From Opitutia bacterium (GTDB taxonomy: Bacteria; Verrucomicrobiota; Verrucomicrobiae; Opitutales; Opitutaceae), in the NCBI GenBank assembly GCA_947442255.1, contig CANEVO010000003.1, forward strand, positions 1 to 64,000: 64,000 bases of DNA, in the 5' to 3' direction. The translations under genes were made by a program, and so were the position numbers. Shown here piece by piece: positions 1 to 64,000 of the stretch; position 1 is the stretch's first letter, and each line of letters begins with the position of its first letter. The notes under the pieces were generated by a model that did not search any database, was not told where the DNA came from, and worked only from the letters and a program-made list of their open reading frames with translations.

Positions 1-326
1 CGGCGCGCATAGCGCCCATTCCCCGTCACTCCCATCGCTCGGATAGCCCGTGCGGTTTTGTGCCATCCCCAGTCTTCATCATGCCCGCCGCCTCTTGCCC
101 CCTCGTTCATCCACAAATTCTCAGCCCTTAGGTTCATGGCAGCCTCTAGGGCTGGAGGGCCCGTATCGCCGTATTGACCGCCGGATCGATACGAATTTCT
201 CCATCCCGTCCACGCTAATGCTCCCGGCACAGACTGAACGCGCGGGCAGGCCTCAATTGTGTCCGATCCCGCTTCCTTCCGCCTTGCGACGCCCGGCGCG
301 GATCCGCCAAGGTGTCCCCCGTGTCG
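1..326. other. Intergenic region upstream of trpE
   Basis: No gene is recognised here. The open frames crossing it have no family resemblance and run out of frame into trpE. A TTGACC hexamer at 174-179 has no acceptable -10 element at normal spacing. The stretch presumably holds the trpE leader and promoter, but I cannot point to them. No Trp-rich leader peptide was seen. Confidence 0.4.
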
Positions 327-1808
327 ATGAACATCCATCCGAGCCGGAACGAATTCGCCAGCCTCGCCGCCCAGGGAAATGTCATCCCCGTCTATGCGGA
401 TTTGATGGCGGATTTCGAAACGCCCGTCTCTGCCTACGCCAAACTCAAGTCCTCCGGCCCGTCCTACCTTCTCGAATCGGTGGAAGGCGGCGAAAATCTC
501 TCCCGCTACAGTTTTATCGGCTGCCGACCGCGCAAGGTGTTCGTCTGCGGCACGGAGACGACGGAAATCCGTGCCCCCGGCCAACCCACCGTGATGGTGC
601 CGACGCCACCGGATCCGCTTTCTCTCATCGAGGAGGAAATGCGCGGCTACAAACCCGTCGTCCTACCGGGACTACCGCGATTCACGGGCGGTGCAGTGGG
701 CTTCGTCGCCTACGAATATGTGACGCGCATCGAGCCGACGGTGCCGGCCGCGGCCAGCGACGAACTGGGTTCGCCCCTGCTCTACTTCATGCTGTCCGAT
801 TCGCTGCTGATCTTCGATCGCGCGAAGCAAACCCTCCGGCTCTGCGTAAACGCCCATGTGCGCGGCGATCCATTGACCGCTTACGATGCCGCCGTGGCAG
901 AACTGAAAGAACTCTATGCCATCCTCCGCGAACCACGGGAAATCGCGCCCGCGCCTCTGGTTGACACGCCCAAAATCACGATCCCGCCAGGAAATTTCAC
1001 CCAGCCGCGCTTCGAACAGGTGGTGAACGACGGGAAGGAGTTCATCCGCTCCGGAGATATTATTCAGTTCGTGCCTTCGCAACGGTTCACCCGGGTATTT
1101 TCGAATACTCCCTTGGATCTCTACCGGGCGCTGCGTACCGTGAACCCGTCTCCGTACATGTTCATTCTTGAAGCGGGCGATTTCTCCATCGTCGGGGCCT
1201 CTCCGGAGGTGCATGTCCGGCTGACCGACGGCTTGGTGGAGATCCGGCCGATCGCGGGCACGCGCAAGCGGGGAACGACCCCGGCGGAGGATCTCGCCTT
1301 GGAAAAGGAGCTGCTCGCCGACGAAAAAGAACGGGCCGAGCACCTCATGCTGGTCGACCTGGCGCGTAACGATATCGGCCGGGTCTGCCAATTCGGCAGC
1401 GTCAAGGTCCCGGAGATGATGGTAATCGAGCGTTACTCGCACGTGATGCATATCGTTTCCCAGGTTGAAGGGCAGATCGCACCCGGCAAAAATGCCTACG
1501 ATCTCATGCGGGCCACTTTTCCCGCCGGGACGGTCAGTGGCGCTCCGAAGATCCGCGCAATGCAAATCATCGCCCAGCACGAACCCTCGCAACGGGGATT
1601 CTATGCCGGGGCCTTGGGCTACTTTGGCTACGACGGCAACATGGACACGTGCATCATGCTGCGCACCGCGTTTCTCAAGAACGGGAAGATTCACATTCAG
1701 GCGGGCGCGGGCATCGTCGCCGACTCCGTCCCGGTTTCGGAATATCAGGAAACCATCAGCAAGGCCTCGGCTCTCTTCAAAGCCGTTGCCATGGCCGAAC
1801 AATTCTAG
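327..1808 (+). CDS. trpE: Anthranilate synthase component I
   Basis: Converts chorismate plus ammonia or glutamine nitrogen to anthranilate, the first step of tryptophan synthesis in the cytoplasm. The product is 493 residues, normal for TrpE. It has the LLES motif of the tryptophan feedback site (about residues 48-51) and the chorismate-binding half with DLARNDIGR, FPAGTVSGAPKIRAM and GAGIVADS. A GTG at 312 lies in the same frame. I chose ATG 327 because AAGG at 309-312 can serve as ribosome site for it and homology starts soon after. No trpG or other trp gene lies within view, so the glutaminase subunit must be encoded elsewhere. PabB is a close relative, but the LLES motif and overall pattern favour TrpE. 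Confidence 0.93.
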   Translation: MNIHPSRNEFASLAAQGNVIPVYADLMADFETPVSAYAKLKSSGPSYLLESVEGGENLSRYSFIGCRPRKVFVCGTETTEIRAPGQPTVMVPTPPDPLSLIEEEMRGYKPVVLPGLPRFTGGAVGFVAYEYVTRIEPTVPAAASDELGSPLLYFMLSDSLLIFDRAKQTLRLCVNAHVRGDPLTAYDAAVAELKELYAILREPREIAPAPLVDTPKITIPPGNFTQPRFEQVVNDGKEFIRSGDIIQFVPSQRFTRVFSNTPLDLYRALRTVNPSPYMFILEAGDFSIVGASPEVHVRLTDGLVEIRPIAGTRKRGTTPAEDLALEKELLADEKERAEHLMLVDLARNDIGRVCQFGSVKVPEMMVIERYSHVMHIVSQVEGQIAPGKNAYDLMRATFPAGTVSGAPKIRAMQIIAQHEPSQRGFYAGALGYFGYDGNMDTCIMLRTAFLKNGKIHIQAGAGIVADSVPVSEYQETISKASALFKAVAMAEQF

Positions 1809-2034
1809 CTTCGGGGCTCCGGCGCGCCCGACGGTGCCCACCTTGCCCACCGCGCGAGGTTATCTGAGTGTGCCAGTGTGGCCGCCTCCGGCTGCGCAGT
1901 AGGACATATTTACGCGCGAATGTCGCCGGCCGAGGCATCCTTACCCGGGAATGACGCGTAAAACAAAATGGGACGATTTAGGGTTATGGGGAACAACCTC
2001 AGCCCCGTTCCTCTAAACTCACAAGGTTTCCAAC

Positions 2035-3123
2035 ATGCCTGCCAAAGCAAAGTCGCGTTTTCACACCACCGCAGGCTCGGACGAGCTGACGGGCACCGGG
2101 ACGACCTCGACGACGGCGCTGAACTCCGCGCCGCTCGATTCGCCGCCTTCATTCCTAGAAAAATCCGAACCCGCCCCCGCCGAACAGATTGCGCATGGGG
2201 AACGGAGCAATCTGCAACTTTACCTTCAGGAAATCGGCAAGACTCCCCTGCTCACGATCCAAGAGGAGATCGGCCTAGCCAAACGTATTCGGAAAGGCGA
2301 AAAAGCCGCGCGCGACCACATGATTTCCGCCAACCTCCGCCTAGTCGTGAAGATCGCGATGGACTACAAGGACTTTGGCCTGCCGCTGCTCGACCTCATC
2401 AGCGAGGGCAATATCGGGCTCATCAAGGCCGTGGAACGTTTCGACCCGCGCAAGGGTGGCAAGCTGTCCACGTATGCCGCCTGGTGGATTAAGCAATCCA
2501 TCAAGCGGGCACTCGCGAACCAAAGCAAAACGATCCGCCTGCCGGTTCACCTGGTGGATAAGATTTCCAAGATGCGGCGAACCGCCATGGTTCTGACCGA
2601 ACAACTTGGACGCGAGCCGACAGACGAAGAGTTGGCGATCGAGCTCCAGATTCCCACTTCCAAGGTTGCCCATCTGAAATCGGTAAGCGTCCGGCCCGCG
2701 TCGCTTGACGCGCCGATCGGCGAGAATGGCGACTCGGGCACCTTCGGTGAAATTGTGGGGGACGAGAATGCCGTCAGTCCCTTCGAGGGCCTGCTGGAAA
2801 AAAACCTCAACACCGATCTGCATGCGATGGTCGAGTCCCTCGACAAACGGGAAGCCGAGATCATCAAGCTTCGTTTCGGCCTCGACGGACGGGACGAACT
2901 CACCCTCGAGGAAGTCGGCCAGAAATTTCACGTCACCCGCGAACGCATCCGTCAGCTCGAGTATCTCGCGTTGACCAAAATGCGAAAGGCGATGGCGAAC
3001 CATGAGGCCGTGCGCTCGGTGGACGAAATCAAGCAGGAGGAACGCGCCCGGCAGCGCATGGCGGTCATCCGCGAATTCGTGGAAAGCAAATCACAGAAAT
3101 TGTCCAAACCGGAGCGAAACTAA
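2035..3123 (+). CDS. rpoD: RNA polymerase sigma factor, sigma-70 family (RpoD/SigA type)
   Basis: Directs RNA polymerase to promoters. The 362-residue product has region 1.2 (about 56-90, [13 protein letters not shown]), a full region 2 with [29 protein letters not shown] and the -10-reading helix [16 protein letters not shown], region 3, and region 4 ending in a helix-turn-helix ([19 protein letters not shown]). It lacks the long region 1.1 of E. coli RpoD, so it resembles SigA/RpoS-size factors. The primary-factor signatures are intact, but a group 2 sigma cannot be excluded. ATG 2035 is preceded by AAGG at 2023-2026, eight bases away. It is probably monocistronic: trpE ends 226 bases upstream and a converging remnant follows. 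Confidence 0.9.
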
Positions 3124-3226
3124 GCCGGATAGAATTCAAATCACTCGCTGTGATTCGCCACGCCGGCCCGCAAGGGTCGGCTCTTTGTCGCCGCGAAGCA
3201 GATTCCGGGAACGAGTGATCGTTTCC

Positions 3227-3433
3227 GATCGCTCTAGCCCGCGCGAGTTCGACCAGCCACACCACCTTGTTTCCTCCCGTCGCCGCCGAAGCTGTTTCGA
3301 AAACGTAAACCGGCTTGTCCGGCGCCAGTGCGCGTAACTGGGTATGGAGCCCGCCGAAGGTCTCGGCAAAGCCGCGCCATGTGCTCCGCCAACCGTGTCG
3401 CTCCGGCGTCTGCGTTTCGCCCAAGTTAGCGCC
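3227..3433 (-). pseudogene. Fragment resembling a GH26-type glycoside hydrolase C-terminus
   Basis: On the minus strand about 68 residues read NLGETQTPERHGWRS, then FAETFGGLHTQLRALAPDKP, then VYVFETASAATGGNKVVWLV. The pattern of KP-hydrophobic-E-(T/F)-(A/G)-S followed by GG-x-K-x-x-W is that of the C-terminal part of GH26-like mannanases, where the Glu is the nucleophile. Both ends lose the resemblance within the open frame, and no start or family-like stop fits, so this is a remnant and not a gene. It lies between rpoD and the rpsA terminator, away from any other carbohydrase gene. The family assignment rests on this short stretch only. Confidence 0.5.
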
Positions 3434-3515
3434 CTCTCCCGGCCAGTGTGAGACTGAACGCCAAGCTTGCCGGGAAATGAACGGCCCGCGGACGAGCGTT
3501 GCAGCTCTAGGGTGC

Positions 3516-3546
3516 AAAAAAAGGCCGCCCGATTGCTCGGGCGGCC
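3516..3546 (-). terminator. Rho-independent terminator of rpsA
   Basis: A perfect 10-bp stem (GGCCGCCCGA at 3523-3532, TCGGGCGGCC at 3537-3546) with a TTGC loop is followed, reading on the minus strand, by seven T residues (complement of 3516-3522). It lies about 50 bases beyond the rpsA stop codon. Confidence 0.85.
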
Positions 3547-3596
3547 CTGAAGTAATTTCGAGTGATCGAAGGAATCGGGCCTGACGCCCGCGGGAC

Positions 3597-5267
3597 TTAT
3601 TCCTTCTTCGACGCCTCGTCGAGGATGTCGCCGAGGTTCATCATGTCGTTGCCGGCGCTGCGGTTCAGCGCCTCGTAGGCCGACGTTTCAGCGGCGAGAT
3701 CAGACTCAGAGTAGTTGGCCGCCTTGATCGACAGGCCGAGGCGACGTTCCTCGCGATCGATCTTGATCACGCGGGCGGTCACTTCCTGCCCGGACTTGAG
3801 CACGTCCTTCACCTTGTCGATGCGCTCCTCGCTGATCTGCGAGATGTGCACGAGGCCGTCGATGCCGTCCTTCAGCTCCACGAAGGCGCCGAAGGAGGTG
3901 ATCTTGGTCACCGTGCCCTTGACGACGTCGCCGATCTTGAAGAACGAGTCGATGTCCGACCACGGATCGACCGCGAGCTGCTTCATGCCGAGGCTGATGC
4001 GCTGCTGGCTTGAATCCACGTCGAGCACGATCGCGTCCACTTCGTCGCCCTTCTTCAGGACTTCGGACGGGTGGTTGACCTTGCGGGTCCACGACATGTC
4101 GGAGACATGCACCATGCCGTCGATGCCCTCTTCGAGTTCGATGAAGGCGCCGTAGGTGGTCATGTTGCGCACCTTGCCGCGGACGCGGGCTCCGATCGGG
4201 TAGTTGTGGCGAACCATGTCCCACGGGTTCGGCTCCAGCTGGCGCAGGCCGAGCGAGATTTTCTGCTCTTCCTTCTGGATGCCGAGAACCACCGCATCGA
4301 GCTCCTGACCCACCTTGAGCAGCTCGGAGGGCTTGGTGATGCGCTTCGTCCAGGACATTTCGGTGATGTGCACGAGGCCTTCGACGCCGGGCTCGATTTC
4401 AACGAACGCGCCGTAGGGAACCAGATTGACCACTTTGCCGTGGACCTTGGCGCCGACCGGGAACTTCCGGTCGATCTCGTCCCACGGATTCTTGGTGGTC
4501 TGCTTAAGGCCGAGGGAAACGCGCTCTTTTTCGCGGTTCACCTCGATGATCATGACCTGAACCTCTTCACCCTGCTTGACCATTTCGGAGGGATGCGAAA
4601 TTCGCCCCCAGCTCATGTCGGTGATGTGCAGCAGGCCGTCCATGCCATCGAGGTCGATGAACGCACCGAAGTCGGTGATGTTCTTGACCACGCCCTTGCG
4701 GATCTGGCCGGGCTGGATCGAGTCGAGCAGGTTGCGCCGTTTTTCGGTGCGCTGCTGCTCGATGAGCTCGCGACGGGAGAGAACGATGTTCTTCCGCTCG
4801 AGATTGATTTTGAGAACCTTGAAGTCGTAGGTCTGGCCCACGTATTGGTCGAGGTTCTTGGGGGGCTGGATGTCGATGTGCGACGCCGGCATGAAGGCAT
4901 CGACGCCGATCGAGATGATGAGGCCGCCCTTGACCTTCGCCTTGACCCGACCGGTGGCGACGGAGCCCTCGGGGAATTTCGTGAGAATGTTATCCCAGTT
5001 CTTTTTCTGCTCGGCCTTGTCGAAGGAAAGCACGGGGGCGCCGCTCTTGTCCTCCAACTTTTCGACCAAGACCTCGATGGTGGAGCCGATCTGGAGCTCG
5101 CCGATGTCGAGAAACTCGTTGGCGGGGATGACGCCTTCGGATTTGCCGCCAATATCGACCACGACGTCGTTCTGGCGAATTTCGGTGATGATGCCCGGGA
5201 CGATGGCGCCTTCCTTCAGTTTGTCGAAGGACGACTGCTCGAGCAGTTCTTGCATTACGGAACTCAT
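3597..5267 (-). CDS. rpsA: 30S ribosomal protein S1
   Basis: Binds mRNA on the small ribosomal subunit and supports initiation on leaders that are structured or have weak Shine-Dalgarno sites. The 556-residue product carries six S1 OB-fold repeats. The first two are divergent (GIITEIRQNDVVVDIGGKSE; GRVKAKVKGGLIISIGVDAF). The last four share the strong pattern G-x-V-x-x-(I/L/M)-x-x-(F/Y)-GAF-(I/V)-(D/E), as in NITDFGAFIDL, LVPYGAFVEI, NMTTYGAFIEL and KITSFGAFVEL. The frame extends upstream to 5312, but the family-like start is MSSVMQELLEQ at 5267. A second Met at 5255 is possible. No strong ribosome site is visible, which is not unusual for rpsA. A strong terminator follows at 3516-3546. Confidence 0.95.
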   Translation of the reverse strand: MSSVMQELLEQSSFDKLKEGAIVPGIITEIRQNDVVVDIGGKSEGVIPANEFLDIGELQIGSTIEVLVEKLEDKSGAPVLSFDKAEQKKNWDNILTKFPEGSVATGRVKAKVKGGLIISIGVDAFMPASHIDIQPPKNLDQYVGQTYDFKVLKINLERKNIVLSRRELIEQQRTEKRRNLLDSIQPGQIRKGVVKNITDFGAFIDLDGMDGLLHITDMSWGRISHPSEMVKQGEEVQVMIIEVNREKERVSLGLKQTTKNPWDEIDRKFPVGAKVHGKVVNLVPYGAFVEIEPGVEGLVHITEMSWTKRITKPSELLKVGQELDAVVLGIQKEEQKISLGLRQLEPNPWDMVRHNYPIGARVRGKVRNMTTYGAFIELEEGIDGMVHVSDMSWTRKVNHPSEVLKKGDEVDAIVLDVDSSQQRISLGMKQLAVDPWSDIDSFFKIGDVVKGTVTKITSFGAFVELKDGIDGLVHISQISEERIDKVKDVLKSGQEVTARVIKIDREERRLGLSIKAANYSESDLAAETSAYEALNRSAGNDMMNLGDILDEASKKE

Positions 5268-5643
5268 ATGCGGAATACGTCGGGCGTGCGTCCTGCTCCA
5301 GGGAACGCCCATCCGACGAGTCGGCCACGCGGTTAAACGAAGCCGGATTGGTTGATGGTTGTGCTAACGGGGGAGGTCGGCGGGAGCTCGCGGCGTAACG
5401 CCAACCTGACCAACTAACAGCCGCGAACGATCAGGGTTCCCTGCTCCCCCGGTCGCGGCAAGCCCGAATTTGCCGACATTTGGAAACGGGATGCGCATCC
5501 GGTTTATGCGTCACGGGAGCATAGCCCTCACCACTACAAACCACTTTCTGCGAGACGATTATACATCCATCACTCGAATCGATCCGAAAGCGCCATATGT
5601 GACACCGGACCGGGGAACCACCGAAGCCCAAGGGCACTCCACC
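5268..5643. other. Leader region of rpsA, no gene
   Basis: About 375 bases between fcl and rpsA, both on the minus strand. No reading frame in it resembles a protein. It should hold the fcl terminator and the rpsA promoter and leader. I saw no clear terminator hairpin. A TATAAT-like hexamer at 5558-5563 is listed separately. Confidence 0.5.
5558..5563 (-). promoter_or_regulatory. Candidate -10 element for rpsA
   Basis: Reading on the minus strand this is a perfect TATAAT, in a locally AT-richer stretch about 290 bases upstream of the rpsA start. No good TTGACA-like -35 stands 16-18 bases upstream, so the call is tentative. Confidence 0.25.
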
Positions 5644-6579
5644 TCACGAGCGCAGTTTCCCGGCGGATTTCTCGGCCAGATAACTCGCATAGGTCTTCTC
5701 AAGACCCTCGCGCAAATTGATCCGGGCTCGCCAGCCAAGGGCCGTAAGCCGGGAAACGTCCATCAGCTTCCGGGGCATACCATCGGGTTTTGCAGGATCC
5801 CAAGTAACTCGGCCCTTGAAACCGGTCACCGCGGCCACTGTTTCCGTCAATCCGCGAATCGTAACTTCAGAGCCGGTGCCGACGTTAATCCAGTCCGGTG
5901 GATTTTCCAACCGAAGCAAAAAGGCACACGCGTCGGCAAGGTCGTCGACGTGAAGAAACTCCCGCCGCGGCGACCCACTGCCCCAAGCTCCAACCTCGGA
6001 CAGGCCGGCGGCTCGCGCCTCGTCAAAGCGCCGGACGAGCGCCGGCAACACATGCGAGTTCTGCGGATGGTAGTTGTCACCCGGCCCGTAGAGATTCGTC
6101 GGCATCGCCGAATGAAACAGCACGCCGAACTGACGGCGATAGTACTGGCAGAGTTTGAGCCCCGTGATTTTTGCGACGGCGTAGGCCTCGTTGGTGGGCT
6201 CCAGCGGGCCGGTCAAGAGACAGTCCTCGGGCATCGGCTGGGGCGCGTGCTTGGGGTAGATGCAGGAACTGCCGAGGAAAAGCAGGCGCTTGACCCCGTG
6301 GCGGTAGGCGGAGTGGATCGTGTTCGCGGCAATCGCGAGATTATCGAAAAGATATTCCGCCGGATAGGTGCTGTTGGCGTGTATGCCGCCAACCTTAGCC
6401 GCAGCAATGATCGCCATGTCCGGTTTTTCCTGCGCAAAAAACGCCTCGACCGCCGCCTGATTGACTAAATCGAGCTCAGCGCGGGTGCGCTTTACCACCA
6501 CGACCTCCCTTTCCCCGCCGAAACGCCGCACCAGCGCGCCTCCGACCATACCTTGGTGCCCGGCGATGAAGAGCTTCAT
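5644..6579 (-). CDS. fcl: GDP-L-fucose synthase
   Basis: Epimerises and reduces GDP-4-keto-6-deoxymannose to GDP-L-fucose with NADPH. The 311-residue extended short-chain dehydrogenase has the Rossmann motif [14 protein letters not shown] at the N-terminus, the GSSCIYPK serine region and the [15 protein letters not shown]yr-x-x-x-Lys catalytic pair. Length and start match the family. It follows gmd by 106 bases on the same strand, which supplies its substrate, so the pair makes GDP-L-fucose for a surface polysaccharide. Sugar-transfer genes are found only at 23-24.5 kb, in a damaged block. Confidence 0.96.
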
Positions 6580-6685
6580 GTGATATAGAGAAAGGGTTGA
6601 AGGTGGCAGGGACTAGGCGAGCGTGGGAACGCTCCCACTCTGCCCCGAACCTCCGGAGAGAATATTTCCGCGCGTTTCACACCTG

Positions 6686-7702
6686 CTAAACCGGCGGAAG
6701 TAACGCGATTTGCGCCTCGCGCCTCGCCAACTCCAGGTCGTGATCGACCATGATCTTCACGAGCTCCTTGAATTTAACCTTCGGCTCCCACCCGAGCTGC
6801 TTGCGCGCTTTCGCCGGATCGCCGATCAGCATATCCACCTCGGCGGGCCGCTCGTAACGCGTGTCGTGCTTCACGTATTTGGCCCAGTCGAGCCCGAGCA
6901 GGCCGAAGGTTTCTTCGCAGAATTCCTTCACGCTATGCGTCTCGTTGGTCGCCACCACGTAGTCGTCGGGTTTGTCCTGCTGGAGCATGAGCCACATCAT
7001 CTCGACATACTCCTTCGCGTAGCCCCAGTCGCGGCGGGCGTCGACGTTGCCGAGGTAAAGCGAATCCTGCAGGCCCAGCTTGATGCGGCTGGCGGCCCGG
7101 GTGATCTTGCGCGTGACGAAAGTCTCTCCGCGCCGCGGACTCTCGTGGTTGAACAGGATGCCGTTCGACGCATGCAACGCGTAGCTCTCCCGGTAATTCA
7201 CGGTAAGCCAGTAGGCGTAAACTTTCGCGCAACCGTAGGGTGATCGCGGCCAAAAAGGCGTGGTTTCCGTCTGCGGTACTTGTTGGACCTTGCCGAACAT
7301 CTCCGATGACGATGCCTGATAATACCGGCATTTTTTCACCAGCCCGGCTTCGCGCACGGCTTCGAGAATGCGCTGCGCTCCGAGGCCATCCACGTCGCCG
7401 GTGTATTCGGGAATATCGAAGGACACGCGGACATGCGATTGCGCCCCCAAATTGTAGACTTCGTCGGGCTGCAGCTCATAGAGCAGCTTCACCATCTGCA
7501 CCGAATCCGCGAGATCACCATAGTGGAGGAAGAGGCGAACGCCATTAACGTGGGGGTCACGGTAAAGGTGATCGATGCGGCTGGTGTTGAACGTCGAGGC
7601 CCGGCGGATAACGCCGTGTACCTCGTAACCTTTATTAATCAATAATTCGGCCAGATAGGATCCGTCTTGGCCGGTGATGCCGGTGATGAGCGCTTTCTTC
7701 AT
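6686..7702 (-). CDS. gmd: GDP-mannose 4,6-dehydratase
   Basis: Dehydrates GDP-mannose to GDP-4-keto-6-deoxymannose, the first step towards GDP-L-fucose, GDP-rhamnose or GDP-perosamine. The 338-residue product begins [20 protein letters not shown] (NADP-binding GxxGxxG) and has [12 protein letters not shown] with the active-site Ser/Glu region, [12 protein letters not shown] (Tyr-x-x-x-Lys) and the C-terminal [12 protein letters not shown] signature of Gmd. Length is normal. fcl follows on the same strand. Upstream lie the FMN reductase and valS, also minus strand. Confidence 0.97.
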
Positions 7703-7773
7703 GCGGGCAGAGGACCCTGAAGCGCTCCTGCCGCACCGGCAAGCCTTGGCTCACAATCCATGTAATTTGCGGG

Positions 7774-8352
7774 TCACCTCGACCAAAGCGGCGGCGACAT
7801 TCCGGACCGATTCCTGTGCCCGCGCTCCGGGTTAGTTTTCCCTCGGCATCGGAATGCCTTGTCGGCCTGCGGCAGGATGCACTGGACGGGAACAAGGTGG
7901 CAGCCCAGATGCAGGAGCAACTGGCGCGCGCGCGTCATCGACCGAAGGCCGCCCAACATTCCGGGCGAGGCCGAAACCACCGCTGCGGTCTTTCCGATCA
8001 GCGAATTCTCGTCGGCCCGCGTGCACCAATCGAACGCGTTTCTCAGCAGCGGAGTGAGCATCGAATTGTACTCCGGCGAAGCGACGAGTACACCGTGATG
8101 CTGCGTGATGAGCTCGATCAACTTCTTCGCGTTATCCGGCAGACCTCCGGCGGCTTCGAGGTCGCCATCGTAAAGCGGAAGCGGCAGCTCCCGAAAATCG
8201 ACCACGGTGACGTCGACCCCGGCGGCTCGCGTCGCCTCGACCACGTTGGCGAGCAGTTTCTTGTTCAGCGAGTCCCGGCGCGCGCTGCCGGAAAATGCGA
8301 GGAGACGAGGCAAAGCAGGCGTGTCGGAGAGGAAATTCAACTCTGCCCGCAC
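7774..8352 (-). CDS. NAD(P)H-dependent FMN reductase, C-terminus frameshifted
   Basis: A flavodoxin-like quinone/FMN reductase. LLAFSGSARRDSLNKKLL near residue 17 is the phosphate-binding loop and VASPEYNSMLTPLLRNAFDW is the family signature. Flavin reduction in the cytoplasm is the known role; the substrate is unknown. The last 25 residues of the open frame are unlike the family. The expected tail can be read in the two other frames: DAEGKL in the next frame, then ARAQESVRNVAAALVEVTRK ending in a stop at 7751-7753. Two single-base insertions, near 7838 and 7827, would explain this. An intact gene would span 7751-8352. The start at 8352 is the first in frame. It begins 21 bases after the valS stop. 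Confidence 0.8.
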   Translation of the reverse strand: MRAELNFLSDTPALPRLLAFSGSARRDSLNKKLLANVVEATRAAGVDVTVVDFRELPLPLYDGDLEAAGGLPDNAKKLIELITQHHGVLVASPEYNSMLTPLLRNAFDWCTRADENSLIGKTAAVVSASPGMLGGLRSMTRARQLLLHLGCHLVPVQCILPQADKAFRCRGKTNPERGHRNRSGMSPPLWSR

Positions 8353-8373
8353 TGCAAGCCGCCCCGCCCTACT

Positions 8374-11106
8374 TCAGCCCAGTGCCCTCAAGAGCCGCTC
8401 CAGTTCCGCGTGCTTGGCCTTTTGATCGGCCAGCTGCTTGCGCGCGCCTTCGAGCACGGCGGGCGGAGCCTTGCTGACAAAAGCTTCATTGGAGAGGCGC
8501 GCCTCCGTGCTGGCGATATGCTTGGTCAATTGCTCGAGCTCCTTGGAAAGCCGGGCCCTCTCCGCTCCGGCGTCCACCGTGCTCGCGAGATCGAGATACA
8601 AGGTGCCCAACGGGGTTACCGCCGCGGGCGCACCCTCCACTTTATCCCGGCGCGAGATTTCGACCGCTCCCGCCATGCGGGTGAGTTTAGCCAGGTTGGC
8701 GGCAAGGACCCGCCATTCTACCTCGCCCGTCGTGACGAAAAATCGCACGTCGCGCCGGCTGGCGAGGTTGTGGTCGGCTTTCAGCGCCCGGGCCTGCGAG
8801 ATAAACGCCTTCAGCTTCTCGACCGCTGCCACGGCGTCCCGATCCAGCGCCACGCCGCGGACGTGCGATGCGGTGGCGATCTGCGAGGCGTTTTCGAGCA
8901 GGGCGTCGGCGATAAATTTCCCCGGCGTGCCATAACCCAGGAGACTCCACAGTTCCTCGGTGATGAACGGAATGAACGGATGCAACAGGAGCAGCGTTTG
9001 CCGGAGCACCAGATCCTGGATCGCGAGGCAGTTCGCCTTGGTCTCGGGATTCTGCAGCTTCGATTTCGATACCTCGACATACCAGTCGCAAAAATCGTTC
9101 CAGAAAAAACCGTAGAGCGACTGGACCGCCGCGCTGAATTCGAATTCGCCAAAACAGCGATCGACCTCGCGCGTCGTGGCCAGCATCCGGTCGAGGATGG
9201 CATGGTCGTCGGCATCGAATTTTCCCGGTTCCAGCCGTGCGAGAATCCCGCTCAGGGAGGAGTTGTCCCCGGCCTCGCCGCTCATCTGCCGGAAACGGGA
9301 AGCGTTCCACAGCTTGTTGCAGAAATTTTTTCCGCTCTCGATGCGGTCTTCCTGAAAGCGGATGTCCTGGCCCTGTGGCGCAATCGAAACGATGCCGAAG
9401 CGCAGGCCGTCCGCCCCATACTTGTCGATCAAGTCGAGCGGATCCGGTGAATTGCCCAGCGACTTCGACATCTTGCGCCCCTGCTGGTCGCGAATGATAC
9501 CGGTGAAGTAGACGTTGCGGAAGGGAATCCGTCGCTCGATCGGTTCGCCCGTGCGCGTGAATTCGAGCCCCGCCATGATCATGCGCGCCACCCAGAAGAA
9601 AATAATGTCCGGACCCGTGACGAGAGTCGACGTCGGATAAAAGTAATCGTAGCCGGCCTTCTGCATCGCCGCTTCGTCCGGCCAGCCCATGGTGGCAAAC
9701 GGCCACAACCACGACGACGCCCAGGTATCGAGAACGTCATCCTCCTGAATCCAGTTTTCCGGATCTAACGGACCCTCCAGCGATACGTGGACCTTCGTCG
9801 GGTCACGCAGATCGGTCTCGTTGAGCGCTTCCTTGTCGAGACCCTTGCGATACCAGACTGGAATACGGTGCCCCCACCAGAGCTGGCGGCTGATGCACCA
9901 GTCCTGAATGTTTTCGAGCCAGTGCAGGTAAACTTTGCCCCACCGCTGGGGATAAAAACGGATATAACCATCTCGCACCGCGCTCTTCGCCTCTTCCACA
10001 CGCGGGTAACGCAGCCACCATTGCCAGGTCAGCCGGGGCTCGATGGGCACATCCGCCCGTTCGGAATAGCCGACGTTGTTCGCGTAGGCCTCCTCCGCCA
10101 CCAACGCTCCACTGGCTCGCAACAGCTCCGCGGCCTTCTTGCGACCGGCAAAACGGTCGAGGCCGGCGAGTTCGGCGCCGGCCAATTCATTGAGGGTGCC
10201 ATCGGCCTTCAGGACGTCAATCGCCGGCAGCTTGTGCCGGCCCCCGATCTCAAAATCCGCCTTGTCGTGAGCCGGCGTGATTTTCAACGCGCCCGTGCCA
10301 AACTCCCGGTCCACGGCGGCGTCCGGAATCAGGGGAATTTCCGCCGGTGGCCCGAGGGGCCGCCGCACTTTCTTGCCGATCAACCCCAAATACCGGGGAT
10401 CGTCGGGATGCACGGCGATCGCGACATCGCCGGGAATCGTCTCGGGCCGCGTGGTCTTCACCTCGACATAGCGCCCCGGCTGCTCGACGAGCTCGTAGCG
10501 GACACGGTAGATGGTCCCGTTGACCGGCTTCATGATCACTTCCTCGTCGCTCAGCGCCGTCTGGGAAACCGGACACCAGTTCACCATCCGCTTGCCCCGG
10601 TAAATATGACCTTTGCGGAAGAGATCGGCGAACACCGTCAGCACGGCCCGCGAGTAATGCGGATCCATCGTAAACTGTGTACGGTCCCAATCGCACGAGG
10701 CGCCGAGCCGCCGCAGCTGTTCAAGGATGATCCCCCCTTTTTCGTGGCGCCATTCCCAAACTTTCTCGAGGAATTTTTCCCGGCCCAAATCGCGCCGCGT
10801 CTTCTTCTGCTTGCGCAGTTCCCGCTCGACCACGGTCTGCGTCGCTATCCCCGCATGATCGGTGCCGGGCAGCCACAACGCCGCATGGCCCTCAAGCCGG
10901 GCGCGGCGCACGAGAATATCCTGCAGCGTGTTGTTCAACACATGCCCCATCGTCAGGATACCCGTCACATTGGGCGGCGGAATGACGATGGCGTAAGGCT
11001 CCTTACCGGTGTCCGGCCGGCCCGCGAAAGCGCGCGCGCCCTGCCAAGCGGCATACCACTTTTTTTCAACTTCGCGCGATTCGTAGCTCTTGGTGATCTC
11101 GGCCAT
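8374..11106 (-). CDS. valS: Valyl-tRNA synthetase
   Basis: Charges tRNA-Val and edits mischarged threonine. The 910-residue class I enzyme has the HIGH-type signature as TMGH (residues 52-55, within PPPNVTGILTMGHVLN), the editing domain, the KMSKS loop (about 545-549, GRKMSKSLGNSPDP), an anticodon-binding domain and a C-terminal coiled arm (EGARKQLADQKAKHAELERL) typical of ValRS. The frame is open upstream to 11193, but family homology begins at MAEITKSYESREVEKKWY, so ATG 11106 is the start. It is the first gene of a likely minus-strand run with the FMN reductase, gmd and fcl. glnD starts 174 bases away on the other strand, so promoters lie between 11107 and 11280. Confidence 0.97.
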   Translation of the reverse strand: MAEITKSYESREVEKKWYAAWQGARAFAGRPDTGKEPYAIVIPPPNVTGILTMGHVLNNTLQDILVRRARLEGHAALWLPGTDHAGIATQTVVERELRKQKKTRRDLGREKFLEKVWEWRHEKGGIILEQLRRLGASCDWDRTQFTMDPHYSRAVLTVFADLFRKGHIYRGKRMVNWCPVSQTALSDEEVIMKPVNGTIYRVRYELVEQPGRYVEVKTTRPETIPGDVAIAVHPDDPRYLGLIGKKVRRPLGPPAEIPLIPDAAVDREFGTGALKITPAHDKADFEIGGRHKLPAIDVLKADGTLNELAGAELAGLDRFAGRKKAAELLRASGALVAEEAYANNVGYSERADVPIEPRLTWQWWLRYPRVEEAKSAVRDGYIRFYPQRWGKVYLHWLENIQDWCISRQLWWGHRIPVWYRKGLDKEALNETDLRDPTKVHVSLEGPLDPENWIQEDDVLDTWASSWLWPFATMGWPDEAAMQKAGYDYFYPTSTLVTGPDIIFFWVARMIMAGLEFTRTGEPIERRIPFRNVYFTGIIRDQQGRKMSKSLGNSPDPLDLIDKYGADGLRFGIVSIAPQGQDIRFQEDRIESGKNFCNKLWNASRFRQMSGEAGDNSSLSGILARLEPGKFDADDHAILDRMLATTREVDRCFGEFEFSAAVQSLYGFFWNDFCDWYVEVSKSKLQNPETKANCLAIQDLVLRQTLLLLHPFIPFITEELWSLLGYGTPGKFIADALLENASQIATASHVRGVALDRDAVAAVEKLKAFISQARALKADHNLASRRDVRFFVTTGEVEWRVLAANLAKLTRMAGAVEISRRDKVEGAPAAVTPLGTLYLDLASTVDAGAERARLSKELEQLTKHIASTEARLSNEAFVSKAPPAVLEGARKQLADQKAKHAELERLLRALG

Positions 11107-11280
11107 CGGTCGGTTCTGGATGTGAACCGAAGAGAAAACGCTCCGCGTCGCCACGATGCAAGTGGTTATTCTCCAGAAGCCCGCAAAAGCCACGGGGCCT
11201 CGTACCCCGACCCCGGCCGCAACTTGAATATTGAATGTTCAGCCCCGGCGGTCCGATGTTAAACGCTCCTCGATTGCTCC

Positions 11281-14073
11281 ATGCCCGCCGACATCCATCA
11301 ACACGCCAGTGACGGCCTCCGCTTTGTGGGCGAAGTCCCCGTCGCCGACCGACTGACCGCGTGCAAGGAGTTTCTCAAACGGGAAACGGCCGCGCTGCGC
11401 GCGCGGCACGCCGCTGGCGAATCCGGCCTGCAAGTCACCCATGATCGCGCAGAAACCATCGATGAATTGCTCATCCACCTTTTCGACTGCGCGCTCGATT
11501 CCTATGCGCGCAACCGCGGCCCGCTGCCGGCCCCCGTCGCGCTCGTCGCGCTGGGCGGCTACGGGCGGGGCGAATTGTCGCCGTGGAGCGATGTCGACGT
11601 CATGTTCCTTTTTCCGACCAAGACGAAGCCCAGCGACGCCAAGCCGCTGCAGGAGCATCTGACCAACGAGATTCTCTACATCCTGTGGGATTGTGGCCTC
11701 AAAGTCGGGTATTCGACGCGTACCATTGACGACGCTTTCAACGAGGCGCGAAAGGATATCCAGACCAAAACGGCACTCCTGGAGGCCCGACTCGTCGCCG
11801 GTTCGCCCAAGCTCTACGATGCCTTCGCGCAAGCCTACCGGAGCTACTACATCAGCGAAGACCCCAAGGGCTATATCGCCGCACGCCTTGACGATCAGGC
11901 GAACCGGCGCGCCAAGTTTACGAACACCGTTTTCAACCAGGAACCGGACCTCAAGAACGGCGTCGGCGGCCTGCGCGACTACCAAAACGCGGTCTGGATG
12001 GCCCGGGTGAAGCTCGACGTCACGTCGATCACCGAACTCGCCGCCCAAAACTACCTTCGGGCGGACGATCTGGCGGCGTTTCAGCGCGCCTACGACTTCG
12101 TGCTGCGGGTCCGCAACGAGCTGCATTTTATCAGTGCCCGCGCCACCGACGTCATGAACCTGGACTTGCAGCCGTGCATCGCGGAGGCCCTGGGCTATTC
12201 CGAGCCGGAAATGCTGCCGCGCGTGGAGCACTTCATGCAGGACTACTACCGGGCGGCGCAGACCATTTTCCGGGTTTCGAAACTCGTCGAGGTCCGGCTG
12301 GCTCTGAGCATCGGGCGCAACAGCTCGGGGGGGGCCCGTTCGTTCCGCGAATCGTTGCTCGCCTCCCGGTTTCAGCGCACCAAACGCATCGACGGTTTCA
12401 TCCTGCGCGGCCGCGAACTCGCCGCGGAAAAGCCGGCGGTTTTCCGTAGCGACCCGGTTCGCCTGATTCGGGTCTTTCGTCACCAACAGCAGCTTGAGGC
12501 CACGCTTGATTTTCATCTGACCGAGCTGGTTCGCACCTCGCTGGAGCTGCTGACGCCCGCGATCGCCCAGTCGAACGACGCGAGTGTCTGTTTTCGCGCC
12601 ATCCTTTCGGAGGCGGGGGCCGTCTATCCCGTCCTTGCCAAGATGCACGAACTCGGCGTGCTCGGCCGGTTTATCCCCGAATTCGACGCCCTGACCTGCC
12701 TCGTCCAGCACGAATACTACCATCGCTACACCGCGGATGTGCACACGCTCGGTGCAATTCGCGAACTGGACCGCATCTACACCGAAGCCGAACCGATCAC
12801 CCTGAAATACCGGGCGGCGCTGCACGAAACGATTGACCCGTCGTTCCTCTATCTCACTCTGCTGCTCCACGACATCGGAAAGGCGGAAGGAGTCAAGGGG
12901 CACGCCGAAAGCGGCGTGCGGCTGGCCGCGCCGCTCCTGGAACGGTTCGGTGTTTCGCTGGAGGGACGCGAACTCGTGGCCTTCGTGATAAAAAATCATC
13001 TCGCGATGGCACGATTCTGGCAGAAGCGAGATGTCGATGATCCCGCCACCGCCACCGCTTTTGCCGAACTTGTGGGCACGGCAGAACGCCTGCGATACCT
13101 CTACGTCCATACGTTTTGCGACGCGCGTGCCACCGCGGCCGACCTCTGGAACAGTTACAAGGACACGTTGCACACCACCCTATTTCGGGCGACTTTCGAG
13201 CGCCTCAAACACGGCGAGGCCTTCGATGCCTCCCTGCAGGAAATAAAGAAAATGACTCAACAGGAACTGATTGCGAAATCCATCCCCGGGATCAGCGCTG
13301 ATGAGATCAACGCCCACTTCGGCCTGCTGCCCGACCGCTACTTCGTCCACACCGATTCCGGCGAAATCGCGCTTCACATCCAGATGGTCAACCATCTGCT
13401 GCAATCGATCACGACCGCCGATTCCGTGGGCTCGCTCCGGCCGGTCATCGAGTGGAAGGACGATTTGAACCGCTCGTTGACGGTCGTAAACGTGGTTACT
13501 TGGGATCGCGCCGGGCTGTTCTACAAACTCGCCGGCGCCTTCAGCGTCGCCGGCCTGAGCATTCTCGGATCCAAGGTCATCTCGCGCACCGATCACATCG
13601 CGATCGACACGTTTTACGTCGTCGAACCCGGTCGCGGCCCCGTTCAAAGCGCGAGCGCGCAGGAAAAATTTGCGAAGACGATCGAGGAATGTCTGGTCAA
13701 CAACCGGGACCTCCTGCCCGATATCGTGGCGCAGGCGAAACGGATTGCGACGACCCGCTACCTTTCGGCCAAAGGGAGCGAGACCCTGCAAGGCTCTTTT
13801 CCCCCAACGGTCGAAGTTTACCACGAGCTGTCGATGGAGCGCACGATCGTGGAAATCCAGGCACGCGATCAGATTGGTCTGCTCTATCGCCTGGCCAAAA
13901 CGATTTCCGACCATGGTTTCGACATCACCTTCGCCCGCATCGGCACGGAGCGCGGCGTGGCGATCGACACCTTCTACATTGAGGGGGCCAATCACGAGTC
14001 GATTCAATCGCCCGAGCGGTTGCACGCCCTGCGCGACGGTTTGAACGAAATCATCGCGCCACCGCCGTCGTAG
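11281..14073 (+). CDS. glnD: [Protein-PII] uridylyltransferase / uridylyl-removing enzyme
   Basis: Senses glutamine and adds or removes UMP on PII proteins, setting nitrogen control. The 930-residue product has the full GlnD order: nucleotidyltransferase domain with GGYGRGELSPWSDVDVMFLF (about 92-111), an HD hydrolase domain with LLLHDIGKAEGVKGH (about 527-541), and two C-terminal ACT domains (about 740 on, WDRAGLFYKLAGAFSVAGL, and 860 on, ARDQIGLLYRLAKTISDHGF). All catalytic motifs look intact. The ATG is the first in frame and matches the family. No glnB or amt gene is in view. The next gene encodes a cytosolic histidine kinase with an NtrB-like H-box, which may fit a nitrogen-related role. 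Confidence 0.95.
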   Translation: MPADIHQHASDGLRFVGEVPVADRLTACKEFLKRETAALRARHAAGESGLQVTHDRAETIDELLIHLFDCALDSYARNRGPLPAPVALVALGGYGRGELSPWSDVDVMFLFPTKTKPSDAKPLQEHLTNEILYILWDCGLKVGYSTRTIDDAFNEARKDIQTKTALLEARLVAGSPKLYDAFAQAYRSYYISEDPKGYIAARLDDQANRRAKFTNTVFNQEPDLKNGVGGLRDYQNAVWMARVKLDVTSITELAAQNYLRADDLAAFQRAYDFVLRVRNELHFISARATDVMNLDLQPCIAEALGYSEPEMLPRVEHFMQDYYRAAQTIFRVSKLVEVRLALSIGRNSSGGARSFRESLLASRFQRTKRIDGFILRGRELAAEKPAVFRSDPVRLIRVFRHQQQLEATLDFHLTELVRTSLELLTPAIAQSNDASVCFRAILSEAGAVYPVLAKMHELGVLGRFIPEFDALTCLVQHEYYHRYTADVHTLGAIRELDRIYTEAEPITLKYRAALHETIDPSFLYLTLLLHDIGKAEGVKGHAESGVRLAAPLLERFGVSLEGRELVAFVIKNHLAMARFWQKRDVDDPATATAFAELVGTAERLRYLYVHTFCDARATAADLWNSYKDTLHTTLFRATFERLKHGEAFDASLQEIKKMTQQELIAKSIPGISADEINAHFGLLPDRYFVHTDSGEIALHIQMVNHLLQSITTADSVGSLRPVIEWKDDLNRSLTVVNVVTWDRAGLFYKLAGAFSVAGLSILGSKVISRTDHIAIDTFYVVEPGRGPVQSASAQEKFAKTIEECLVNNRDLLPDIVAQAKRIATTRYLSAKGSETLQGSFPPTVEVYHELSMERTIVEIQARDQIGLLYRLAKTISDHGFDITFARIGTERGVAIDTFYIEGANHESIQSPERLHALRDGLNEIIAPPPS

Positions 14074-14177
14074 CGGCGAAGTAGCTTCCGGTCTCGGGTG
14101 GACCGGCGTTTTCCGCCCGCAAAAGAGCCTTGGGGGAATTTCTGGCCATCCGCCATCAACCCGGCAAAATTCCCCGT

Positions 14178-15926
14178 GTGGCAAAGAGCACGGCTGAGTC
14201 TTCCGAAAATCCGGTTCCTTCTTCAGGTGAATCGACGGCGCCCGAATCCCGTCTGAACGCCGCTCGGTATCGGATCGCAAGCCTCGCGGCCAGCGCCCGC
14301 GATCCAGAACCCGCCCTGCGCGAAATGCTGCAACTCCTTGTCGCGACCTTTTCCGCCGACGCCGGTTCGATCGCCCTGCTCAGCCGCGATTCCGGCCGGC
14401 TCGAAATCGCCACGCAGATCGGCACCGCCGTCGAACCGCACCACGACGGGCTGAAACCCGGTTATGGTATCACTGGCTGGTGCGTGTTGAACCGCCGCTC
14501 GTTGCTCGTCCCCGACGTTACCCAGGAGCCGCGCTACATTGCCGTTCGCCGATCGGCGCGGAGCGAAATGGCCGCGCCGATGGAGGATGGGGATATCGTC
14601 GTTGGGGTCATCGACCTTGAGAGTGACCGGACCAACGGCTTCACCCCGGCGGACCTCGGGATGCTCGAGCAGCTCGCCGCCGAAGCTGCCCGCGTGATGC
14701 AGCGCCTCTGGCTGTTGCAACATCTGCACGGCAAGGCCCGCCAGCTCGAATCTCTGATCACTGCCGGGCAGTCGCTCGTGACCAAGTTCGAACAGCAGGA
14801 GCTCTTCGACAACCTGACGAGAGAAACCCGCCACATGCTGCAGGCGCGGGCCTGCGCTCTCTACTTGCACGATACCCGCGGCGTGCGTTGCGTTTCGATA
14901 AGCAGCGCGGATTCCGAGGCCCGTCCGCCTCCCACCGTGCTGCCGCTCGATTCGTGCCTTGTTGCCTCCGCGATCCACACCCGCCGGCAGGTCGCGTTCG
15001 CCGACATCCAGTCGCCCGAATTTCGCGAGCTGGCCGACCTGCCCACCGACGCCACACTGACCTCCGTCCTGGCCAACCCCATGATGATCGAAGGCGAGGT
15101 TCTCGCCGTCCTCACGGTGTTCACCAACCGGATCCACCGCTTCGACAACGACGAAAAACGGTTGTGTGCCGCGCTGGCCAGCCTCGGCGCCGTGGCGCTG
15201 CAAAATGCGCGGCTCTACGCGCGCGTGTTTCAGAGCGAGGATATTTTGCGGAAGAACGAGCGGCTCACCACCCTGGGCCTGCTCGCCGCCGAGATCGCGC
15301 ACGAGATTCGCAATCCCCTCACCGTCCTCAAGCTCCTGCACGGTGGGCTGGGCAACGATTTTCCGGCGGACGACCCCCGCCGGACCGATCTGCGGGTGAT
15401 CAGCGAAAAACTCGACCAGCTCGAAGCGATCGTCACGCGCGTCCTAGGTTTCGCCAAAGCGCCGTCGAACCTGCACTCGCGCTGGTCGCTCGCCGATGTC
15501 GTCGAAGACACGCTTGTCCTCGTGCGGCTCAAGCTCGCGCAGAACAAGGTGACCCTTCGGTTCCAGCCGCCGGATCGCGTCGCGTTCATCGCCGCGCATA
15601 AGGGCCAGATCCAGCAGGTGCTCCTCAACCTCCTGCTCAACGCCACGCAGGCGATGCCGGATGGCGGCACCATCACAATCACCGCCATCGTTTCGGACCG
15701 GCCCACCCACCAGGTGACGCTCGACATCGCCGACACCGGAACCGGCATCGCGGAACCGCTCCGCGAGCATATTTTCGACTCCTTCCTCTCCGGCCGCTCC
15801 GACGGCACCGGGCTCGGTCTTGCGATCGCAAAACGCATTCTCCTCGGCCATCACGGCGACATCGCGCTCCTCGCGTCCAGCCCAGCGGGCACCACGATGC
15901 GCGTGACCTTGCCGCTCGCACCTTAA
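14178..15926 (+). CDS. Soluble sensor histidine kinase with two GAF domains
   Basis: About 582 residues from the GTG at 14178; a TTG at 14130 in frame is an alternative start. Order: a Ser/Pro-rich N-terminus, GAF domain 1 (about 45-185), GAF domain 2 (about 205-350), a HisKA domain with H-box AEIAHEIRNPLTVLKLL (His near 375) and a HATPase domain with N-box NLLLNATQAMPDGG, DTGTGI and DGTGLGLAIAKRI. No membrane segment or signal peptide is visible, so it should sense a cytoplasmic ligand. The H-box resembles NtrB/AtoS-type kinases. No response regulator is adjacent, so its partner is unknown. The signal is unknown. It follows glnD by about 100 bases and may be cotranscribed. Confidence 0.88.
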   Translation: MAKSTAESSENPVPSSGESTAPESRLNAARYRIASLAASARDPEPALREMLQLLVATFSADAGSIALLSRDSGRLEIATQIGTAVEPHHDGLKPGYGITGWCVLNRRSLLVPDVTQEPRYIAVRRSARSEMAAPMEDGDIVVGVIDLESDRTNGFTPADLGMLEQLAAEAARVMQRLWLLQHLHGKARQLESLITAGQSLVTKFEQQELFDNLTRETRHMLQARACALYLHDTRGVRCVSISSADSEARPPPTVLPLDSCLVASAIHTRRQVAFADIQSPEFRELADLPTDATLTSVLANPMMIEGEVLAVLTVFTNRIHRFDNDEKRLCAALASLGAVALQNARLYARVFQSEDILRKNERLTTLGLLAAEIAHEIRNPLTVLKLLHGGLGNDFPADDPRRTDLRVISEKLDQLEAIVTRVLGFAKAPSNLHSRWSLADVVEDTLVLVRLKLAQNKVTLRFQPPDRVAFIAAHKGQIQQVLLNLLLNATQAMPDGGTITITAIVSDRPTHQVTLDIADTGTGIAEPLREHIFDSFLSGRSDGTGLGLAIAKRILLGHHGDIALLASSPAGTTMRVTLPLAP

Positions 15927-15973
15927 CCCAAACCCCGCCCGCTCCCGCCCGGTGAGCGCTCAATCGAAAAGCC

Positions 15974-16294
15974 ATGCCCTTCACCAACCTCGCCTCCGCT
16001 CCCGTCCGCCCCCTTTTCCCTGGGGTTACCGGCCGTTACACGCATGCCGCGCGCATCACCACCGGTGAGATCGATCTCGCCGCCGGAGCGGTGGTTCCCG
16101 TGCACCAGCATCCGCACGATCAGCTCTCTTACGTGATTTCGGGCCGGCTGGAATTTACGGTCGGCGCGGAGACCCACCTCCTGGAACCGGGCAGTTGCAC
16201 GATCATTCCCGGCGGAACCCCGCATGGCTGCCGCGCGCTCACCGTCTGCCGGGTGCTGGACACGTTTACGCCGATCAGGGAAGACTACCGTTGA
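15974..16294 (+). CDS. Cupin-domain protein
   Basis: A 106-residue single-domain cupin. The first cupin motif is seen as VVPVHQHPHDQLSYVISGRL (metal ligands H, H and later residues) and the second as PGSCTIIPGGTPHGC. Small cupins of this kind bind a metal and act as small enzymes or ligand sensors; no substrate can be inferred. It starts 48 bases after the kinase gene and the next small gene begins 5 bases after its stop, so the three may share a transcript. Confidence 0.85.
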   Translation: MPFTNLASAPVRPLFPGVTGRYTHAARITTGEIDLAAGAVVPVHQHPHDQLSYVISGRLEFTVGAETHLLEPGSCTIIPGGTPHGCRALTVCRVLDTFTPIREDYR

Positions 16295-16299
16295 AGGTC

Positions 16300-16509
16300 A
16301 TGAATGAAGTCGAACGGCTCTCCCGGTTGCGTTCCCGCCAGAAATTCACCGTGCTCGTACTGGCCTCATTCCTGATCGCTGCCGGCTTTCTCCTCTTGTT
16401 CGTGCTTAAACGCGTGCCCCTGCCCCTGCGACTTGTTGCCGGCCTAGGAGACGTGGTTGCCGGTTGCGTCCTGCTCATTGTGGCCCGCCAGAAATTCAGC
16501 CACCTTTGA
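16300..16509 (+). CDS. Small membrane protein of unknown function
   Basis: A 69-residue protein with a basic N-terminus (RLSRLRSRQKF) and two hydrophobic helices: VLVLASFLIAAGFLLLFVL, then LRLVAGLGDVVAGCVLLIVA. No family is recognised. The frame opens further upstream inside the cupin gene, but that part looks like shadow coding. ATG 16300 follows GAAGG with very short spacing, so the exact start is uncertain. A TTG at 16291 is possible. Confidence 0.6.
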   Translation: MNEVERLSRLRSRQKFTVLVLASFLIAAGFLLLFVLKRVPLPLRLVAGLGDVVAGCVLLIVARQKFSHL

Positions 16510-16561
16510 TCGGTTGGCCGAAGGGAAAATTTTGTGCCGGTCCCGCGCGCGCACCACTCCG

Positions 16562-17092
16562 TCAGCGGACCGCAGGCTCGATTTTCAAGTCCACCATCAG
16601 GTCCACTGCAATCCGCTCCAGATCCGCGCGGATCGCCGACACGTTCACATTCGCGGGTATGAAGACCGTGACCCGGGCCTGAAAAAGGGTGCCGCCACCC
16701 ATCGGCGCGCTGACTCGCTCGGAAGCCAGTTCCTCGACATTGGCCCCGTGCGCCGCAAACACGGCTGAAACACTGCGCAAGATTCCCGGCCGGTCCTGCC
16801 CGACAAGATCGATCACCGCCAACGACCCCGCGGGCGCCGAAAGCTCCCCGCCGGCGTCGGCATGGATGATCACGCGCAGGCCGTCGGCCTCCAGCGTTTG
16901 CAAGGCGCCAACCAGTTCGTCGCGACGCTCAAACGCCACCTCGACGCGCAAAATTCCGGCAAACTGTCCGCCGAGCCGGCACATCCGGCTTTCGAGCCAG
17001 TTGCCTCCGTGCTCGGCGACGCGGGCGGCGACGAGTTGCACGAGTCCGGGCCGATCGGCGCCGATGACGGTCATGACGAGGGTGGCGAGCAT
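16562..17092 (-). CDS. Tandem ACT-domain protein, GcvR-like
   Basis: A 176-residue protein of two ACT domains. The first starts VMTVIGADRPGLVQLVAARV; the second starts VIDLVGQDRPGILRSVSAVF. The G-x-D-R-P-G motif followed by a helix is the usual amino-acid-binding turn. The layout equals that of GcvR and related glycine-cleavage regulators. No gcv gene is nearby, so a named function is not justified. It converges with the small membrane gene (52 bases between stops). Confidence 0.82.
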   Translation of the reverse strand: MLATLVMTVIGADRPGLVQLVAARVAEHGGNWLESRMCRLGGQFAGILRVEVAFERRDELVGALQTLEADGLRVIIHADAGGELSAPAGSLAVIDLVGQDRPGILRSVSAVFAAHGANVEELASERVSAPMGGGTLFQARVTVFIPANVNVSAIRADLERIAVDLMVDLKIEPAVR

Positions 17093-17109
17093 GAGACCCG
17101 CAGGCTGAT

Positions 17110-17128
17110 GCGGCCTCCGCCAGGCCGC
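17110..17128. terminator. Hairpin between the ACT gene and the sugar mutase gene
   Basis: A 7-bp stem GCGGCCT/AGGCCGC with a CCGCC loop lies 77 bases beyond the stop of the minus-strand mutase gene. It has no T-run on that side, so it may be a Rho-dependent or weak terminator, or chance. Confidence 0.25.
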
Positions 17129-17204
17129 AATCTCTCTATTCCTTCTTCAGCCGCCCGCTGATTGACCCGATTAAATTCGAACCGGCCCCCTCCTGTTTGC
17201 CACC

Positions 17205-19154
17205 TCAACCCTCCGCCCGCACCTTCGCGTCCGCCTCAATCGAGCGACTCAATGCGTCGAGCGTGGCACGAACGCCGGCTTTCACGGCGGGCAAACCGGC
17301 GGCATCCGCCACCTTCTCGCCGGCGAACAGGTAAAACTTCATCTTCGGCTCGGTGCCGCTGCCGCGAGCCGCGAACGAGTAGCCGTTCGCGAGCGTGACG
17401 ATGTAGAGATCCTGCGCGGGGATCAGGTCGCCATCTGCGTCAAAAATTTTCTCGCGGCCAAAGTCCTGAAATCGCGTGACCCGCACATCGCCAAAAGCCT
17501 CGGGCGGCCGGGTGCGATAGGTTTCAAGGATGCGTTTGATCTTCGCGTTGCCGCTGGCGCCTTCGTAATAGAGATTAATCACACCTTCGAGGTAGAAGCC
17601 GTAACGCAGGAAAACCTCGTCCAGATATTCGGGCACGGTCAGTCCCCTCAATTTTATCCACGCCGCAACCTCGGCAAACATGAGGCACGCGGCATTTCCA
17701 TCCTTGTCGCGCACAAAATCGTTGGGCAGATAGCCGTAACTCTCCTCCGTCCCGAAGGCATAGAAAGTACTGTGCCGCTGCAGCAACCGAGCCCGCTCCT
17801 CGAACGGCGTCGCCGCGTAGTCGAATCCCGGGCCCATCGCCGCACACAGCTTTTCCTCGTAGCGACGGATCTTGGCCGCGATCCATTTGAACCCCGTCAG
17901 CGTGTTGATAACTTTTATGCCGTGCCCGCGCCCAATCGCGTCCTGCAGCTGCGTGGTGACAAACGTCTTGATGATGCAGACGTGCGCCGAGCCCTCCCGG
18001 GGGATCCAGCCCAGTTCCTTGAATTTCGTGAGGCGATAATCCGCCAGAAGCGCGCCGATTTGGTTGCCCGTCAGCAGCTCCATCCGGCCGGCGCGATTGC
18101 GCACGGCACACGCCATGCGGTCGGCGTCGGGATCAGTGGCCAGCACGAGATCCGCCCCTTCCCGGTCGGCCAGCGCGATGGCGCGCGAAAGCGCCTCTGC
18201 ATTTTCGGGATTGGGCGATTTTACGGTTGGAAACCGCGCGTCGAAATCGAGCTGCTCCGGCACGGCGGTCACGTCACAACCAGCCTGCGCCAGCAACGGG
18301 AGCGAATGCACCGCGCCGGTCCCGTGGATGTTCGTGAAGACGACTTTCAGGTTCGCGGCTCGGAAGACCGCGGGATCGATCGCCGCCTTCGCGGCCACGG
18401 CCAGATAAGCTTCGTCCGCCCCCCGGCCGAGGAGAGTCACGGCGGCCGGCGCCGGCTGCAGAAATTTCCCCAGCTCCGCCAGCGGCACCGCATTGACCTC
18501 GGCCACGATCGCCCCGTCGTGTGGCGGAACCACCTGCGCCCCGTCGTCGAAATAGGCTTTGAAGCCATTGTCATGCGGCGGATTGTGGCTGGCGGTGATC
18601 ACGATGCCGGCGTGCGCCTTGAGCCAGCGAACGGAAAAACTCAGCTGCGGCGTGGGCCGCGGCCCATCGAAGAGCCAGGCCTCGCCCCCGAGCCGGCCCC
18701 ACGTGGATGCCGCGAGTTGCCCAAAGTAGCGCGAGAAATGCCGCACGTCGTAAGCGATAACCAAACGAGGCTTTCCGCCACCACCCCGCTGCGCGAGGTC
18801 GTTCGCGGTATGACGAAACAATCCGATCGTGGCCCGCACCAGCGTGAAATCGTTCAGCATGTTGCTGCCCACCGCGGCATGTTCGGGCGAGCCCTTGGCA
18901 TCCAGCACTCCTGTTTCGGCGGCGGCCGCGACTACTCCGATGGTGCGACCGCGCATTCCACCCGTGCCAAACTCAAGGTAACGATAAAACCGGTCGTTGA
19001 GTTCGGCCCATGCCTGCTGTGCGACAAGTTCGGCGATGCTGGTCTCGGCCCACGCCGGAAGTTTTGCGGCCAGAAAAGCTGCGATATTCTCGGCGGACGA
19101 CGGAAGCAGATGGCCCGCTTGGGCCGCAGAGGAAATGCGCTCAGCTAAAGTCAT
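17205..19154 (-). CDS. Phosphohexose mutase (phosphoglucomutase/phosphomannomutase family)
   Basis: Moves phosphate between C1 and C6 of hexose phosphates. The 649-residue product is longer than ManB or GlmM (about 450) and of a size with the large phosphoglucomutase/PgcA-type enzymes. It has the active-site Ser motif VITASHNPPHDNGFKAYFDD (Ser near 188), the metal loop LATDPDADRMAC (about 339), the sugar-binding GTEESYG motif and the phosphate loop RGSGTEPKMKFY near the C-terminus. Whether glucose, mannose or pentose is preferred cannot be told. It is followed upstream by a UDP-sugar pyrophosphorylase on the same strand, 74 bases away, so the pair likely converts sugar-6-phosphate to sugar-1-phosphate and then to the UDP-sugar. 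Confidence 0.9.
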   Translation of the reverse strand: MTLAERISSAAQAGHLLPSSAENIAAFLAAKLPAWAETSIAELVAQQAWAELNDRFYRYLEFGTGGMRGRTIGVVAAAAETGVLDAKGSPEHAAVGSNMLNDFTLVRATIGLFRHTANDLAQRGGGGKPRLVIAYDVRHFSRYFGQLAASTWGRLGGEAWLFDGPRPTPQLSFSVRWLKAHAGIVITASHNPPHDNGFKAYFDDGAQVVPPHDGAIVAEVNAVPLAELGKFLQPAPAAVTLLGRGADEAYLAVAAKAAIDPAVFRAANLKVVFTNIHGTGAVHSLPLLAQAGCDVTAVPEQLDFDARFPTVKSPNPENAEALSRAIALADREGADLVLATDPDADRMACAVRNRAGRMELLTGNQIGALLADYRLTKFKELGWIPREGSAHVCIIKTFVTTQLQDAIGRGHGIKVINTLTGFKWIAAKIRRYEEKLCAAMGPGFDYAATPFEERARLLQRHSTFYAFGTEESYGYLPNDFVRDKDGNAACLMFAEVAAWIKLRGLTVPEYLDEVFLRYGFYLEGVINLYYEGASGNAKIKRILETYRTRPPEAFGDVRVTRFQDFGREKIFDADGDLIPAQDLYIVTLANGYSFAARGSGTEPKMKFYLFAGEKVADAAGLPAVKAGVRATLDALSRSIEADAKVRAEG

Positions 19155-19228
19155 GGTGGGGCAGAAAAATAGAACTCCCTTTCCGAGCGAAGCGAAGAAT
19201 CTAAGCTCCGGAGCGGAAAGCGTGGAGG

Positions 19229-20650
19229 TTACTCAAGGTAAAGCCCGTCGCTCACCACCGGTTTCGACGCCCGGCGGTTCCAAGCCTCCGCAAAGGAATC
19301 CTCATCGTAGCCAAAGAGCGGGGAAACTTCGACCGTCGCCGCCGGCAGACCCGTCGCATCGGCGGCGATCGCCGCCCCATTGGCGCGCAGCCAGCGGGCA
19401 AACTGCCGCAGCTGATCATCGCGGCAAGTCTGAGGGGAATCGACGCCCGAGGCATTTTTCACCGGAGAGAAATCGTCGGCTCGCAACGTTTCGATCACCA
19501 GCGGATTGCGGGCAAAAGGCAGGGCATCGAACACGAACATCTCAAACTTAACCCCGTTCGGCTTTTCCGGCTTCACCGGCTGGCCCGCGGCGTCGAGCGT
19601 CGGAATCTTTTTGTCCGCACGGTGAAACGGTAGCGCCACTCCGGGACCACCCGCCGCCACCCGGCGGACGAAATCGCGGTCAAGAACATGAATCGCGATG
19701 CTGCCCGCCAGGTAGCGCAACCGCCCTTGCACATCGATTTCGCGCTGCCGTTCCATCGGCAGATCGGAATACTCCACCACGATCGTATTTCCGTTTTGGG
19801 CGCAAAAAACCCCGACCTTCTCCTCGGGATAAGCTTTGGGCACCATCTTGCTCGTCATTTCCGACCGGCCGAGCGCGTGCCAGCCAATGAACGCCGGGTC
19901 GACCGCCCGCACCAACGGGTTGTCGACCTGAAAATAACTGAGTGTGTCGATGCCTTCGCGTGCCATGAAATCGAGCGCGCCGCTGCGCGCCAAGGCTCGC
20001 AGCGAGCCGCCGTGTCCGTCCGGCGACAGCGCAATGGACCCTTTGGTCTCCAGCAGGATTCTGCCCGAGAAGTCCACCGCCGGCATCCGACCCTGCCGGA
20101 AAAAATGCACCTGCGTCCGGTCGAGCCTGAAATAACCATGTTCCGCAAAAAACGCCTCGGTTTCGGCATGATTCGCATGGCTGGTCATGATGAACCAATG
20201 CAGCGGACGGCCATAGCGGCGGCCCGCCGCGCAGATTTTTTCTGCGAACACTTGGAACAACGGACGGGCCTTGAGCGGCGTGACCGGAAACGTCCCCTTG
20301 GGCCCGTCATAGCCGAGCCGGGTGCCCTGCCCGCCCGCCACGGTGAACGCCGCCACCCGACCGGCGCGCAACGCCACCTCTCCCGCCGTCTTGGCCCTCG
20401 CCCAGGCCGCGGCGTCACCACCGTGCTCCGGATGCTTCACGTAGGGTGCGGGGGCAAGCCCCTCCAAGTTGACGGCCGGCGCAGCGCCTTGGGTGAGCAA
20501 CGTTCGCGTCAACCGGTCGATTTCCACCAGATCGATCTCGGCCGCCTCCTCCAGAAGGCGCCGCTGACCCTCGGGCGCGAGCTGATCGTAAAATGCAAAA
20601 ACCTGCGCCTGGCCGGTGCGGCGAAACGATTCAATCAGAGGATGCGTCAC
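19229..20650 (-). CDS. UDP-sugar (UDP-GlcNAc/UDP-Glc) pyrophosphorylase, eukaryote-like UDPGP family
   Basis: Makes a UDP-sugar from UTP and a sugar-1-phosphate. About 473 residues from a GTG at 20650; the frame opens to 20698. The nucleotide-binding loop AGGQGTRLGYDGPKGTFPV (about 105-123) is the UDPGP-family signature shared with eukaryotic AGX/QRI1 UDP-GlcNAc pyrophosphorylases and unlike the usual bacterial GalU or GlmU. YFQVDNPLVRAVDPAFIGWH and the GVKFEMFVFDALPFA stretch are also as in AGX-type enzymes. Such genes occur in Bacteroidetes and Verrucomicrobia. The substrate may be GlcNAc-1-P or Glc-1-P. The next gene downstream is a phosphohexose mutase. Confidence 0.88.
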   Translation of the reverse strand: MTHPLIESFRRTGQAQVFAFYDQLAPEGQRRLLEEAAEIDLVEIDRLTRTLLTQGAAPAVNLEGLAPAPYVKHPEHGGDAAAWARAKTAGEVALRAGRVAAFTVAGGQGTRLGYDGPKGTFPVTPLKARPLFQVFAEKICAAGRRYGRPLHWFIMTSHANHAETEAFFAEHGYFRLDRTQVHFFRQGRMPAVDFSGRILLETKGSIALSPDGHGGSLRALARSGALDFMAREGIDTLSYFQVDNPLVRAVDPAFIGWHALGRSEMTSKMVPKAYPEEKVGVFCAQNGNTIVVEYSDLPMERQREIDVQGRLRYLAGSIAIHVLDRDFVRRVAAGGPGVALPFHRADKKIPTLDAAGQPVKPEKPNGVKFEMFVFDALPFARNPLVIETLRADDFSPVKNASGVDSPQTCRDDQLRQFARWLRANGAAIAADATGLPAATVEVSPLFGYDEDSFAEAWNRRASKPVVSDGLYLE

Positions 20651-20770
20651 GGTAGGAAAAAGACATGGAAATGCGGTTCGGCATGCGGCGAGCAGCAATG
20701 TCCTAAAAATTTCGCCAACGCTGACCGAAAGTCACCACTCTTTTCTCGAATCGAGCCGGGCAACTCGCGA

Positions 20771-20794
20771 TCAGGAGCACGCCCCTGCTCCTGA
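20771..20794 (-). terminator. Hairpin after the ftsB-like gene
   Basis: A perfect 9-bp stem TCAGGAGCA/TGCTCCTGA with a six-base loop, 77 bases beyond the stop of the minus-strand ftsB-like gene. No T-run follows, so termination is a guess. Confidence 0.35.
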
Positions 20795-20870
20795 CGGCGA
20801 GTCTGGAACCAGAAGGTAGAATCACGCGGCGACAACGGGCGGCCCGCAACGCACCGCGGTCCGGCGCTCA

Positions 20871-21149
20871 TCAATCTTTGAACCAAAAGATGGTCTCACC
20901 GGGCTTCGCGTAATTGAGCTTGCGCAGCGCCTTCTCCACGTAATTCCGATCGTTTTTCAATCGGTACAAAATCTTTTCCTGCTCGGCGAGCCGGATTCGT
21001 TCATCCGCCAGCTGCCGCCGGAGGTTCGCCTCGGTTTGCTTCAGCAGGTTGTATTCCGCCCGCATTTCGAGGAAGAAGACCCCCGCCCACCCGCTCAGCC
21101 CGATCAGGACCACGGAATAAAGTTTAATAATCAGGCGGTGCCGGTTCAC
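20871..21149 (-). CDS. Septum formation initiator, FtsB/DivIC family
   Basis: A 92-residue bitopic membrane protein: short cytoplasmic N-terminus, one membrane helix (LYSVVLIGLSGWAGVFFLEM, about 10-29), then a periplasmic coiled coil rich in Leu, Glu and Arg (LLKQTEANLRRQLADERIRL) and the short tail YAKPGETIFWF typical of DivIC/FtsB, which often ends in a PGE motif. It helps to recruit FtsL/FtsQ-type partners to the septum. Size and layout are right. FtsB and DivIC cannot be told apart from sequence alone. Confidence 0.85.
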   Translation of the reverse strand: MNRHRLIIKLYSVVLIGLSGWAGVFFLEMRAEYNLLKQTEANLRRQLADERIRLAEQEKILYRLKNDRNYVEKALRKLNYAKPGETIFWFKD

Positions 21150-21190
21150 GAGTGAGGAATCAGGAGGTCAACGATGCCGCGCCCGCTTCG

Positions 21191-21225
21191 GCGCCCGGGC
21201 GAAAATCCTTTCCATCCCCGGGCGC
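21191..21225. repeat. Inverted repeat upstream of the ExeA-type gene
   Basis: Perfect 9-base arms GCGCCCGGG and CCCGGGCGC with a 17-base spacer, in the divergent region between the ftsB-like gene and the ATPase gene. It could be an operator or a structured leader element. Confidence 0.4.
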
Positions 21226-21363
21226 TCCGAACCGTGAGCGTTGCGTGATTGATCAACGCGCCCGCCCTCGCGGGAGTAAAGGAGATTTCAAACGAACCCG
21301 CCCGCCGCGGGCACCGTCAATTTGGCGTGCGTCCCCCCCCCTGTTGCCAACGTATCCGCCCAC

Positions 21364-22133
21364 ATGTATCAGAGCTTTTACGGGTTTCGCGAGATGCCGT
21401 TCAACATTACGCCGGACCCGCGGTTTCTTTATCTCAGCCCGACTCACCAGGAGGCCCTCCAACATCTGAAATACGGCGTTCGCGAAAAGAAGGGTTTTAT
21501 CGTTTTGATCGGGGAAGTGGGATGCGGGAAGACGACGCTCTGCCGAAAGTTCCTGAATGATTTGGATCCGACTCACTACGACACCGCCCTGATTCTCAAC
21601 CCACGGGTCACCGAAACGCAGATGCTCAAGGCGATCCTCACCGAGCTTGGTGAAACAAAACTGGCGCGCAGCCAGAACGACCTCGTTGCGCAAGTGAACC
21701 GGGTGTTGCTCGATCGCATTGAGCAGGGCCGCGATATCGTCCTGATCATCGACGAGGCGCAGAACTTGAAATTCGAAGTGCTCGAGCAGATCCGCCTGCT
21801 CTCCAACCTCGAAATCGACAAGCAAAAGCTCCTGCAAATCGTGTTAATGGGCCAGCCGGAGCTGAAAGACGTGCTGGCCCGTAACGAACTGCGCCAGCTC
21901 CGGCAGCGCATCCTGGTCCACTACGAACTTCACCCCCTTTCGGCCACGGACATGGCGCATTACATCCAACACCGCCTCGCCCTCGCGGGCGGCCAGGGCC
22001 GACCGGGATCCCGCGCATCGTCAACAATCTTTGCGACAAGGCGATGCTCTCCGCCTTCATCCGCGGGTCTGATGAGGTCAAATACTGGGATGCCCGGAGG
22101 GCGGTCCGGGATATGGCGAATCTCACCGGCTAA
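21364..22133 (+). pseudogene. ExeA-type AAA ATPase, broken by a deletion
   Basis: ExeA/GspA-like ATPase found in type II secretion and in exopolysaccharide loci. The start MYQSFYGFREMPFNITPDPR is the family start. Walker A is GEVGCGKTT (residues 50-58) and Walker B is IVLIIDEAQNL. After HRLALAGGQGRP (22005) the frame is lost. The family tail resumes in another frame as GIPRIVNNLCDKAMLSAF and ends VRDMANLTG at a stop at 22131-22133. About 15 residues expected between these two parts (the helix before the IPR motif) are missing, so a deletion of some 45 bases with a frame change is the simplest reading. The uninterrupted frame runs on to 22479 but over the next gene. An ATPase without this sensor/winged part is probably not functional. 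Confidence 0.8.
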
Positions 22134-22219
22134 ACGATACCCGACTCGCCCACGGAAAATATTTCAGGGATGCAGAACGCTCTTCCAGTCACCACCCGAC
22201 AGACTAAATTCATGGCCGC

Positions 22220-22983
22220 ATGAGTCTGATCAACGAAGCCCTCAAGAAAGCGAAGCGGCAGCGGCACGACGATCCCACCGCCCCCGTTCCGCCCGTTCCC
22301 GGCGGCGGAACGATCACCCGGCGGGGGCAGCCGCGCAGTGCGAAATCGCTGGTCCTGATTTCAGCCGGAGCGGTCGTCCTCGTCGTGCTTTCGGTAGTTT
22401 TTACCGTTTACCTCGGCAACCGCGCGGCTCCGCCGCCGCTAAAAGTTACGAACATAAAGCCGCCCGCGCCGAAAACTGAGCCGTCGCCGAAGCCCATCGT
22501 CGTGCCACCCGTCGCAGCCGCAACGTGGCCCCCGCCCCGGCGGTTAATTCAGCCCCCGCAATCACTCCGTCCCCGGCCGCGACTCGCACACCAAAGGACG
22601 AAGGACGCCGCCCGGCACCGCTTGCTACGCCCACGTCCGTCGAGTCAAAACCGACGCCAGTCGCCGCGGCATCAATCGCCGACCGACCCGCCCTTGCGCC
22701 CGCTCAGCCACCGCTGTCGGTTGGACCGAGCACACCGGCTCCATCGCCGGTTCCCGTTCAAACGAATTCAATTCCGGACCCGCGAATTCACGCCTTTGTG
22801 GACGCGCTTCGAATCGCGGGAGTCAAAGCCGGCGGCGCGGAAAGTCGGGTCCTCATGAATGACCGGGTCTACCGGTTGAACGATATCGTGGAACGCACCC
22901 TGGGCGTCAGGTTGATCAAGGTGGAGACCAACAGCCTCACGTTCTCCGACGCCAACAGTGTGACTTACGTGAAATTCTTCTGA
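22220..22983 (+). pseudogene. GspB-like protein, frameshifted
   Basis: N-terminus MSLINEALKKAKRQR is typical of proteins next to ExeA-like ATPases. Then comes a membrane helix (SLVLISAGAVVLVVLSVVFT, about 42-61) and a Pro/Ala-rich periplasmic linker. Near 22521 the frame must shift by one base: the linker continues as VAPAPAVNSAPAITPSPAAT in the next frame and ends with a GspB-type C-terminal domain (RVLMNDRVYRLNDIVE, then LTFSDANSVTYVKFF). The two parts together give about 254 residues. In this low-complexity linker a single inserted or lost base is enough. It would be the periplasmic partner of the preceding ATPase. Both are damaged. Confidence 0.75.
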
Positions 22984-23012
22984 GGCGAAGGGCCGGGGTA
23001 CGCGCGCGCCGA

Positions 23013-24460
23013 TCACACAAACCCGGCGACCACCTCCGGTCCAATAAGCCGTCGGCGGCGGCCGGAAGATCTGCCAGAGCGTCCGCGCAGTGATCTGGAG
23101 ATCCAGCCAGCCCGACCAGTGGGTGATGTAGTACACGTCCCAATAAACCCGCCGGCGCAGCATCTCCTGTTCGAGGATTTCGCCGCGATAGCCAAGGCTG
23201 TGGGCGAGCCCGGTGATGCCGGGCTTGACGAGGTGCCTCGTCCGATAACCACGGGAATGCTGACGAAACTCGTCGTCGAGCAGCGGCATGTAGGGTCGCG
23301 GCCCGACCACGCTCATATCCCCGCAAATCACGTTCCAGAATTGGGGAAACTCATCGAGACTTCGTCGACGCAGAAACCGGCCAAAGGGAAACACCCGTTC
23401 GTCCCCGGCACCGGCCGGCCGTGACTCCGCCGCGGCGTCGGCCGGATCGATCCGCATGGAGCGGAATTTAAGCATGCGAAACACGCCGCCCTGCAGTCCG
23501 CGACGTTCGCGCACGTGAAACAGCGGTCCGAGGGACCTGCCCGCGCTGCATCACCCACACCACGAGACAGAGTGGCGGCAGAAGAAACAGCACGACCGGC
23601 AGGGCGACCGCGAGGTCGTAGCCGCGCTTGATCAATCGGTTTAACGGATCCTCCAATGGCTCTTCCTGCAGCGTATAAAAATGGCGCCCCTCCTCGATCG
23701 TCGGAACCAACGGGTGGGTATAGCGCTCCGCGAGATTGTTATGAATCAGGAGGCGGCAGCCCAACTCATGGCAGATTCCGATAATCGAACGCGCTTCGGC
23801 ATCGGTGGCCGGCAGTTCTGGCAAAATTACCTGGCCCACGGTCCGCTCGGCCAAAATTTTCGGCAGGTCGGCAATCCGACCCAGCCAGGGCGCCGGCAGC
23901 GCTGAAGTATCGGCCGGCATGGCATCGTCTGAAAGCAAACCCACCGGATGGATTCCCAACGGGGCCTTGTCTGCTATCCACTCCGTCAACCGGCCGAACG
24001 AGGCCACCCGGCCGATGAAAACCGTCGGCAATTGGTGCCCTCGGCGAAAAACGAGACGCGCCAGCGCGCCCGGCAGCCAGGCGTTGAGAAAGGCGAGACC
24101 CAGCCAGCACCAGACCAGAAAACTTCCGAGGAAAAGGCGGCTGATGCTTCGATCGAGTGTGGAGAACATCATGGAGAACGTGAGCAATGCCATCAGTGCC
24201 ACCTGCCGGCCCGCCAACCGGGCGGCGTCGCCAAATTCCAAGAAATGAAACCGCGCCGCAAAGCGGGACAAATCGTGCGCCGACAGCGCCATGCCACCGA
24301 CCATGCAGAGAAAATACGGCAGCAAGTTCACCTCCCGACTCAGGCGGACGAAGGGAACGTGATCGATGATGTTGGCATAGGCCCAGAAAAAGGCCCCGAC
24401 AAACAGGGTCGTCGCTCCGGCGTGGAGATGGGCCAGTCCGCGCGCCCGCGTATTGATCAT
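23013..24460 (-). pseudogene. Polyprenyl-phosphate sugar transferase (EPS initiating enzyme), frameshifted
   Basis: The intact family transfers a sugar phosphate from a UDP-sugar to a lipid carrier, starting exopolysaccharide synthesis at the inner membrane. The N-terminal part (from MINTRARGLAHLHAG at 24460) has four to five membrane helices, a CoA-binding-like domain and the start of the transferase domain (LNRLIKRGYDLAVALPVVLF). Near 23545, after VVWVMQRGQ, the frame moves by one base. The rest, PLFHVRERRGLQGG, FRMLKFRSMR, SLDEFPQFWNVICGDMSVVG and RHLVKPGITGL, carries the catalytic core. The C-terminus is unclear: the second frame stays open to 22768, antisense to the GspB-like gene. I end the feature at a stop at 23013 in a third frame. 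Type: WcaJ/ExoY-like. Confidence 0.75.
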
Positions 24461-24588
24461 CGGCCGTTGTTATGCAAAAAAGCTGATTTTGGAGCAAGGC
24501 CACACTGCGAACCGATGCGTGTGAAAACGCTCGTCCCGTCGGCCGGACACCATGCTCTGTCGGAATCGCGGGCCCCTCCGGCCTGCCG

Positions 24589-24615
24589 ATCCCCGCGGCA
24601 ACCACCCGCGGGGAT
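24589..24615. terminator. Hairpin between the CBM9-like gene and the sugar transferase
   Basis: A perfect 10-bp stem ATCCCCGCGG/CCGCGGGGAT with a seven-base loop, 59 bases beyond the stop of the minus-strand CBM9-like gene. No T-run is seen. Confidence 0.4.
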
Positions 24616-24673
24616 AAATTTGGGCGACCCGCGAAAGCGAAGCCCCGGCGGAGAGCGTTTGCCGGGAGGGCGG

Positions 24674-25483
24674 TTACCTGGGGCTCTCGCCGGCTTCAAA
24701 CGGACTGCTCTTCGCGGAGAAAATCACTTTCCCAAACCGATGCGGCGTATGAAAGGCGGGAACGTCGGTGTCGGCTCGTGACCACTGGCTGTACTGAAAA
24801 TTCGTCTTCCCACCGTGGCGGTTCAGATTCAAATTCATGACGGTGCCGGGGCGCGGCGGAATCTCCTTCGCCACTTTGGAAAAGTTTTTCAACGGAATCG
24901 CCAATTCGACGATCCAGTATTGGTCGGTGTCACTGTCGTCATTCAACGTGCCCACGTAGGAGCCGGCGATCTGCACCCCCTCGGCGTCCCACTTCGGCGC
25001 CCTGGGCTTGTCCGGACCATTGGGGCGAAAATTATCGAGGATTCCTCCGAGCAGGTTGAATTCCACGTTGAAATAGATGTTCGGAGTATCCGCGTTTGGC
25101 GCGATCATCACCTCGACACAATCATCCTCGGGAATTTTGCCGTCCCGCTCCGTGTGCCGGGCGGTAATGTGGGCGTCCTGACAGACGACCGCCACGTACA
25201 GATTTTCGTCGTCCCACAACATCTTTGCGCGGGTCTGCTCTTTTTTTCCCTCTTTCCACCAGGTGAACGTGAAATCACTGAAATGAGGTGCGGCGAACCA
25301 CGCCGCCTCATCGATTTTACCGTCGACCTTGATCGGCGTTCCAGCCCGATAGATCGTATATTCGGGCGGCCGCCACAGCGCTGCGCCCGCGGGAGCGGCG
25401 GCATGCGAGGAAGCGGCGAATGAGACGGCAACGACGAGGAAGGCAATCCGCCGAAGGAGGGGAAAAAACGGGAGAGCTGGCAT
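24674..25483 (-). CDS. Exported carbohydrate-binding family 9-like protein
   Basis: A 269-residue protein with a signal peptide (about residues 1-28: basic start, FPLLRRIAFLVVAVSFAASS, then AHAAAP). The rest is one CBM9-like beta-sandwich: IKVDGKIDEAAWFAAPHFSD, LWDDENLYVAVVCQDAHI and the acidic DDCVEVMIAPN stretch are the usual signature. CBM9 domains bind sugar ends. Here no catalytic domain is attached, so it may be a periplasmic binding or accessory protein. It is divergent from the first amidohydrolase gene, with 302 bases between, which places it at the edge of the oxidative island. Confidence 0.85.
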   Translation of the reverse strand: MPALPFFPLLRRIAFLVVAVSFAASSHAAAPAGAALWRPPEYTIYRAGTPIKVDGKIDEAAWFAAPHFSDFTFTWWKEGKKEQTRAKMLWDDENLYVAVVCQDAHITARHTERDGKIPEDDCVEVMIAPNADTPNIYFNVEFNLLGGILDNFRPNGPDKPRAPKWDAEGVQIAGSYVGTLNDDSDTDQYWIVELAIPLKNFSKVAKEIPPRPGTVMNLNLNRHGGKTNFQYSQWSRADTDVPAFHTPHRFGKVIFSAKSSPFEAGESPR

Positions 25484-25785
25484 GATGGGTTGGGAGTTGG
25501 ATTAACGATACAAGAGCCTGACACCGTCGAGCTCAAGCCCACGGCAGGGAGCTTTCAAGGCTGATGCGCCGACGATTCGACGGGGTGAGCACGCCGGGCT
25601 GCGCGAGGGAAATCAACCTCATCCCTCCCGATCGATCCACGTTCCACACGCCACCCGGCGCCACCACCGGTCAGTGGGAAAGAAGCTTTGTCTTCAAATT
25701 TTCCGGCCGTGACGCTGCAGGAAACCGGAGGATTCAAGCCTGCCTACACCGGCGGGTAATTTTCGCCGCCGGTCGCCCCGCCACC
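25484..25785. other. Divergent intergenic region
   Basis: About 300 bases between the CBM9-like gene (minus) and the first amidohydrolase (plus). It should contain both promoters. The plus frame is open from 25564, but the upstream 74 residues have no similarity to the paralogous protein at 36.2-37.1 kb, so I take it as noncoding. I could not identify a convincing -35/-10 pair. Confidence 0.4.
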
Positions 25786-26736
25786 ATGAATCCGCGTGAG
25801 TTTTTCATCAACGCATCCAACTACGGCCTACCCACGCGGGACGAACTCGTGGCCTACCGGATCTGGGACACTCACTTTCACGGCTTTCTCAACGGGCTGG
25901 ATGAAAATCCAATTCCGTTCTACGAACAAAACCAGTTCTACGTCGAGCGCACGGGAATCGAGCGCTCCATCGCGGTGGATATCGGGCGGAACACGTCGTG
26001 GCCCGTGATTCGGGCCGGAGCCGGACAGGAAGAGTTGGCGCGATTGGACCGGGAAAGCACCACCGCCCTAGTGCCTTATGAAGTTGAGCTGCGCCGGGTC
26101 CTGGAGCGGGACAGGGATCGCCTTTCCGCCCTGGCTCGAATCGACGCCCGCTTCCCAGAGGGCAGCTGCGCCAGGATGGAAAAATGGATCAAGCACGGCC
26201 CCTGCATCGGCATCAAATACGAAGCGGGCAATTCCCAGGGGATCACGTGCGACCACCCCAACAGCGACCCGATCATCCGGTTCGGCGCGGAACTTAACGC
26301 GACGATTTACATCCACACGTGGCTCAAGGTCGGCGGGACGCCCCACCTGCCCGGCGGCGGCAACGATCCAGGCGAATGTACGCCGATGCACGTGGCCAAA
26401 CTAGCCCGGCGGTTTCCCGATGTACAGATGATCTGCGGCCATTCTGGTGGCGATTGGGAACTGGGCATTCGCGCGATCCGGCCCTTTAAGAATGTTCTCC
26501 TGGAGTTTGCCGGCACGGATTCCCACTCCGGCAGCGTCGACCACGCCGTGGCGGAATTGGGTGTCGATCGGATCGTCTGGGGCGGACACGGCCCCAGTCG
26601 CAGCTACGCGACCGAGCTTGGGAAGGTGCTGAACGCCGATCTTTCGCCGAGCGACCGCGTGAAGATATTCGGCGGCAATTTCCGCCGATACGCCGCCTCG
26701 ATCTTTCGTCAGAAGGGCATTAAAATCGAAGTTTGA
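25786..26736 (+). CDS. Amidohydrolase-2 family protein, paralog A
   Basis: A 316-residue TIM-barrel hydrolase of the amidohydrolase-2 (COG2159) type, start MNPREFFINASNYGLPTRDE. Ligand-like residues: H-x-H in DTHFHGF near residue 29, His in ATIYIHTWLK, His in QMICGHSGGDWE. The strand-8 position, where the family usually has GSD, reads VWGGHGPSRS, so the catalytic Asp is not in its normal place. Members act on lactones, decarboxylate acids or hydrolyse C-O bonds; the substrate cannot be told. There is no signal peptide, so it is cytoplasmic. The gene at 36207-37093 is a close paralog. The next gene, 39 bases on, is a second, distant amidohydrolase. Confidence 0.87.
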   Translation: MNPREFFINASNYGLPTRDELVAYRIWDTHFHGFLNGLDENPIPFYEQNQFYVERTGIERSIAVDIGRNTSWPVIRAGAGQEELARLDRESTTALVPYEVELRRVLERDRDRLSALARIDARFPEGSCARMEKWIKHGPCIGIKYEAGNSQGITCDHPNSDPIIRFGAELNATIYIHTWLKVGGTPHLPGGGNDPGECTPMHVAKLARRFPDVQMICGHSGGDWELGIRAIRPFKNVLLEFAGTDSHSGSVDHAVAELGVDRIVWGGHGPSRSYATELGKVLNADLSPSDRVKIFGGNFRRYAASIFRQKGIKIEV

Positions 26737-26775
26737 TCACGTCTGCAACGGTGCCTTAGCCTCTTCCCTACCTCC

Positions 26776-27738
26776 ATGAATCCCATCGACCGTCGCAGCT
26801 TTCTTAAAGCCTCCGTGCTCACCGCCGCCGCCCTTTCAATTCCGGCCGAACAACAAGCCGCTCAAGGCGCCGCGCGTGCGGCGAAGGCTTCCCCGGCGAC
26901 GGCAACCGGGATCGTGGATACCAACGTCAATCTTTTCAGCTGGGCATTCCGCAAACTGAAGTACAGCGACACCAAGGCCCTGGTCCAAAAGCTCAGAAAG
27001 CATAACATCATCGAGGCGTGGGCCGGCAATTTCGAAGCGCTGCTCCACAAGGATATGGATGGCGTCAACTCCCGCCTCGCCACGGAATGCCGGGAACATG
27101 GCGAAGGACTGCTGGTTCCATTTGGCAGCACCAATCTCGCCTGGCCGGACTGGGAGGAGGATGTACGGCGCTGTCACGAAGTTCACAAGATGCCGGGAAT
27201 CCGGATCTATCCCGGTTATCAACCTTTCGATCTCAGTCATCCCGGAATGGAGACGTTGGTGAAAATAACGTCGGAACGAGGTTTGATTCTGCAGGTGGTT
27301 TTCGGCATGGAGGATCCCCGCGTTTACCACCCGATCATTCGCGTCGGCAACGTCAGTGCCGGACCGCTGTTGAAGGTGCTGAAGGGTGCGCCCAACGCGA
27401 AAGTCCAGTTGGTCCATTTCAGCGGCTCGATTCGGGGCGAGGACCTCCACCAGTTTATGACGCAGACCAGCGCCGTGATGGACATCTCGCGGTTCGAAGG
27501 TAACGGCGCGGTCGGCAGAATGATTGGGGCCGCCCCGGGGATGACCTCGACCACGCTGGCGACCGGCTCCGGATCGAACGCTGCTCGCGCACCGGTCGAG
27601 CGAATCGTTTTCGGTTCGCACGCGCCCTATTTTCCCGTCGAGACGGCACTGTTGAAACTGATCGAGTCCCCGCTCGACGAGAAACAACTGCACGCCATCA
27701 TGCAGGGCAACGCCCGGCGGTTGCTGCCCCGGGCCTGA
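26776..27738 (+). CDS. Amidohydrolase family protein with Tat-type leader
   Basis: A 320-residue protein starting with a twin-arginine leader (DRRSFLKASVLTAAALSIPA), followed by a TIM-barrel of the amidohydrolase-2 family. The first-strand motif reads VDTNVNLFSW where most members have D-x-H-x-H. The other ligands also differ: VQLVHFSGS and FGSHAPYFP (GSH for GSD). This N-x-N form belongs to a subfamily I know from Planctomycetes and Verrucomicrobia. The metal site, and hence the reaction, is uncertain. The Tat leader implies export with a folded cofactor or metal, unlike its neighbour upstream, which lacks one. It starts 39 bases after paralog A and is probably cotranscribed with it. Confidence 0.83.
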   Translation: MNPIDRRSFLKASVLTAAALSIPAEQQAAQGAARAAKASPATATGIVDTNVNLFSWAFRKLKYSDTKALVQKLRKHNIIEAWAGNFEALLHKDMDGVNSRLATECREHGEGLLVPFGSTNLAWPDWEEDVRRCHEVHKMPGIRIYPGYQPFDLSHPGMETLVKITSERGLILQVVFGMEDPRVYHPIIRVGNVSAGPLLKVLKGAPNAKVQLVHFSGSIRGEDLHQFMTQTSAVMDISRFEGNGAVGRMIGAAPGMTSTTLATGSGSNAARAPVERIVFGSHAPYFPVETALLKLIESPLDEKQLHAIMQGNARRLLPRA

Positions 27739-27751
27739 TTCCGCGATTGGC

Positions 27752-27779
27752 CGTCAGGCCGTGCGACTGCGGCCTGACG
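27752..27779 (+). terminator. Hairpin after the Tat amidohydrolase gene
   Basis: A 10-bp perfect stem CGTCAGGCCG/CGGCCTGACG with an 8-base loop, 14 bases beyond the stop codon. No T-run follows, so its strength is uncertain. Confidence 0.5.
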
Positions 27780-27792
27780 CCAGCAGGAGTCC

Positions 27793-27821
27793 AAAAGCAG
27801 GGCGCCGGCATGCCGGCGCCC
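27793..27821 (-). terminator. Palindromic terminator of the propeller-cytochrome gene
   Basis: The 22-base palindrome GGGCGCCGGCA/TGCCGGCGCCC (27800-27821) begins six bases beyond the minus-strand stop. On that strand it is followed by CTGCTTTTGG, a short T-run. It separates two converging genes and could act both ways. Confidence 0.6.
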
Positions 27822-27826
27822 GAGGA

Positions 27827-29974
27827 TTACGGTCGGGCGGTTTGAGGGCCAAACGTTTTGCGCACGTAGGCGAGTACGTCGTGCAAGGCCTGCGGCGGCA
27901 AAACGTTTCCGAAAGCCGGCATTTGGTTTTTACCCGCCATGATCACCGCCAGCAGGTCAGAGTCGGGCCGGCTGAGCGGGCCAGTGGGAAGCGTGTAATC
28001 GGGCGTGCCGACCTGCTTCGATCCTTTGCCATCGGGCTGGTGGCAGACCATGCAATTCAACTTATAAATCTGTTCGCCACGGCGCGGATCCGCCGGCTGA
28101 AGTTTGACGGCCTTGGCGATCAGCGTCGTCGGAGCCACAACGGTACCCGGGAGCAGGCGGTTGGCCGTGTAGTAAGCCACCGGATTCAACAGCGGGCGCC
28201 CCTTCGTGCTGGCGAGCGGAGCGATCACTTCAATTTCGTAAATGAAGTCTGGCTGCATTTCCTGCAGTTCCAATTCCACGGTCCGCTGATCCTCGCGCAG
28301 TCTCGATGATTTGATGGGAACATCGACTTCGTCCCGCCGCAACGAGCCATCCTGGATGTGGTAGTTGTAGCGGAAGCGCCGGACACGATAGTTGTCACTC
28401 TTGCCCGTGGTGGTCGCCATCGGCTCGGTGAAGGTCAGGGCGAACCCGGGGGTGGCCAGACGCAGGTGCAGAATATCGACTGGGTTTTCACCGGTCCAAA
28501 CAATCCGCTGGATTCCTTCGCCGCCCTCGGTGGACATCCATCCCCGTACCGTCTCGGCAATATAAAGCGCGCCGTCAGGTCCGAAGGCATTGTGCATTCC
28601 GCCGATGCCCAACCCCTGCCCGCGCACGAAGGGAAACGCTGCGCCCTGATAGACTCCCTCGACCTTCTCCAAGTCGACGCGCATCACGAGATTCGTCACG
28701 TCACCAATAAACATCTGACCGGCATAAGGCCCGAATTTTCCGCCCGTGGTGTCCCAAACCGGTTGCCCCGGCGAGCCACCCATCAAGCCGCGCGGAAGGT
28801 AAACCGTGGGCGGCCGGCGCATCTTGACGAGCATGTCATACGTCACCGGCTTGTCCCGGAAATCCGGATGCCATTTCAACCCGTCGGGGTGCCCGTAGAA
28901 GGAACCCGCCTCAATGTGGTGGAGCAGTGAAGTCGGCACCCAGGCTCCGGAAACATCCGTAACGAAAAGCTCATCCTGCGGGCTCACGCCCACGCCCAGC
29001 GGTTGCCGCAAACCGGTCGCCAGCGGCACGAAGGCGCCATCGCGATTTACGCGAAATGCCCAACCTTGATATTGGGCTACCGAGCGATGCGGATCCGCGG
29101 GGATCTTGCCGTTTGGCAGCGGCACCACGAGGGCCTCCTTCAACGGACCACGCACCCAGGGAAAATCCCCGGCCGAAGCCATTCCGAATCCACCGTAGAG
29201 GTTTCCGGCGCGATCGCGGGCGAGACCATAAGAAAATTCATGGTAGTTTCCCGTAATGCCCCACCCGTCCGCCACCGTCTCGTAACGGTCCGCCACGCCG
29301 TCTCCGTTCGTGTCGGCGAGCCGGGTGATTTCCGGCCGCTGCAGCACGAGCACTTCGGAATCACTGGGCGCGACGACGCCGAATCCTTCGTAGAGACCTG
29401 ATGCAAATCGCCGCCACTGCCCGGAGACGGCGGCGCGGATCCAGACTTCGCCCCGCCGGTTGGTCATCACCAAGTTGCCGCCCGGCGAAAAGGCGACGGC
29501 GGAAACCTCCGGGATCATCTGCTGGGGCAAATCGACCGTCTCCACCCGATACGCATAGGGCTTTGCCGCCGACCGCAACTCGATATCCCGCACCACGGGC
29601 TGATCCACCGTGAGCTCAACATTCAGTTTGAGGTCTTCAAACCCCGAAGCGATCACCCAAAGATCGTAGGGTCCGGGAGGAGCATCGAACTGAAAGGCTC
29701 CGTCGGCCCCGGATTTCTTCTGCATCTGGCTGTTCTCGACCGCCGCGAGGCCGGGGCCCTCCAATTTCAACTGGGCGTTGGCCACCGGCTGACCGTTCCC
29801 GGCGGCACGAAGGATCCCTGAAATCCGCCCTTGCGGTCCCGCTCCCGCCCCGCGCTTCGGCGCCTGGGAGTAGCCTTCAGGTGCCGTTAAAAAAACTGCC
29901 GCCAGCGCGAGGCTGATCCCCGCCAGACGAGCGCAGCCGACGAAACGAAAAAAAACAAGTGATGCGTGTCTCAT
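27827..29974 (-). CDS. Exported beta-propeller dehydrogenase-like protein with cytochrome c domain
   Basis: A 715-residue protein. A signal peptide covers about residues 1-36. A CnaB/carboxypeptidase-regulatory-like beta-sandwich follows (about 48-135: ISGILRAAGNGQPVANAQLK). Then comes a beta-propeller of the sorbosone/PQQ-dehydrogenase-like kind (VSAVAFSPGGNLVMTNRRGE, then LADTNGDGVADRYETVADGW, GMHNAFGPDGALYIAE). The C-terminus has a cytochrome c domain with NCMVCHQ (CxxCH, about 640-645) and a distal Met (NQMPAFGN). This suggests oxidation of a sugar or alcohol in the periplasm with electrons passed to heme c. PQQ dependence is not shown. It is followed at 29986 upstream by the ThuA-like gene with an 11-base gap, so both form an operon. 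Confidence 0.87.
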   Translation of the reverse strand: MRHASLVFFRFVGCARLAGISLALAAVFLTAPEGYSQAPKRGAGAGPQGRISGILRAAGNGQPVANAQLKLEGPGLAAVENSQMQKKSGADGAFQFDAPPGPYDLWVIASGFEDLKLNVELTVDQPVVRDIELRSAAKPYAYRVETVDLPQQMIPEVSAVAFSPGGNLVMTNRRGEVWIRAAVSGQWRRFASGLYEGFGVVAPSDSEVLVLQRPEITRLADTNGDGVADRYETVADGWGITGNYHEFSYGLARDRAGNLYGGFGMASAGDFPWVRGPLKEALVVPLPNGKIPADPHRSVAQYQGWAFRVNRDGAFVPLATGLRQPLGVGVSPQDELFVTDVSGAWVPTSLLHHIEAGSFYGHPDGLKWHPDFRDKPVTYDMLVKMRRPPTVYLPRGLMGGSPGQPVWDTTGGKFGPYAGQMFIGDVTNLVMRVDLEKVEGVYQGAAFPFVRGQGLGIGGMHNAFGPDGALYIAETVRGWMSTEGGEGIQRIVWTGENPVDILHLRLATPGFALTFTEPMATTTGKSDNYRVRRFRYNYHIQDGSLRRDEVDVPIKSSRLREDQRTVELELQEMQPDFIYEIEVIAPLASTKGRPLLNPVAYYTANRLLPGTVVAPTTLIAKAVKLQPADPRRGEQIYKLNCMVCHQPDGKGSKQVGTPDYTLPTGPLSRPDSDLLAVIMAGKNQMPAFGNVLPPQALHDVLAYVRKTFGPQTARP

Positions 29975-29985
29975 GGTGCGCGCTG

Positions 29986-31293
29986 TTATTTCTGCCGAAT
30001 TTCAATGGTGAACTCACCGGCCCCGGTTCCCGTATAGCCCATCCGGGACCCATCCTGCTCCAGTCCCTTTGCCGTAATCTCCGCTCCCGGTTGCGGGTCG
30101 GACTTGTACCACAGCGGTTGTGTCCCGGGACCGACGTGAAATTTTCGAATAATTCCCATGCCCGATGCCAAGGGCAGCGTCTCTTCGCGAATTTCGCGGT
30201 CGCCGACCCGGTAAAAAAGTTCCGGATACCGGCCCACCACACTGTATCCCTTGAAATGGAAGGCCGGCTCGCGACCGTCCGCCGTCATCCAAAATAAACC
30301 GCGCGACGTGTCGCGGTAGAAAATTTCCCCGCTCAAGCGGGCCGGTTCGCCCCGCTTGGTGATCCAGCGCGGGCGCAAATCGACGAAGTCGCCGTCGCTC
30401 ATGTGGCTGATGCCACCGCGGACCGGATCGAAAGCAAAGGTGGGGCCACCCGGCATCGTCACGGCAAGGGTGCCAGGATAAGACTCGGGCAGATACGTGC
30501 GCTGCACATAGGCCCGCGCGTCGGGTATCGGCCGCTGCACGGTCCATAGCACACTGTTGGCCAGCATCCGGACGTAACCTTCCTGCCGGAACAGCTCGGG
30601 GCCCGCCGGCACGATGTGGACGATGCGGGCGTTTTGCCACCGCCGCAGCCAGCCCAAGGGGGCCGTCGATTCACCCACGGTGCCTTCGATCGTCATCAAG
30701 GCGTCGCTGGCCAGATCTGCATACAGCGGCATCTCCTGGGAGGTTTCGAGTTTGGTCAAACCGGTGAAAATCGCGTGGGGAAAAAGATTGATGACCCGCA
30801 TCGGCGCGCCGCTGGCAACGGCGCCCTGACGCTTCGCCCCCAGGACGTCGGGCGTGAAGGTGGGCCATGCACTCCAGCGCTCCGTCGCCGCGCGGATGAC
30901 GACCAGTCCCTTGCCCGCGCCGAGAAACTCCCGCAGGATGGCCGCGTCCCCGCGGCTCAGGTCGCCACTGCCGCCGTACAACACGGCCGCATTGGCGGTC
31001 CGCAACTCGGCGAGCGCTGGCATGGTCGCCCCGCCAGCGGGAGGAGCCACTAGGACGACGGATACGCCGGCGTTTTTCTCCAAGGCGAGTTTCAACGCCA
31101 TGAGGCTCTTTCCCGCCTCCACCGCGGCCGGTTCGGCACCCGCGATTAACGCCACCCGCAGCGGTTTGCTTTCGGCGGCCCCACCCGAGGCAGGGCCCAA
31201 GCCCAAGCCTGCGATCAACGCAAACCACCGAAACTGAAACCAAAAACACCCTCGACGCCGGCCCGTGCGGCGCTCGTTCGTTAGTTCATTCAT
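29986..31293 (-). CDS. Exported ThuA-like protein
   Basis: A 435-residue protein. The N-terminus is basic, then hydrophobic (FQFRWFALIAGLGLGPASGG), which fits a signal peptide or anchor. The body is a ThuA-like (trehalose utilisation, class I glutamine-amidotransferase-fold) domain: RVALIAGAEPAAVEAGKSLM, AVLYGGSGDLSRGDAAILREFL, KGLVVIRAATERWSAWPTF. A beta-rich C-terminal part (about 270-435: FHFKGYSVVGRYPELFYRVG) resembles the DUF1080-like or galactose-mutarotase-like domains seen in PVC bacteria. ThuA-like proteins act on 3-keto-sugars in known examples, but no reaction can be assigned here. The gene lies in an operon with the propeller-cytochrome gene. Confidence 0.78.
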   Translation of the reverse strand: MNELTNERRTGRRRGCFWFQFRWFALIAGLGLGPASGGAAESKPLRVALIAGAEPAAVEAGKSLMALKLALEKNAGVSVVLVAPPAGGATMPALAELRTANAAVLYGGSGDLSRGDAAILREFLGAGKGLVVIRAATERWSAWPTFTPDVLGAKRQGAVASGAPMRVINLFPHAIFTGLTKLETSQEMPLYADLASDALMTIEGTVGESTAPLGWLRRWQNARIVHIVPAGPELFRQEGYVRMLANSVLWTVQRPIPDARAYVQRTYLPESYPGTLAVTMPGGPTFAFDPVRGGISHMSDGDFVDLRPRWITKRGEPARLSGEIFYRDTSRGLFWMTADGREPAFHFKGYSVVGRYPELFYRVGDREIREETLPLASGMGIIRKFHVGPGTQPLWYKSDPQPGAEITAKGLEQDGSRMGYTGTGAGEFTIEIRQK

Positions 31294-31682
31294 GGAATTT
31301 GAGAATCTGAAAGCACCTCGATGCTTTCCGAGCGGAGCGTGGTCGGCAATCCGGCAAAAGCAGACATAAGTATAAACGTGAGTGAGTTATTATCTATCGT
31401 TCCACCGGCCTGCCGGCTCGGATACGGGCAACTGCAAGCCTCGATGCCAACCCGGAGTTTCTGAAGTGAAATGATACTGGTCGCAACGAATTCGCAGTCT
31501 ATCGCTGAGCATGCAAATTTGATGGTCAAGCGCGACCGCCGGATCAAACCATCTCAGTGGAAAGGGCTCGTCCCCATGGCGATGGCGTGAAAGCAAACGC
31601 AAAGCCTGACAATGGCGGAGGGCTCCGACCGCAAATCAGCCGGACCCTCTCCCGTGGCGATCAAAACGCGGGCCCACACCGC
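31294..31682. other. Intergenic region, AT-richer
   Basis: About 390 bases between the PVC-type heme gene and the ThuA-like gene, both minus strand. The short reading frames here show no similarity. It includes an AT-richer stretch (31361-31400) with TATACT on the minus strand at 31369-31374 that could be a -10 element for the ThuA operon. No matching -35 was found, so this is not listed as a promoter. Confidence 0.4.
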
Positions 31683-34600
31683 TTACTTCTTCAAAGCGGC
31701 CAGCTCGGCATCCGACCACGATTTCTGCCGGTCCGCTGTTACCGCCCGAATCTCCGCCACCTTGGCCGGTGTCACCATGCCAGTTTTGTTGCCGAACTCA
31801 CGTCGAACGTAGGTGATCGCCGCGGCAATCTGATTGTCGTCGAGATGCTTCAGCGAGGGCATGACCAGGCGGCTGCCCGGGTTTTCCTTACCGTTCAAAA
31901 CGATGCGCACCATCGGCACCTCTCCCTCCTGTACCCAAGGCGAGGCGATGAGCGACGGCGCAAGCGCGATCAATCCCTGTCCGCTCTCCTGATGGCAGGC
32001 CGAGCAGTTCAAGGCGTAGGCCGTCTTACCCTGCTCGAACAGCTGCTGCGCCAGGCGTTCGGTCGGATCGTCCAACTTGCTTTGCTGATATTTGGTCAGC
32101 AAGGAATCGATTTGCTGATTCTTGTGAGCGCGTACCGCCGTTATATTGGACGAACTCAGGACGCCCGGATTGAAGCTTCCTTGGTTTACGCGCTGCAGCA
32201 TGACCAGCGCCCAAGCCGGCTTCTCGCTCAGCATGCGCTGGGCGACGATCTGCAGGCGCGGCCCCAGGTTCGGGTAGACTTCAATGAGCACGTCGGCGGC
32301 GGCCGGCGTGTTGAAGCCATTGATCGTATCCAGCAATTTCCTCCGGCGTTGCTCGTTTTTATCGGTCCGCAAGAGCTCGGAGACCACGGGCAGCGCCTCC
32401 GCCGACCCGGTGGAGGCAAAGAGATCGAGGAGCTCCTGCTGGCCCGCGGCGTTCAACGTCCCGCTCTTCACCATCGCCACGGCTTCCGCCATCGCGGCGG
32501 AGTTGCCGAGCCGCGCGGCCAGGGTCACCAACGGAGCCGTGTGCGGACGGCTCGACCAGTACTGGGCGACGATCTCCTTCAAATTCTGGGGAATGAGATC
32601 GACCGTGCCGCCGGCGAGGCCCGCCGCCATGCCCGCGACGACGAGATTGCTATCCGCATCCGACGGCGCCGCGAGCAGCACCCGGGCACAGGTCTCCAGG
32701 TTCCGGCGCAGATGAGGCGCCCAGCGATCGATCAGCCAGCCCGAGTACACGCCTTGATTCAGCGTATAATACTTGTTCGGGCCCTGATCGGCCGTGTAGC
32801 GCATGCCAATGCGTTCGGCGATATACTTGGAGAAAATCTTCGTCTTCCAAACGGCCGGATCGCGGACGAGCGTCATGAGCTCCTCGCGTCCGGTATCGAG
32901 TTTGTTTTCGATCGCCCACCAGAGCAGCAGCGGAATGTGCCGGTCGGCCACGTCCTCGTCATGATTCAGCAGCTCCCGGATGATCGGAAACGCTTGGCCG
33001 GCGGGCAACCGTTTGGCGCTGCTGGCCAGCTGGCTGCGGACCTCCACAGCGGGTTCCGATTTCGCCAGCGCGACCAGGGCCACTTGGCCCTCGGCATTTA
33101 CGTTGTTCTGATCGCCCAAAAGGCGGACCGACCAGCGGCGCACCTGCTCGTTCGGATGCCGGAGCGTCTGGAGCAGTTGCTTGTTATCCAATTCGCCCCG
33201 CAGATTCAAAACCCACAGCGCCTCCAGCGATCCCTCGTCGTTCTTCGCCAGCATCGCATTGAGCGTCGGGGCGATCGGCTCGGGCCGGTGGGCCAGCAAC
33301 TGGCGGGCGGTCTCACGATACCACCGATTGCGATGCGTCAGCATCGTGATCAGGGCCGGCGTCGAGGCCTTCCGCAGGTCGATCGCTGCGGGCCGCACAT
33401 AATCCTTCGGCGTGATGCGGAAGATACGGCCCGTCGACTTGTCCCACGTGTCCCGGGGATTGAGATGGCTCAGGCGCACGTCGTACCAGTCGGCAATATA
33501 GATGCAGCCGTCCGGGCCCGATTCGATGTCCACCGGACGGAACGCCCGGTCATCCGCCGTGATCAACGCCTCGCGATCGACGGTGCGAAACGTCGAGGTG
33601 TCCTTGAAAACCTCGCTGGCCTGAACGCGGTTCGTCAGCGCCATGCCGACGACCATTTGACCTTCGAGCTTGGGCATGAGGCCGCCCTCGTAAAAAATGA
33701 AGTTCTGCGGGAATCGCTGCGAGTACCCCTGATGCCCCATGTGTTCGAAGAATCCAAAAATGAACGGGTTCATCGCCGGGCCATGCTTGGTCCAACCCTT
33801 GATGTAGGTGGCCCCCTGAGCGTAGTGCAGGCCGCGCGTGGCACCGCCGTTGGTGCCGGAGTAAGCCCGGCCGTATTTGTCGAACTCGAAGCTGACCGTG
33901 TTGCCTCCGCCCTCGGCAAAAACCTCAAATACTTTGGTCCCGGGATGGTATCGCCAGATCCCCTGGCCGAGCAGCCGGACCCCTTGGATCTCCAGATTAG
34001 TGGTGCTGCCTTTCGCGCCGTACAGCCACCCGTCGGGGCCCATGTGCAGGCTGCTTGCGAGCGAGTGCGTATCTTCCAGGCCAAATCCCACGAGATGCAC
34101 TTCCGGGTCACCGTCAGGGATGTCGTCGCCGTTCCGGTCGCGGTAAAAAAGCAAATAGGGCGGTTGCAGCACCCAGACGCCACCATCGCCAAATTCAACA
34201 CTGGTCGCCATGTTCAACCCCTCGACAAAGGTCTTGTGCGTCTCGTATTTGCCGTCGCCATCCTTATCTTCGAGAATCGTGATCTTGTCGGCGCCCCGAA
34301 AATGATTGGGTGGCGGCGGAGAAATACGGTCAAATTCCGCTCGCAGGTATTGATCGTAGGCGGTGACGGTGAGTCCGGCTGGAAAGGGATACTGCAGATA
34401 CTGCACCACCCAAAGTCGCCCCCGAGCATCGAACTTCATGTCGATGGGCTGCCGGATAACCGGTTCGTTGGCCGTTAGCTCGACTGCATAACCCTCGGCC
34501 GGGTGCAGCCGTTTCAAACTTTCCGTCGGCGCGAGCGGCGTGATCTCCTTCGCCAGATCCTGACCGCCCGGCTTGAAGTTTTCCACGAAGCCCTCGATCT

Positions 34601-34709
34601 CGGGCGTGAATCGCGGGCGCTCGGCTATCTGCGAAAAACCGGCGGAAAAACAGCTGATGAAGAGGCCGGTCGACAGGGCGAAGGTAGACGGTAACGTACG
34701 GGGATTCAT
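31683..34709 (-). CDS. PVC-type heme-binding CxxCH protein (propeller, HEAT repeats, cytochrome c)
   Basis: A 1008-residue exported protein of a kind that is almost restricted to Planctomycetes and Verrucomicrobia. Signal peptide about 1-26 (TFALSTGLFISCFSAGFS). The N-terminal propeller (about 50-440) has VIRQPIDMKFDARGRLWVVQ and EDKDGDGKYETHKTFVEGL, GPDGWLYGAKGS and DIESGPDGCIYIADWYD. A run of HEAT-like helices follows (about 450-850). A cytochrome c domain carries NCSACHQ near residue 900, and YVRREFGNKTG is near the end. The family is expected to oxidise a carbohydrate and pass electrons to a respiratory chain, but biochemical evidence for any member is thin. The gene is the likely head of a minus-strand group with the ThuA-like and propeller-cytochrome genes. 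Confidence 0.9.
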   Translation of the reverse strand: MNPRTLPSTFALSTGLFISCFSAGFSQIAERPRFTPEIEGFVENFKPGGQDLAKEITPLAPTESLKRLHPAEGYAVELTANEPVIRQPIDMKFDARGRLWVVQYLQYPFPAGLTVTAYDQYLRAEFDRISPPPPNHFRGADKITILEDKDGDGKYETHKTFVEGLNMATSVEFGDGGVWVLQPPYLLFYRDRNGDDIPDGDPEVHLVGFGLEDTHSLASSLHMGPDGWLYGAKGSTTNLEIQGVRLLGQGIWRYHPGTKVFEVFAEGGGNTVSFEFDKYGRAYSGTNGGATRGLHYAQGATYIKGWTKHGPAMNPFIFGFFEHMGHQGYSQRFPQNFIFYEGGLMPKLEGQMVVGMALTNRVQASEVFKDTSTFRTVDREALITADDRAFRPVDIESGPDGCIYIADWYDVRLSHLNPRDTWDKSTGRIFRITPKDYVRPAAIDLRKASTPALITMLTHRNRWYRETARQLLAHRPEPIAPTLNAMLAKNDEGSLEALWVLNLRGELDNKQLLQTLRHPNEQVRRWSVRLLGDQNNVNAEGQVALVALAKSEPAVEVRSQLASSAKRLPAGQAFPIIRELLNHDEDVADRHIPLLLWWAIENKLDTGREELMTLVRDPAVWKTKIFSKYIAERIGMRYTADQGPNKYYTLNQGVYSGWLIDRWAPHLRRNLETCARVLLAAPSDADSNLVVAGMAAGLAGGTVDLIPQNLKEIVAQYWSSRPHTAPLVTLAARLGNSAAMAEAVAMVKSGTLNAAGQQELLDLFASTGSAEALPVVSELLRTDKNEQRRRKLLDTINGFNTPAAADVLIEVYPNLGPRLQIVAQRMLSEKPAWALVMLQRVNQGSFNPGVLSSSNITAVRAHKNQQIDSLLTKYQQSKLDDPTERLAQQLFEQGKTAYALNCSACHQESGQGLIALAPSLIASPWVQEGEVPMVRIVLNGKENPGSRLVMPSLKHLDDNQIAAAITYVRREFGNKTGMVTPAKVAEIRAVTADRQKSWSDAELAALKK

Positions 34710-35012
34710 GGGTTCAACGTGAAGGATCGGGGAGGCAACTTAGTCAGGACAGTTACGCCGGACGAATGCAGCCGGCACCGACGAACCGCCGTAAACTTCA
34801 CTGCGGACTGCCCTGAGCAAGGAAAAAGCGCCCGCACTTTCGGGTGATGAAGGCCATCAAACCAGTTCGGGGAAAGCTCTCGCACGCGGTGGCGGCGGCC
34901 GGCGACCGCGCGCCGCCTGCGGACGAAACGTCGTGCGCGCCGGTCCGGCCGAATTCGCTGAAAACGCTCGCCCCGCAGACTCGATCAATTGTATTCCTGC
35001 GCCCTTTGTCGC
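34710..35012. other. Divergent intergenic region
   Basis: About 300 bases between the PVC heme gene (minus) and the hydroxyacid dehydrogenase gene (plus). It should carry both promoters. I found no convincing elements or repeats. Confidence 0.35.
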
Positions 35013-35957
35013 ATGAAAATCTACGTTGGATTCGAGGTCCGGGCACAGGAAGCGGAGGCGTTCAGACGGCTCACTGCCGCCGATGACGTCTGGATCGCCA
35101 ATCCCGCTGGAGCCACGGCGGCGGATCGCGCGGCGTTTCTCGAGGCCGAAATCGTGTTCGGCGCCTTCCCCACGGACCTGCTGGTCGCCGCCACGCGCCT
35201 GCGCTGGGTCCAGTTTTCCTCTGTCGGCATCGATTTCCATCGCAATGCCGAATGGGCCAAAGTGGCCGGCCGCGTCGTCTGCACCAATCTGCGCGGCGCC
35301 TTCGCCGAATGCATGGCGCAGACGGTGCTAGGCGCCATTCTGAGCTTCAACCGGGGCCTCGATCAGTTTGTCCGCCTGCAGGAACGGCGCGACTGGCAAA
35401 AAGACTATTACCATCCTCGCCTACACATCCTGCAGGGAGCCCACGTGTTGTTGCTGGGCAACGGATCCGTGACGACCCGGGTCCGGGAACTGCTCGCCCA
35501 GTTCGGCTGCACCTTCACCGTCTACGCCCGGACTTCGGGCGACATCCGTTCGGGGGCCGAGCTCGACGCGGCGCTCCCGAAGGCGGACATCGTTTGTGCC
35601 GCCCTGCCCGATACGCCCGAAACCCGGGGCCTCATGAGCGCCGACCGGATCGCCCGATTCAAACCCGGCGCACTTTTTGCGAATGTCGGACGCGGATCCC
35701 TGGTGGACGAGGCGGCCCTGATCGAGGTTCTGCGCTCCGGCCAGCTGCGGGGGGCCATGCTCGACGTCACCCGCAACGAACCGCTGCCACCCGACGATCC
35801 GCTCTGGTCCTGCCCCCGTACGCTTCTCACGCAGCATACCTCGGCCGGTTCGGAATTGGAGTTCATCGATGCGATCAAGTACTTCGGCGAAAACCTCGCC
35901 CGCTATCGCAGCGGCCAGCCGCTGCAAAACGTGATCGACTGGTCGAAGGGTTATTGA
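35013..35957 (+). CDS. D-2-hydroxyacid dehydrogenase family protein
   Basis: A 314-residue NAD-linked oxidoreductase of the D-isomer hydroxyacid dehydrogenase family. The catalytic Arg is in NVGRGSLVDEAAL, the acidic residue in LDVTRNEPLPPDDPLW and the His in LLTQHTSAGS. The dinucleotide loop reads VLLLGNGSVTTRVREL, so the third Gly of GxGxxG is replaced by Thr, as in some GhrA-like members. Reduction of a 2-keto acid or oxidation of a 2-hydroxy acid is expected; the substrate is unknown. ATG 35013 opens MKIYVGFEV, a typical start. The amidohydrolase paralog C follows about 250 bases on. Confidence 0.88.
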   Translation: MKIYVGFEVRAQEAEAFRRLTAADDVWIANPAGATAADRAAFLEAEIVFGAFPTDLLVAATRLRWVQFSSVGIDFHRNAEWAKVAGRVVCTNLRGAFAECMAQTVLGAILSFNRGLDQFVRLQERRDWQKDYYHPRLHILQGAHVLLLGNGSVTTRVRELLAQFGCTFTVYARTSGDIRSGAELDAALPKADIVCAALPDTPETRGLMSADRIARFKPGALFANVGRGSLVDEAALIEVLRSGQLRGAMLDVTRNEPLPPDDPLWSCPRTLLTQHTSAGSELEFIDAIKYFGENLARYRSGQPLQNVIDWSKGY

Positions 35958-36206
35958 ATTCCGCCGGGAATCGAACTAGGAAAACGACTCTCCCCGCCCG
36001 CCGTGCCGCCGGCGGATTCGCCTTAAATTGCCGGGCCGGGAAAGCCGCGGGCCTCCGGGCAGTTTGTCCTTCAACCGTGCCCCGGAGAAGAGCCTTGCCT
36101 TCACCGGAGGGCCTTCGAACGCTCAACGTTCGAGCGTGAAGAGGGATTGTATCCAGCCTGGATATCCACGCTATCACCGCCTCGCTCCGAAAACTCCGAA
36201 AGACTT

Positions 36207-37093
36207 ATGCCCCGCGGGAATTCTTCATCAACGGCAATGACTATGGACTTCCCACGCGCGACGAGCTCGTGGCCTACCGGATCTGGGACAGCCATTTTCA
36301 TGGATTCTATGGTTCGCCGAGCCCGATCCAGCAGTACGAAGAAAATATGTTCTACGTGCGGCGGATGGGAATCGAACGCTCCGTTTCCCTCGAAATCGGC
36401 GGCACGCTGGACACGCCGCTGACTCCCTCGCCGCACGAGGCGGAGATCCTCGCGATCGTCGAACGGGACAAGGCGCACCTTTCCGGTATCACTCCCATCC
36501 ATCCCGGCTTTCCCGACGAAAGCTGTGCCAAAATGGAAAAATTGATCCGCAACGGCCCGTGCATTGGCATCAAATACGTCGGCGGCAACTCGACGGGCAC
36601 AACCTGCGATCATCCCAACAACGACCCGATCATCCGTCTGGCCGCCGACCTGAATGCCACCATTTACATCCACACTTGGTTGAAGGCCGGTGGCACGCCC
36701 AATCTGCCGGGGCGAAACAACATGCCGGGCGAAAACACGCCGATGCAAGTGGCGATCCTCGCCCAGCGCTTTCCGAACGTGCAGATGATCTGCGGCCACT
36801 CGGGTGGAGATTGGGAATTGGGCACACGCGCCATCCGACCCTACAAGAATGTCTCGCTCGAATTCGCCGGCTCGGATCCGCACTCCGGCATGGTGGAATA
36901 CGCGATCCGTCAGCTGGGCGTCGATCGGCTGGTCTGGGGCGGGCACGGTCCGAGCCGCAGTTATGCGACCGAAATCGGCAAGGTTTTGGACACCGATATC
37001 TCCCGCGCCGACCGCATGAAGATTTTCGGCGGGAATTTCCGGAAATATGCCGCAGCCATCTTCCGGAAAAAGGGCCTCAAGATCGACGTCTGA
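36207..37093 (+). CDS. Amidohydrolase-2 family protein, paralog C (start disturbed)
   Basis: Close relative of paralog A at 25786-26736. The stretches PREFFIN, YGLPTRDELVAYRIWD, NATIYIHTWLK, QMICGHSGGDWELG and VWGGHGPSRSYATE are shared and most of the C-terminal half is identical by eye. It lacks an 18-residue insert of A near residue 80. The conserved frame has no ATG, GTG or TTG upstream of the PREFFIN region; the first usable start is GTG 36269, which would cut off the H-x-H strand approach. An ATG at 36207, one base out of frame, gives M-x-PREFF if one base were restored, exactly as in A. So the gene probably lost one base after its start codon, or this is a sequence error. Same strand-8 GGHGP as A. 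Confidence 0.78.
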
Positions 37094-37298
37094 GGCCGGC
37101 CGGCACGCGGAATCGCCCGTCGCGAACACGTGATGTCGGGAGTTTTCGCCTCGCGGATCCACGGGTTCCGGCGACTCGCCGCGCTCTCCGTCCTTTCATC
37201 CGCCCGCCGGATTCGCCGGAAAAAACGCGAATCCACCGCCCGCAACGACGCCGCGCTTGCCGCCGCTCCCCACCCGCCCTAGGCATGGCCCCCACTTC

Positions 37299-38081
37299 AT
37301 GCCCACTACGGTCTTTACCATTGCGAATCAAAAAGGTGGCGTCGGCAAAACCACCACCGCCGTAAACCTCGCCGCGGCCCTGGCGGAGAAAAAAATCCGC
37401 ACTCTGCTCATCGATCTCGATCCCCAGGCGAATGCCACCAGCGCCCTTGGGATCCAAAAGCAGGCCGGCCGGAGCTTGTATGGTCCCCTGCGCGGGGAGG
37501 GCACGGCGGTCGAGATGATCACGCCCACGGCCTACGAGCATCTCGCCCTCATCCCCAGCGAGGAGGACCTCGCCGCCGCCGAAATCGAGCTGGCCCAGAT
37601 GGAAAACTATCTCGGCAAACTCCGGGCCGTGCTCGCAACGCTGCGCGCCTCGAACGGCTTTCGCGCCATCATCATCGACTGCCCGCCCGCGCTGGGCATG
37701 CTGTCGATGAACAGCCTCGCCGCCGCCGATTTCCTGCTGATCGCCCTGCAGTGCGAATACCTGGCCCTCGAGGGACTCGGCCAGATTCTCCGTACCGTGG
37801 AGCGATTGAAGAACGCCCACGTCAACGACAACCTCGAACTCGGCGGCATCGTGATGACGATGTTCGATCTGCGCACCAATCTCTCCCGCCAAGTGGTCGA
37901 CGAGGTGAAGCAGCACTTGCCCGACAAGATCTTCGCCTCCGTCATTCCCCGCACGGTGCGGCTCAGCGAGGCGCCGAGTTTCGGCAAGACGATCTTCGCC
38001 TACGATCCGTCGAATCCGGGTGCCACCGCCTACCGCAATCTCGCGCGGGAAGTCATCGAGCGTTTCGGCCTGAAAACCTGA
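37299..38081 (+). CDS. ParA/Soj-family ATPase
   Basis: A 260-residue deviant-Walker ATPase. It starts PTTVFTIANQKGGVGKTTTA, with the Walker A lysine pair (residues 11-17), LLIDLDPQANATSALG (A-prime) and IIIDCPPALGMLSMNSLAAA (Walker B). The C-terminal ASVIPRTVRLSEAPSFGKTI is the chromosome-partition ParA/Soj signature. The frame opens further upstream, but ATG 37299 is the family start. ParB usually follows immediately; here an ABC-2 permease gene follows instead and no parB or parS-like site was seen in the window. It could be the chromosomal ParA split from ParB, or an orphan positioning ATPase. Confidence 0.88.
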   Translation: MPTTVFTIANQKGGVGKTTTAVNLAAALAEKKIRTLLIDLDPQANATSALGIQKQAGRSLYGPLRGEGTAVEMITPTAYEHLALIPSEEDLAAAEIELAQMENYLGKLRAVLATLRASNGFRAIIIDCPPALGMLSMNSLAAADFLLIALQCEYLALEGLGQILRTVERLKNAHVNDNLELGGIVMTMFDLRTNLSRQVVDEVKQHLPDKIFASVIPRTVRLSEAPSFGKTIFAYDPSNPGATAYRNLAREVIERFGLKT

Positions 38082-38175
38082 AGCGAGTTCCAGGTGGGGT
38101 GGCGAGCATCATGGCGCCGGGCGTGAGCTGTGCGCTTGCACTACGCGCTACCCGCTACTCACTACTTCCTGCCTC

Positions 38176-38985
38176 GTGCTCGCCGCCTTCAACAAATACC
38201 GGCACGCCTTTCTCATCGGGCTGCAAAGCAACCTCGTCTACCGCTGGAACTTTCTGGTCCGCGGCTTTTTTTCGTTTTTCCACCTCGCCGGCGTCTTCAT
38301 CCTCTGGGGAGCGGCGTTCGCCGGCTCGAATCAGATCGGCGGATTCAACCTGAACCAGACGCTGACTTATTTTGTCACGCTGCTGGTCCTCCAGTTCTTC
38401 ATCAGTGCCTTCAACGAGGACTATCAGATCAGCGAGGAAATCCGCAACGGGCTGATCAATCAGTTTCTGCTGAAACCCATCAACTACTTCCTCTATCGTT
38501 TCAGTATTTTCGCCGCGGCCCGGCTGGTTTCCGGGGCGCTCGTTATCCTGCCGCTGCTCGTCGCCCTGCCCTTCCTGATCGATCACCTGTCCTTTCCGTC
38601 CGAGCCGTGGCGCCTGGCGCTCGGTTTGCCGGCCATGGTGCTGTCCGCGCTGATCCAGTTCAGCATCGCCTATTGTTTCGGCCTGCTGACGTTCTGGTTT
38701 CTCGATATCCAAGGCTTCGTGATTCTTTCGATGGCGGTCGAGTCGGTATTGGGCGGGCAGCTTTTTCCCCTCGACCTGCTGCCGGCGTGGCTCTTCCGCG
38801 TCGCGCAGTTTCTGCCCTTCTACTACCAGATGTATTTTCCCGGAGCGATACTCACCGGCCGCCTCGAACAGCCACTCGTATGGCAGGGATTGTTGATCCA
38901 GCTGTTCTGGGTGCTGGCCCTGCTCGTCCTCGGTGAGTTTTTGTGGCGGCGCGGTCTGCGCCGTCATACCGCCGTCGGCGGCTGA
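38176..38985 (+). CDS. ABC-2-type transporter permease 1
   Basis: A 269-residue membrane protein with about six hydrophobic helices (for example FSFFHLAGVFILWGAAFA; LVILPLLVALPFLI; ALLVLGEFLW). The start GTG 38176 gives MLAAFNKYRHAFLIGLQSNL. It belongs to the ABC-2 subfamily in which two permeases are encoded in tandem after an ATP-binding subunit. The partner permease begins 5 bases after its stop. The expected ATPase gene is not upstream, where the ParA-like gene lies, so it must be elsewhere. Substrate unknown. Confidence 0.85.
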   Translation: MLAAFNKYRHAFLIGLQSNLVYRWNFLVRGFFSFFHLAGVFILWGAAFAGSNQIGGFNLNQTLTYFVTLLVLQFFISAFNEDYQISEEIRNGLINQFLLKPINYFLYRFSIFAAARLVSGALVILPLLVALPFLIDHLSFPSEPWRLALGLPAMVLSALIQFSIAYCFGLLTFWFLDIQGFVILSMAVESVLGGQLFPLDLLPAWLFRVAQFLPFYYQMYFPGAILTGRLEQPLVWQGLLIQLFWVLALLVLGEFLWRRGLRRHTAVGG

Positions 38986-38990
38986 ACCCC

Positions 38991-39779
38991 ATGCTCCACT
39001 ACCTGCGAATCTGGTTCGCCTCGGCGCGCTATTCCATCATCCGGACGCTGATGTTCCGGGGCGATTTTTTCGTCTGGTCGCTGGTCGAGCTTTTCTGGAT
39101 GGGCGTGAACCTGCTGCTCATCTCGGTGATTTACCGGCACACCGATACCATCGCCGGCTGGAATAAATATCAGATGCTGCTGCTCGTCGGCACCTCCATG
39201 CTGATCCAGCGCTTCCTCATGGGATTTTTCTGGAGCAGTATTTTCGAGCTGGGCCGCAACGTCCGCAGCGGCAACTTCGACTTCTTCCTCGCGCAGCCGG
39301 GCAACGTCATGTTCATGGCGACGACCCGCAAGCTGGATCCCGACGGGCTGATTAATTCCGTGGTCGCCGGTGGCGTGGTGCTCTACGCCGTGCACCAGCT
39401 CGGCCTCCACCCCGGTTTCCTCGACGTCGTTTTGTATCTCGGCATGGTGCTGTGCGGGCTCGCGATCCACTACAGCATTCTGGTCATGTCGATCTCGATG
39501 GTCTTCTGGCTGACCAGCGCGCAGGGCGTCGAGGGCGCCTACTTCACCCTGACGGAATTCTCGCGCCTGCCCCGCGAGGCGTTCAAGGGGGTCGCCGATC
39601 TCCTCTTCGTCTGGCTGCTGCCCGTCGTCGTCATCAGCAACGCCCCCGCCCGCACCCTTCTGCACGGTTTCGAGTGGCAATGGGCCCTGTGGATATTCGT
39701 CCTTGCCGTCCTTTGGTTTGGCCTCGCGGTCCTGGTTTTTTACCGGGGGCTGCGGCGCTATGCCAGCGCGAGCTCATGA
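38991..39779 (+). CDS. ABC-2-type transporter permease 2
   Basis: A 262-residue permease, six hydrophobic helices, with the loop RNVRSGNFDFFLAQPGNVMF that mirrors EIRNGLINQFLLKPINYFLY of permease 1. That short loop (R-N-G-x-x-(N/D)-x-x-L-x-(K/Q)-P) is the mark of this ABC-2 type. The start is ATG 38991. Its TGA stop overlaps the start codon of rnc (ATGA), so the two are translationally coupled. Confidence 0.85.
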   Translation: MLHYLRIWFASARYSIIRTLMFRGDFFVWSLVELFWMGVNLLLISVIYRHTDTIAGWNKYQMLLLVGTSMLIQRFLMGFFWSSIFELGRNVRSGNFDFFLAQPGNVMFMATTRKLDPDGLINSVVAGGVVLYAVHQLGLHPGFLDVVLYLGMVLCGLAIHYSILVMSISMVFWLTSAQGVEGAYFTLTEFSRLPREAFKGVADLLFVWLLPVVVISNAPARTLLHGFEWQWALWIFVLAVLWFGLAVLVFYRGLRRYASASS

Positions 39780-40468
39780 GCGACCAACTCGCGCAGTTTC
39801 AGAGCCGTCTCGGCCACGTCTTCCATGACCGGAGACTGCTCGAACGTGCCGTCACGCACCTTTCCTACCTGCAGGATCACCCCGGCACCCGGGAGAGCAA
39901 CCAGCGTCTAGAGTTTCTCGGCGATGCCGTGCTGCAGATTCTCCTCGCCGAGGAACTGTACCGGCTGTTCCCGGACGACCGCGAGGGCCTGCTCAGCAAA
40001 CGGCGCGCCCTCCTCGTCAACGGCACCATGCTGGCAACCCTTGCGCGCGAGACCGGCCTCGATCTTTGCCTGCGCCTGGGCGCCAGCGAGGAATCGACCG
40101 GCGGCCGAAACCGCACCTCGTCCCTCGGGGATGCCCTCGAAGCCGTCGTGGGCGCGGTTTATCTCGACGGCGGTTTCGAGCGCACGCGCGAGATGGTACG
40201 CGGCATCTATGGGAACCTGCCATCCCGGCTTGCGCCCATGGAAAACGACGCCAACCCGAAAGGGCGCCTGCAGGAACTCGTCCAACCGGATCACGGCAAC
40301 AGCGCCTTGCGCTACGAGGTGGTCGCGACCGCCGGCGAAGACCATGCCCGGGAATTCGACGTCGTGGTTTACCTGCTTGATCGCCCGGTCGGGACAGGGC
40401 GCGGCCCTTCCAAGAAGCTCGCCGAGGAGGCCGCGGCCCGGGAGGCGCTGGAAACTCTCCGCACCTGA
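39776..40468 (+). CDS. rnc: Ribonuclease III
   Basis: Cuts double-stranded RNA in rRNA and mRNA processing. The 230-residue product has the RNase III signature NQRLEFLGDAVLQILLAEEL, with second acidic cluster GDALEAVVGAVYLDGGFE, and a C-terminal double-stranded RNA-binding domain (about 155-228: NPKGRLQELVQPDH, then GRGPSKKLAEEAAAREALE). The start overlaps the stop of permease 2 by four bases. No era follows, unlike in many bacteria. Confidence 0.95.
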   Translation: MSDQLAQFQSRLGHVFHDRRLLERAVTHLSYLQDHPGTRESNQRLEFLGDAVLQILLAEELYRLFPDDREGLLSKRRALLVNGTMLATLARETGLDLCLRLGASEESTGGRNRTSSLGDALEAVVGAVYLDGGFERTREMVRGIYGNLPSRLAPMENDANPKGRLQELVQPDHGNSALRYEVVATAGEDHAREFDVVVYLLDRPVGTGRGPSKKLAEEAAAREALETLRT

Positions 40469-40803
40469 TCTCGGCCAATCCGCGAATCCGCGGACAACCC
40501 GTCCGGCGCAGGCCGCCCGCTGGCGGGCGCGGGTTAACAACGCTCGCCGCCGCGTTGACCCAAGGGCGAATGCATTGCGTGGCTCGGGCAGGAAAACTTC
40601 CGCGGCCCCGCCGGCGGTTTCGGATGCCCCGGACTTCACTCGGAACGCCCTTGGTACCAAAACCAAGCCCCGAGACCAACGTTGCCCACCACGTTCGATG
40701 CTGCTTCCGTTCCTCCCCTCATTCATTTCCCACGGCGTTGCCTTGGCCGATCGACTGGTCCCCTCTTGCGGGGCACGGAACTTCTCGACGAACTTTTGCC
40801 TTC
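40469..40803. other. Intergenic region between rnc and mfd
   Basis: About 335 bases. The mfd frame is open through it but shows no similarity. It holds a possible rnc terminator (40514-40529) and short direct and inverted runs of the ATCCGCG kind at 40487-40500, like those in the larger palindromic repeats elsewhere in the window. No mfd promoter was recognised. Confidence 0.4.
40514..40529 (+). terminator. Possible terminator of the permease-rnc operon
   Basis: CGCCCGC and GCGGGCG with a minimal loop, 46 bases beyond the rnc stop. A T-run is lacking. Confidence 0.3.
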
Positions 40804-43800
40804 ATGTCCGACGTAATCGCACCATCGCGTCACAAGCTCACGGGGGTCTGCCCCCCGGCCCGCGGCGCCGTGGTCGCCGAACTCTGCCGCGCGCATCCGG
40901 CTCCGGTCTGGCTTATCGTCACGGAAAACCTCAAGGCGGCCGAACACCTGACCGACGACGTCGCATTTTTTCACGCCGCGCTGGGACTGCCCCGGGCCCA
41001 GCGGGCCCTCGTCTTTCCCGAATCGATCCAGGACAGCCGCGACATGAGGGAGGCCTTCGCCGCCTCCAGCGACCGCCTGACGGTCCTTTCCTGCCTTCGC
41101 GCCATCCGCAGCCTGAGTTCGACGCCCGACACTCTGGTCGTGGTGACCACGCCCGCCGCCCTGCTCCAGCCGGTGCCCGCGCTCGAGGAATTCTCCCGGC
41201 GCGAACTCGTCCTCACCCGCGGAACTGCCCAATCGTTTCAAGGCCTGCTCGAGCAGTTGCAGCAGCTCGATTACGACTCCGAGGCCGTCTGTGAGGCCCC
41301 GGGGCACTACGCCATCCGCGGCGGGATCATCGACGTCTATCCGGTCACCGCGAACGCGCCCTACCGGCTCGACTTTTTCGGCGATGAACTCGAATCCATC
41401 CGGGAATTCGATCCCGTCACCCAGCGTTCCGGTGCGTCCGTGGAAAGCATCTCACTCGTCGCCTCACCGCGCGTGAAACTGGATCCGGCCAAGGCCGGGA
41501 TCGCCGACTATCTGCCGGCGACGGCGCAACTGATCTTGATCGAGCCGGCCACCCTCGATGCGGAATTCAGCTCCCTGGCGCGGGCGGGAGCAGACGGTTT
41601 ACCTCCCCTGCTCGAAAAATGCGGCGCGGTGTTTGGCCTGAGCGACCTCGACGAAGCCAGTGCTCTCTTCGACGACGGCACGCAGGAAACAACCTGGGAC
41701 ACCGAGAGTCTCGGCCATCACCGGAATTATCCGGACGAAGCCTTGGTGGCACAGGAGCGCCTGCAAGTTGAAGAAGACGCGCGCCATCACTTTCTGCGTC
41801 GCGTCGCGATGTGGCGCAAAGGAGGCTACGACGTCGTGGTCGTCACCTCGAAGGAGGGGGAGGAACAACGCTCACAGGAAATCTTTGCCGCCGACGCCGC
41901 GCTCAAGGGCATCAAGCCTAAGTGGCTGCGCGGGGGATTGAACGAGGGATTCCGCATCACCTTCCGTGGCTCGGCGCGTTTTAGCGGAGGACTGGCGCGC
42001 ACCGCGGGAATGGTCGTCGTCACCGAGACGGAAATCTTCGGACGCCAGCGCCAGCGACGACCGGCCCTCAACGCCCGGGCCATAGCCCAGCGGGCGGCCG
42101 TCGATCAGTTGCTGGACTTTTCGGAATTGGTGGAAGGCGACTTCGTCGTTCACCTGCAACACGGCATCGCCCTCTACCGCGGACTCACCAAGCTCGATAC
42201 CGCGCAAGGGTTGCGCGAGGTCATCTCGCTCGAATTCGACGATCACGTCACCCTGCACGTGCCACTGCAGGAATCGCACCTGATCAGCCGCTACGTGGGC
42301 CTCAGCAAAACCAAGCCGCAACTCGGCCGCATTGGTTCGGGACGCTGGGAAAAAGCGCGTCAGGCGGCGGAACGCGCGACCATCGATCTCGCCGCGGAAT
42401 TACTGCGCATCCACGCCGCGCGGGAAGCCCAGCCGGGGTTTCCGTTTCCGCCGGACAACACCTGGCAAAAGGAATTCGAGGCGTCGTTTCCCTTCACCGA
42501 AACGCGCGACCAGCTTCGTTGTATCGAGGAAACCAAGGTCGACATGGAGCGCACACGGCCGATGGACCGGCTGGTCTGCGGCGACGTCGGCTTCGGCAAG
42601 ACAGAGGTGGCGATCCGCGCCGCCTTCAAGGCGGTCCAGGGCGGCAAACAGGTTGCCGTGCTCGTTCCCACGACCGTTCTCGCCCAGCAGCATTTGAACA
42701 CCTTCCGCGAACGCATGGCCGGTTACCCGGTCGCAGTCGAAATGATCAGCCGCTTCAAGTCGCGCTCCGAGCAGCGGAAAATCGCGGAGGCCACCGCCGC
42801 CGGCCAGGTCGACATTCTCATTGGCACGCACCGCCTCTTGCAGCGCGACATCATTTTCAAGGACATCGGTCTCGTCGTGATCGACGAGGAACAGCGCTTC
42901 GGCGTGAAGCACAAGGAGGTGTTCAAGAAGATGCGCGAGACCGTCGACGTGCTCTCGATGAGCGCGACGCCCATCCCCCGCACCCTTTATATGGCGATGA
43001 CGGGGGCGCGCGACCTGAGCGTGATCGAAACCGCGCCGACCAACCGTCATCCCATCCAGACGATCGTGAAAACCTACGACGAAAAGATCGTCGTGGAAGC
43101 CGTCCGGCACGAGGTCCGGCGCGGCGGTCAGGTGTTTTATCTGCACAACCGCGTGCAAACGATCGATCTCGTGGCCGCCCGGCTGCGCCAGCTTCTGCCC
43201 GAGTTGCATATCGGCGTCGGTCATGGCCAGATGGGTTCGGAGGAACTCGAGGAGGTCATGACCGAATTTGTCGCCGGCCGTTACCAACTGATGGTGTGCA
43301 CTACGATCATCGAGAGCGGCCTCGATATCCCGAACTGCAACACGATCATCATCGAAGGCGCCGATCGTTTCGGCCTCTCCCAACTTTACCAGCTCCGTGG
43401 ACGGGTCGGGCGGTTCAAACACCAGGCCTACGCCTACCTCCTGCTCCATCGCCACACCCGCCTCCTCGAGGTGGCGCGGGCGCGGCTCACCGCCATGCGC
43501 CAGCACAACCAGCTGGGCGCCGGATTCCGGATCGCGATGCGCGACCTCGAATTGCGGGGCGCCGGCAACCTGCTCGGCTCCGAACAAAGCGGCCACATCG
43601 TGGGCGTCGGGTTCGAGCTCTATTGCCAGTTGCTGCGGCAATCGGTGGCGCGGTTGAAAGGCGAGAAGACCGCCGCCACCATTCGCGCCAGCGTCAAACT
43701 GGACTTCGTGTTTGTCGGGGAGACCGGATCGGGCGGGAGCCGGGGCGAGACCGAGGCGGCCCGGGGCCGGCATCGCGACGGTTACACGGCCCTCAAGGAA

Positions 43801-44202
43801 GCGGAAGATCAGCAGGCCATTGAAGTCCCGCGAATTCAGGCCCGGATACCGCCGACCTACCTTGCCGAAACTCGTTTGCGCATCGATTTTTATCGCAAGC
43901 TCGCCCTCGCGGATTCCACCGCGGCATTAAAGCAGGCGGAAACGGACCTGCGCGATCGGTTCGGTAAATTCGGCGACGACGTTCGTGCCTTACTGCTCGT
44001 CACCGAGATTCGTATCCGAGCGGAACAAAAGGGTATTGTTTGCGTCGAAACCGAGTCGAACCGCCTGAAGTGCCTCCGCAACAGCGGTCGGCGCGACGAC
44101 TGGGTGCAGATCGGCACCCGGTTTCCAAGGTTGACCGCCCCCAAGCCCCTCCTACGTTTGAGGGAAATCATCTCCTTTCTGAACAATTTGCCGAACCCAT
44201 GA
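40804..44202 (+). CDS. mfd: Transcription-repair coupling factor
   Basis: Removes RNA polymerase stalled at DNA lesions and recruits UvrA. The 1132-residue protein has the UvrB-like N-terminal modules (IRGGIIDVYPVTANAPYRLD), a CarD-like polymerase-interaction domain (DFVVHLQHGIALYRGLTKLD), a RecG-like translocase with Walker A GDVGFGKTEVAIRAA and Walker B IDEEQRFGVKHKE, motifs SATPIPRTLYMAMTG and ESGLDIPNCNTII, and a C-terminal TRCF domain (about 960 on). ATG 40804 begins MSDVIAPSRHKL. The stop overlaps the start of the SurA-like gene (ATGA at 44199-44202). Confidence 0.96.
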   Translation: MSDVIAPSRHKLTGVCPPARGAVVAELCRAHPAPVWLIVTENLKAAEHLTDDVAFFHAALGLPRAQRALVFPESIQDSRDMREAFAASSDRLTVLSCLRAIRSLSSTPDTLVVVTTPAALLQPVPALEEFSRRELVLTRGTAQSFQGLLEQLQQLDYDSEAVCEAPGHYAIRGGIIDVYPVTANAPYRLDFFGDELESIREFDPVTQRSGASVESISLVASPRVKLDPAKAGIADYLPATAQLILIEPATLDAEFSSLARAGADGLPPLLEKCGAVFGLSDLDEASALFDDGTQETTWDTESLGHHRNYPDEALVAQERLQVEEDARHHFLRRVAMWRKGGYDVVVVTSKEGEEQRSQEIFAADAALKGIKPKWLRGGLNEGFRITFRGSARFSGGLARTAGMVVVTETEIFGRQRQRRPALNARAIAQRAAVDQLLDFSELVEGDFVVHLQHGIALYRGLTKLDTAQGLREVISLEFDDHVTLHVPLQESHLISRYVGLSKTKPQLGRIGSGRWEKARQAAERATIDLAAELLRIHAAREAQPGFPFPPDNTWQKEFEASFPFTETRDQLRCIEETKVDMERTRPMDRLVCGDVGFGKTEVAIRAAFKAVQGGKQVAVLVPTTVLAQQHLNTFRERMAGYPVAVEMISRFKSRSEQRKIAEATAAGQVDILIGTHRLLQRDIIFKDIGLVVIDEEQRFGVKHKEVFKKMRETVDVLSMSATPIPRTLYMAMTGARDLSVIETAPTNRHPIQTIVKTYDEKIVVEAVRHEVRRGGQVFYLHNRVQTIDLVAARLRQLLPELHIGVGHGQMGSEELEEVMTEFVAGRYQLMVCTTIIESGLDIPNCNTIIIEGADRFGLSQLYQLRGRVGRFKHQAYAYLLLHRHTRLLEVARARLTAMRQHNQLGAGFRIAMRDLELRGAGNLLGSEQSGHIVGVGFELYCQLLRQSVARLKGEKTAATIRASVKLDFVFVGETGSGGSRGETEAARGRHRDGYTALKEAEDQQAIEVPRIQARIPPTYLAETRLRIDFYRKLALADSTAALKQAETDLRDRFGKFGDDVRALLLVTEIRIRAEQKGIVCVETESNRLKCLRNSGRRDDWVQIGTRFPRLTAPKPLLRLREIISFLNNLPNP

Positions 44203-45218
44203 TGCTCCGCCGCAGCCTTGCCTCTGTTTTGATCGCCGCCCTGACGAGCGTGGCTCTCGCACAGACTCCTCCGGCCCAGCCTCAGCCCAAGGCCCCGTCC
44301 GCCGCCGAGAATCTGCAGTTGCAGTACGCCAATGGCATTGTGGCCGTGGCCGAGGATAAAATCATCACCGTCGCCGACGTCATGCAGGAAATCGCCCCGC
44401 TGCTCCCGCAGCTCAAGGCCGACGCCCGCAATGACAAGGAATACTACGAGCAATTGGAGCGACTGCAGGATGGCGCCATTCAGGACCTCATTGATCGCGT
44501 TCTGATCATCAAGGAATTCCGTAAGGACGAGAAGCGCCACATTCCCATCAGCTACGTCGACAATGCCATTGCGGACGAGCTCGCCGAGCGGTTCGAGGGC
44601 GATCGCTCCAAGTTCCTGGCTTTCCTTCGCGGGCGGGGCAAAACGATCCGCGAGCACCGCCGGGACAAGGAAGAAGAGATCATTTACCACTACATGCAGG
44701 GCCAGCAGAGGAAGTCGCAGAGCGTGGTCAGCCCGGTCCGGATCGAAACCTACTACAACGAAAACAAGGATCGTTTTTATCGGGAGGACGAAGTGCACCT
44801 CCGCATGATCCAGCTCACCCGCACGGATACCGACACGGATGACGGCCTCAAGCAGCAGGCCGGCCAAATCATTACCCGGTTCAAGGCCGGGGAAAAATTC
44901 GAAGACCTCGCCAAGGAATTCAGCCGGGGCACCAATCGCTCCAAAGGCGGCGACTGGGGCTGGATGCAACGTTCGAGCTTCAAACCCGAGTTCAGCGAAG
45001 CGGCGTTTAATCTCAAGACGGGCGAGGCTTCTACTCCGATCCTCCTGCCCGAGGGATGCTACATTCTCTACGCTGAGGACCGGCACTATGCCGGCATTCA
45101 ACCGCTCGACGAGGTCCGCGAACAAATCGAGCGCGTGCTGATCACGCAGATGACCCGGAGCAGCCAGGAGCGCTGGCTCGAGCGCCTGCGACGCAACGGC
45201 TACGTCAAACACTACTGA
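44199..45218 (+). CDS. Periplasmic peptidyl-prolyl isomerase, SurA/PpiC-like
   Basis: A 339-residue chaperone-type isomerase that likely helps outer-membrane protein folding. Signal peptide: MMLRRSLASVLIAALTSVAL, then AQ. An N-terminal SurA-like helical part (ANGIVAVAEDKIITVADVMQ) is followed by a parvulin domain (about 195-300: EVHLRMIQLTRTDTDT, AGEKFEDLAKEFSRGTNRSK, GGDWGWMQRSSFKPEFSEAA, TPILLPEGCYILYAEDRHYA). One PpiC domain is visible against two in E. coli SurA. It is translationally coupled to mfd. Confidence 0.88.
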   Translation: MMLRRSLASVLIAALTSVALAQTPPAQPQPKAPSAAENLQLQYANGIVAVAEDKIITVADVMQEIAPLLPQLKADARNDKEYYEQLERLQDGAIQDLIDRVLIIKEFRKDEKRHIPISYVDNAIADELAERFEGDRSKFLAFLRGRGKTIREHRRDKEEEIIYHYMQGQQRKSQSVVSPVRIETYYNENKDRFYREDEVHLRMIQLTRTDTDTDDGLKQQAGQIITRFKAGEKFEDLAKEFSRGTNRSKGGDWGWMQRSSFKPEFSEAAFNLKTGEASTPILLPEGCYILYAEDRHYAGIQPLDEVREQIERVLITQMTRSSQERWLERLRRNGYVKHY

Positions 45219-45334
45219 GCCAGGCGATGGCGGCACCTCGCGGCGAGCCATGAGCTGCCGCAACCTCCCCCCGGAGGCTACACGTCATGCACCCGGTGCG
45301 TTGACCTCGGCCGATCCTCTTCTTAAGCACTGGC

Positions 45335-46060
45335 GTGCCCGAGGCTCCGGAATACCCCCTTGCCAACCGCCTCCGTGAAACGGCCGTTGCGGAACGGCCG
45401 CAGGAGCGGCTGGAAAAATTCGGCGCCGGTGCCCTCAGCGATACGGAGTTGCTGGCGATGCTGCTGCGTAGCGGCACGCGCGGCCACGATGTCCTCACTC
45501 TCGCGACGCGACTGATCGGAGAAGCCGGCTCGCTCGCCGGCCTCATCGTCTGGCGGGCCGACGATTTCGAGAAATTGAAAGGGATCGGCCGGGTCAAGGC
45601 GCTCCAGCTGGTCACCGTCATGGAAGTCGCCCGACGCGTGGTGGGCCAGCAGACGGGCGAATCCCCGCTACTTAATCGCGCCGATCTCGTCACCGCTTAT
45701 TTCCAACCCGTCGTTTTCGGGCTCGAAGTCGAAAAATTCTGGGTACTCTGTCTCAACCGGAAGAACCGGCTTATCAAAAGGGTTGAGATCACCTCGGGCA
45801 CGGCGACTGCCGCCCTCGCCCATCCCCGCGAGGTATTTCGCGCCGCCATCCGCGAATCGGCTACCGCGGTCGTTTGCGTCCATAATCATCCCTCCGGAGA
45901 TCCCGCTCCCAGCGCCGCGGATCTCCAAGTAACCCGCCAGTTGCGCGAGGCGGCCCGGGCCGTAGACATCGAACTGCTCGACCACGTGATCGTCGGGCGC
46001 AGCGGGGCTGATCCCCTCGGCCGCGGCTGGTTCAGTTTCCGCGACGCCGGCATGCTCTGA
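45335..46060 (+). CDS. radC: DNA repair/JAB-domain protein RadC
   Basis: A 241-residue RadC protein: helix-hairpin-helix N-terminus (LEKFGAGALSDTELLAMLLR, then FEKLKGIGRVKALQLVTVME) and JAB/MPN domain with VCVHNHPSGDPAPSAADLQV, the H-x-H-P-S-G-D metal site, and LLDHVIVG. The start is GTG 45335. Its cellular role is unsettled in the literature. A plus-strand gene; its 3' side meets a remnant on the other strand. Confidence 0.93.
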   Translation: MPEAPEYPLANRLRETAVAERPQERLEKFGAGALSDTELLAMLLRSGTRGHDVLTLATRLIGEAGSLAGLIVWRADDFEKLKGIGRVKALQLVTVMEVARRVVGQQTGESPLLNRADLVTAYFQPVVFGLEVEKFWVLCLNRKNRLIKRVEITSGTATAALAHPREVFRAAIRESATAVVCVHNHPSGDPAPSAADLQVTRQLREAARAVDIELLDHVIVGRSGADPLGRGWFSFRDAGML

Positions 46061-46099
46061 CCGGCTGCGGCAGAACACCGACGCAGCGCAGTCCGGTCG

Positions 46100-46196
46100 T
46101 CATCCCGTGAACAGGCTCTCCAAGAGCAGCGCTCCGAGCACGACCGGCAGATGGAGAATCGAGGCGAGAAAGAGACGACGCGCTTCGCAATCACGT
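46100..46196 (-). pseudogene. C-terminal fragment of a protoheme IX farnesyltransferase (CtaB/CyoE)
   Basis: On the minus strand the sequence reads D-C-E-ARRLFLASILHLPVVLGALL, then LESLFTG and a stop at 46100-46102. This is the last helix of CyoE/CtaB, whose members end with (A)R(R/K)LF-x-x-S(I/L)L-(Y/H)LP-L. Upstream of 46196 the frame has no CyoE sequence, so only about 30 of some 300 residues remain. It ends exactly where the next, plus-strand, remnant begins. Confidence 0.6.
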
Positions 46197-46898
46197 GTCC
46201 CGCCGGCGGCGGCAAACCGCCAGGCCGGCCAACCGCTGGCTGCCGGCGCGGCTCAGTGGCGCGCGGGAACCGGCGTTCCGCCCCAACCGGGCCGACCCGC
46301 GCAAGCTCGCTCACGTCAACTTCGATCCACTCCGCCCCAAGCTTCTCACCGAGACCGCCGCGCAACTGCGATCCCAGCGATCGGCCGCCGCCCTCACAGG
46401 CGGCCACCGCGCCGCCACCTGCCTCGCCGGATTGCTGCTGACCGCCCTCACCCTCGCCGTGCTCCTGCCCGCCAGCGACGCCCCTTTCCGCAATCCCGCC
46501 GCCCCGGAGGCTGAATTTATATTCACGTTCCGCGCGAACGGCGATTGGCTGTCCGGCGCCGCCCTCGCCCTCCCCGATCCCGCCAACGACCAACGGCCGG
46601 TTCACATGCGCACCGCCCTGCCCGCCCAACGCACCCGCGCCCCGGTGACCGTACGGCTGGTGGTGGATGGTCGCCCCCAGAAACACGTCTTCCGGTCCAA
46701 AGGTTTCAAGTCCGACGGCTCTTCGGTCGGCAAACTGCGGGTACCGCTGACCTGGGTTCACATCACCTCACCGTCAGCGTCGCCACGAGAGTCGATGCCA
46801 CCACCACCCGAACGTGGTCCGGGGAGGTCGAAGCCCGGCTCCGCCGGTTGACCGTCCTGTCCTACGAACCCGGACACGGGTTTCAGTTTGAGCCGTGA
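46195..46898 (+). pseudogene. Membrane-anchored protein of unknown function, frameshifted and perhaps 5'-truncated
   Basis: From a GTG at 46195: a basic Arg-rich N-terminus, one membrane helix (ATCLAGLLLTALTLAVLLPA, about 79-98) and a periplasmic beta-rich domain (EAEFIFTFRANGDWL, then RPVHMRTALPAQRTRAPVTV, VDGRPQKHVFRSKGFKSDGS, KLRVPLT). Near 46750 a one-base shift is needed. The next frame reads GSHHLTVSVATRV and ends LTVLSYEPGHGFQFEP at 46896-46898. No family is recognised. The open region starts at the edge of the CyoE fragment and has no natural-looking start, so its 5' end may have been lost together with the 5' end of cyoE. Confidence 0.45.
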
Positions 46899-46942
46899 CG
46901 GAGGCGAGCAGAGCTCGAAATCCAGCCCGCCAGGCCGGAATT

Positions 46943-47028
<86 letters not shown>

Positions 47029-47127
47029 AGACAAAAGAGGGCGCAAAGTCACGACTCGGACCGCCAACGGCAAGGTTTTTTTCACACTCCGCCGCCCGCA
47101 GCCACACTTCTTTCCTGAACCTGTCGG

Positions 47128-47898
47128 CTACTTGATCGCCACCGCGGCGTTGACCAATTCGACGAAGCTGCGGGCCTCCAGGCTGGCGCCGCCGATCAGG
47201 CCGCCGTCGATGTCTTTTTGCGCGAGCAGCTCGGGCGCGTTGGAGGGCTTCATCGAGCCGCCGTAAAGGATGCGAAGCTTTTGCGCCACCGGCTCGGTGA
47301 ACAGCTTGGTGAGCAGGCCGCGAATGAACGCGTGCACTTCCTGCGCCTGCTCGGTCGTCGCGACCTTGCCGGTGCCGATCGCCCAAACGGGCTCGTAGGC
47401 GATCACCACGCTCGGCGCGAGCTCCCGACTCACGCCCTCCAGCCCCGCCTCGAGCTGCGTCTGCACCACCTTGAGCGTGGCACCCGACTCCCGTTCGGCG
47501 AGGGTTTCACCCACGCACAGGATCGGCCGCAACTGGTTTTTCAACGCGGCGAGGACCTTCTTGTTGATCGCCTCGTCCTTTTCGCCGAAGTAACTCCGCC
47601 GCTCGCTGTGGCCGAGGATGACATGCGTCGCAAAGAGCGCGCGCAGCATCGCCGCGGAAATCTCTCCGGTGAACGCGCCGCTCGCCTCGTGATGCATGTT
47701 TTGCGCACCGAGCTTCACGTTCGAACCCTCCAGCGCCCTGCCGGCGGCCTCAAGACCCGTGAAGGGCGGGCACACCACGATGTCGACGTCCGCGACCTTG
47801 CCGACCGCGGCGACGATTTCCGTGACCAGCGCCGCGCCATCCGCGGGCGTCTTGTTCATCTTCCAGTTGCCGGCGATCAGTTTTTTTCGAGTGCTCAT
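47128..47898 (-). CDS. tpiA: Triosephosphate isomerase
   Basis: Interconverts dihydroxyacetone phosphate and glyceraldehyde-3-phosphate. 256 residues. It has AGNWKMNK (active Lys), GHSERRSYFGE (His electrophile), AYEPVWAIGTGK (base Glu) and YGGSMKPSN phosphate loop. ATG 47898 matches the family start. It is the last protein gene of the gap-pgk-tpiA run on the minus strand, 76 bases after pgk. Confidence 0.97.
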   Translation of the reverse strand: MSTRKKLIAGNWKMNKTPADGAALVTEIVAAVGKVADVDIVVCPPFTGLEAAGRALEGSNVKLGAQNMHHEASGAFTGEISAAMLRALFATHVILGHSERRSYFGEKDEAINKKVLAALKNQLRPILCVGETLAERESGATLKVVQTQLEAGLEGVSRELAPSVVIAYEPVWAIGTGKVATTEQAQEVHAFIRGLLTKLFTEPVAQKLRILYGGSMKPSNAPELLAQKDIDGGLIGGASLEARSFVELVNAAVAIK

Positions 47899-47974
47899 GG
47901 GATGGGAAACAGTGAGGGATGAAGTGCGCGCCGGTCGTGCCTGGAACACGCCACCGGCGCTGGCGCGGAACGGA

Positions 47975-49237
47975 TCAGCTTTCGAGGAAGACCACGCCGG
48001 GAAGCACCTTGCCCTCGAGGAATTCGAGGCTGGCGCCGCCGCCGGTCGAGCAGTGGGTGACCTTGTCGGCCACCTTAAATTTTTTCGCCGCCGTGGCCGT
48101 GTCGCCGCCGCCGACGACCGTCGTGGCGCCCTGCGCGGTCGCTTCGGCGATCGCCTCGGCCATCGCCTTGGTCGCCCCGGCGAACTTCTCGAATTCGAAC
48201 ACGCCGGCCGGACCGTTCCAGACGATGGTCTTCGAAGCCAGGATGGCCTGGCGGTAGAGCTCGGTCGACTTGGGCCCGGCATCGAGGCCTTCCCAACCGT
48301 CGGGAATGCCGCTCTCCAGCGTCGCCGGCTGCGTGTTCGCATCGGGCGCAAACTTGTCCGCCGCGATGAAATCGATCGGGAAAATCAGCTCGACGCCGCG
48401 CGCCTTCGCCTTCGCCTCGAGTTCGCCGACGATCTTGGCGCCCTCGGCGTCGAACAGGCTGCCGCCAATTTTCATGCCGCGAAGCTGCTTGTGAAACGTG
48501 TAGGCCATGCCGCCGCCGATGATGATCTTGTCGGCTTTCTCGATGAGATTTTTGATCAGCGGGATCTTGTCCGCGATCTTGGCCCCGCCGAGAATGGCCA
48601 GCAGCGGGCGGTCCGGCGTCTCCAGCACCTTGGCGAACGCCTTGAGTTCGGCCTCCATCAGGAAACCGGCGGCCTTCTGCGGGAGATTGACGCCGACGAT
48701 CGACGAGTGCGGACGGTGGGCGGTGCCGAAGGCGTCGTTCACGTAAACATCGCCGAGCTTCGACAGCGAGGCGCGGAAGGCGGCTTCCTTGGCGGGATCG
48801 GCCTTGAGCTTGGTTTCCGAACCGTCGGCGTTCTTGATCTTCACCTTGCCCTCTTCCTCGATGTGGAAGCGGAGATTTTCGAGCAGCACGACATCGCCCG
48901 CTTTCAGCTGGCCGGGCGCACAGGCGGCCTCGACCGCCGGGCCGGCGCAGTCGTCGAGAAAGATAACTTTCCGGCCAAGAAGTTTTTCGAGTTCGACCGC
49001 GACCGGCCGCAGCGAAAATTTTGCCGTCTTCTGCCCGTCGGGCCGGCCGAGGTGCGACATCAGCACGACCGACGCGCCCTTTTCGAGCGCGTACTTGATC
49101 GAGGGCAGCGCGGCGGCGATACGCTGGGTGTTGGTGATGGTGCCCGTGATCTTGTCCTGGGGGACATTGAAATCCACGCGCATCAGCACGCGTTTGCCGG
49201 TCAAATCGAGGTCTCGGATGCTTTTGAACTTGGCCAT
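47975..49237 (-). CDS. pgk: Phosphoglycerate kinase
   Basis: Transfers phosphate from 1,3-bisphosphoglycerate to ADP. 420 residues; has [43 protein letters not shown] and [12 protein letters not shown] with the C-terminal glycine-rich nucleotide loop ([13 protein letters not shown]). Start and length are normal. The gap gene lies upstream, separated by a 97-base spacer that carries a nested palindrome. Confidence 0.97.
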
Positions 49238-49251
49238 GGAGGGAAAAAACG

Positions 49252-49314
49252 GCCGCGGATTACGCGAATGGACGCGGATGAAAAATATCCACGGTCATCC
49301 GCGCGATCCGCGGC
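49252..49314. repeat. Nested palindromic repeat, copy 1
   Basis: Outer arms GCCGCGGAT (49252-49260) and ATCCGCGGC (49306-49314), inner arms GCGGATG (49274-49280) and CATCCGC (49296-49302), with an AT-rich centre. Lies between the gap stop and the pgk start. Built of the same CCGCGGA-type words as the element at 60475-60545. Confidence 0.6.
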
Positions 49315-49334
49315 AAGGTTCAGGGAGGGAGGAC

Positions 49335-53029
<3,695 letters not shown>

Positions 53030-53130
53030 TTCCGAGGCGGCGCCGGCGACAAGCGGGAACTCGCGTTCGGATCGCGCCGGGACACGGTTCGTTTGACAAG
53101 GTGCGGCACGGGAGCGTGGGTTGTCATCCC

Positions 53131-54219
53131 GTGTCCGCGAAAGAAAAGATCCTCGTCGCCATGTCCGGCGGAGTCGACAGCTCCGTCGCCGCGCTGCTGC
53201 TCAAGGACCAAGGCTACCCACTGGTTGGCGTCTACATGAAGAACTGGATCAACGAGGACAACCTCGTCGGCCACTGCCCCTGGATGCAGGACATCGACGA
53301 CGCCCGGACGGTGTGCGAAAAGCTCGGGATCGAGTTTCGCGTGGTTAACTTGATGCAGGAATATCGCGAAAAAATCGTTGGTTACCTGCTGGACGGCTAC
53401 GCCCGCGGTCTGACGCCAAATCCCGACATCATGTGCAATCGGGAGATCAAGTTCGGCGTCTTTCGCGCCTGGGCCCGGGATCATGGCTTCGACGCGGTTG
53501 CCACGGGGCACTATGCCCGGCGCATCGCCGCCGGCGACGGGGCGCCCGAATATCAGATACTCGAGGGCGCCGACAAAAACAAGGACCAGTCCTACTTCCT
53601 CGCGCTGCTGAACCAGGCCCAAGTGCGTGACGCCCGGTTTCCCATCGGCCATCTGCCGAAACCGGACCTGCGGTCCCTCGCCCGCCAGGCCGGGCTCCCG
53701 ACCGCCGACAAAAAAGACAGCCAGGGCATCTGCTTCATCGGCGAGGTGAAGATGCAGGATTTTCTCCGTGCCTATGTCCCCGACGCGCCCGGCCCGATCG
53801 TTCGGGCCACGGATGGCCGGGAACTGGGAACCCATCGCGGGCTGCATTTCTACACGCTGGGCCAGCGCAAGGGCATCGGCGTCCCGTCGAACACCGATCA
53901 CGCGGCCTATGTCGTCGTCGGCAAACGTGCCGCGGACCGCGCCCTCCTCGTCGCCTTCGACCACCCCGACGCACCCGGTCTTTTTCAACGCGAAGTGCGC
54001 GTCCACTCGCTGAGCTGGATCGGCGAACCAATCTCTACCGCGTGCGCGCTCGAGGGTCGCGTGCGCTATCGCGATCCGCGCGTGCCCATCGAGTTTTTTC
54101 CCGAAGCGGGCGCGACCGCCCGCATCGTGTTCCGCGGGCCGCAACGCGGCCTCGCGAGCGGGCAGATTCTCGCGTTCTACGACGGCGAACGCCTGCTCGG
54201 CGGGGGTGTTTACGTGTGA
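53131..54219 (+). CDS. mnmA: tRNA-specific 2-thiouridylase
   Basis: Thiolates U34 of tRNA-Lys, -Glu and -Gln. 362 residues from GTG 53131. PP-loop [15 protein letters not shown] (about 11-25), catalytic Cys in [12 protein letters not shown] and the second in [26 protein letters not shown] near residue 240. The frame opens at GTG 53101, but the family start fits 53131. Divergent from the GH13 gene. Confidence 0.95.
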
Positions 54220-54243
54220 GCGCAACCCGGCTCGAATAACCGG

Positions 54244-54905
54244 ATGGCGGTATTTCGTCTCTTTTCCGCGCTTAGCCGGCCCGCCGATCGCGCGTCGCTC
54301 AAGCCGGATTTGTCGCGCGGGATCCGCGCAATGGTGGCGTTCATGGTGCCGCTGCTCCTCGCGGCCCAGAACATCGCGATAGTCGACGTACGCGGCGACT
54401 ACCGGTTGCGCCCTGGCGCGGTTGGCGGCCATCTTTTTCTGGCCGGTCTGGGAGCGCGAATGCTTCCCGCCGTTCCTCGCCGCGGCGCTGCGCGCCAACC
54501 GCGACTACCTGCGCGAACTTGCCGGCCGGTTGGCGCAGGGCGGCAGTTACGACGCCGGAGCCGTCGCCGCCAAGCGGCACGCCGAGGCCAGCAACAGCAC
54601 TCTTTTCTCCTCGCTCCAACGCATGAGCGGAGACCCGAAGGCGGAGCAAGCCGGTCTTGCGCAGGCCGCCACCCTCGCGAACGGCAAACCGCGGCTCACG
54701 CGCGGACTGAACCTCCTCGCGCTCCACCTCACGCCCGGCAAACCGCTCGAGCGGCAGGAGCTGGACGATTTCGTGCAACTTGCCGCCGGCGCCCTCGCCG
54801 CCCTGGCCGACAGCGCCGAGCGCGGCGACGGAGTTGAGCGCGATGCTGCTCGTCACGCTGGAGTCCGCGCCCGCGCGCAATGCCGACGCGCCCGCCGCCG
54901 CCTGA
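54244..54905 (+). pseudogene. Remnant of a FUSC/aromatic-acid-exporter-like membrane protein
   Basis: The N-terminal piece (MAVFRLFSALSRPADRASLK, then SRGIRAMVAFMVPLLLAA) is a plausible start of a FUSC-family transporter. Near 54380-54420 the frame changes and the sequence resumes with AAIFFWPVWERECFPPFLAA and LRANRDYLRELAGRLA, a stretch that in full proteins lies after several hundred residues. Near 54830 the frame changes again to SAMLLVTLESAPARNADAPA, with a stop at 54903-54905. Most of the transporter is missing (full members are about 650-750 residues), so this is a decayed gene with an internal deletion. Confidence 0.65.
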
Positions 54906-54913
54906 GCGAAAGG

Positions 54914-55549
54914 TTATTTCACCGACGCGAGCACGAGGCTCCCGGCAAACGCCAGGAAAACCACGCCCAGCGCCCGATCGAGCCAGTGGCCGTGGCGCAA
55001 GTATCCCCGGCGCACGTCGTCGCGGGTGAAAAAAACCGACACGAGCGAGAACCACCCCATCGTCGCCAGCGACATCCACAGGCCGTAGCCGGCCTGGATC
55101 AGTTTCGGCGTCTGCGAGCTCACCACGAGGGCGAACAGCGAGATGAAGAACAGCGTGGCCTTGGGGTTGAGCGCATTCGTGAGGAATCCCGTCACAAACG
55201 CACCGTGCGTGCTCGGCACTTCGGCCCCTCCTTCGGTCGTCAGCGTCGCCGCCACCCGGGGCTTCGCCCGCAACGCCTGCACGCCGAGCCCCGCGATGTA
55301 GGCCGCACCGGCATATTTCACCCCGTTGAACCAAAGCTCGGAATCGCGGATCAGCAGGCCGAGACCCAGCAGCGAATAGGTCACTTGCAGCACGATGCCC
55401 GCGCCAATCCCGACGCTCGTCCAAAGGGCCGTGCGCCGTCCGTGTACCAGGCTCTGCCGGAGCACGAGCGTAAAATCCGGCCCGGGACTCGCCACCGCCA
55501 GCAGATGGGCCAACGCGACCTGGGAAAGCTCTCCCCAATAATCGTGCAT
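54914..55549 (-). CDS. LysE/RhtB-family amino-acid exporter
   Basis: A 211-residue inner-membrane exporter with six hydrophobic helices. The motif LAVASPGPDFTLVLRQSLVH (about 17-36) is the LysE/RhtB signature. NALNPKATLFFISLFALVVS also fits. The substrate could be an amino acid or a related metabolite. It begins 11 bases after the TPR lipoprotein gene on the same strand. Confidence 0.88.
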   Translation of the reverse strand: MHDYWGELSQVALAHLLAVASPGPDFTLVLRQSLVHGRRTALWTSVGIGAGIVLQVTYSLLGLGLLIRDSELWFNGVKYAGAAYIAGLGVQALRAKPRVAATLTTEGGAEVPSTHGAFVTGFLTNALNPKATLFFISLFALVVSSQTPKLIQAGYGLWMSLATMGWFSLVSVFFTRDDVRRGYLRHGHWLDRALGVVFLAFAGSLVLASVK

Positions 55550-55560
55550 CGGCTCCGGCG

Positions 55561-56067
55561 CTAGAACGCCACGTCCTTGAATTTCGGATCCGCCAGCAGG
55601 CGCTCGAGCTTCCTGCCCTCGGCGAACATCCGCACGCTGCGATTGGCCGGGAAACGCGCCGGCAGTTTATCGGCCAGCTCCCGGGCCTCCTTCACCCGGC
55701 CAAGTAGGGCGAGCACCGTCACCTGTTGCAGCACCGGCTCGGCATCGGTCTTGTTTTTCGCGGCTGCGTCTTCGTAGGCCGTGAGGGCCTGCTTGTAAGC
55801 CGTCCGGGCCGCATCCCGCTGCCCAAGCTTCATCCGGACCGAACCAAGACTCACCCAGGAGTCGCCCGCGTCGGGACAAAGGGCGGTGGCCTTGGCTAGC
55901 AGGCCATCCGCTCGCGCCAGATCCCGCAGCGTCAGGGCAAACTGCGCCTCGCTCAACAGGCTGGCCGCCTCCTTGCGCTGCAGGGAGGTGATTTCACGTT
56001 TCTTCCCGCAGCCCGCTTCCAGGAGGAGCAGGACAGCGACCGCGATCGAGATCGGAAGGGATTTCAT
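55561..56067 (-). CDS. TPR-repeat lipoprotein
   Basis: 168 residues from ATG 56067 (MKSLPISIAVAVLLLLEAGC). The hydrophobic stretch ends EAGCGKK, a loose lipobox (Glu at -3 is atypical). The rest is helical TPR-like: SLLSEAQFALTLRDLARADG, LGSVRMKLGQRDAARTAYKQ, LALLGRVKEARELADKLPA. Such proteins act as scaffolds; function unknown. The frame opens up to 56139, but Met 56067 before the signal peptide is the better start. The LysE-type gene follows it. Confidence 0.75.
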   Translation of the reverse strand: MKSLPISIAVAVLLLLEAGCGKKREITSLQRKEAASLLSEAQFALTLRDLARADGLLAKATALCPDAGDSWVSLGSVRMKLGQRDAARTAYKQALTAYEDAAAKNKTDAEPVLQQVTVLALLGRVKEARELADKLPARFPANRSVRMFAEGRKLERLLADPKFKDVAF

Positions 56068-56195
56068 GAACGGGAAAGGCGCGCCATTCACAGGGGGCCA
56101 CCGCCGCGTGGCAACCGCATCCGCAACGCGAAAACCCATTTCGACCCGGCGGGATCGTCCCCGGACAAGCCAAAAAACCGCCCCGGCGACCGGAC

Positions 56196-57908
56196 TCAGG
56201 TCATATCCGGCGGCACCGTGGAAATCGCTTCCTCAATCGTGGCCAGGCCTTCCTTTACTTTCAGCAAACTGTCCTGGTGGAGCGTCTTCATGCCCGCGCG
56301 CATCGCGATTTTTTTCAATTCGGAAGACTCCATCTCCTTGTTGATCGCCTCGGCGAGTTCCTCGTTCGTCACCATCAACTCGTGAATGCCCACGCGGCCT
56401 TTGTAGCCGCTGCCGCCGCACTTCGGACACCCTTTCGGGTTGTGTTTGAAGATCTGGCCGCTCCCGCCGATCGCCTTCTCCATGATCTCCTTTTCCCGGC
56501 CCTCCGGCGTGTAGGGCATCCGGCACTGCTTGCAAACCCGGCGCATAAGGCGTTGCGCGCAGACGCAGAGCAGCGAGGACGAGATCATGAAGGGCTCCAC
56601 GCCCATGTCCACGAGCCGGGCCACCGTGCCGGGCGCGTCGTTGGTGTGCAGCGTCGAGATCAGCAAGTGACCCGTAAGCGCGGCCTCGACTGCGATGCCG
56701 GCGGTTTCCTTGTCGCGAATTTCGCCGACCAGAATGATGTCGGGGTCCTGCCGGAGAAAAGCGCGCAGCGCCGAGGCAAACGTCAGCCCGATCTGGCGGT
56801 GCATCTGCATCTGGTTCAGGCCCGGCAGCGTATACTCGATCGGATCCTCGGCCGTCCGGATGACGATGTCCGGCGTGTTGATTTCGTTCAGCGCGGAGTA
56901 AAGCGTCATCGACTTGCCGGAGCCCGTCGGCCCGCAATGCAAGATCATGCCGTAGGGCTGGCGGATGCAGTCGCGATAGCGCGAAAGATTTTCCTCCGAA
57001 AAACCCAGCGCCGGCAGGGGCAGCGTAGATTTTTGCTTGTCGAGGATACGCATCACCACGCCTTCGCCATGGTTGAGCGGCGCCGTCGACACGCACAAAT
57101 CGAGGTCGAGGTTCTTCTTGGTGTACTGCTTGAAAACGATGCGTCCGTCCTGCGGCAACCGGCGTTCCGAGATGTCGAGGTTGCACATGATCTTCAGGCG
57201 GGCGACGAGCGCCGGCCCGACCTTCTTCGGCAGCCGGAGATTCTCGTGGCAGACGCCGTCGATCCGGTTGCGGACGATGACCTCCTTTTCCTGCGGCTCC
57301 ACGTGAATGTCGCTCGTGCCGGAAAAATACGCGTCCTCGATGATGCGGTTGGCCAGCTGGATGATCGGGCCGGATTCCTCGCTGACATCGTCGTCCTTCA
57401 GCTCGACCTCGCCCTCGCCGCCATACTCGGCGCCGATCTGCATGACCACGTCGTCGAAGCCCGACGAGCGGTCCTGCCCCTTGGTAAACTTGTCCCTGAT
57501 GTCCTTTTCCCGCGCCAGCAGGCGGACCACCGTCTTCCCGGTCATCTCCTGGATCTTCGTCGGGAGCGTGACTTCGAAGGGATTCGCGAACGCGACGAGC
57601 AGCATGTCGCCCACCTGGCCGACGGGCAGCACGAGATTCTCCTGACAGAACTTCTGGGGGATACGCTCGAAGGTCTGCGGCGAAACGCGATAATGGGCGA
57701 CGTTAAACGGCGAAAGGTTCAAGGCCCGCGCCTTGGCCACGAGACACTGAAACGCGGTGACCTTGAATTCCTCCTGCAGCAACTTGTCGAGCGCATCGCC
57801 ACTCAGGTCATCCGGCCGGCCAGCCAGCGCCGTACGTTGCTCGGCGTCGAGCCGGCCCATTTCGACGAGGCGCGAGACGATCTGGAGCTGAATTTTACCG
57901 AGCGGCAT
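56196..57908 (-). CDS. GspE/PilB-type secretion or pilus ATPase
   Basis: A 570-residue hexameric ATPase of type II secretion or type IV pilus assembly. An N-terminal MshEN-like domain (about 1-170; [23 protein letters not shown] region) precedes the motor. Walker A is [16 protein letters not shown], the Asp box [17 protein letters not shown], Walker [16 protein letters not shown], His box [20 protein letters not shown], and a four-Cys zinc motif CKQC...CPKC (about 450-500). All catalytic motifs are intact. The preceding gene, ending 3 bases upstream, encodes a partner with a GspE-N-like domain interrupted by an amber codon. The other machine genes are not in view. Confidence 0.92.
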
Positions 57909-57911
57909 ACC

Positions 57912-58457
57912 TTACTTGGCGCCGGCGACCGCCGGGACCGGCGCGGCGTGGTTGGCCGCGGGCGCTCCGGCCGGGGCGCTGTTGGCGTGTTTTTCCAGAT
58001 AGTCGGCAATCGATTCCAAGGTCGTGCCAAACCAGAGGATGGGCCCACCCAGCTGTTTTTCCCAAAAGAGCTTCACCGCCGGGCTCAGGTAATAGGCCGT
58101 CGCGACGAAGGAAAACTCCTCCTCCTTGTCGAAAGGGATCGACCACGTGGCCCAGCACGCCCCCGGGTCGAGGAGCTTCTTCACGTCGTCGGGCACCTCG
58201 TAGTCGCGCAAATCGACCAAGCCGACGCCCTCCGCTTCCACGATGTGGTGCAACACATCGTCCTCCTTCAACACCTTCATATCGTAGGCGAGAATGCCCA
58301 GGATGGTGCTCTGCCGCGGCTGGTCCATCGCCACCAGCTCGATCAGCTTCTAGTTCGCCATCTCGAGGTCCTCGATCTTCACCAGATTGTGCTCCACCAA
58401 CGACGCGCCGAGCAGGCGGTTGGCGCGCATCATGAGGGGACGATGTTCCTTGGACAT
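57912..58457 (-). pseudogene. GspE-N-like partner protein interrupted by an amber codon
   Basis: Starts MSKEHRPLMMRANRLLGASL at 58457 and reads to ...EDLEMAN, then TAG (58350-58352, codon 36), then KLIELVAMDQPRQSTILGIL to the stop at 57912. Both sides are one continuous domain resembling the GspE N-terminal (MshEN-type) fold, so the stop splits an otherwise intact frame of 181 codons. The codon is a one-base change from GAG (Glu), as the context MAN-E-KLIELV suggests. A restart at GTG 58334 or ATG 58328 would give a 140-residue protein. The C-terminus is rich in Ala/Pro. The gene starts 17 bases after obg and ends 3 bases before gspE, so it belongs to the same operon. Confidence 0.7.
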
Positions 58458-58474
58458 GCGAAGGGAAAATTGGC

Positions 58475-59584
<1,110 letters not shown>

Positions 59585-59668
59585 TTAATGTCGGAAATCC
59601 GGAGCGGCGGCGACATAAGTGCAATGAGCATGCGTGACGAAGAACTGCTTAACCGCCGCCCGATTTCC

Positions 59669-59687
59669 CGCTCGCGATAAGCGAGCG
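59669..59687. repeat. Short hairpin
   Basis: A perfect 7-bp stem CGCTCGC/GCGAGCG with a GATAA loop, between obg and msrA. Confidence 0.35.
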
Positions 59688-59730
59688 CCAATGAGTGAAA
59701 CGGAGCCGATGAGGCGAAGAGCACTGATAA

Positions 59731-59752
59731 GATTTCGCCCGTTGGCGAAATC
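59731..59752. terminator. Hairpin, possible terminator of msrA
   Basis: A perfect 9-bp stem GATTTCGCC/GGCGAAATC with a CGTT loop, 57 bases beyond the minus-strand msrA stop. No T-run follows. Could also be part of the obg leader, since obg starts 215 bases further on. Confidence 0.35.
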
Positions 59753-59809
59753 CCATGAGCGGTTCCCTTGCTCCGGCAGTCCGCCTCTGCTTGTCCCTGA
59801 TTCGTTCGC

Positions 59810-60403
59810 CTACTTCTGCTCCTCCGCCAGCTTGTGTTCCAGCTTCTTGAGCTTCGGTGCGATCACGTAGGCGCAGTAACCCGCGTTCGGGTTGTTGCGG
59901 AAATAGTCCTGATGGTGCTTTTCCGCCGGCCAGAATTTTTCCAACGGCACGATCTCCGTCGTGATCGGGTCGCGAAACACCTTGGCCGCCGCGGCCCGCG
60001 ACTTTTCCGCGGCCGCCTTCTGCTCCGCGTTCGCGGAGAGGATGATCGAGCGATACTGCGGCCCGTGGTCGTTCCCCTGCCCGCCCACCTGCGTCGGGTT
60101 GTGCACGTGCCAGAAATAATCCAGCAACCGCTCCAGCGTCACCTGCGTCGGATCGTAGTCGATCCGGATCACCTCGGCGTGGCCGGTGGCGTGCGCGCAG
60201 ACCTGCTCGTAGGTCGGGTTCGGCTCCTTGCCACCGGCATAGCCGCTCACGGCGCCCTTCACGCCGGGCAAGAGCTCATAGGCGGCCTCGGTGCACCAGA
60301 AGCAACCGCCCCCCAGGACGAGGGATTCCGTTTTGCTGTCAGCGGTATTCATGAGCGGAGAAAGAAGCGCAAAGGCGCCAAGAAGCAAAGGGAGTCGGGT
60401 CAT
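59810..60403 (-). CDS. msrA: Peptide methionine sulfoxide reductase MsrA
   Basis: Reduces methionine-S-sulfoxide in proteins. 197 residues; catalytic motif GGGCFWCTEAAYELLPGV, GYAGGKEPNPTYEQVC, WHVHNPTQVGGQGNDHGPQY, and EKHHQDYFRNNP. A possible short leader (TRLPLLLGAFALLSPL) precedes the core, so a periplasmic form or an internal start at Met 60352 are both possible. Confidence 0.93.
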   Translation of the reverse strand: MTRLPLLLGAFALLSPLMNTADSKTESLVLGGGCFWCTEAAYELLPGVKGAVSGYAGGKEPNPTYEQVCAHATGHAEVIRIDYDPTQVTLERLLDYFWHVHNPTQVGGQGNDHGPQYRSIILSANAEQKAAAEKSRAAAAKVFRDPITTEIVPLEKFWPAEKHHQDYFRNNPNAGYCAYVIAPKLKKLEHKLAEEQK

Positions 60404-60474
60404 CGCGATGAGAGGGTTTGAACCGCCACTCTATTCCGGAAACAAATCCCAAGTCAAAAAGCGCCAAACCTTAA

Positions 60475-60545
60475 CCGCGGAAAACACGGATAACCACAGA
60501 TGGATTTTGATGTCGGCCATCCGCGAGGATCTGCGTCATCCGCGG
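60475..60545. repeat. Nested palindromic repeat, copy 2
   Basis: Arms CCGCGGA (60475-60481) and TCCGCGG (60539-60545) with inner GATGG (60499-60503) and CCATC (60517-60521). Between msrA and ettA. Shares word content (CCGCGGA, CGGAT, CATCCGCG) with the element at 49252-49314. Confidence 0.55.
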
Positions 60546-60569
60546 AGAAAATCGATGGAGCGATAAATC

Positions 60570-62258
60570 CTACCGCGTCAGCTTCCGGTACTTGATCCGG
60601 TGGGGCTGGTCGGCCTCCTTGCCCTTCCGGCGGCGGAGATCCTCCTGGTAGCTCGTGAAATTCCCATTGAACCAGTGGACGTAGCTGTCGCCCTCGAACG
60701 CGAGGATGTGGGTCGCCACGCGGTCAAGAAACCAGCGATCGTGCGAGACGACCACGGCGCAGCCGGCAAAATTTTCCAGGCCTTCCTCGAGCGCGCGGAT
60801 CGAATTCACATCGAGATCGTTCGTCGGCTCGTCGAGCAGGATGAGGTTGGCTCCGCTCTTGAGCAGGCGGGCGAGGTGCACGCGGTTGCGCTCGCCGCCA
60901 GAGAGTACACCGACTTTCTTCGACTGGTCCGCGCCCGTGAAACCGAACTGCGCACAATACGCGCGGCTGTTCACCTCGCGATTGGCGAGCTTCATGATCT
61001 CCTCCCCGCCACTGATCGCCTGCCAGATCGTTTCGCCATCGGGCAAGGAATCGCGCGACTGGTCGACATGGGCGATCTTCACCGTGTCGCCGACGCGGAG
61101 GGTACCGCCATCGGGTTTCTCGGCCCCGATGATGAGGCGGAACATCGTCGTCTTGCCCGCGCCATTCGGACCGATAACCCCCACAATGCCACCGGGCGGC
61201 AGTGAAAAGTTCACGTCTTCGAACAGCACGTTGTCGCCGTAACTTTTCGAGAGATTTTTCGCCTCGACCACGAGCGCGCCGAGCCGCGGCCCCGGCGGGA
61301 TCATGATTTCAAACTCCTTCTCCTTCTCGGCTACGTTTTGCTTGAGCATGTTTTCGTAGGAGCTGATACGCGCCTGCGATTTCGTGACGCGCGCCCGCGA
61401 CGACTGGCGAATCCACGCGAGTTCGCGCGCCATCGCCTTTTGCCGCTTGTCCTCGGTGCGCTGCTCGACCCCCGCGCGGGCCTGCTTCTGCTCGAGCCAT
61501 GAGGAATAATTTCCCTGCCACGGAATCCCATGCCCGTGCGACAGCTCCAGAATCCACTGCGCGACATTGTCCAGGAAATAGCGATCGTGCGTGACGGCGA
61601 TGACCGTACCCTCGTAGCGCGCGAGATGCTGCTCGAGCCAGTTCACGCTCTCGGCATCGAGATGGTTCGTCGGCTCGTCGAGAAGAAGAATCGCCGGCTT
61701 CTGCAGGAGCAACCGCGCGAGCGCGACGCGGCGGCGTTCACCGCCGGAGAGCTGGTCGACGATCGCTTCGCCGGGCGGACAGCGCAGTGCGTCCATCGCC
61801 ATCTCGACTTGCGGCGCGACATCCCAGGCGCCGAGCGCGTCAATTTTTTCCTGCAGCTTGGACTGCTTCTCCGCGACGACGTCTTTTGCCTTGTCGGTTT
61901 CGGCGGCACTCAACTCGTCCCAGGTCGCATCATAGGCCGCCGTTAGATCGGTCAGGTGCTTCACCCCTTCCTCGACGCAGCCGCGCACGGTGGCACCCGG
62001 CGTGAGGTGCGGCTCCTGTTCGAGCATACCGATTTTGTAGCCGGGCTCGAAATGCAGGCGCCCGTCGATTTCCGTGTCGCGGCCCGCGAGAATGCGGAGG
62101 AGCGACGATTTGCCGGAGCCGTTGAGGCCGAGCACCCCGATCTTCGCTCCGTAGAAAAACGAGAGCGAGATGTCGCGGAGGATCTCCTTGCGCTCGATTT
62201 TCTTCGAAACGCCGAGCATGGAGAAAATAATCTTCGGAGCGTCGTCAGGTCTGGCCAT
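60570..62258 (-). CDS. ettA: Energy-dependent translational throttle protein EttA (ABC-F)
   Basis: A 562-residue ABC-F ATPase acting on the ribosome E site. Two nucleotide-binding domains: Walker A GLNGSGKSS and signature LSGGERRRVALARLLL in the first; GPNGAGKTTMFRLI and LSGGERNRVHLARLL in the second; Walker B LLLDEPTNHLD and ILLDEPTNDLD. The linker and arm segments (WLEQKQARAGVEQRTEDKRQ) are as in EttA. No membrane segment is present. Confidence 0.95.
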   Translation of the reverse strand: MARPDDAPKIIFSMLGVSKKIERKEILRDISLSFFYGAKIGVLGLNGSGKSSLLRILAGRDTEIDGRLHFEPGYKIGMLEQEPHLTPGATVRGCVEEGVKHLTDLTAAYDATWDELSAAETDKAKDVVAEKQSKLQEKIDALGAWDVAPQVEMAMDALRCPPGEAIVDQLSGGERRRVALARLLLQKPAILLLDEPTNHLDAESVNWLEQHLARYEGTVIAVTHDRYFLDNVAQWILELSHGHGIPWQGNYSSWLEQKQARAGVEQRTEDKRQKAMARELAWIRQSSRARVTKSQARISSYENMLKQNVAEKEKEFEIMIPPGPRLGALVVEAKNLSKSYGDNVLFEDVNFSLPPGGIVGVIGPNGAGKTTMFRLIIGAEKPDGGTLRVGDTVKIAHVDQSRDSLPDGETIWQAISGGEEIMKLANREVNSRAYCAQFGFTGADQSKKVGVLSGGERNRVHLARLLKSGANLILLDEPTNDLDVNSIRALEEGLENFAGCAVVVSHDRWFLDRVATHILAFEGDSYVHWFNGNFTSYQEDLRRRKGKEADQPHRIKYRKLTR

Positions 62259-62352
62259 GGGCGTGACTCAATGCGTCCGCCGGCTCACCGCAAGTCTGTC
62301 GTCGCTCGCTTCGCCGGCATCACCAACCCGGGGAAGTCTCCCGGAGTCCGCT

Positions 62353-63474
62353 TCAGACTCCCGCCCAACGATACCGGGCGAGAGTCTCCTCGTTCAGTTC
62401 GATGCCCAGACCGGGCTTGTCCGGCACGCGCAACTCGCCGTTCACCGGCCGGAAGGGATTCACCAGGAGATCAGTGCGCAACGGATTGTCGGTGGCGTTG
62501 AACTCCAGATACGGACAGTCGCGCAACGTCGCGGTAAAGTGGAGCGTGGCGGCCACCAGGATGTCCGTGGACCAGCAATGCGGGATCACGCGCACATTGC
62601 GGGCCTCGGCATGCGCCGCGATGCGCATGGCCTCGGAAATCCCACCGACGCGCGCCACGTCGGGCTGAATGATCCGCAGGCCGCCGCGGTCCATGAGGTC
62701 AAGGTAGGGATGCTGGGTGCTTTCCTTTTCGCCGGTCGCGATCGGCGTCGGTGACACCGCCACCAGCTTGGCAAAACCCGTGACGTCGTCCGGCGAAAGC
62801 GGCTCCTCGAGAAAGTAGATCCGCGATTCGGCCAGGCCGCGGCTGAGGCGCACCGCGTCGTCGAACGGCACCGCGAAACCCATATCGATCATGATGTCGG
62901 TGTCGTCGCCGACCTCGCGGCGGATCGCCGCCGCGACGGCAATGTCCTTGCGCACGTCGTTACCCAGTCCACCCCAGCCGAATTTCATCGCGCGGTAGCC
63001 GGCAGCCTTGTGCTTGACCGCCAGCGCCAGCGTTGCCGCCAGCGACGACTGCGACAGGTCGCTCGCATAAAGCGGCATCGCGGCCCGGCGCGCGCCACCC
63101 AGCAGCCGGTGCAACGGCAGACCCGCGACCTTGCCGAGAATATCCCACAGCGCGATGTCGATGCCGCTGATCGTGTGCATCGCGATGCCGCGCCGCCCGT
63201 AGGTCTGGGTGTGGCGGTACATCTTGTCCCACAGCCGGCCGATATCGCGCGGGTCCTCGCCGATCAACAGGCTGCGCAGGCCCTCGGCGGACACCGAGCA
63301 CAACGGCGCGTCGAGGATCGCCTTGCTCACCAGCGGATTCGTGTGCGCCTCGCCAATGCCGGTGATCCCGGCGTCGGTGTGGACGCGAATGATCAGGACC
63401 GACTGGCAGCCATCGCCGATCGGTTTCACGTTCGGCAGGCGGAGCATGATTCCCTCGACGTCAGTGATTTTCAT
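62353..63474 (-). CDS. Mandelate racemase/muconate lactonizing enzyme family (sugar-acid dehydratase-like)
   Basis: A 373-residue enolase-superfamily enzyme starting MKITDVEGIMLRLPNVKPIG. The N-terminal capping domain is followed by a TIM barrel. Candidate residues: Lys in YRAMKFGWGG, metal ligands in DIMIDMGFA, FLEEPLSPDD and IATGEKE, and His in RVIPHCWSTDI. Related enzymes dehydrate aldonic acids, such as galactonate or rhamnonate. The exact substrate is unknown. The divergent MFS transporter gene suggests uptake and use of a sugar acid. The frame opens to 63516, but the family start is Met 63474. Confidence 0.87.
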   Translation of the reverse strand: MKITDVEGIMLRLPNVKPIGDGCQSVLIIRVHTDAGITGIGEAHTNPLVSKAILDAPLCSVSAEGLRSLLIGEDPRDIGRLWDKMYRHTQTYGRRGIAMHTISGIDIALWDILGKVAGLPLHRLLGGARRAAMPLYASDLSQSSLAATLALAVKHKAAGYRAMKFGWGGLGNDVRKDIAVAAAIRREVGDDTDIMIDMGFAVPFDDAVRLSRGLAESRIYFLEEPLSPDDVTGFAKLVAVSPTPIATGEKESTQHPYLDLMDRGGLRIIQPDVARVGGISEAMRIAAHAEARNVRVIPHCWSTDILVAATLHFTATLRDCPYLEFNATDNPLRTDLLVNPFRPVNGELRVPDKPGLGIELNEETLARYRWAGV

Positions 63475-63854
63475 GCAGCGAAGGCGCAGGGTTCCGTCCG
63501 CCACGGGCGCTGTCAATTCGGATCCCCCCGCGCCGGCCGGCGCTCCGTTGCCGAAGCCCGACCACGCCAGCCCGCAACCCGGGCCGAATCGTTATACGTC
63601 ATGGTTGCCATCTTAGCAGGGTCAACGCGGCTGCAGGAAGAGCGTCGGTTGGCCGGGCTGCACGTCAGAGACTTTTGTTTTGAAATCCGCCTCCTGAGGA
63701 CATGCCGCCCTCGGCGCGTAAGCGGTGCGAGCCCGCGCCGAGGGCGGCGTGGCTCCACTTCGAGCCAAAACGAAAGTCCCCGGGCTTCACGCCGCCGGCC
63801 GGAGATATTGCGCTTGTCTCCCCGTGCTGGGCACCGGCCTAATCCAAATACCCC
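63475..63854. other. Divergent regulatory region with inverted repeat
   Basis: About 380 bases between the dehydratase-like gene and the transporter gene. It should contain both promoters. The long inverted repeat at 63704-63748 is the only clear structure. No convincing sigma-70 hexamers were found. Confidence 0.45.
63704..63748. repeat. Perfect 15-base inverted repeat
   Basis: Arms GCCGCCCTCGGCGCG (63704-63718) and CGCGCCGAGGGCGGC (63734-63748), spaced by 15 bases. It lies in the divergent region about 230 bases from the dehydratase-like start and 107 bases from the transporter start. It may be a cruciform-type repetitive element, a transcription barrier or an operator. Confidence 0.6.
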
Positions 63855-64000
63855 ATGGGCGCCCCCCCCGCGCTAGCCAATCAATCCGAAGCCCGCCCCT
63901 CGACGAATGCCGCGCTGGGGCCGGGGGTCTTGGTCGGCTCCATGTGGATCGCCTACCTGCTCAATTACTGCGACCGGCAGGCGGTGTTTTCCATTTATCC
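63855..64000 (+). CDS. MFS transporter, N-terminal part (cut by the window end)
   Basis: ATG 63855 opens MGAPPALANQSEARPSTNAA, then VLVGSMWIAYLLNYCDRQAV and FSIY at the edge. The W-x-A-Y-L-L-N-Y-x-D-R-Q motif is that of the first helix and loop of MFS sugar-acid transporters. It is divergent from the dehydratase-like gene, which fits uptake of a sugar acid. Only 48 codons are visible. Confidence 0.72.
   Translation, partial: MGAPPALANQSEARPSTNAALGPGVLVGSMWIAYLLNYCDRQAVFSIY

Follow-up and report, generated by a model that had tools for sequence, protein, structure and literature searches.

Do the eight neighboring genes at positions 24674 to 37093 of a 64,000-nucleotide stretch of an Opitutia genome (hereafter the window) serve a common process, and what would that process be? 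The original prediction described them as resembling an undescribed module for oxidizing carbohydrates in the periplasm. All eight reading frames were found by open reading frame and Pfam checks, and the predicted domain names were mostly right. Whether the locus encodes a modular system that oxidizes a sugar, or a molecule derived from one, in the periplasm is, in our judgment, an even call. We infer the substrate, cofactor, physical complex and reaction order of such a module from the evidence below.

The genes form four strand blocks. On the minus strand, the first holds the gene (24674..25483) for a 269-aa CBM9-like protein with a Sec-type leader (Pfam CBM9_2, 59.6 bits; CBM9_1, 53.4). The second, on the plus strand, encodes the amidohydrolase-fold protein AmA (25786..26736; Amidohydro_2, 58.5 bits), which bears no signal and whose frame has a further ATG at 25564, followed by its amidohydrolase-fold partner AmTat (26776..27738; Amidohydro_2, 42.5 bits). 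A Tat leader had been predicted for one amidohydrolase; it is visible in AmTat as RRSFLK but scores 21.4 bits with Pfam TAT_signal, below the cut-off of 22.7. The third block, on the minus strand, encodes three proteins: PropCyt2 (27827..29974), which by Pfam and predicted fold consists of an N-terminal domain, a six-bladed propeller and a C-terminal class I cytochrome c in 715 aa; an exported ThuA-like protein (29986..31293) that passes the ThuA cut-off marginally (34.0 vs 33.4 bits); and a 1008-aa PVC-type protein (31683..34709) with a DUF7133 propeller (214.9 bits), HEAT repeats and a C-terminal cytochrome c. The fourth, on the plus strand, contains a D-2-hydroxyacid dehydrogenase in which no leader was seen (34989..35957; 2-Hacid_dh_C, 146.5 bits) and AmB, a lone AmA paralogue (36269..37093; Amidohydro_2, 38.7 bits).

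Since these blocks lie on both strands, the eight genes are not one operon. The tight spacings that had been pointed out follow from the coordinates: 39 bases between AmA and AmTat (26737-26775) and 11 bases between the PropCyt2 and ThuA-like genes (29975-29985). Amidohydro_2 is present in all three predicted amidohydrolases, which are better described as one two-subunit enzyme and a lone paralogue. AmB has no AmTat partner. Its homology starts at 36212, 5' of its first standard start codon (GTG 36269), and no ATG, GTG or TTG start covering the conserved N-terminus was found. At one end the set is bordered by genes encoding a sugar transferase and a CoA_binding_3 protein; at the other, by genes for an ABC-2 membrane protein and an Mfd-type helicase. 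Judged from these flanking genes, the island may have been inserted into a region that is otherwise ordinary.

A candidate for an oxidizing enzyme is PropCyt2. Its propeller spans about residues 139-494, and its CxxCH motif, predicted near 640, lies at residue 641; Pfam detects Cytochrome_CBB3 and, weakly, DUF7133. The best structural matches of the predicted propeller are PQQ-type sugar dehydrogenases, by a clear gap. The electron carrier attached to propeller relatives varies, being cytochrome c here and plastocyanin in Bacteroidota and Balneolota, and an exchangeable electron carrier points to a dehydrogenase. The predicted fold and the carrier swap support the redox role originally proposed for the propeller-cytochrome. 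Against it stands a distant propeller paralogue in Opitutae genome G001 (L090), which has no CxxCH.

Is PQQ the cofactor? His245, Arg323 and Arg490 of PropCyt2 are invariant in 51 aligned relatives. In 21 more diverse propellers, His245 is again invariant and both arginines are nearly so, with Lys replacing Arg323 in L042. Their putative equivalence to the PQQ site comes from the order of the motifs and from a profile alignment to E. coli YliI that is weak (E 0.036). Pfam GSDH scored 31.4 (over the cut-off) in L034 and 17.9 (below it) in L082 and did not match the window's own PropCyt2, and a PDB sequence search for mapping the PQQ residues returned mostly designed Pizza propellers and NHL repeats. 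That these propellers use another cofactor, or are a pure electron relay or scaffold, is the strongest of the competing explanations, and we consider it a real if minority possibility. It agrees with the aligned rows, most of which have Gln or Ser where an Asn would adjoin the PQQ-binding Arg, and with the failure to find PQQ synthesis genes in the tested carrier genomes: PqqD exceeded its cut-off in 1/20 (a PqqD-like protein) and PqqE in 0/20, the latter search having no positive control since 14 control genomes also gave none. The clear structural gap and the three conserved residues at motif-equivalent places argue for PQQ nonetheless, and PQQ could be scavenged, as is reported for E. coli (PMC6881789).

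The 1008-aa protein matches DUF7133, HEAT_2 and Cytochrome_CBB3 in Pfam, and its cytochrome c domain, at residues 891-968, covers the place near 900 where the second CxxCH was predicted. It passes the curated TIGR02604 cut-off for PVC-type heme-binding CxxCH proteins (234.5 vs 122.2), whereas the 715-aa PropCyt2 falls under it (55.4). In 5 of 17 carrier genomes it has one near-full-length relative each scoring over 1400 bits (63-78%), which in four of the five is on the contig of an AmA pair. The C-terminal half of the ThuA-like protein matches the partner proteins of relatives with DUF6797; no DUF6797 match was found in the window's own ThuA-like protein. CBM9 relatives (65-79%) lie beside propeller and ThuA genes in L082, L084, L085, L092 and L093, and a hydroxyacid dehydrogenase relative (68%) does so in L083. 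Membership of the set seems optional for the CBM9 and hydroxyacid dehydrogenase genes.

How far does the neighborhood recur? A search of one-genome-per-species contigs for the AmA family gave 71 loci, whose record titles span Verrucomicrobia/Opitutae, Planctomycetota, Acidobacteria, Bacteroidota, Balneolota and one Hydrogenedentota. The closest organism-labeled relative is a Verrucomicrobiota MAG protein of 77% identity, and loci from about L048 onward are distant (mostly 32-42% identity). Cultured carriers of the pair include Cyclobacterium qasimii, in which the propeller is present too, Fodinibius roseus and Singulisphaera acidiphila. AmTat is on the same strand and within 0.65 kb of AmA in 65/71 loci. 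In the six exceptions the genes are 3 kb apart (L023), AmTat was not found (L028, L055) or AmA is at a contig end (L039, L063, L071). The original prediction expected the genes to be repeated neighbors in related genomes, and this holds for subsets of them; a second locus with all eight was not found. AmTat, AmA, CBM9, propeller and ThuA genes stand in a row in L084 and L092, with AmA and AmTat of a distant type (33-39% identical to the window's). CBM9, propeller, ThuA and PVC cytochrome genes stand together in L093, the last three in window order, and CBM9 occurs with propeller and ThuA in L082 and L085. L072-L076 have the propeller and ThuA genes side by side, and in L082, L083, L084, L087 and L088 the two predicted frames share 4 bases.

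These recurrences have to be weighed against the view, which we think unlikely, that polysaccharide-use regions commonly contain both the amidohydrolase pair and the cytochrome group without the two belonging to a single pathway. Within the fetched stretches, a propeller relative is present in 6/71 AmA loci and missing from 65/71, so the AmA-AmTat pair is wider than the module, and its surroundings repeatedly include sulfatase, TonB, DUF1501 and PSD1 genes. Chance proximity would nevertheless predict fewer propellers than were seen. The six loci hold 7 copies, where the density in 17 carrier genomes, chosen so as to include positive loci, would give 0.8 for the 71 loci; the propeller is the one family of the set for which background density was compared. 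In a sample of 150 genomes from the family of G004, with at most 7 propeller candidates scored per genome, AmA was detected in 8 (E <= 1e-30) and a propeller match in 32 (E <= 1e-100), 7 of which were AmA carriers. Matches that included the N-terminal domain numbered 4 and were all in AmA carriers. With the centre genome removed, 3/3 genomes with such a propeller were AmA carriers, against 7/149 (p = 6.5e-5). Propeller relatives and AmA are adjacent in G004 and G060.

The same neighbors provide hints about the substrate. Genes that keep appearing near the pair encode sulfatases, TonB receptors, SusD, an esterase-like family and DegT aminotransferases. The L092 cluster has two GFO_IDH_MocA oxidoreductases in its vicinity, and in L042 a gene for a PF06439 3-keto-disaccharide hydrolase separates AmA from the propeller gene. 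This single PF06439 neighbor is weak evidence: with 374 matches in 91.9 Mb of 14 carrier genomes, the family reaches 4 per Mb, a density that also favors mere neighborhood. The recurring sulfatase and TonB/SusD genes, together with the single cases in L092 and L042, support the carbohydrate link of the original prediction. From these neighbor genes, the substrate appears to be a carbohydrate, perhaps a keto-sugar.

The amidohydrolase pair itself combines one subunit with a candidate metal site and one that has lost it. The candidate metal residues of AmA are H32 and H34 of an HxH motif, H179 and H221, and His270 replaces the usual beta-8 Asp. After short and interrupted copies were left out, 73 AmA and 71 AmTat sequences were compared. 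The AmA family keeps the HxH in 72/73 sequences and two further His in 73/73 each, and the beta-8 position is His in 50/73, as in the window, and Asp in 23/73; a mononuclear PF04909 hydrolase or decarboxylase would be expected to have HxH, two His and Asp at beta-8. The window's AmTat has NxN where AmA has HxH. Across the AmTat family the HxH is lost, with Asn at its first place in 60/71, and an Asp is kept; the GSHxP motif is mostly kept, with its His in 58/71. AmTat is therefore probably not a conventional metal hydrolase, as far as its residues tell. A PDB sequence search with AmA gave nothing significant. A lactonase assignment for AmA and AmTat is unsupported; PF04909 lactonases are absent from the 50 structural matches listed, which does not exclude them.

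In which compartment does each subunit work? Tat-like signals were scored in 99 pairs obtained from 112 source sequences, identical-AmA pairs being removed and stretches of fewer than 330 bases not being paired. Of these pairs, 52 had the signal on AmTat alone and 15 on AmA alone; 28 had none, 2 had one on each partner, and 2 were truncated. Exactly one signal is thus seen in 67/97 classifiable pairs under an automatic rule that is lenient: 111/373 other genes of the loci pass it, and a stricter motif, written differently, still admits 55. When a stricter motif was applied to the pairs, both partners were positive once. Individual scores can be questioned, and the counts were left unchanged: the AmTat of L092 was scored as having no signal, yet a TRRDFLTTATALAAATT stretch is visible; the AmTat of L130 and the AmA of the second L035 pair are doubtful positives; and the AmA of L111 was scored on the wrong stretch, a better one following. 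Independence of the AmA and AmTat signals was rejected (Fisher one-sided p = 6e-5), a value that is only a guide because the pairs are related by descent. A tree gave 7 and 6 signal changes. In G347 and G404, a single open frame of 644 codons from stop to stop runs from a Tat-like leader through an AmTat domain to an AmA domain that has lost HxH; these genomes are close relatives, and the fusion may be one event.

The near-invariant pairing, the signal on either side and the fusion suggest that AmA and AmTat would be exported together as a heteromer. An arrangement in two compartments, with AmTat in the periplasm and a cytoplasmic AmA acting on an imported product, fits the window and its near relatives, where the leader is on AmTat only. 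It is harder to reconcile with the 15 pairs in which AmA alone bears the leader, the 28 in which neither does and the fused frames, and we regard it as improbable, somewhat more so than mere neighborhood. An enzyme that works on a similar plan with unrelated parts is the FAD glucose dehydrogenase of Burkholderia, in which a Tat signal on one subunit is reported to carry a hitchhiker partner to the periplasm, electrons passing to heme c (PMC6719666). That enzyme is a flavin enzyme with unrelated subunits, whereas AmA and AmTat are both PF04909 proteins and their signal changes sides.

A structural match also raised the AibH1H2 monooxygenase, a heteromer of two paralogous PF04909 subunits of which one is catalytic (PMC10401708, PMC7782822, PMC10811679). 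The AibH2 ligands are reported as D25, H27, H211, E265, D337 and H340 (PMC7782822), and an adjacent small Rieske protein is reported at 90% (PMC10401708). Two PF04909 subunits are common to both systems, while the metal ligands differ and a Tat signal is frequent on one of the subunits here. That AmA and AmTat form an O2-activating dinuclear oxygenase of this type is very improbable, for about 2/6 ligands agree by motif order, the carboxylate places are His in AmA and no Rieske domain was found among the eight proteins.

Taken with co-export, the periplasmic oxidation system favored here would operate as follows. The CBM9 protein would help hold the substrate, and the propeller-cytochromes would oxidize it, probably to a keto-sugar or lactone, their own heme c handing electrons to the respiratory chain. 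AmA and AmTat, exported by Tat as one folded heteromer in which AmA would bind metal and AmTat would be carrier or helper, would transform the oxidized product, perhaps with the ThuA-like protein. The hydroxyacid dehydrogenase would finish a small acid in the cytoplasm.

By analogy, such a system resembles quinohemoprotein sugar oxidation and Tat hitchhiker enzymes in its working. PropCyt2 has a six-bladed propeller, by predicted fold, in common with the PQQ sugar dehydrogenases (sGDH, Asd and the AA12 pyranose dehydrogenase), and the AA12 enzyme CcPDH is reported to bear an electron-transfer domain as well (PMC6881789). The PropCyt2 type differs in having heme c or plastocyanin in place of heme b, in its extra N-terminal domain, its weak sequence similarity and the PQQ synthesis genes that were not found in the carriers tested, the PqqE search being one without a positive control. 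The ThuA domain of the window protein and the PF06439 neighbor in L042 are shared with ThuA and 3-keto-sugar enzymes; GFO_IDH_MocA, in contrast, is missing from the eight genes here and occurs twice near L092. In freshwater Verrucomicrobia, planctomycete-specific cytochrome clusters beside sulfatases and carbohydrate-binding domains have been proposed to act on sugars (PMC5615132). Those clusters are described as carrying PSCyt/PSD domains, unlike the eight genes here: PF07583, PF07587 and PF07635 were not found among the eight proteins, and PSCyt/PSD genes neighbor AmA in some Opitutae loci.

No publication on this gene set was found in open-licence literature (ThuA with PVC-type heme-binding; 3-keto/ThuA/amidohydrolase; DUF7133/DUF6797), and titles and abstract starts there revealed none on a Tat-exported amidohydrolase pair. 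The module is a real, recurrent and apparently undescribed variant of periplasmic sugar oxidation, whose biochemistry we infer. A broader reading is more tentative: an undescribed two-subunit, Tat-exported amidohydrolase-fold enzyme, its signal moved between subunits several times and one metal site lost, could act together with a sugar dehydrogenase of propeller type that takes either heme c or blue copper as its electron carrier. Together they would form a mobile route of periplasmic sugar oxidation in at least Verrucomicrobia, Bacteroidota and Balneolota, the pair alone reaching Planctomycetota and Acidobacteria. The side-changing signal and the fusion lead to a clean prediction of co-export. 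To our knowledge, no function has been assigned to PVC-type cytochromes (TIGR02604), DUF7133 or DUF6797, and Pfam lists the latter two as of unknown function. For these families, the locus offers two things: a testable role, that of a sugar dehydrogenase whose electron carrier can be exchanged, and a partner enzyme that is defined.

In amidohydrolases, the beta-8 position is occupied by the catalytic aspartate. In AmA, the amidohydrolase-fold protein without a leader, this position (residue 270 of the window AmA) was found to be histidine in 50 of 73 sequences (near clade) and aspartate in 23 of the 73 (distant clade). The substitution of histidine for aspartate possibly alters the chemistry of AmA.

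The verrucomicrobial MAG JACQWL was shown to carry many AmA copies on separate contigs (L018, L028, L030, L031, L044, L046, and L047), several of which are paired with their own AmTat, the amidohydrolase-fold protein with a Tat leader. AmB, the lone AmA paralogue in the window (36269..37093, + strand), lacks an AmTat partner. Its conserved N-terminus lies upstream of GTG 36269, the earliest of the standard start codons (window 36140-36280); AmB may start in an unusual way or be a gene in decay.

Matches to the 3-keto-disaccharide hydrolase family (PF06439) were observed 2.6-2.7 kb from more distant propeller paralogues (G003:C325, G060:C112, and G108:C103). Near the AmA/AmTat pair, L037, L038, and L059 have nitrilase-type carbon-nitrogen hydrolase genes that belong to a single cluster, the Pfam match being obtained on the L038 copy. 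DegT-type aminotransferase genes, also of one cluster (Pfam match obtained on the L044 copy), neighbor the pair at L034, L035, L038, L044, L053, and L060, loci that belong to Bacteroidota, Verrucomicrobia, and Singulisphaera. These aminotransferase neighbors hint at an amino-sugar or cyclitol branch.
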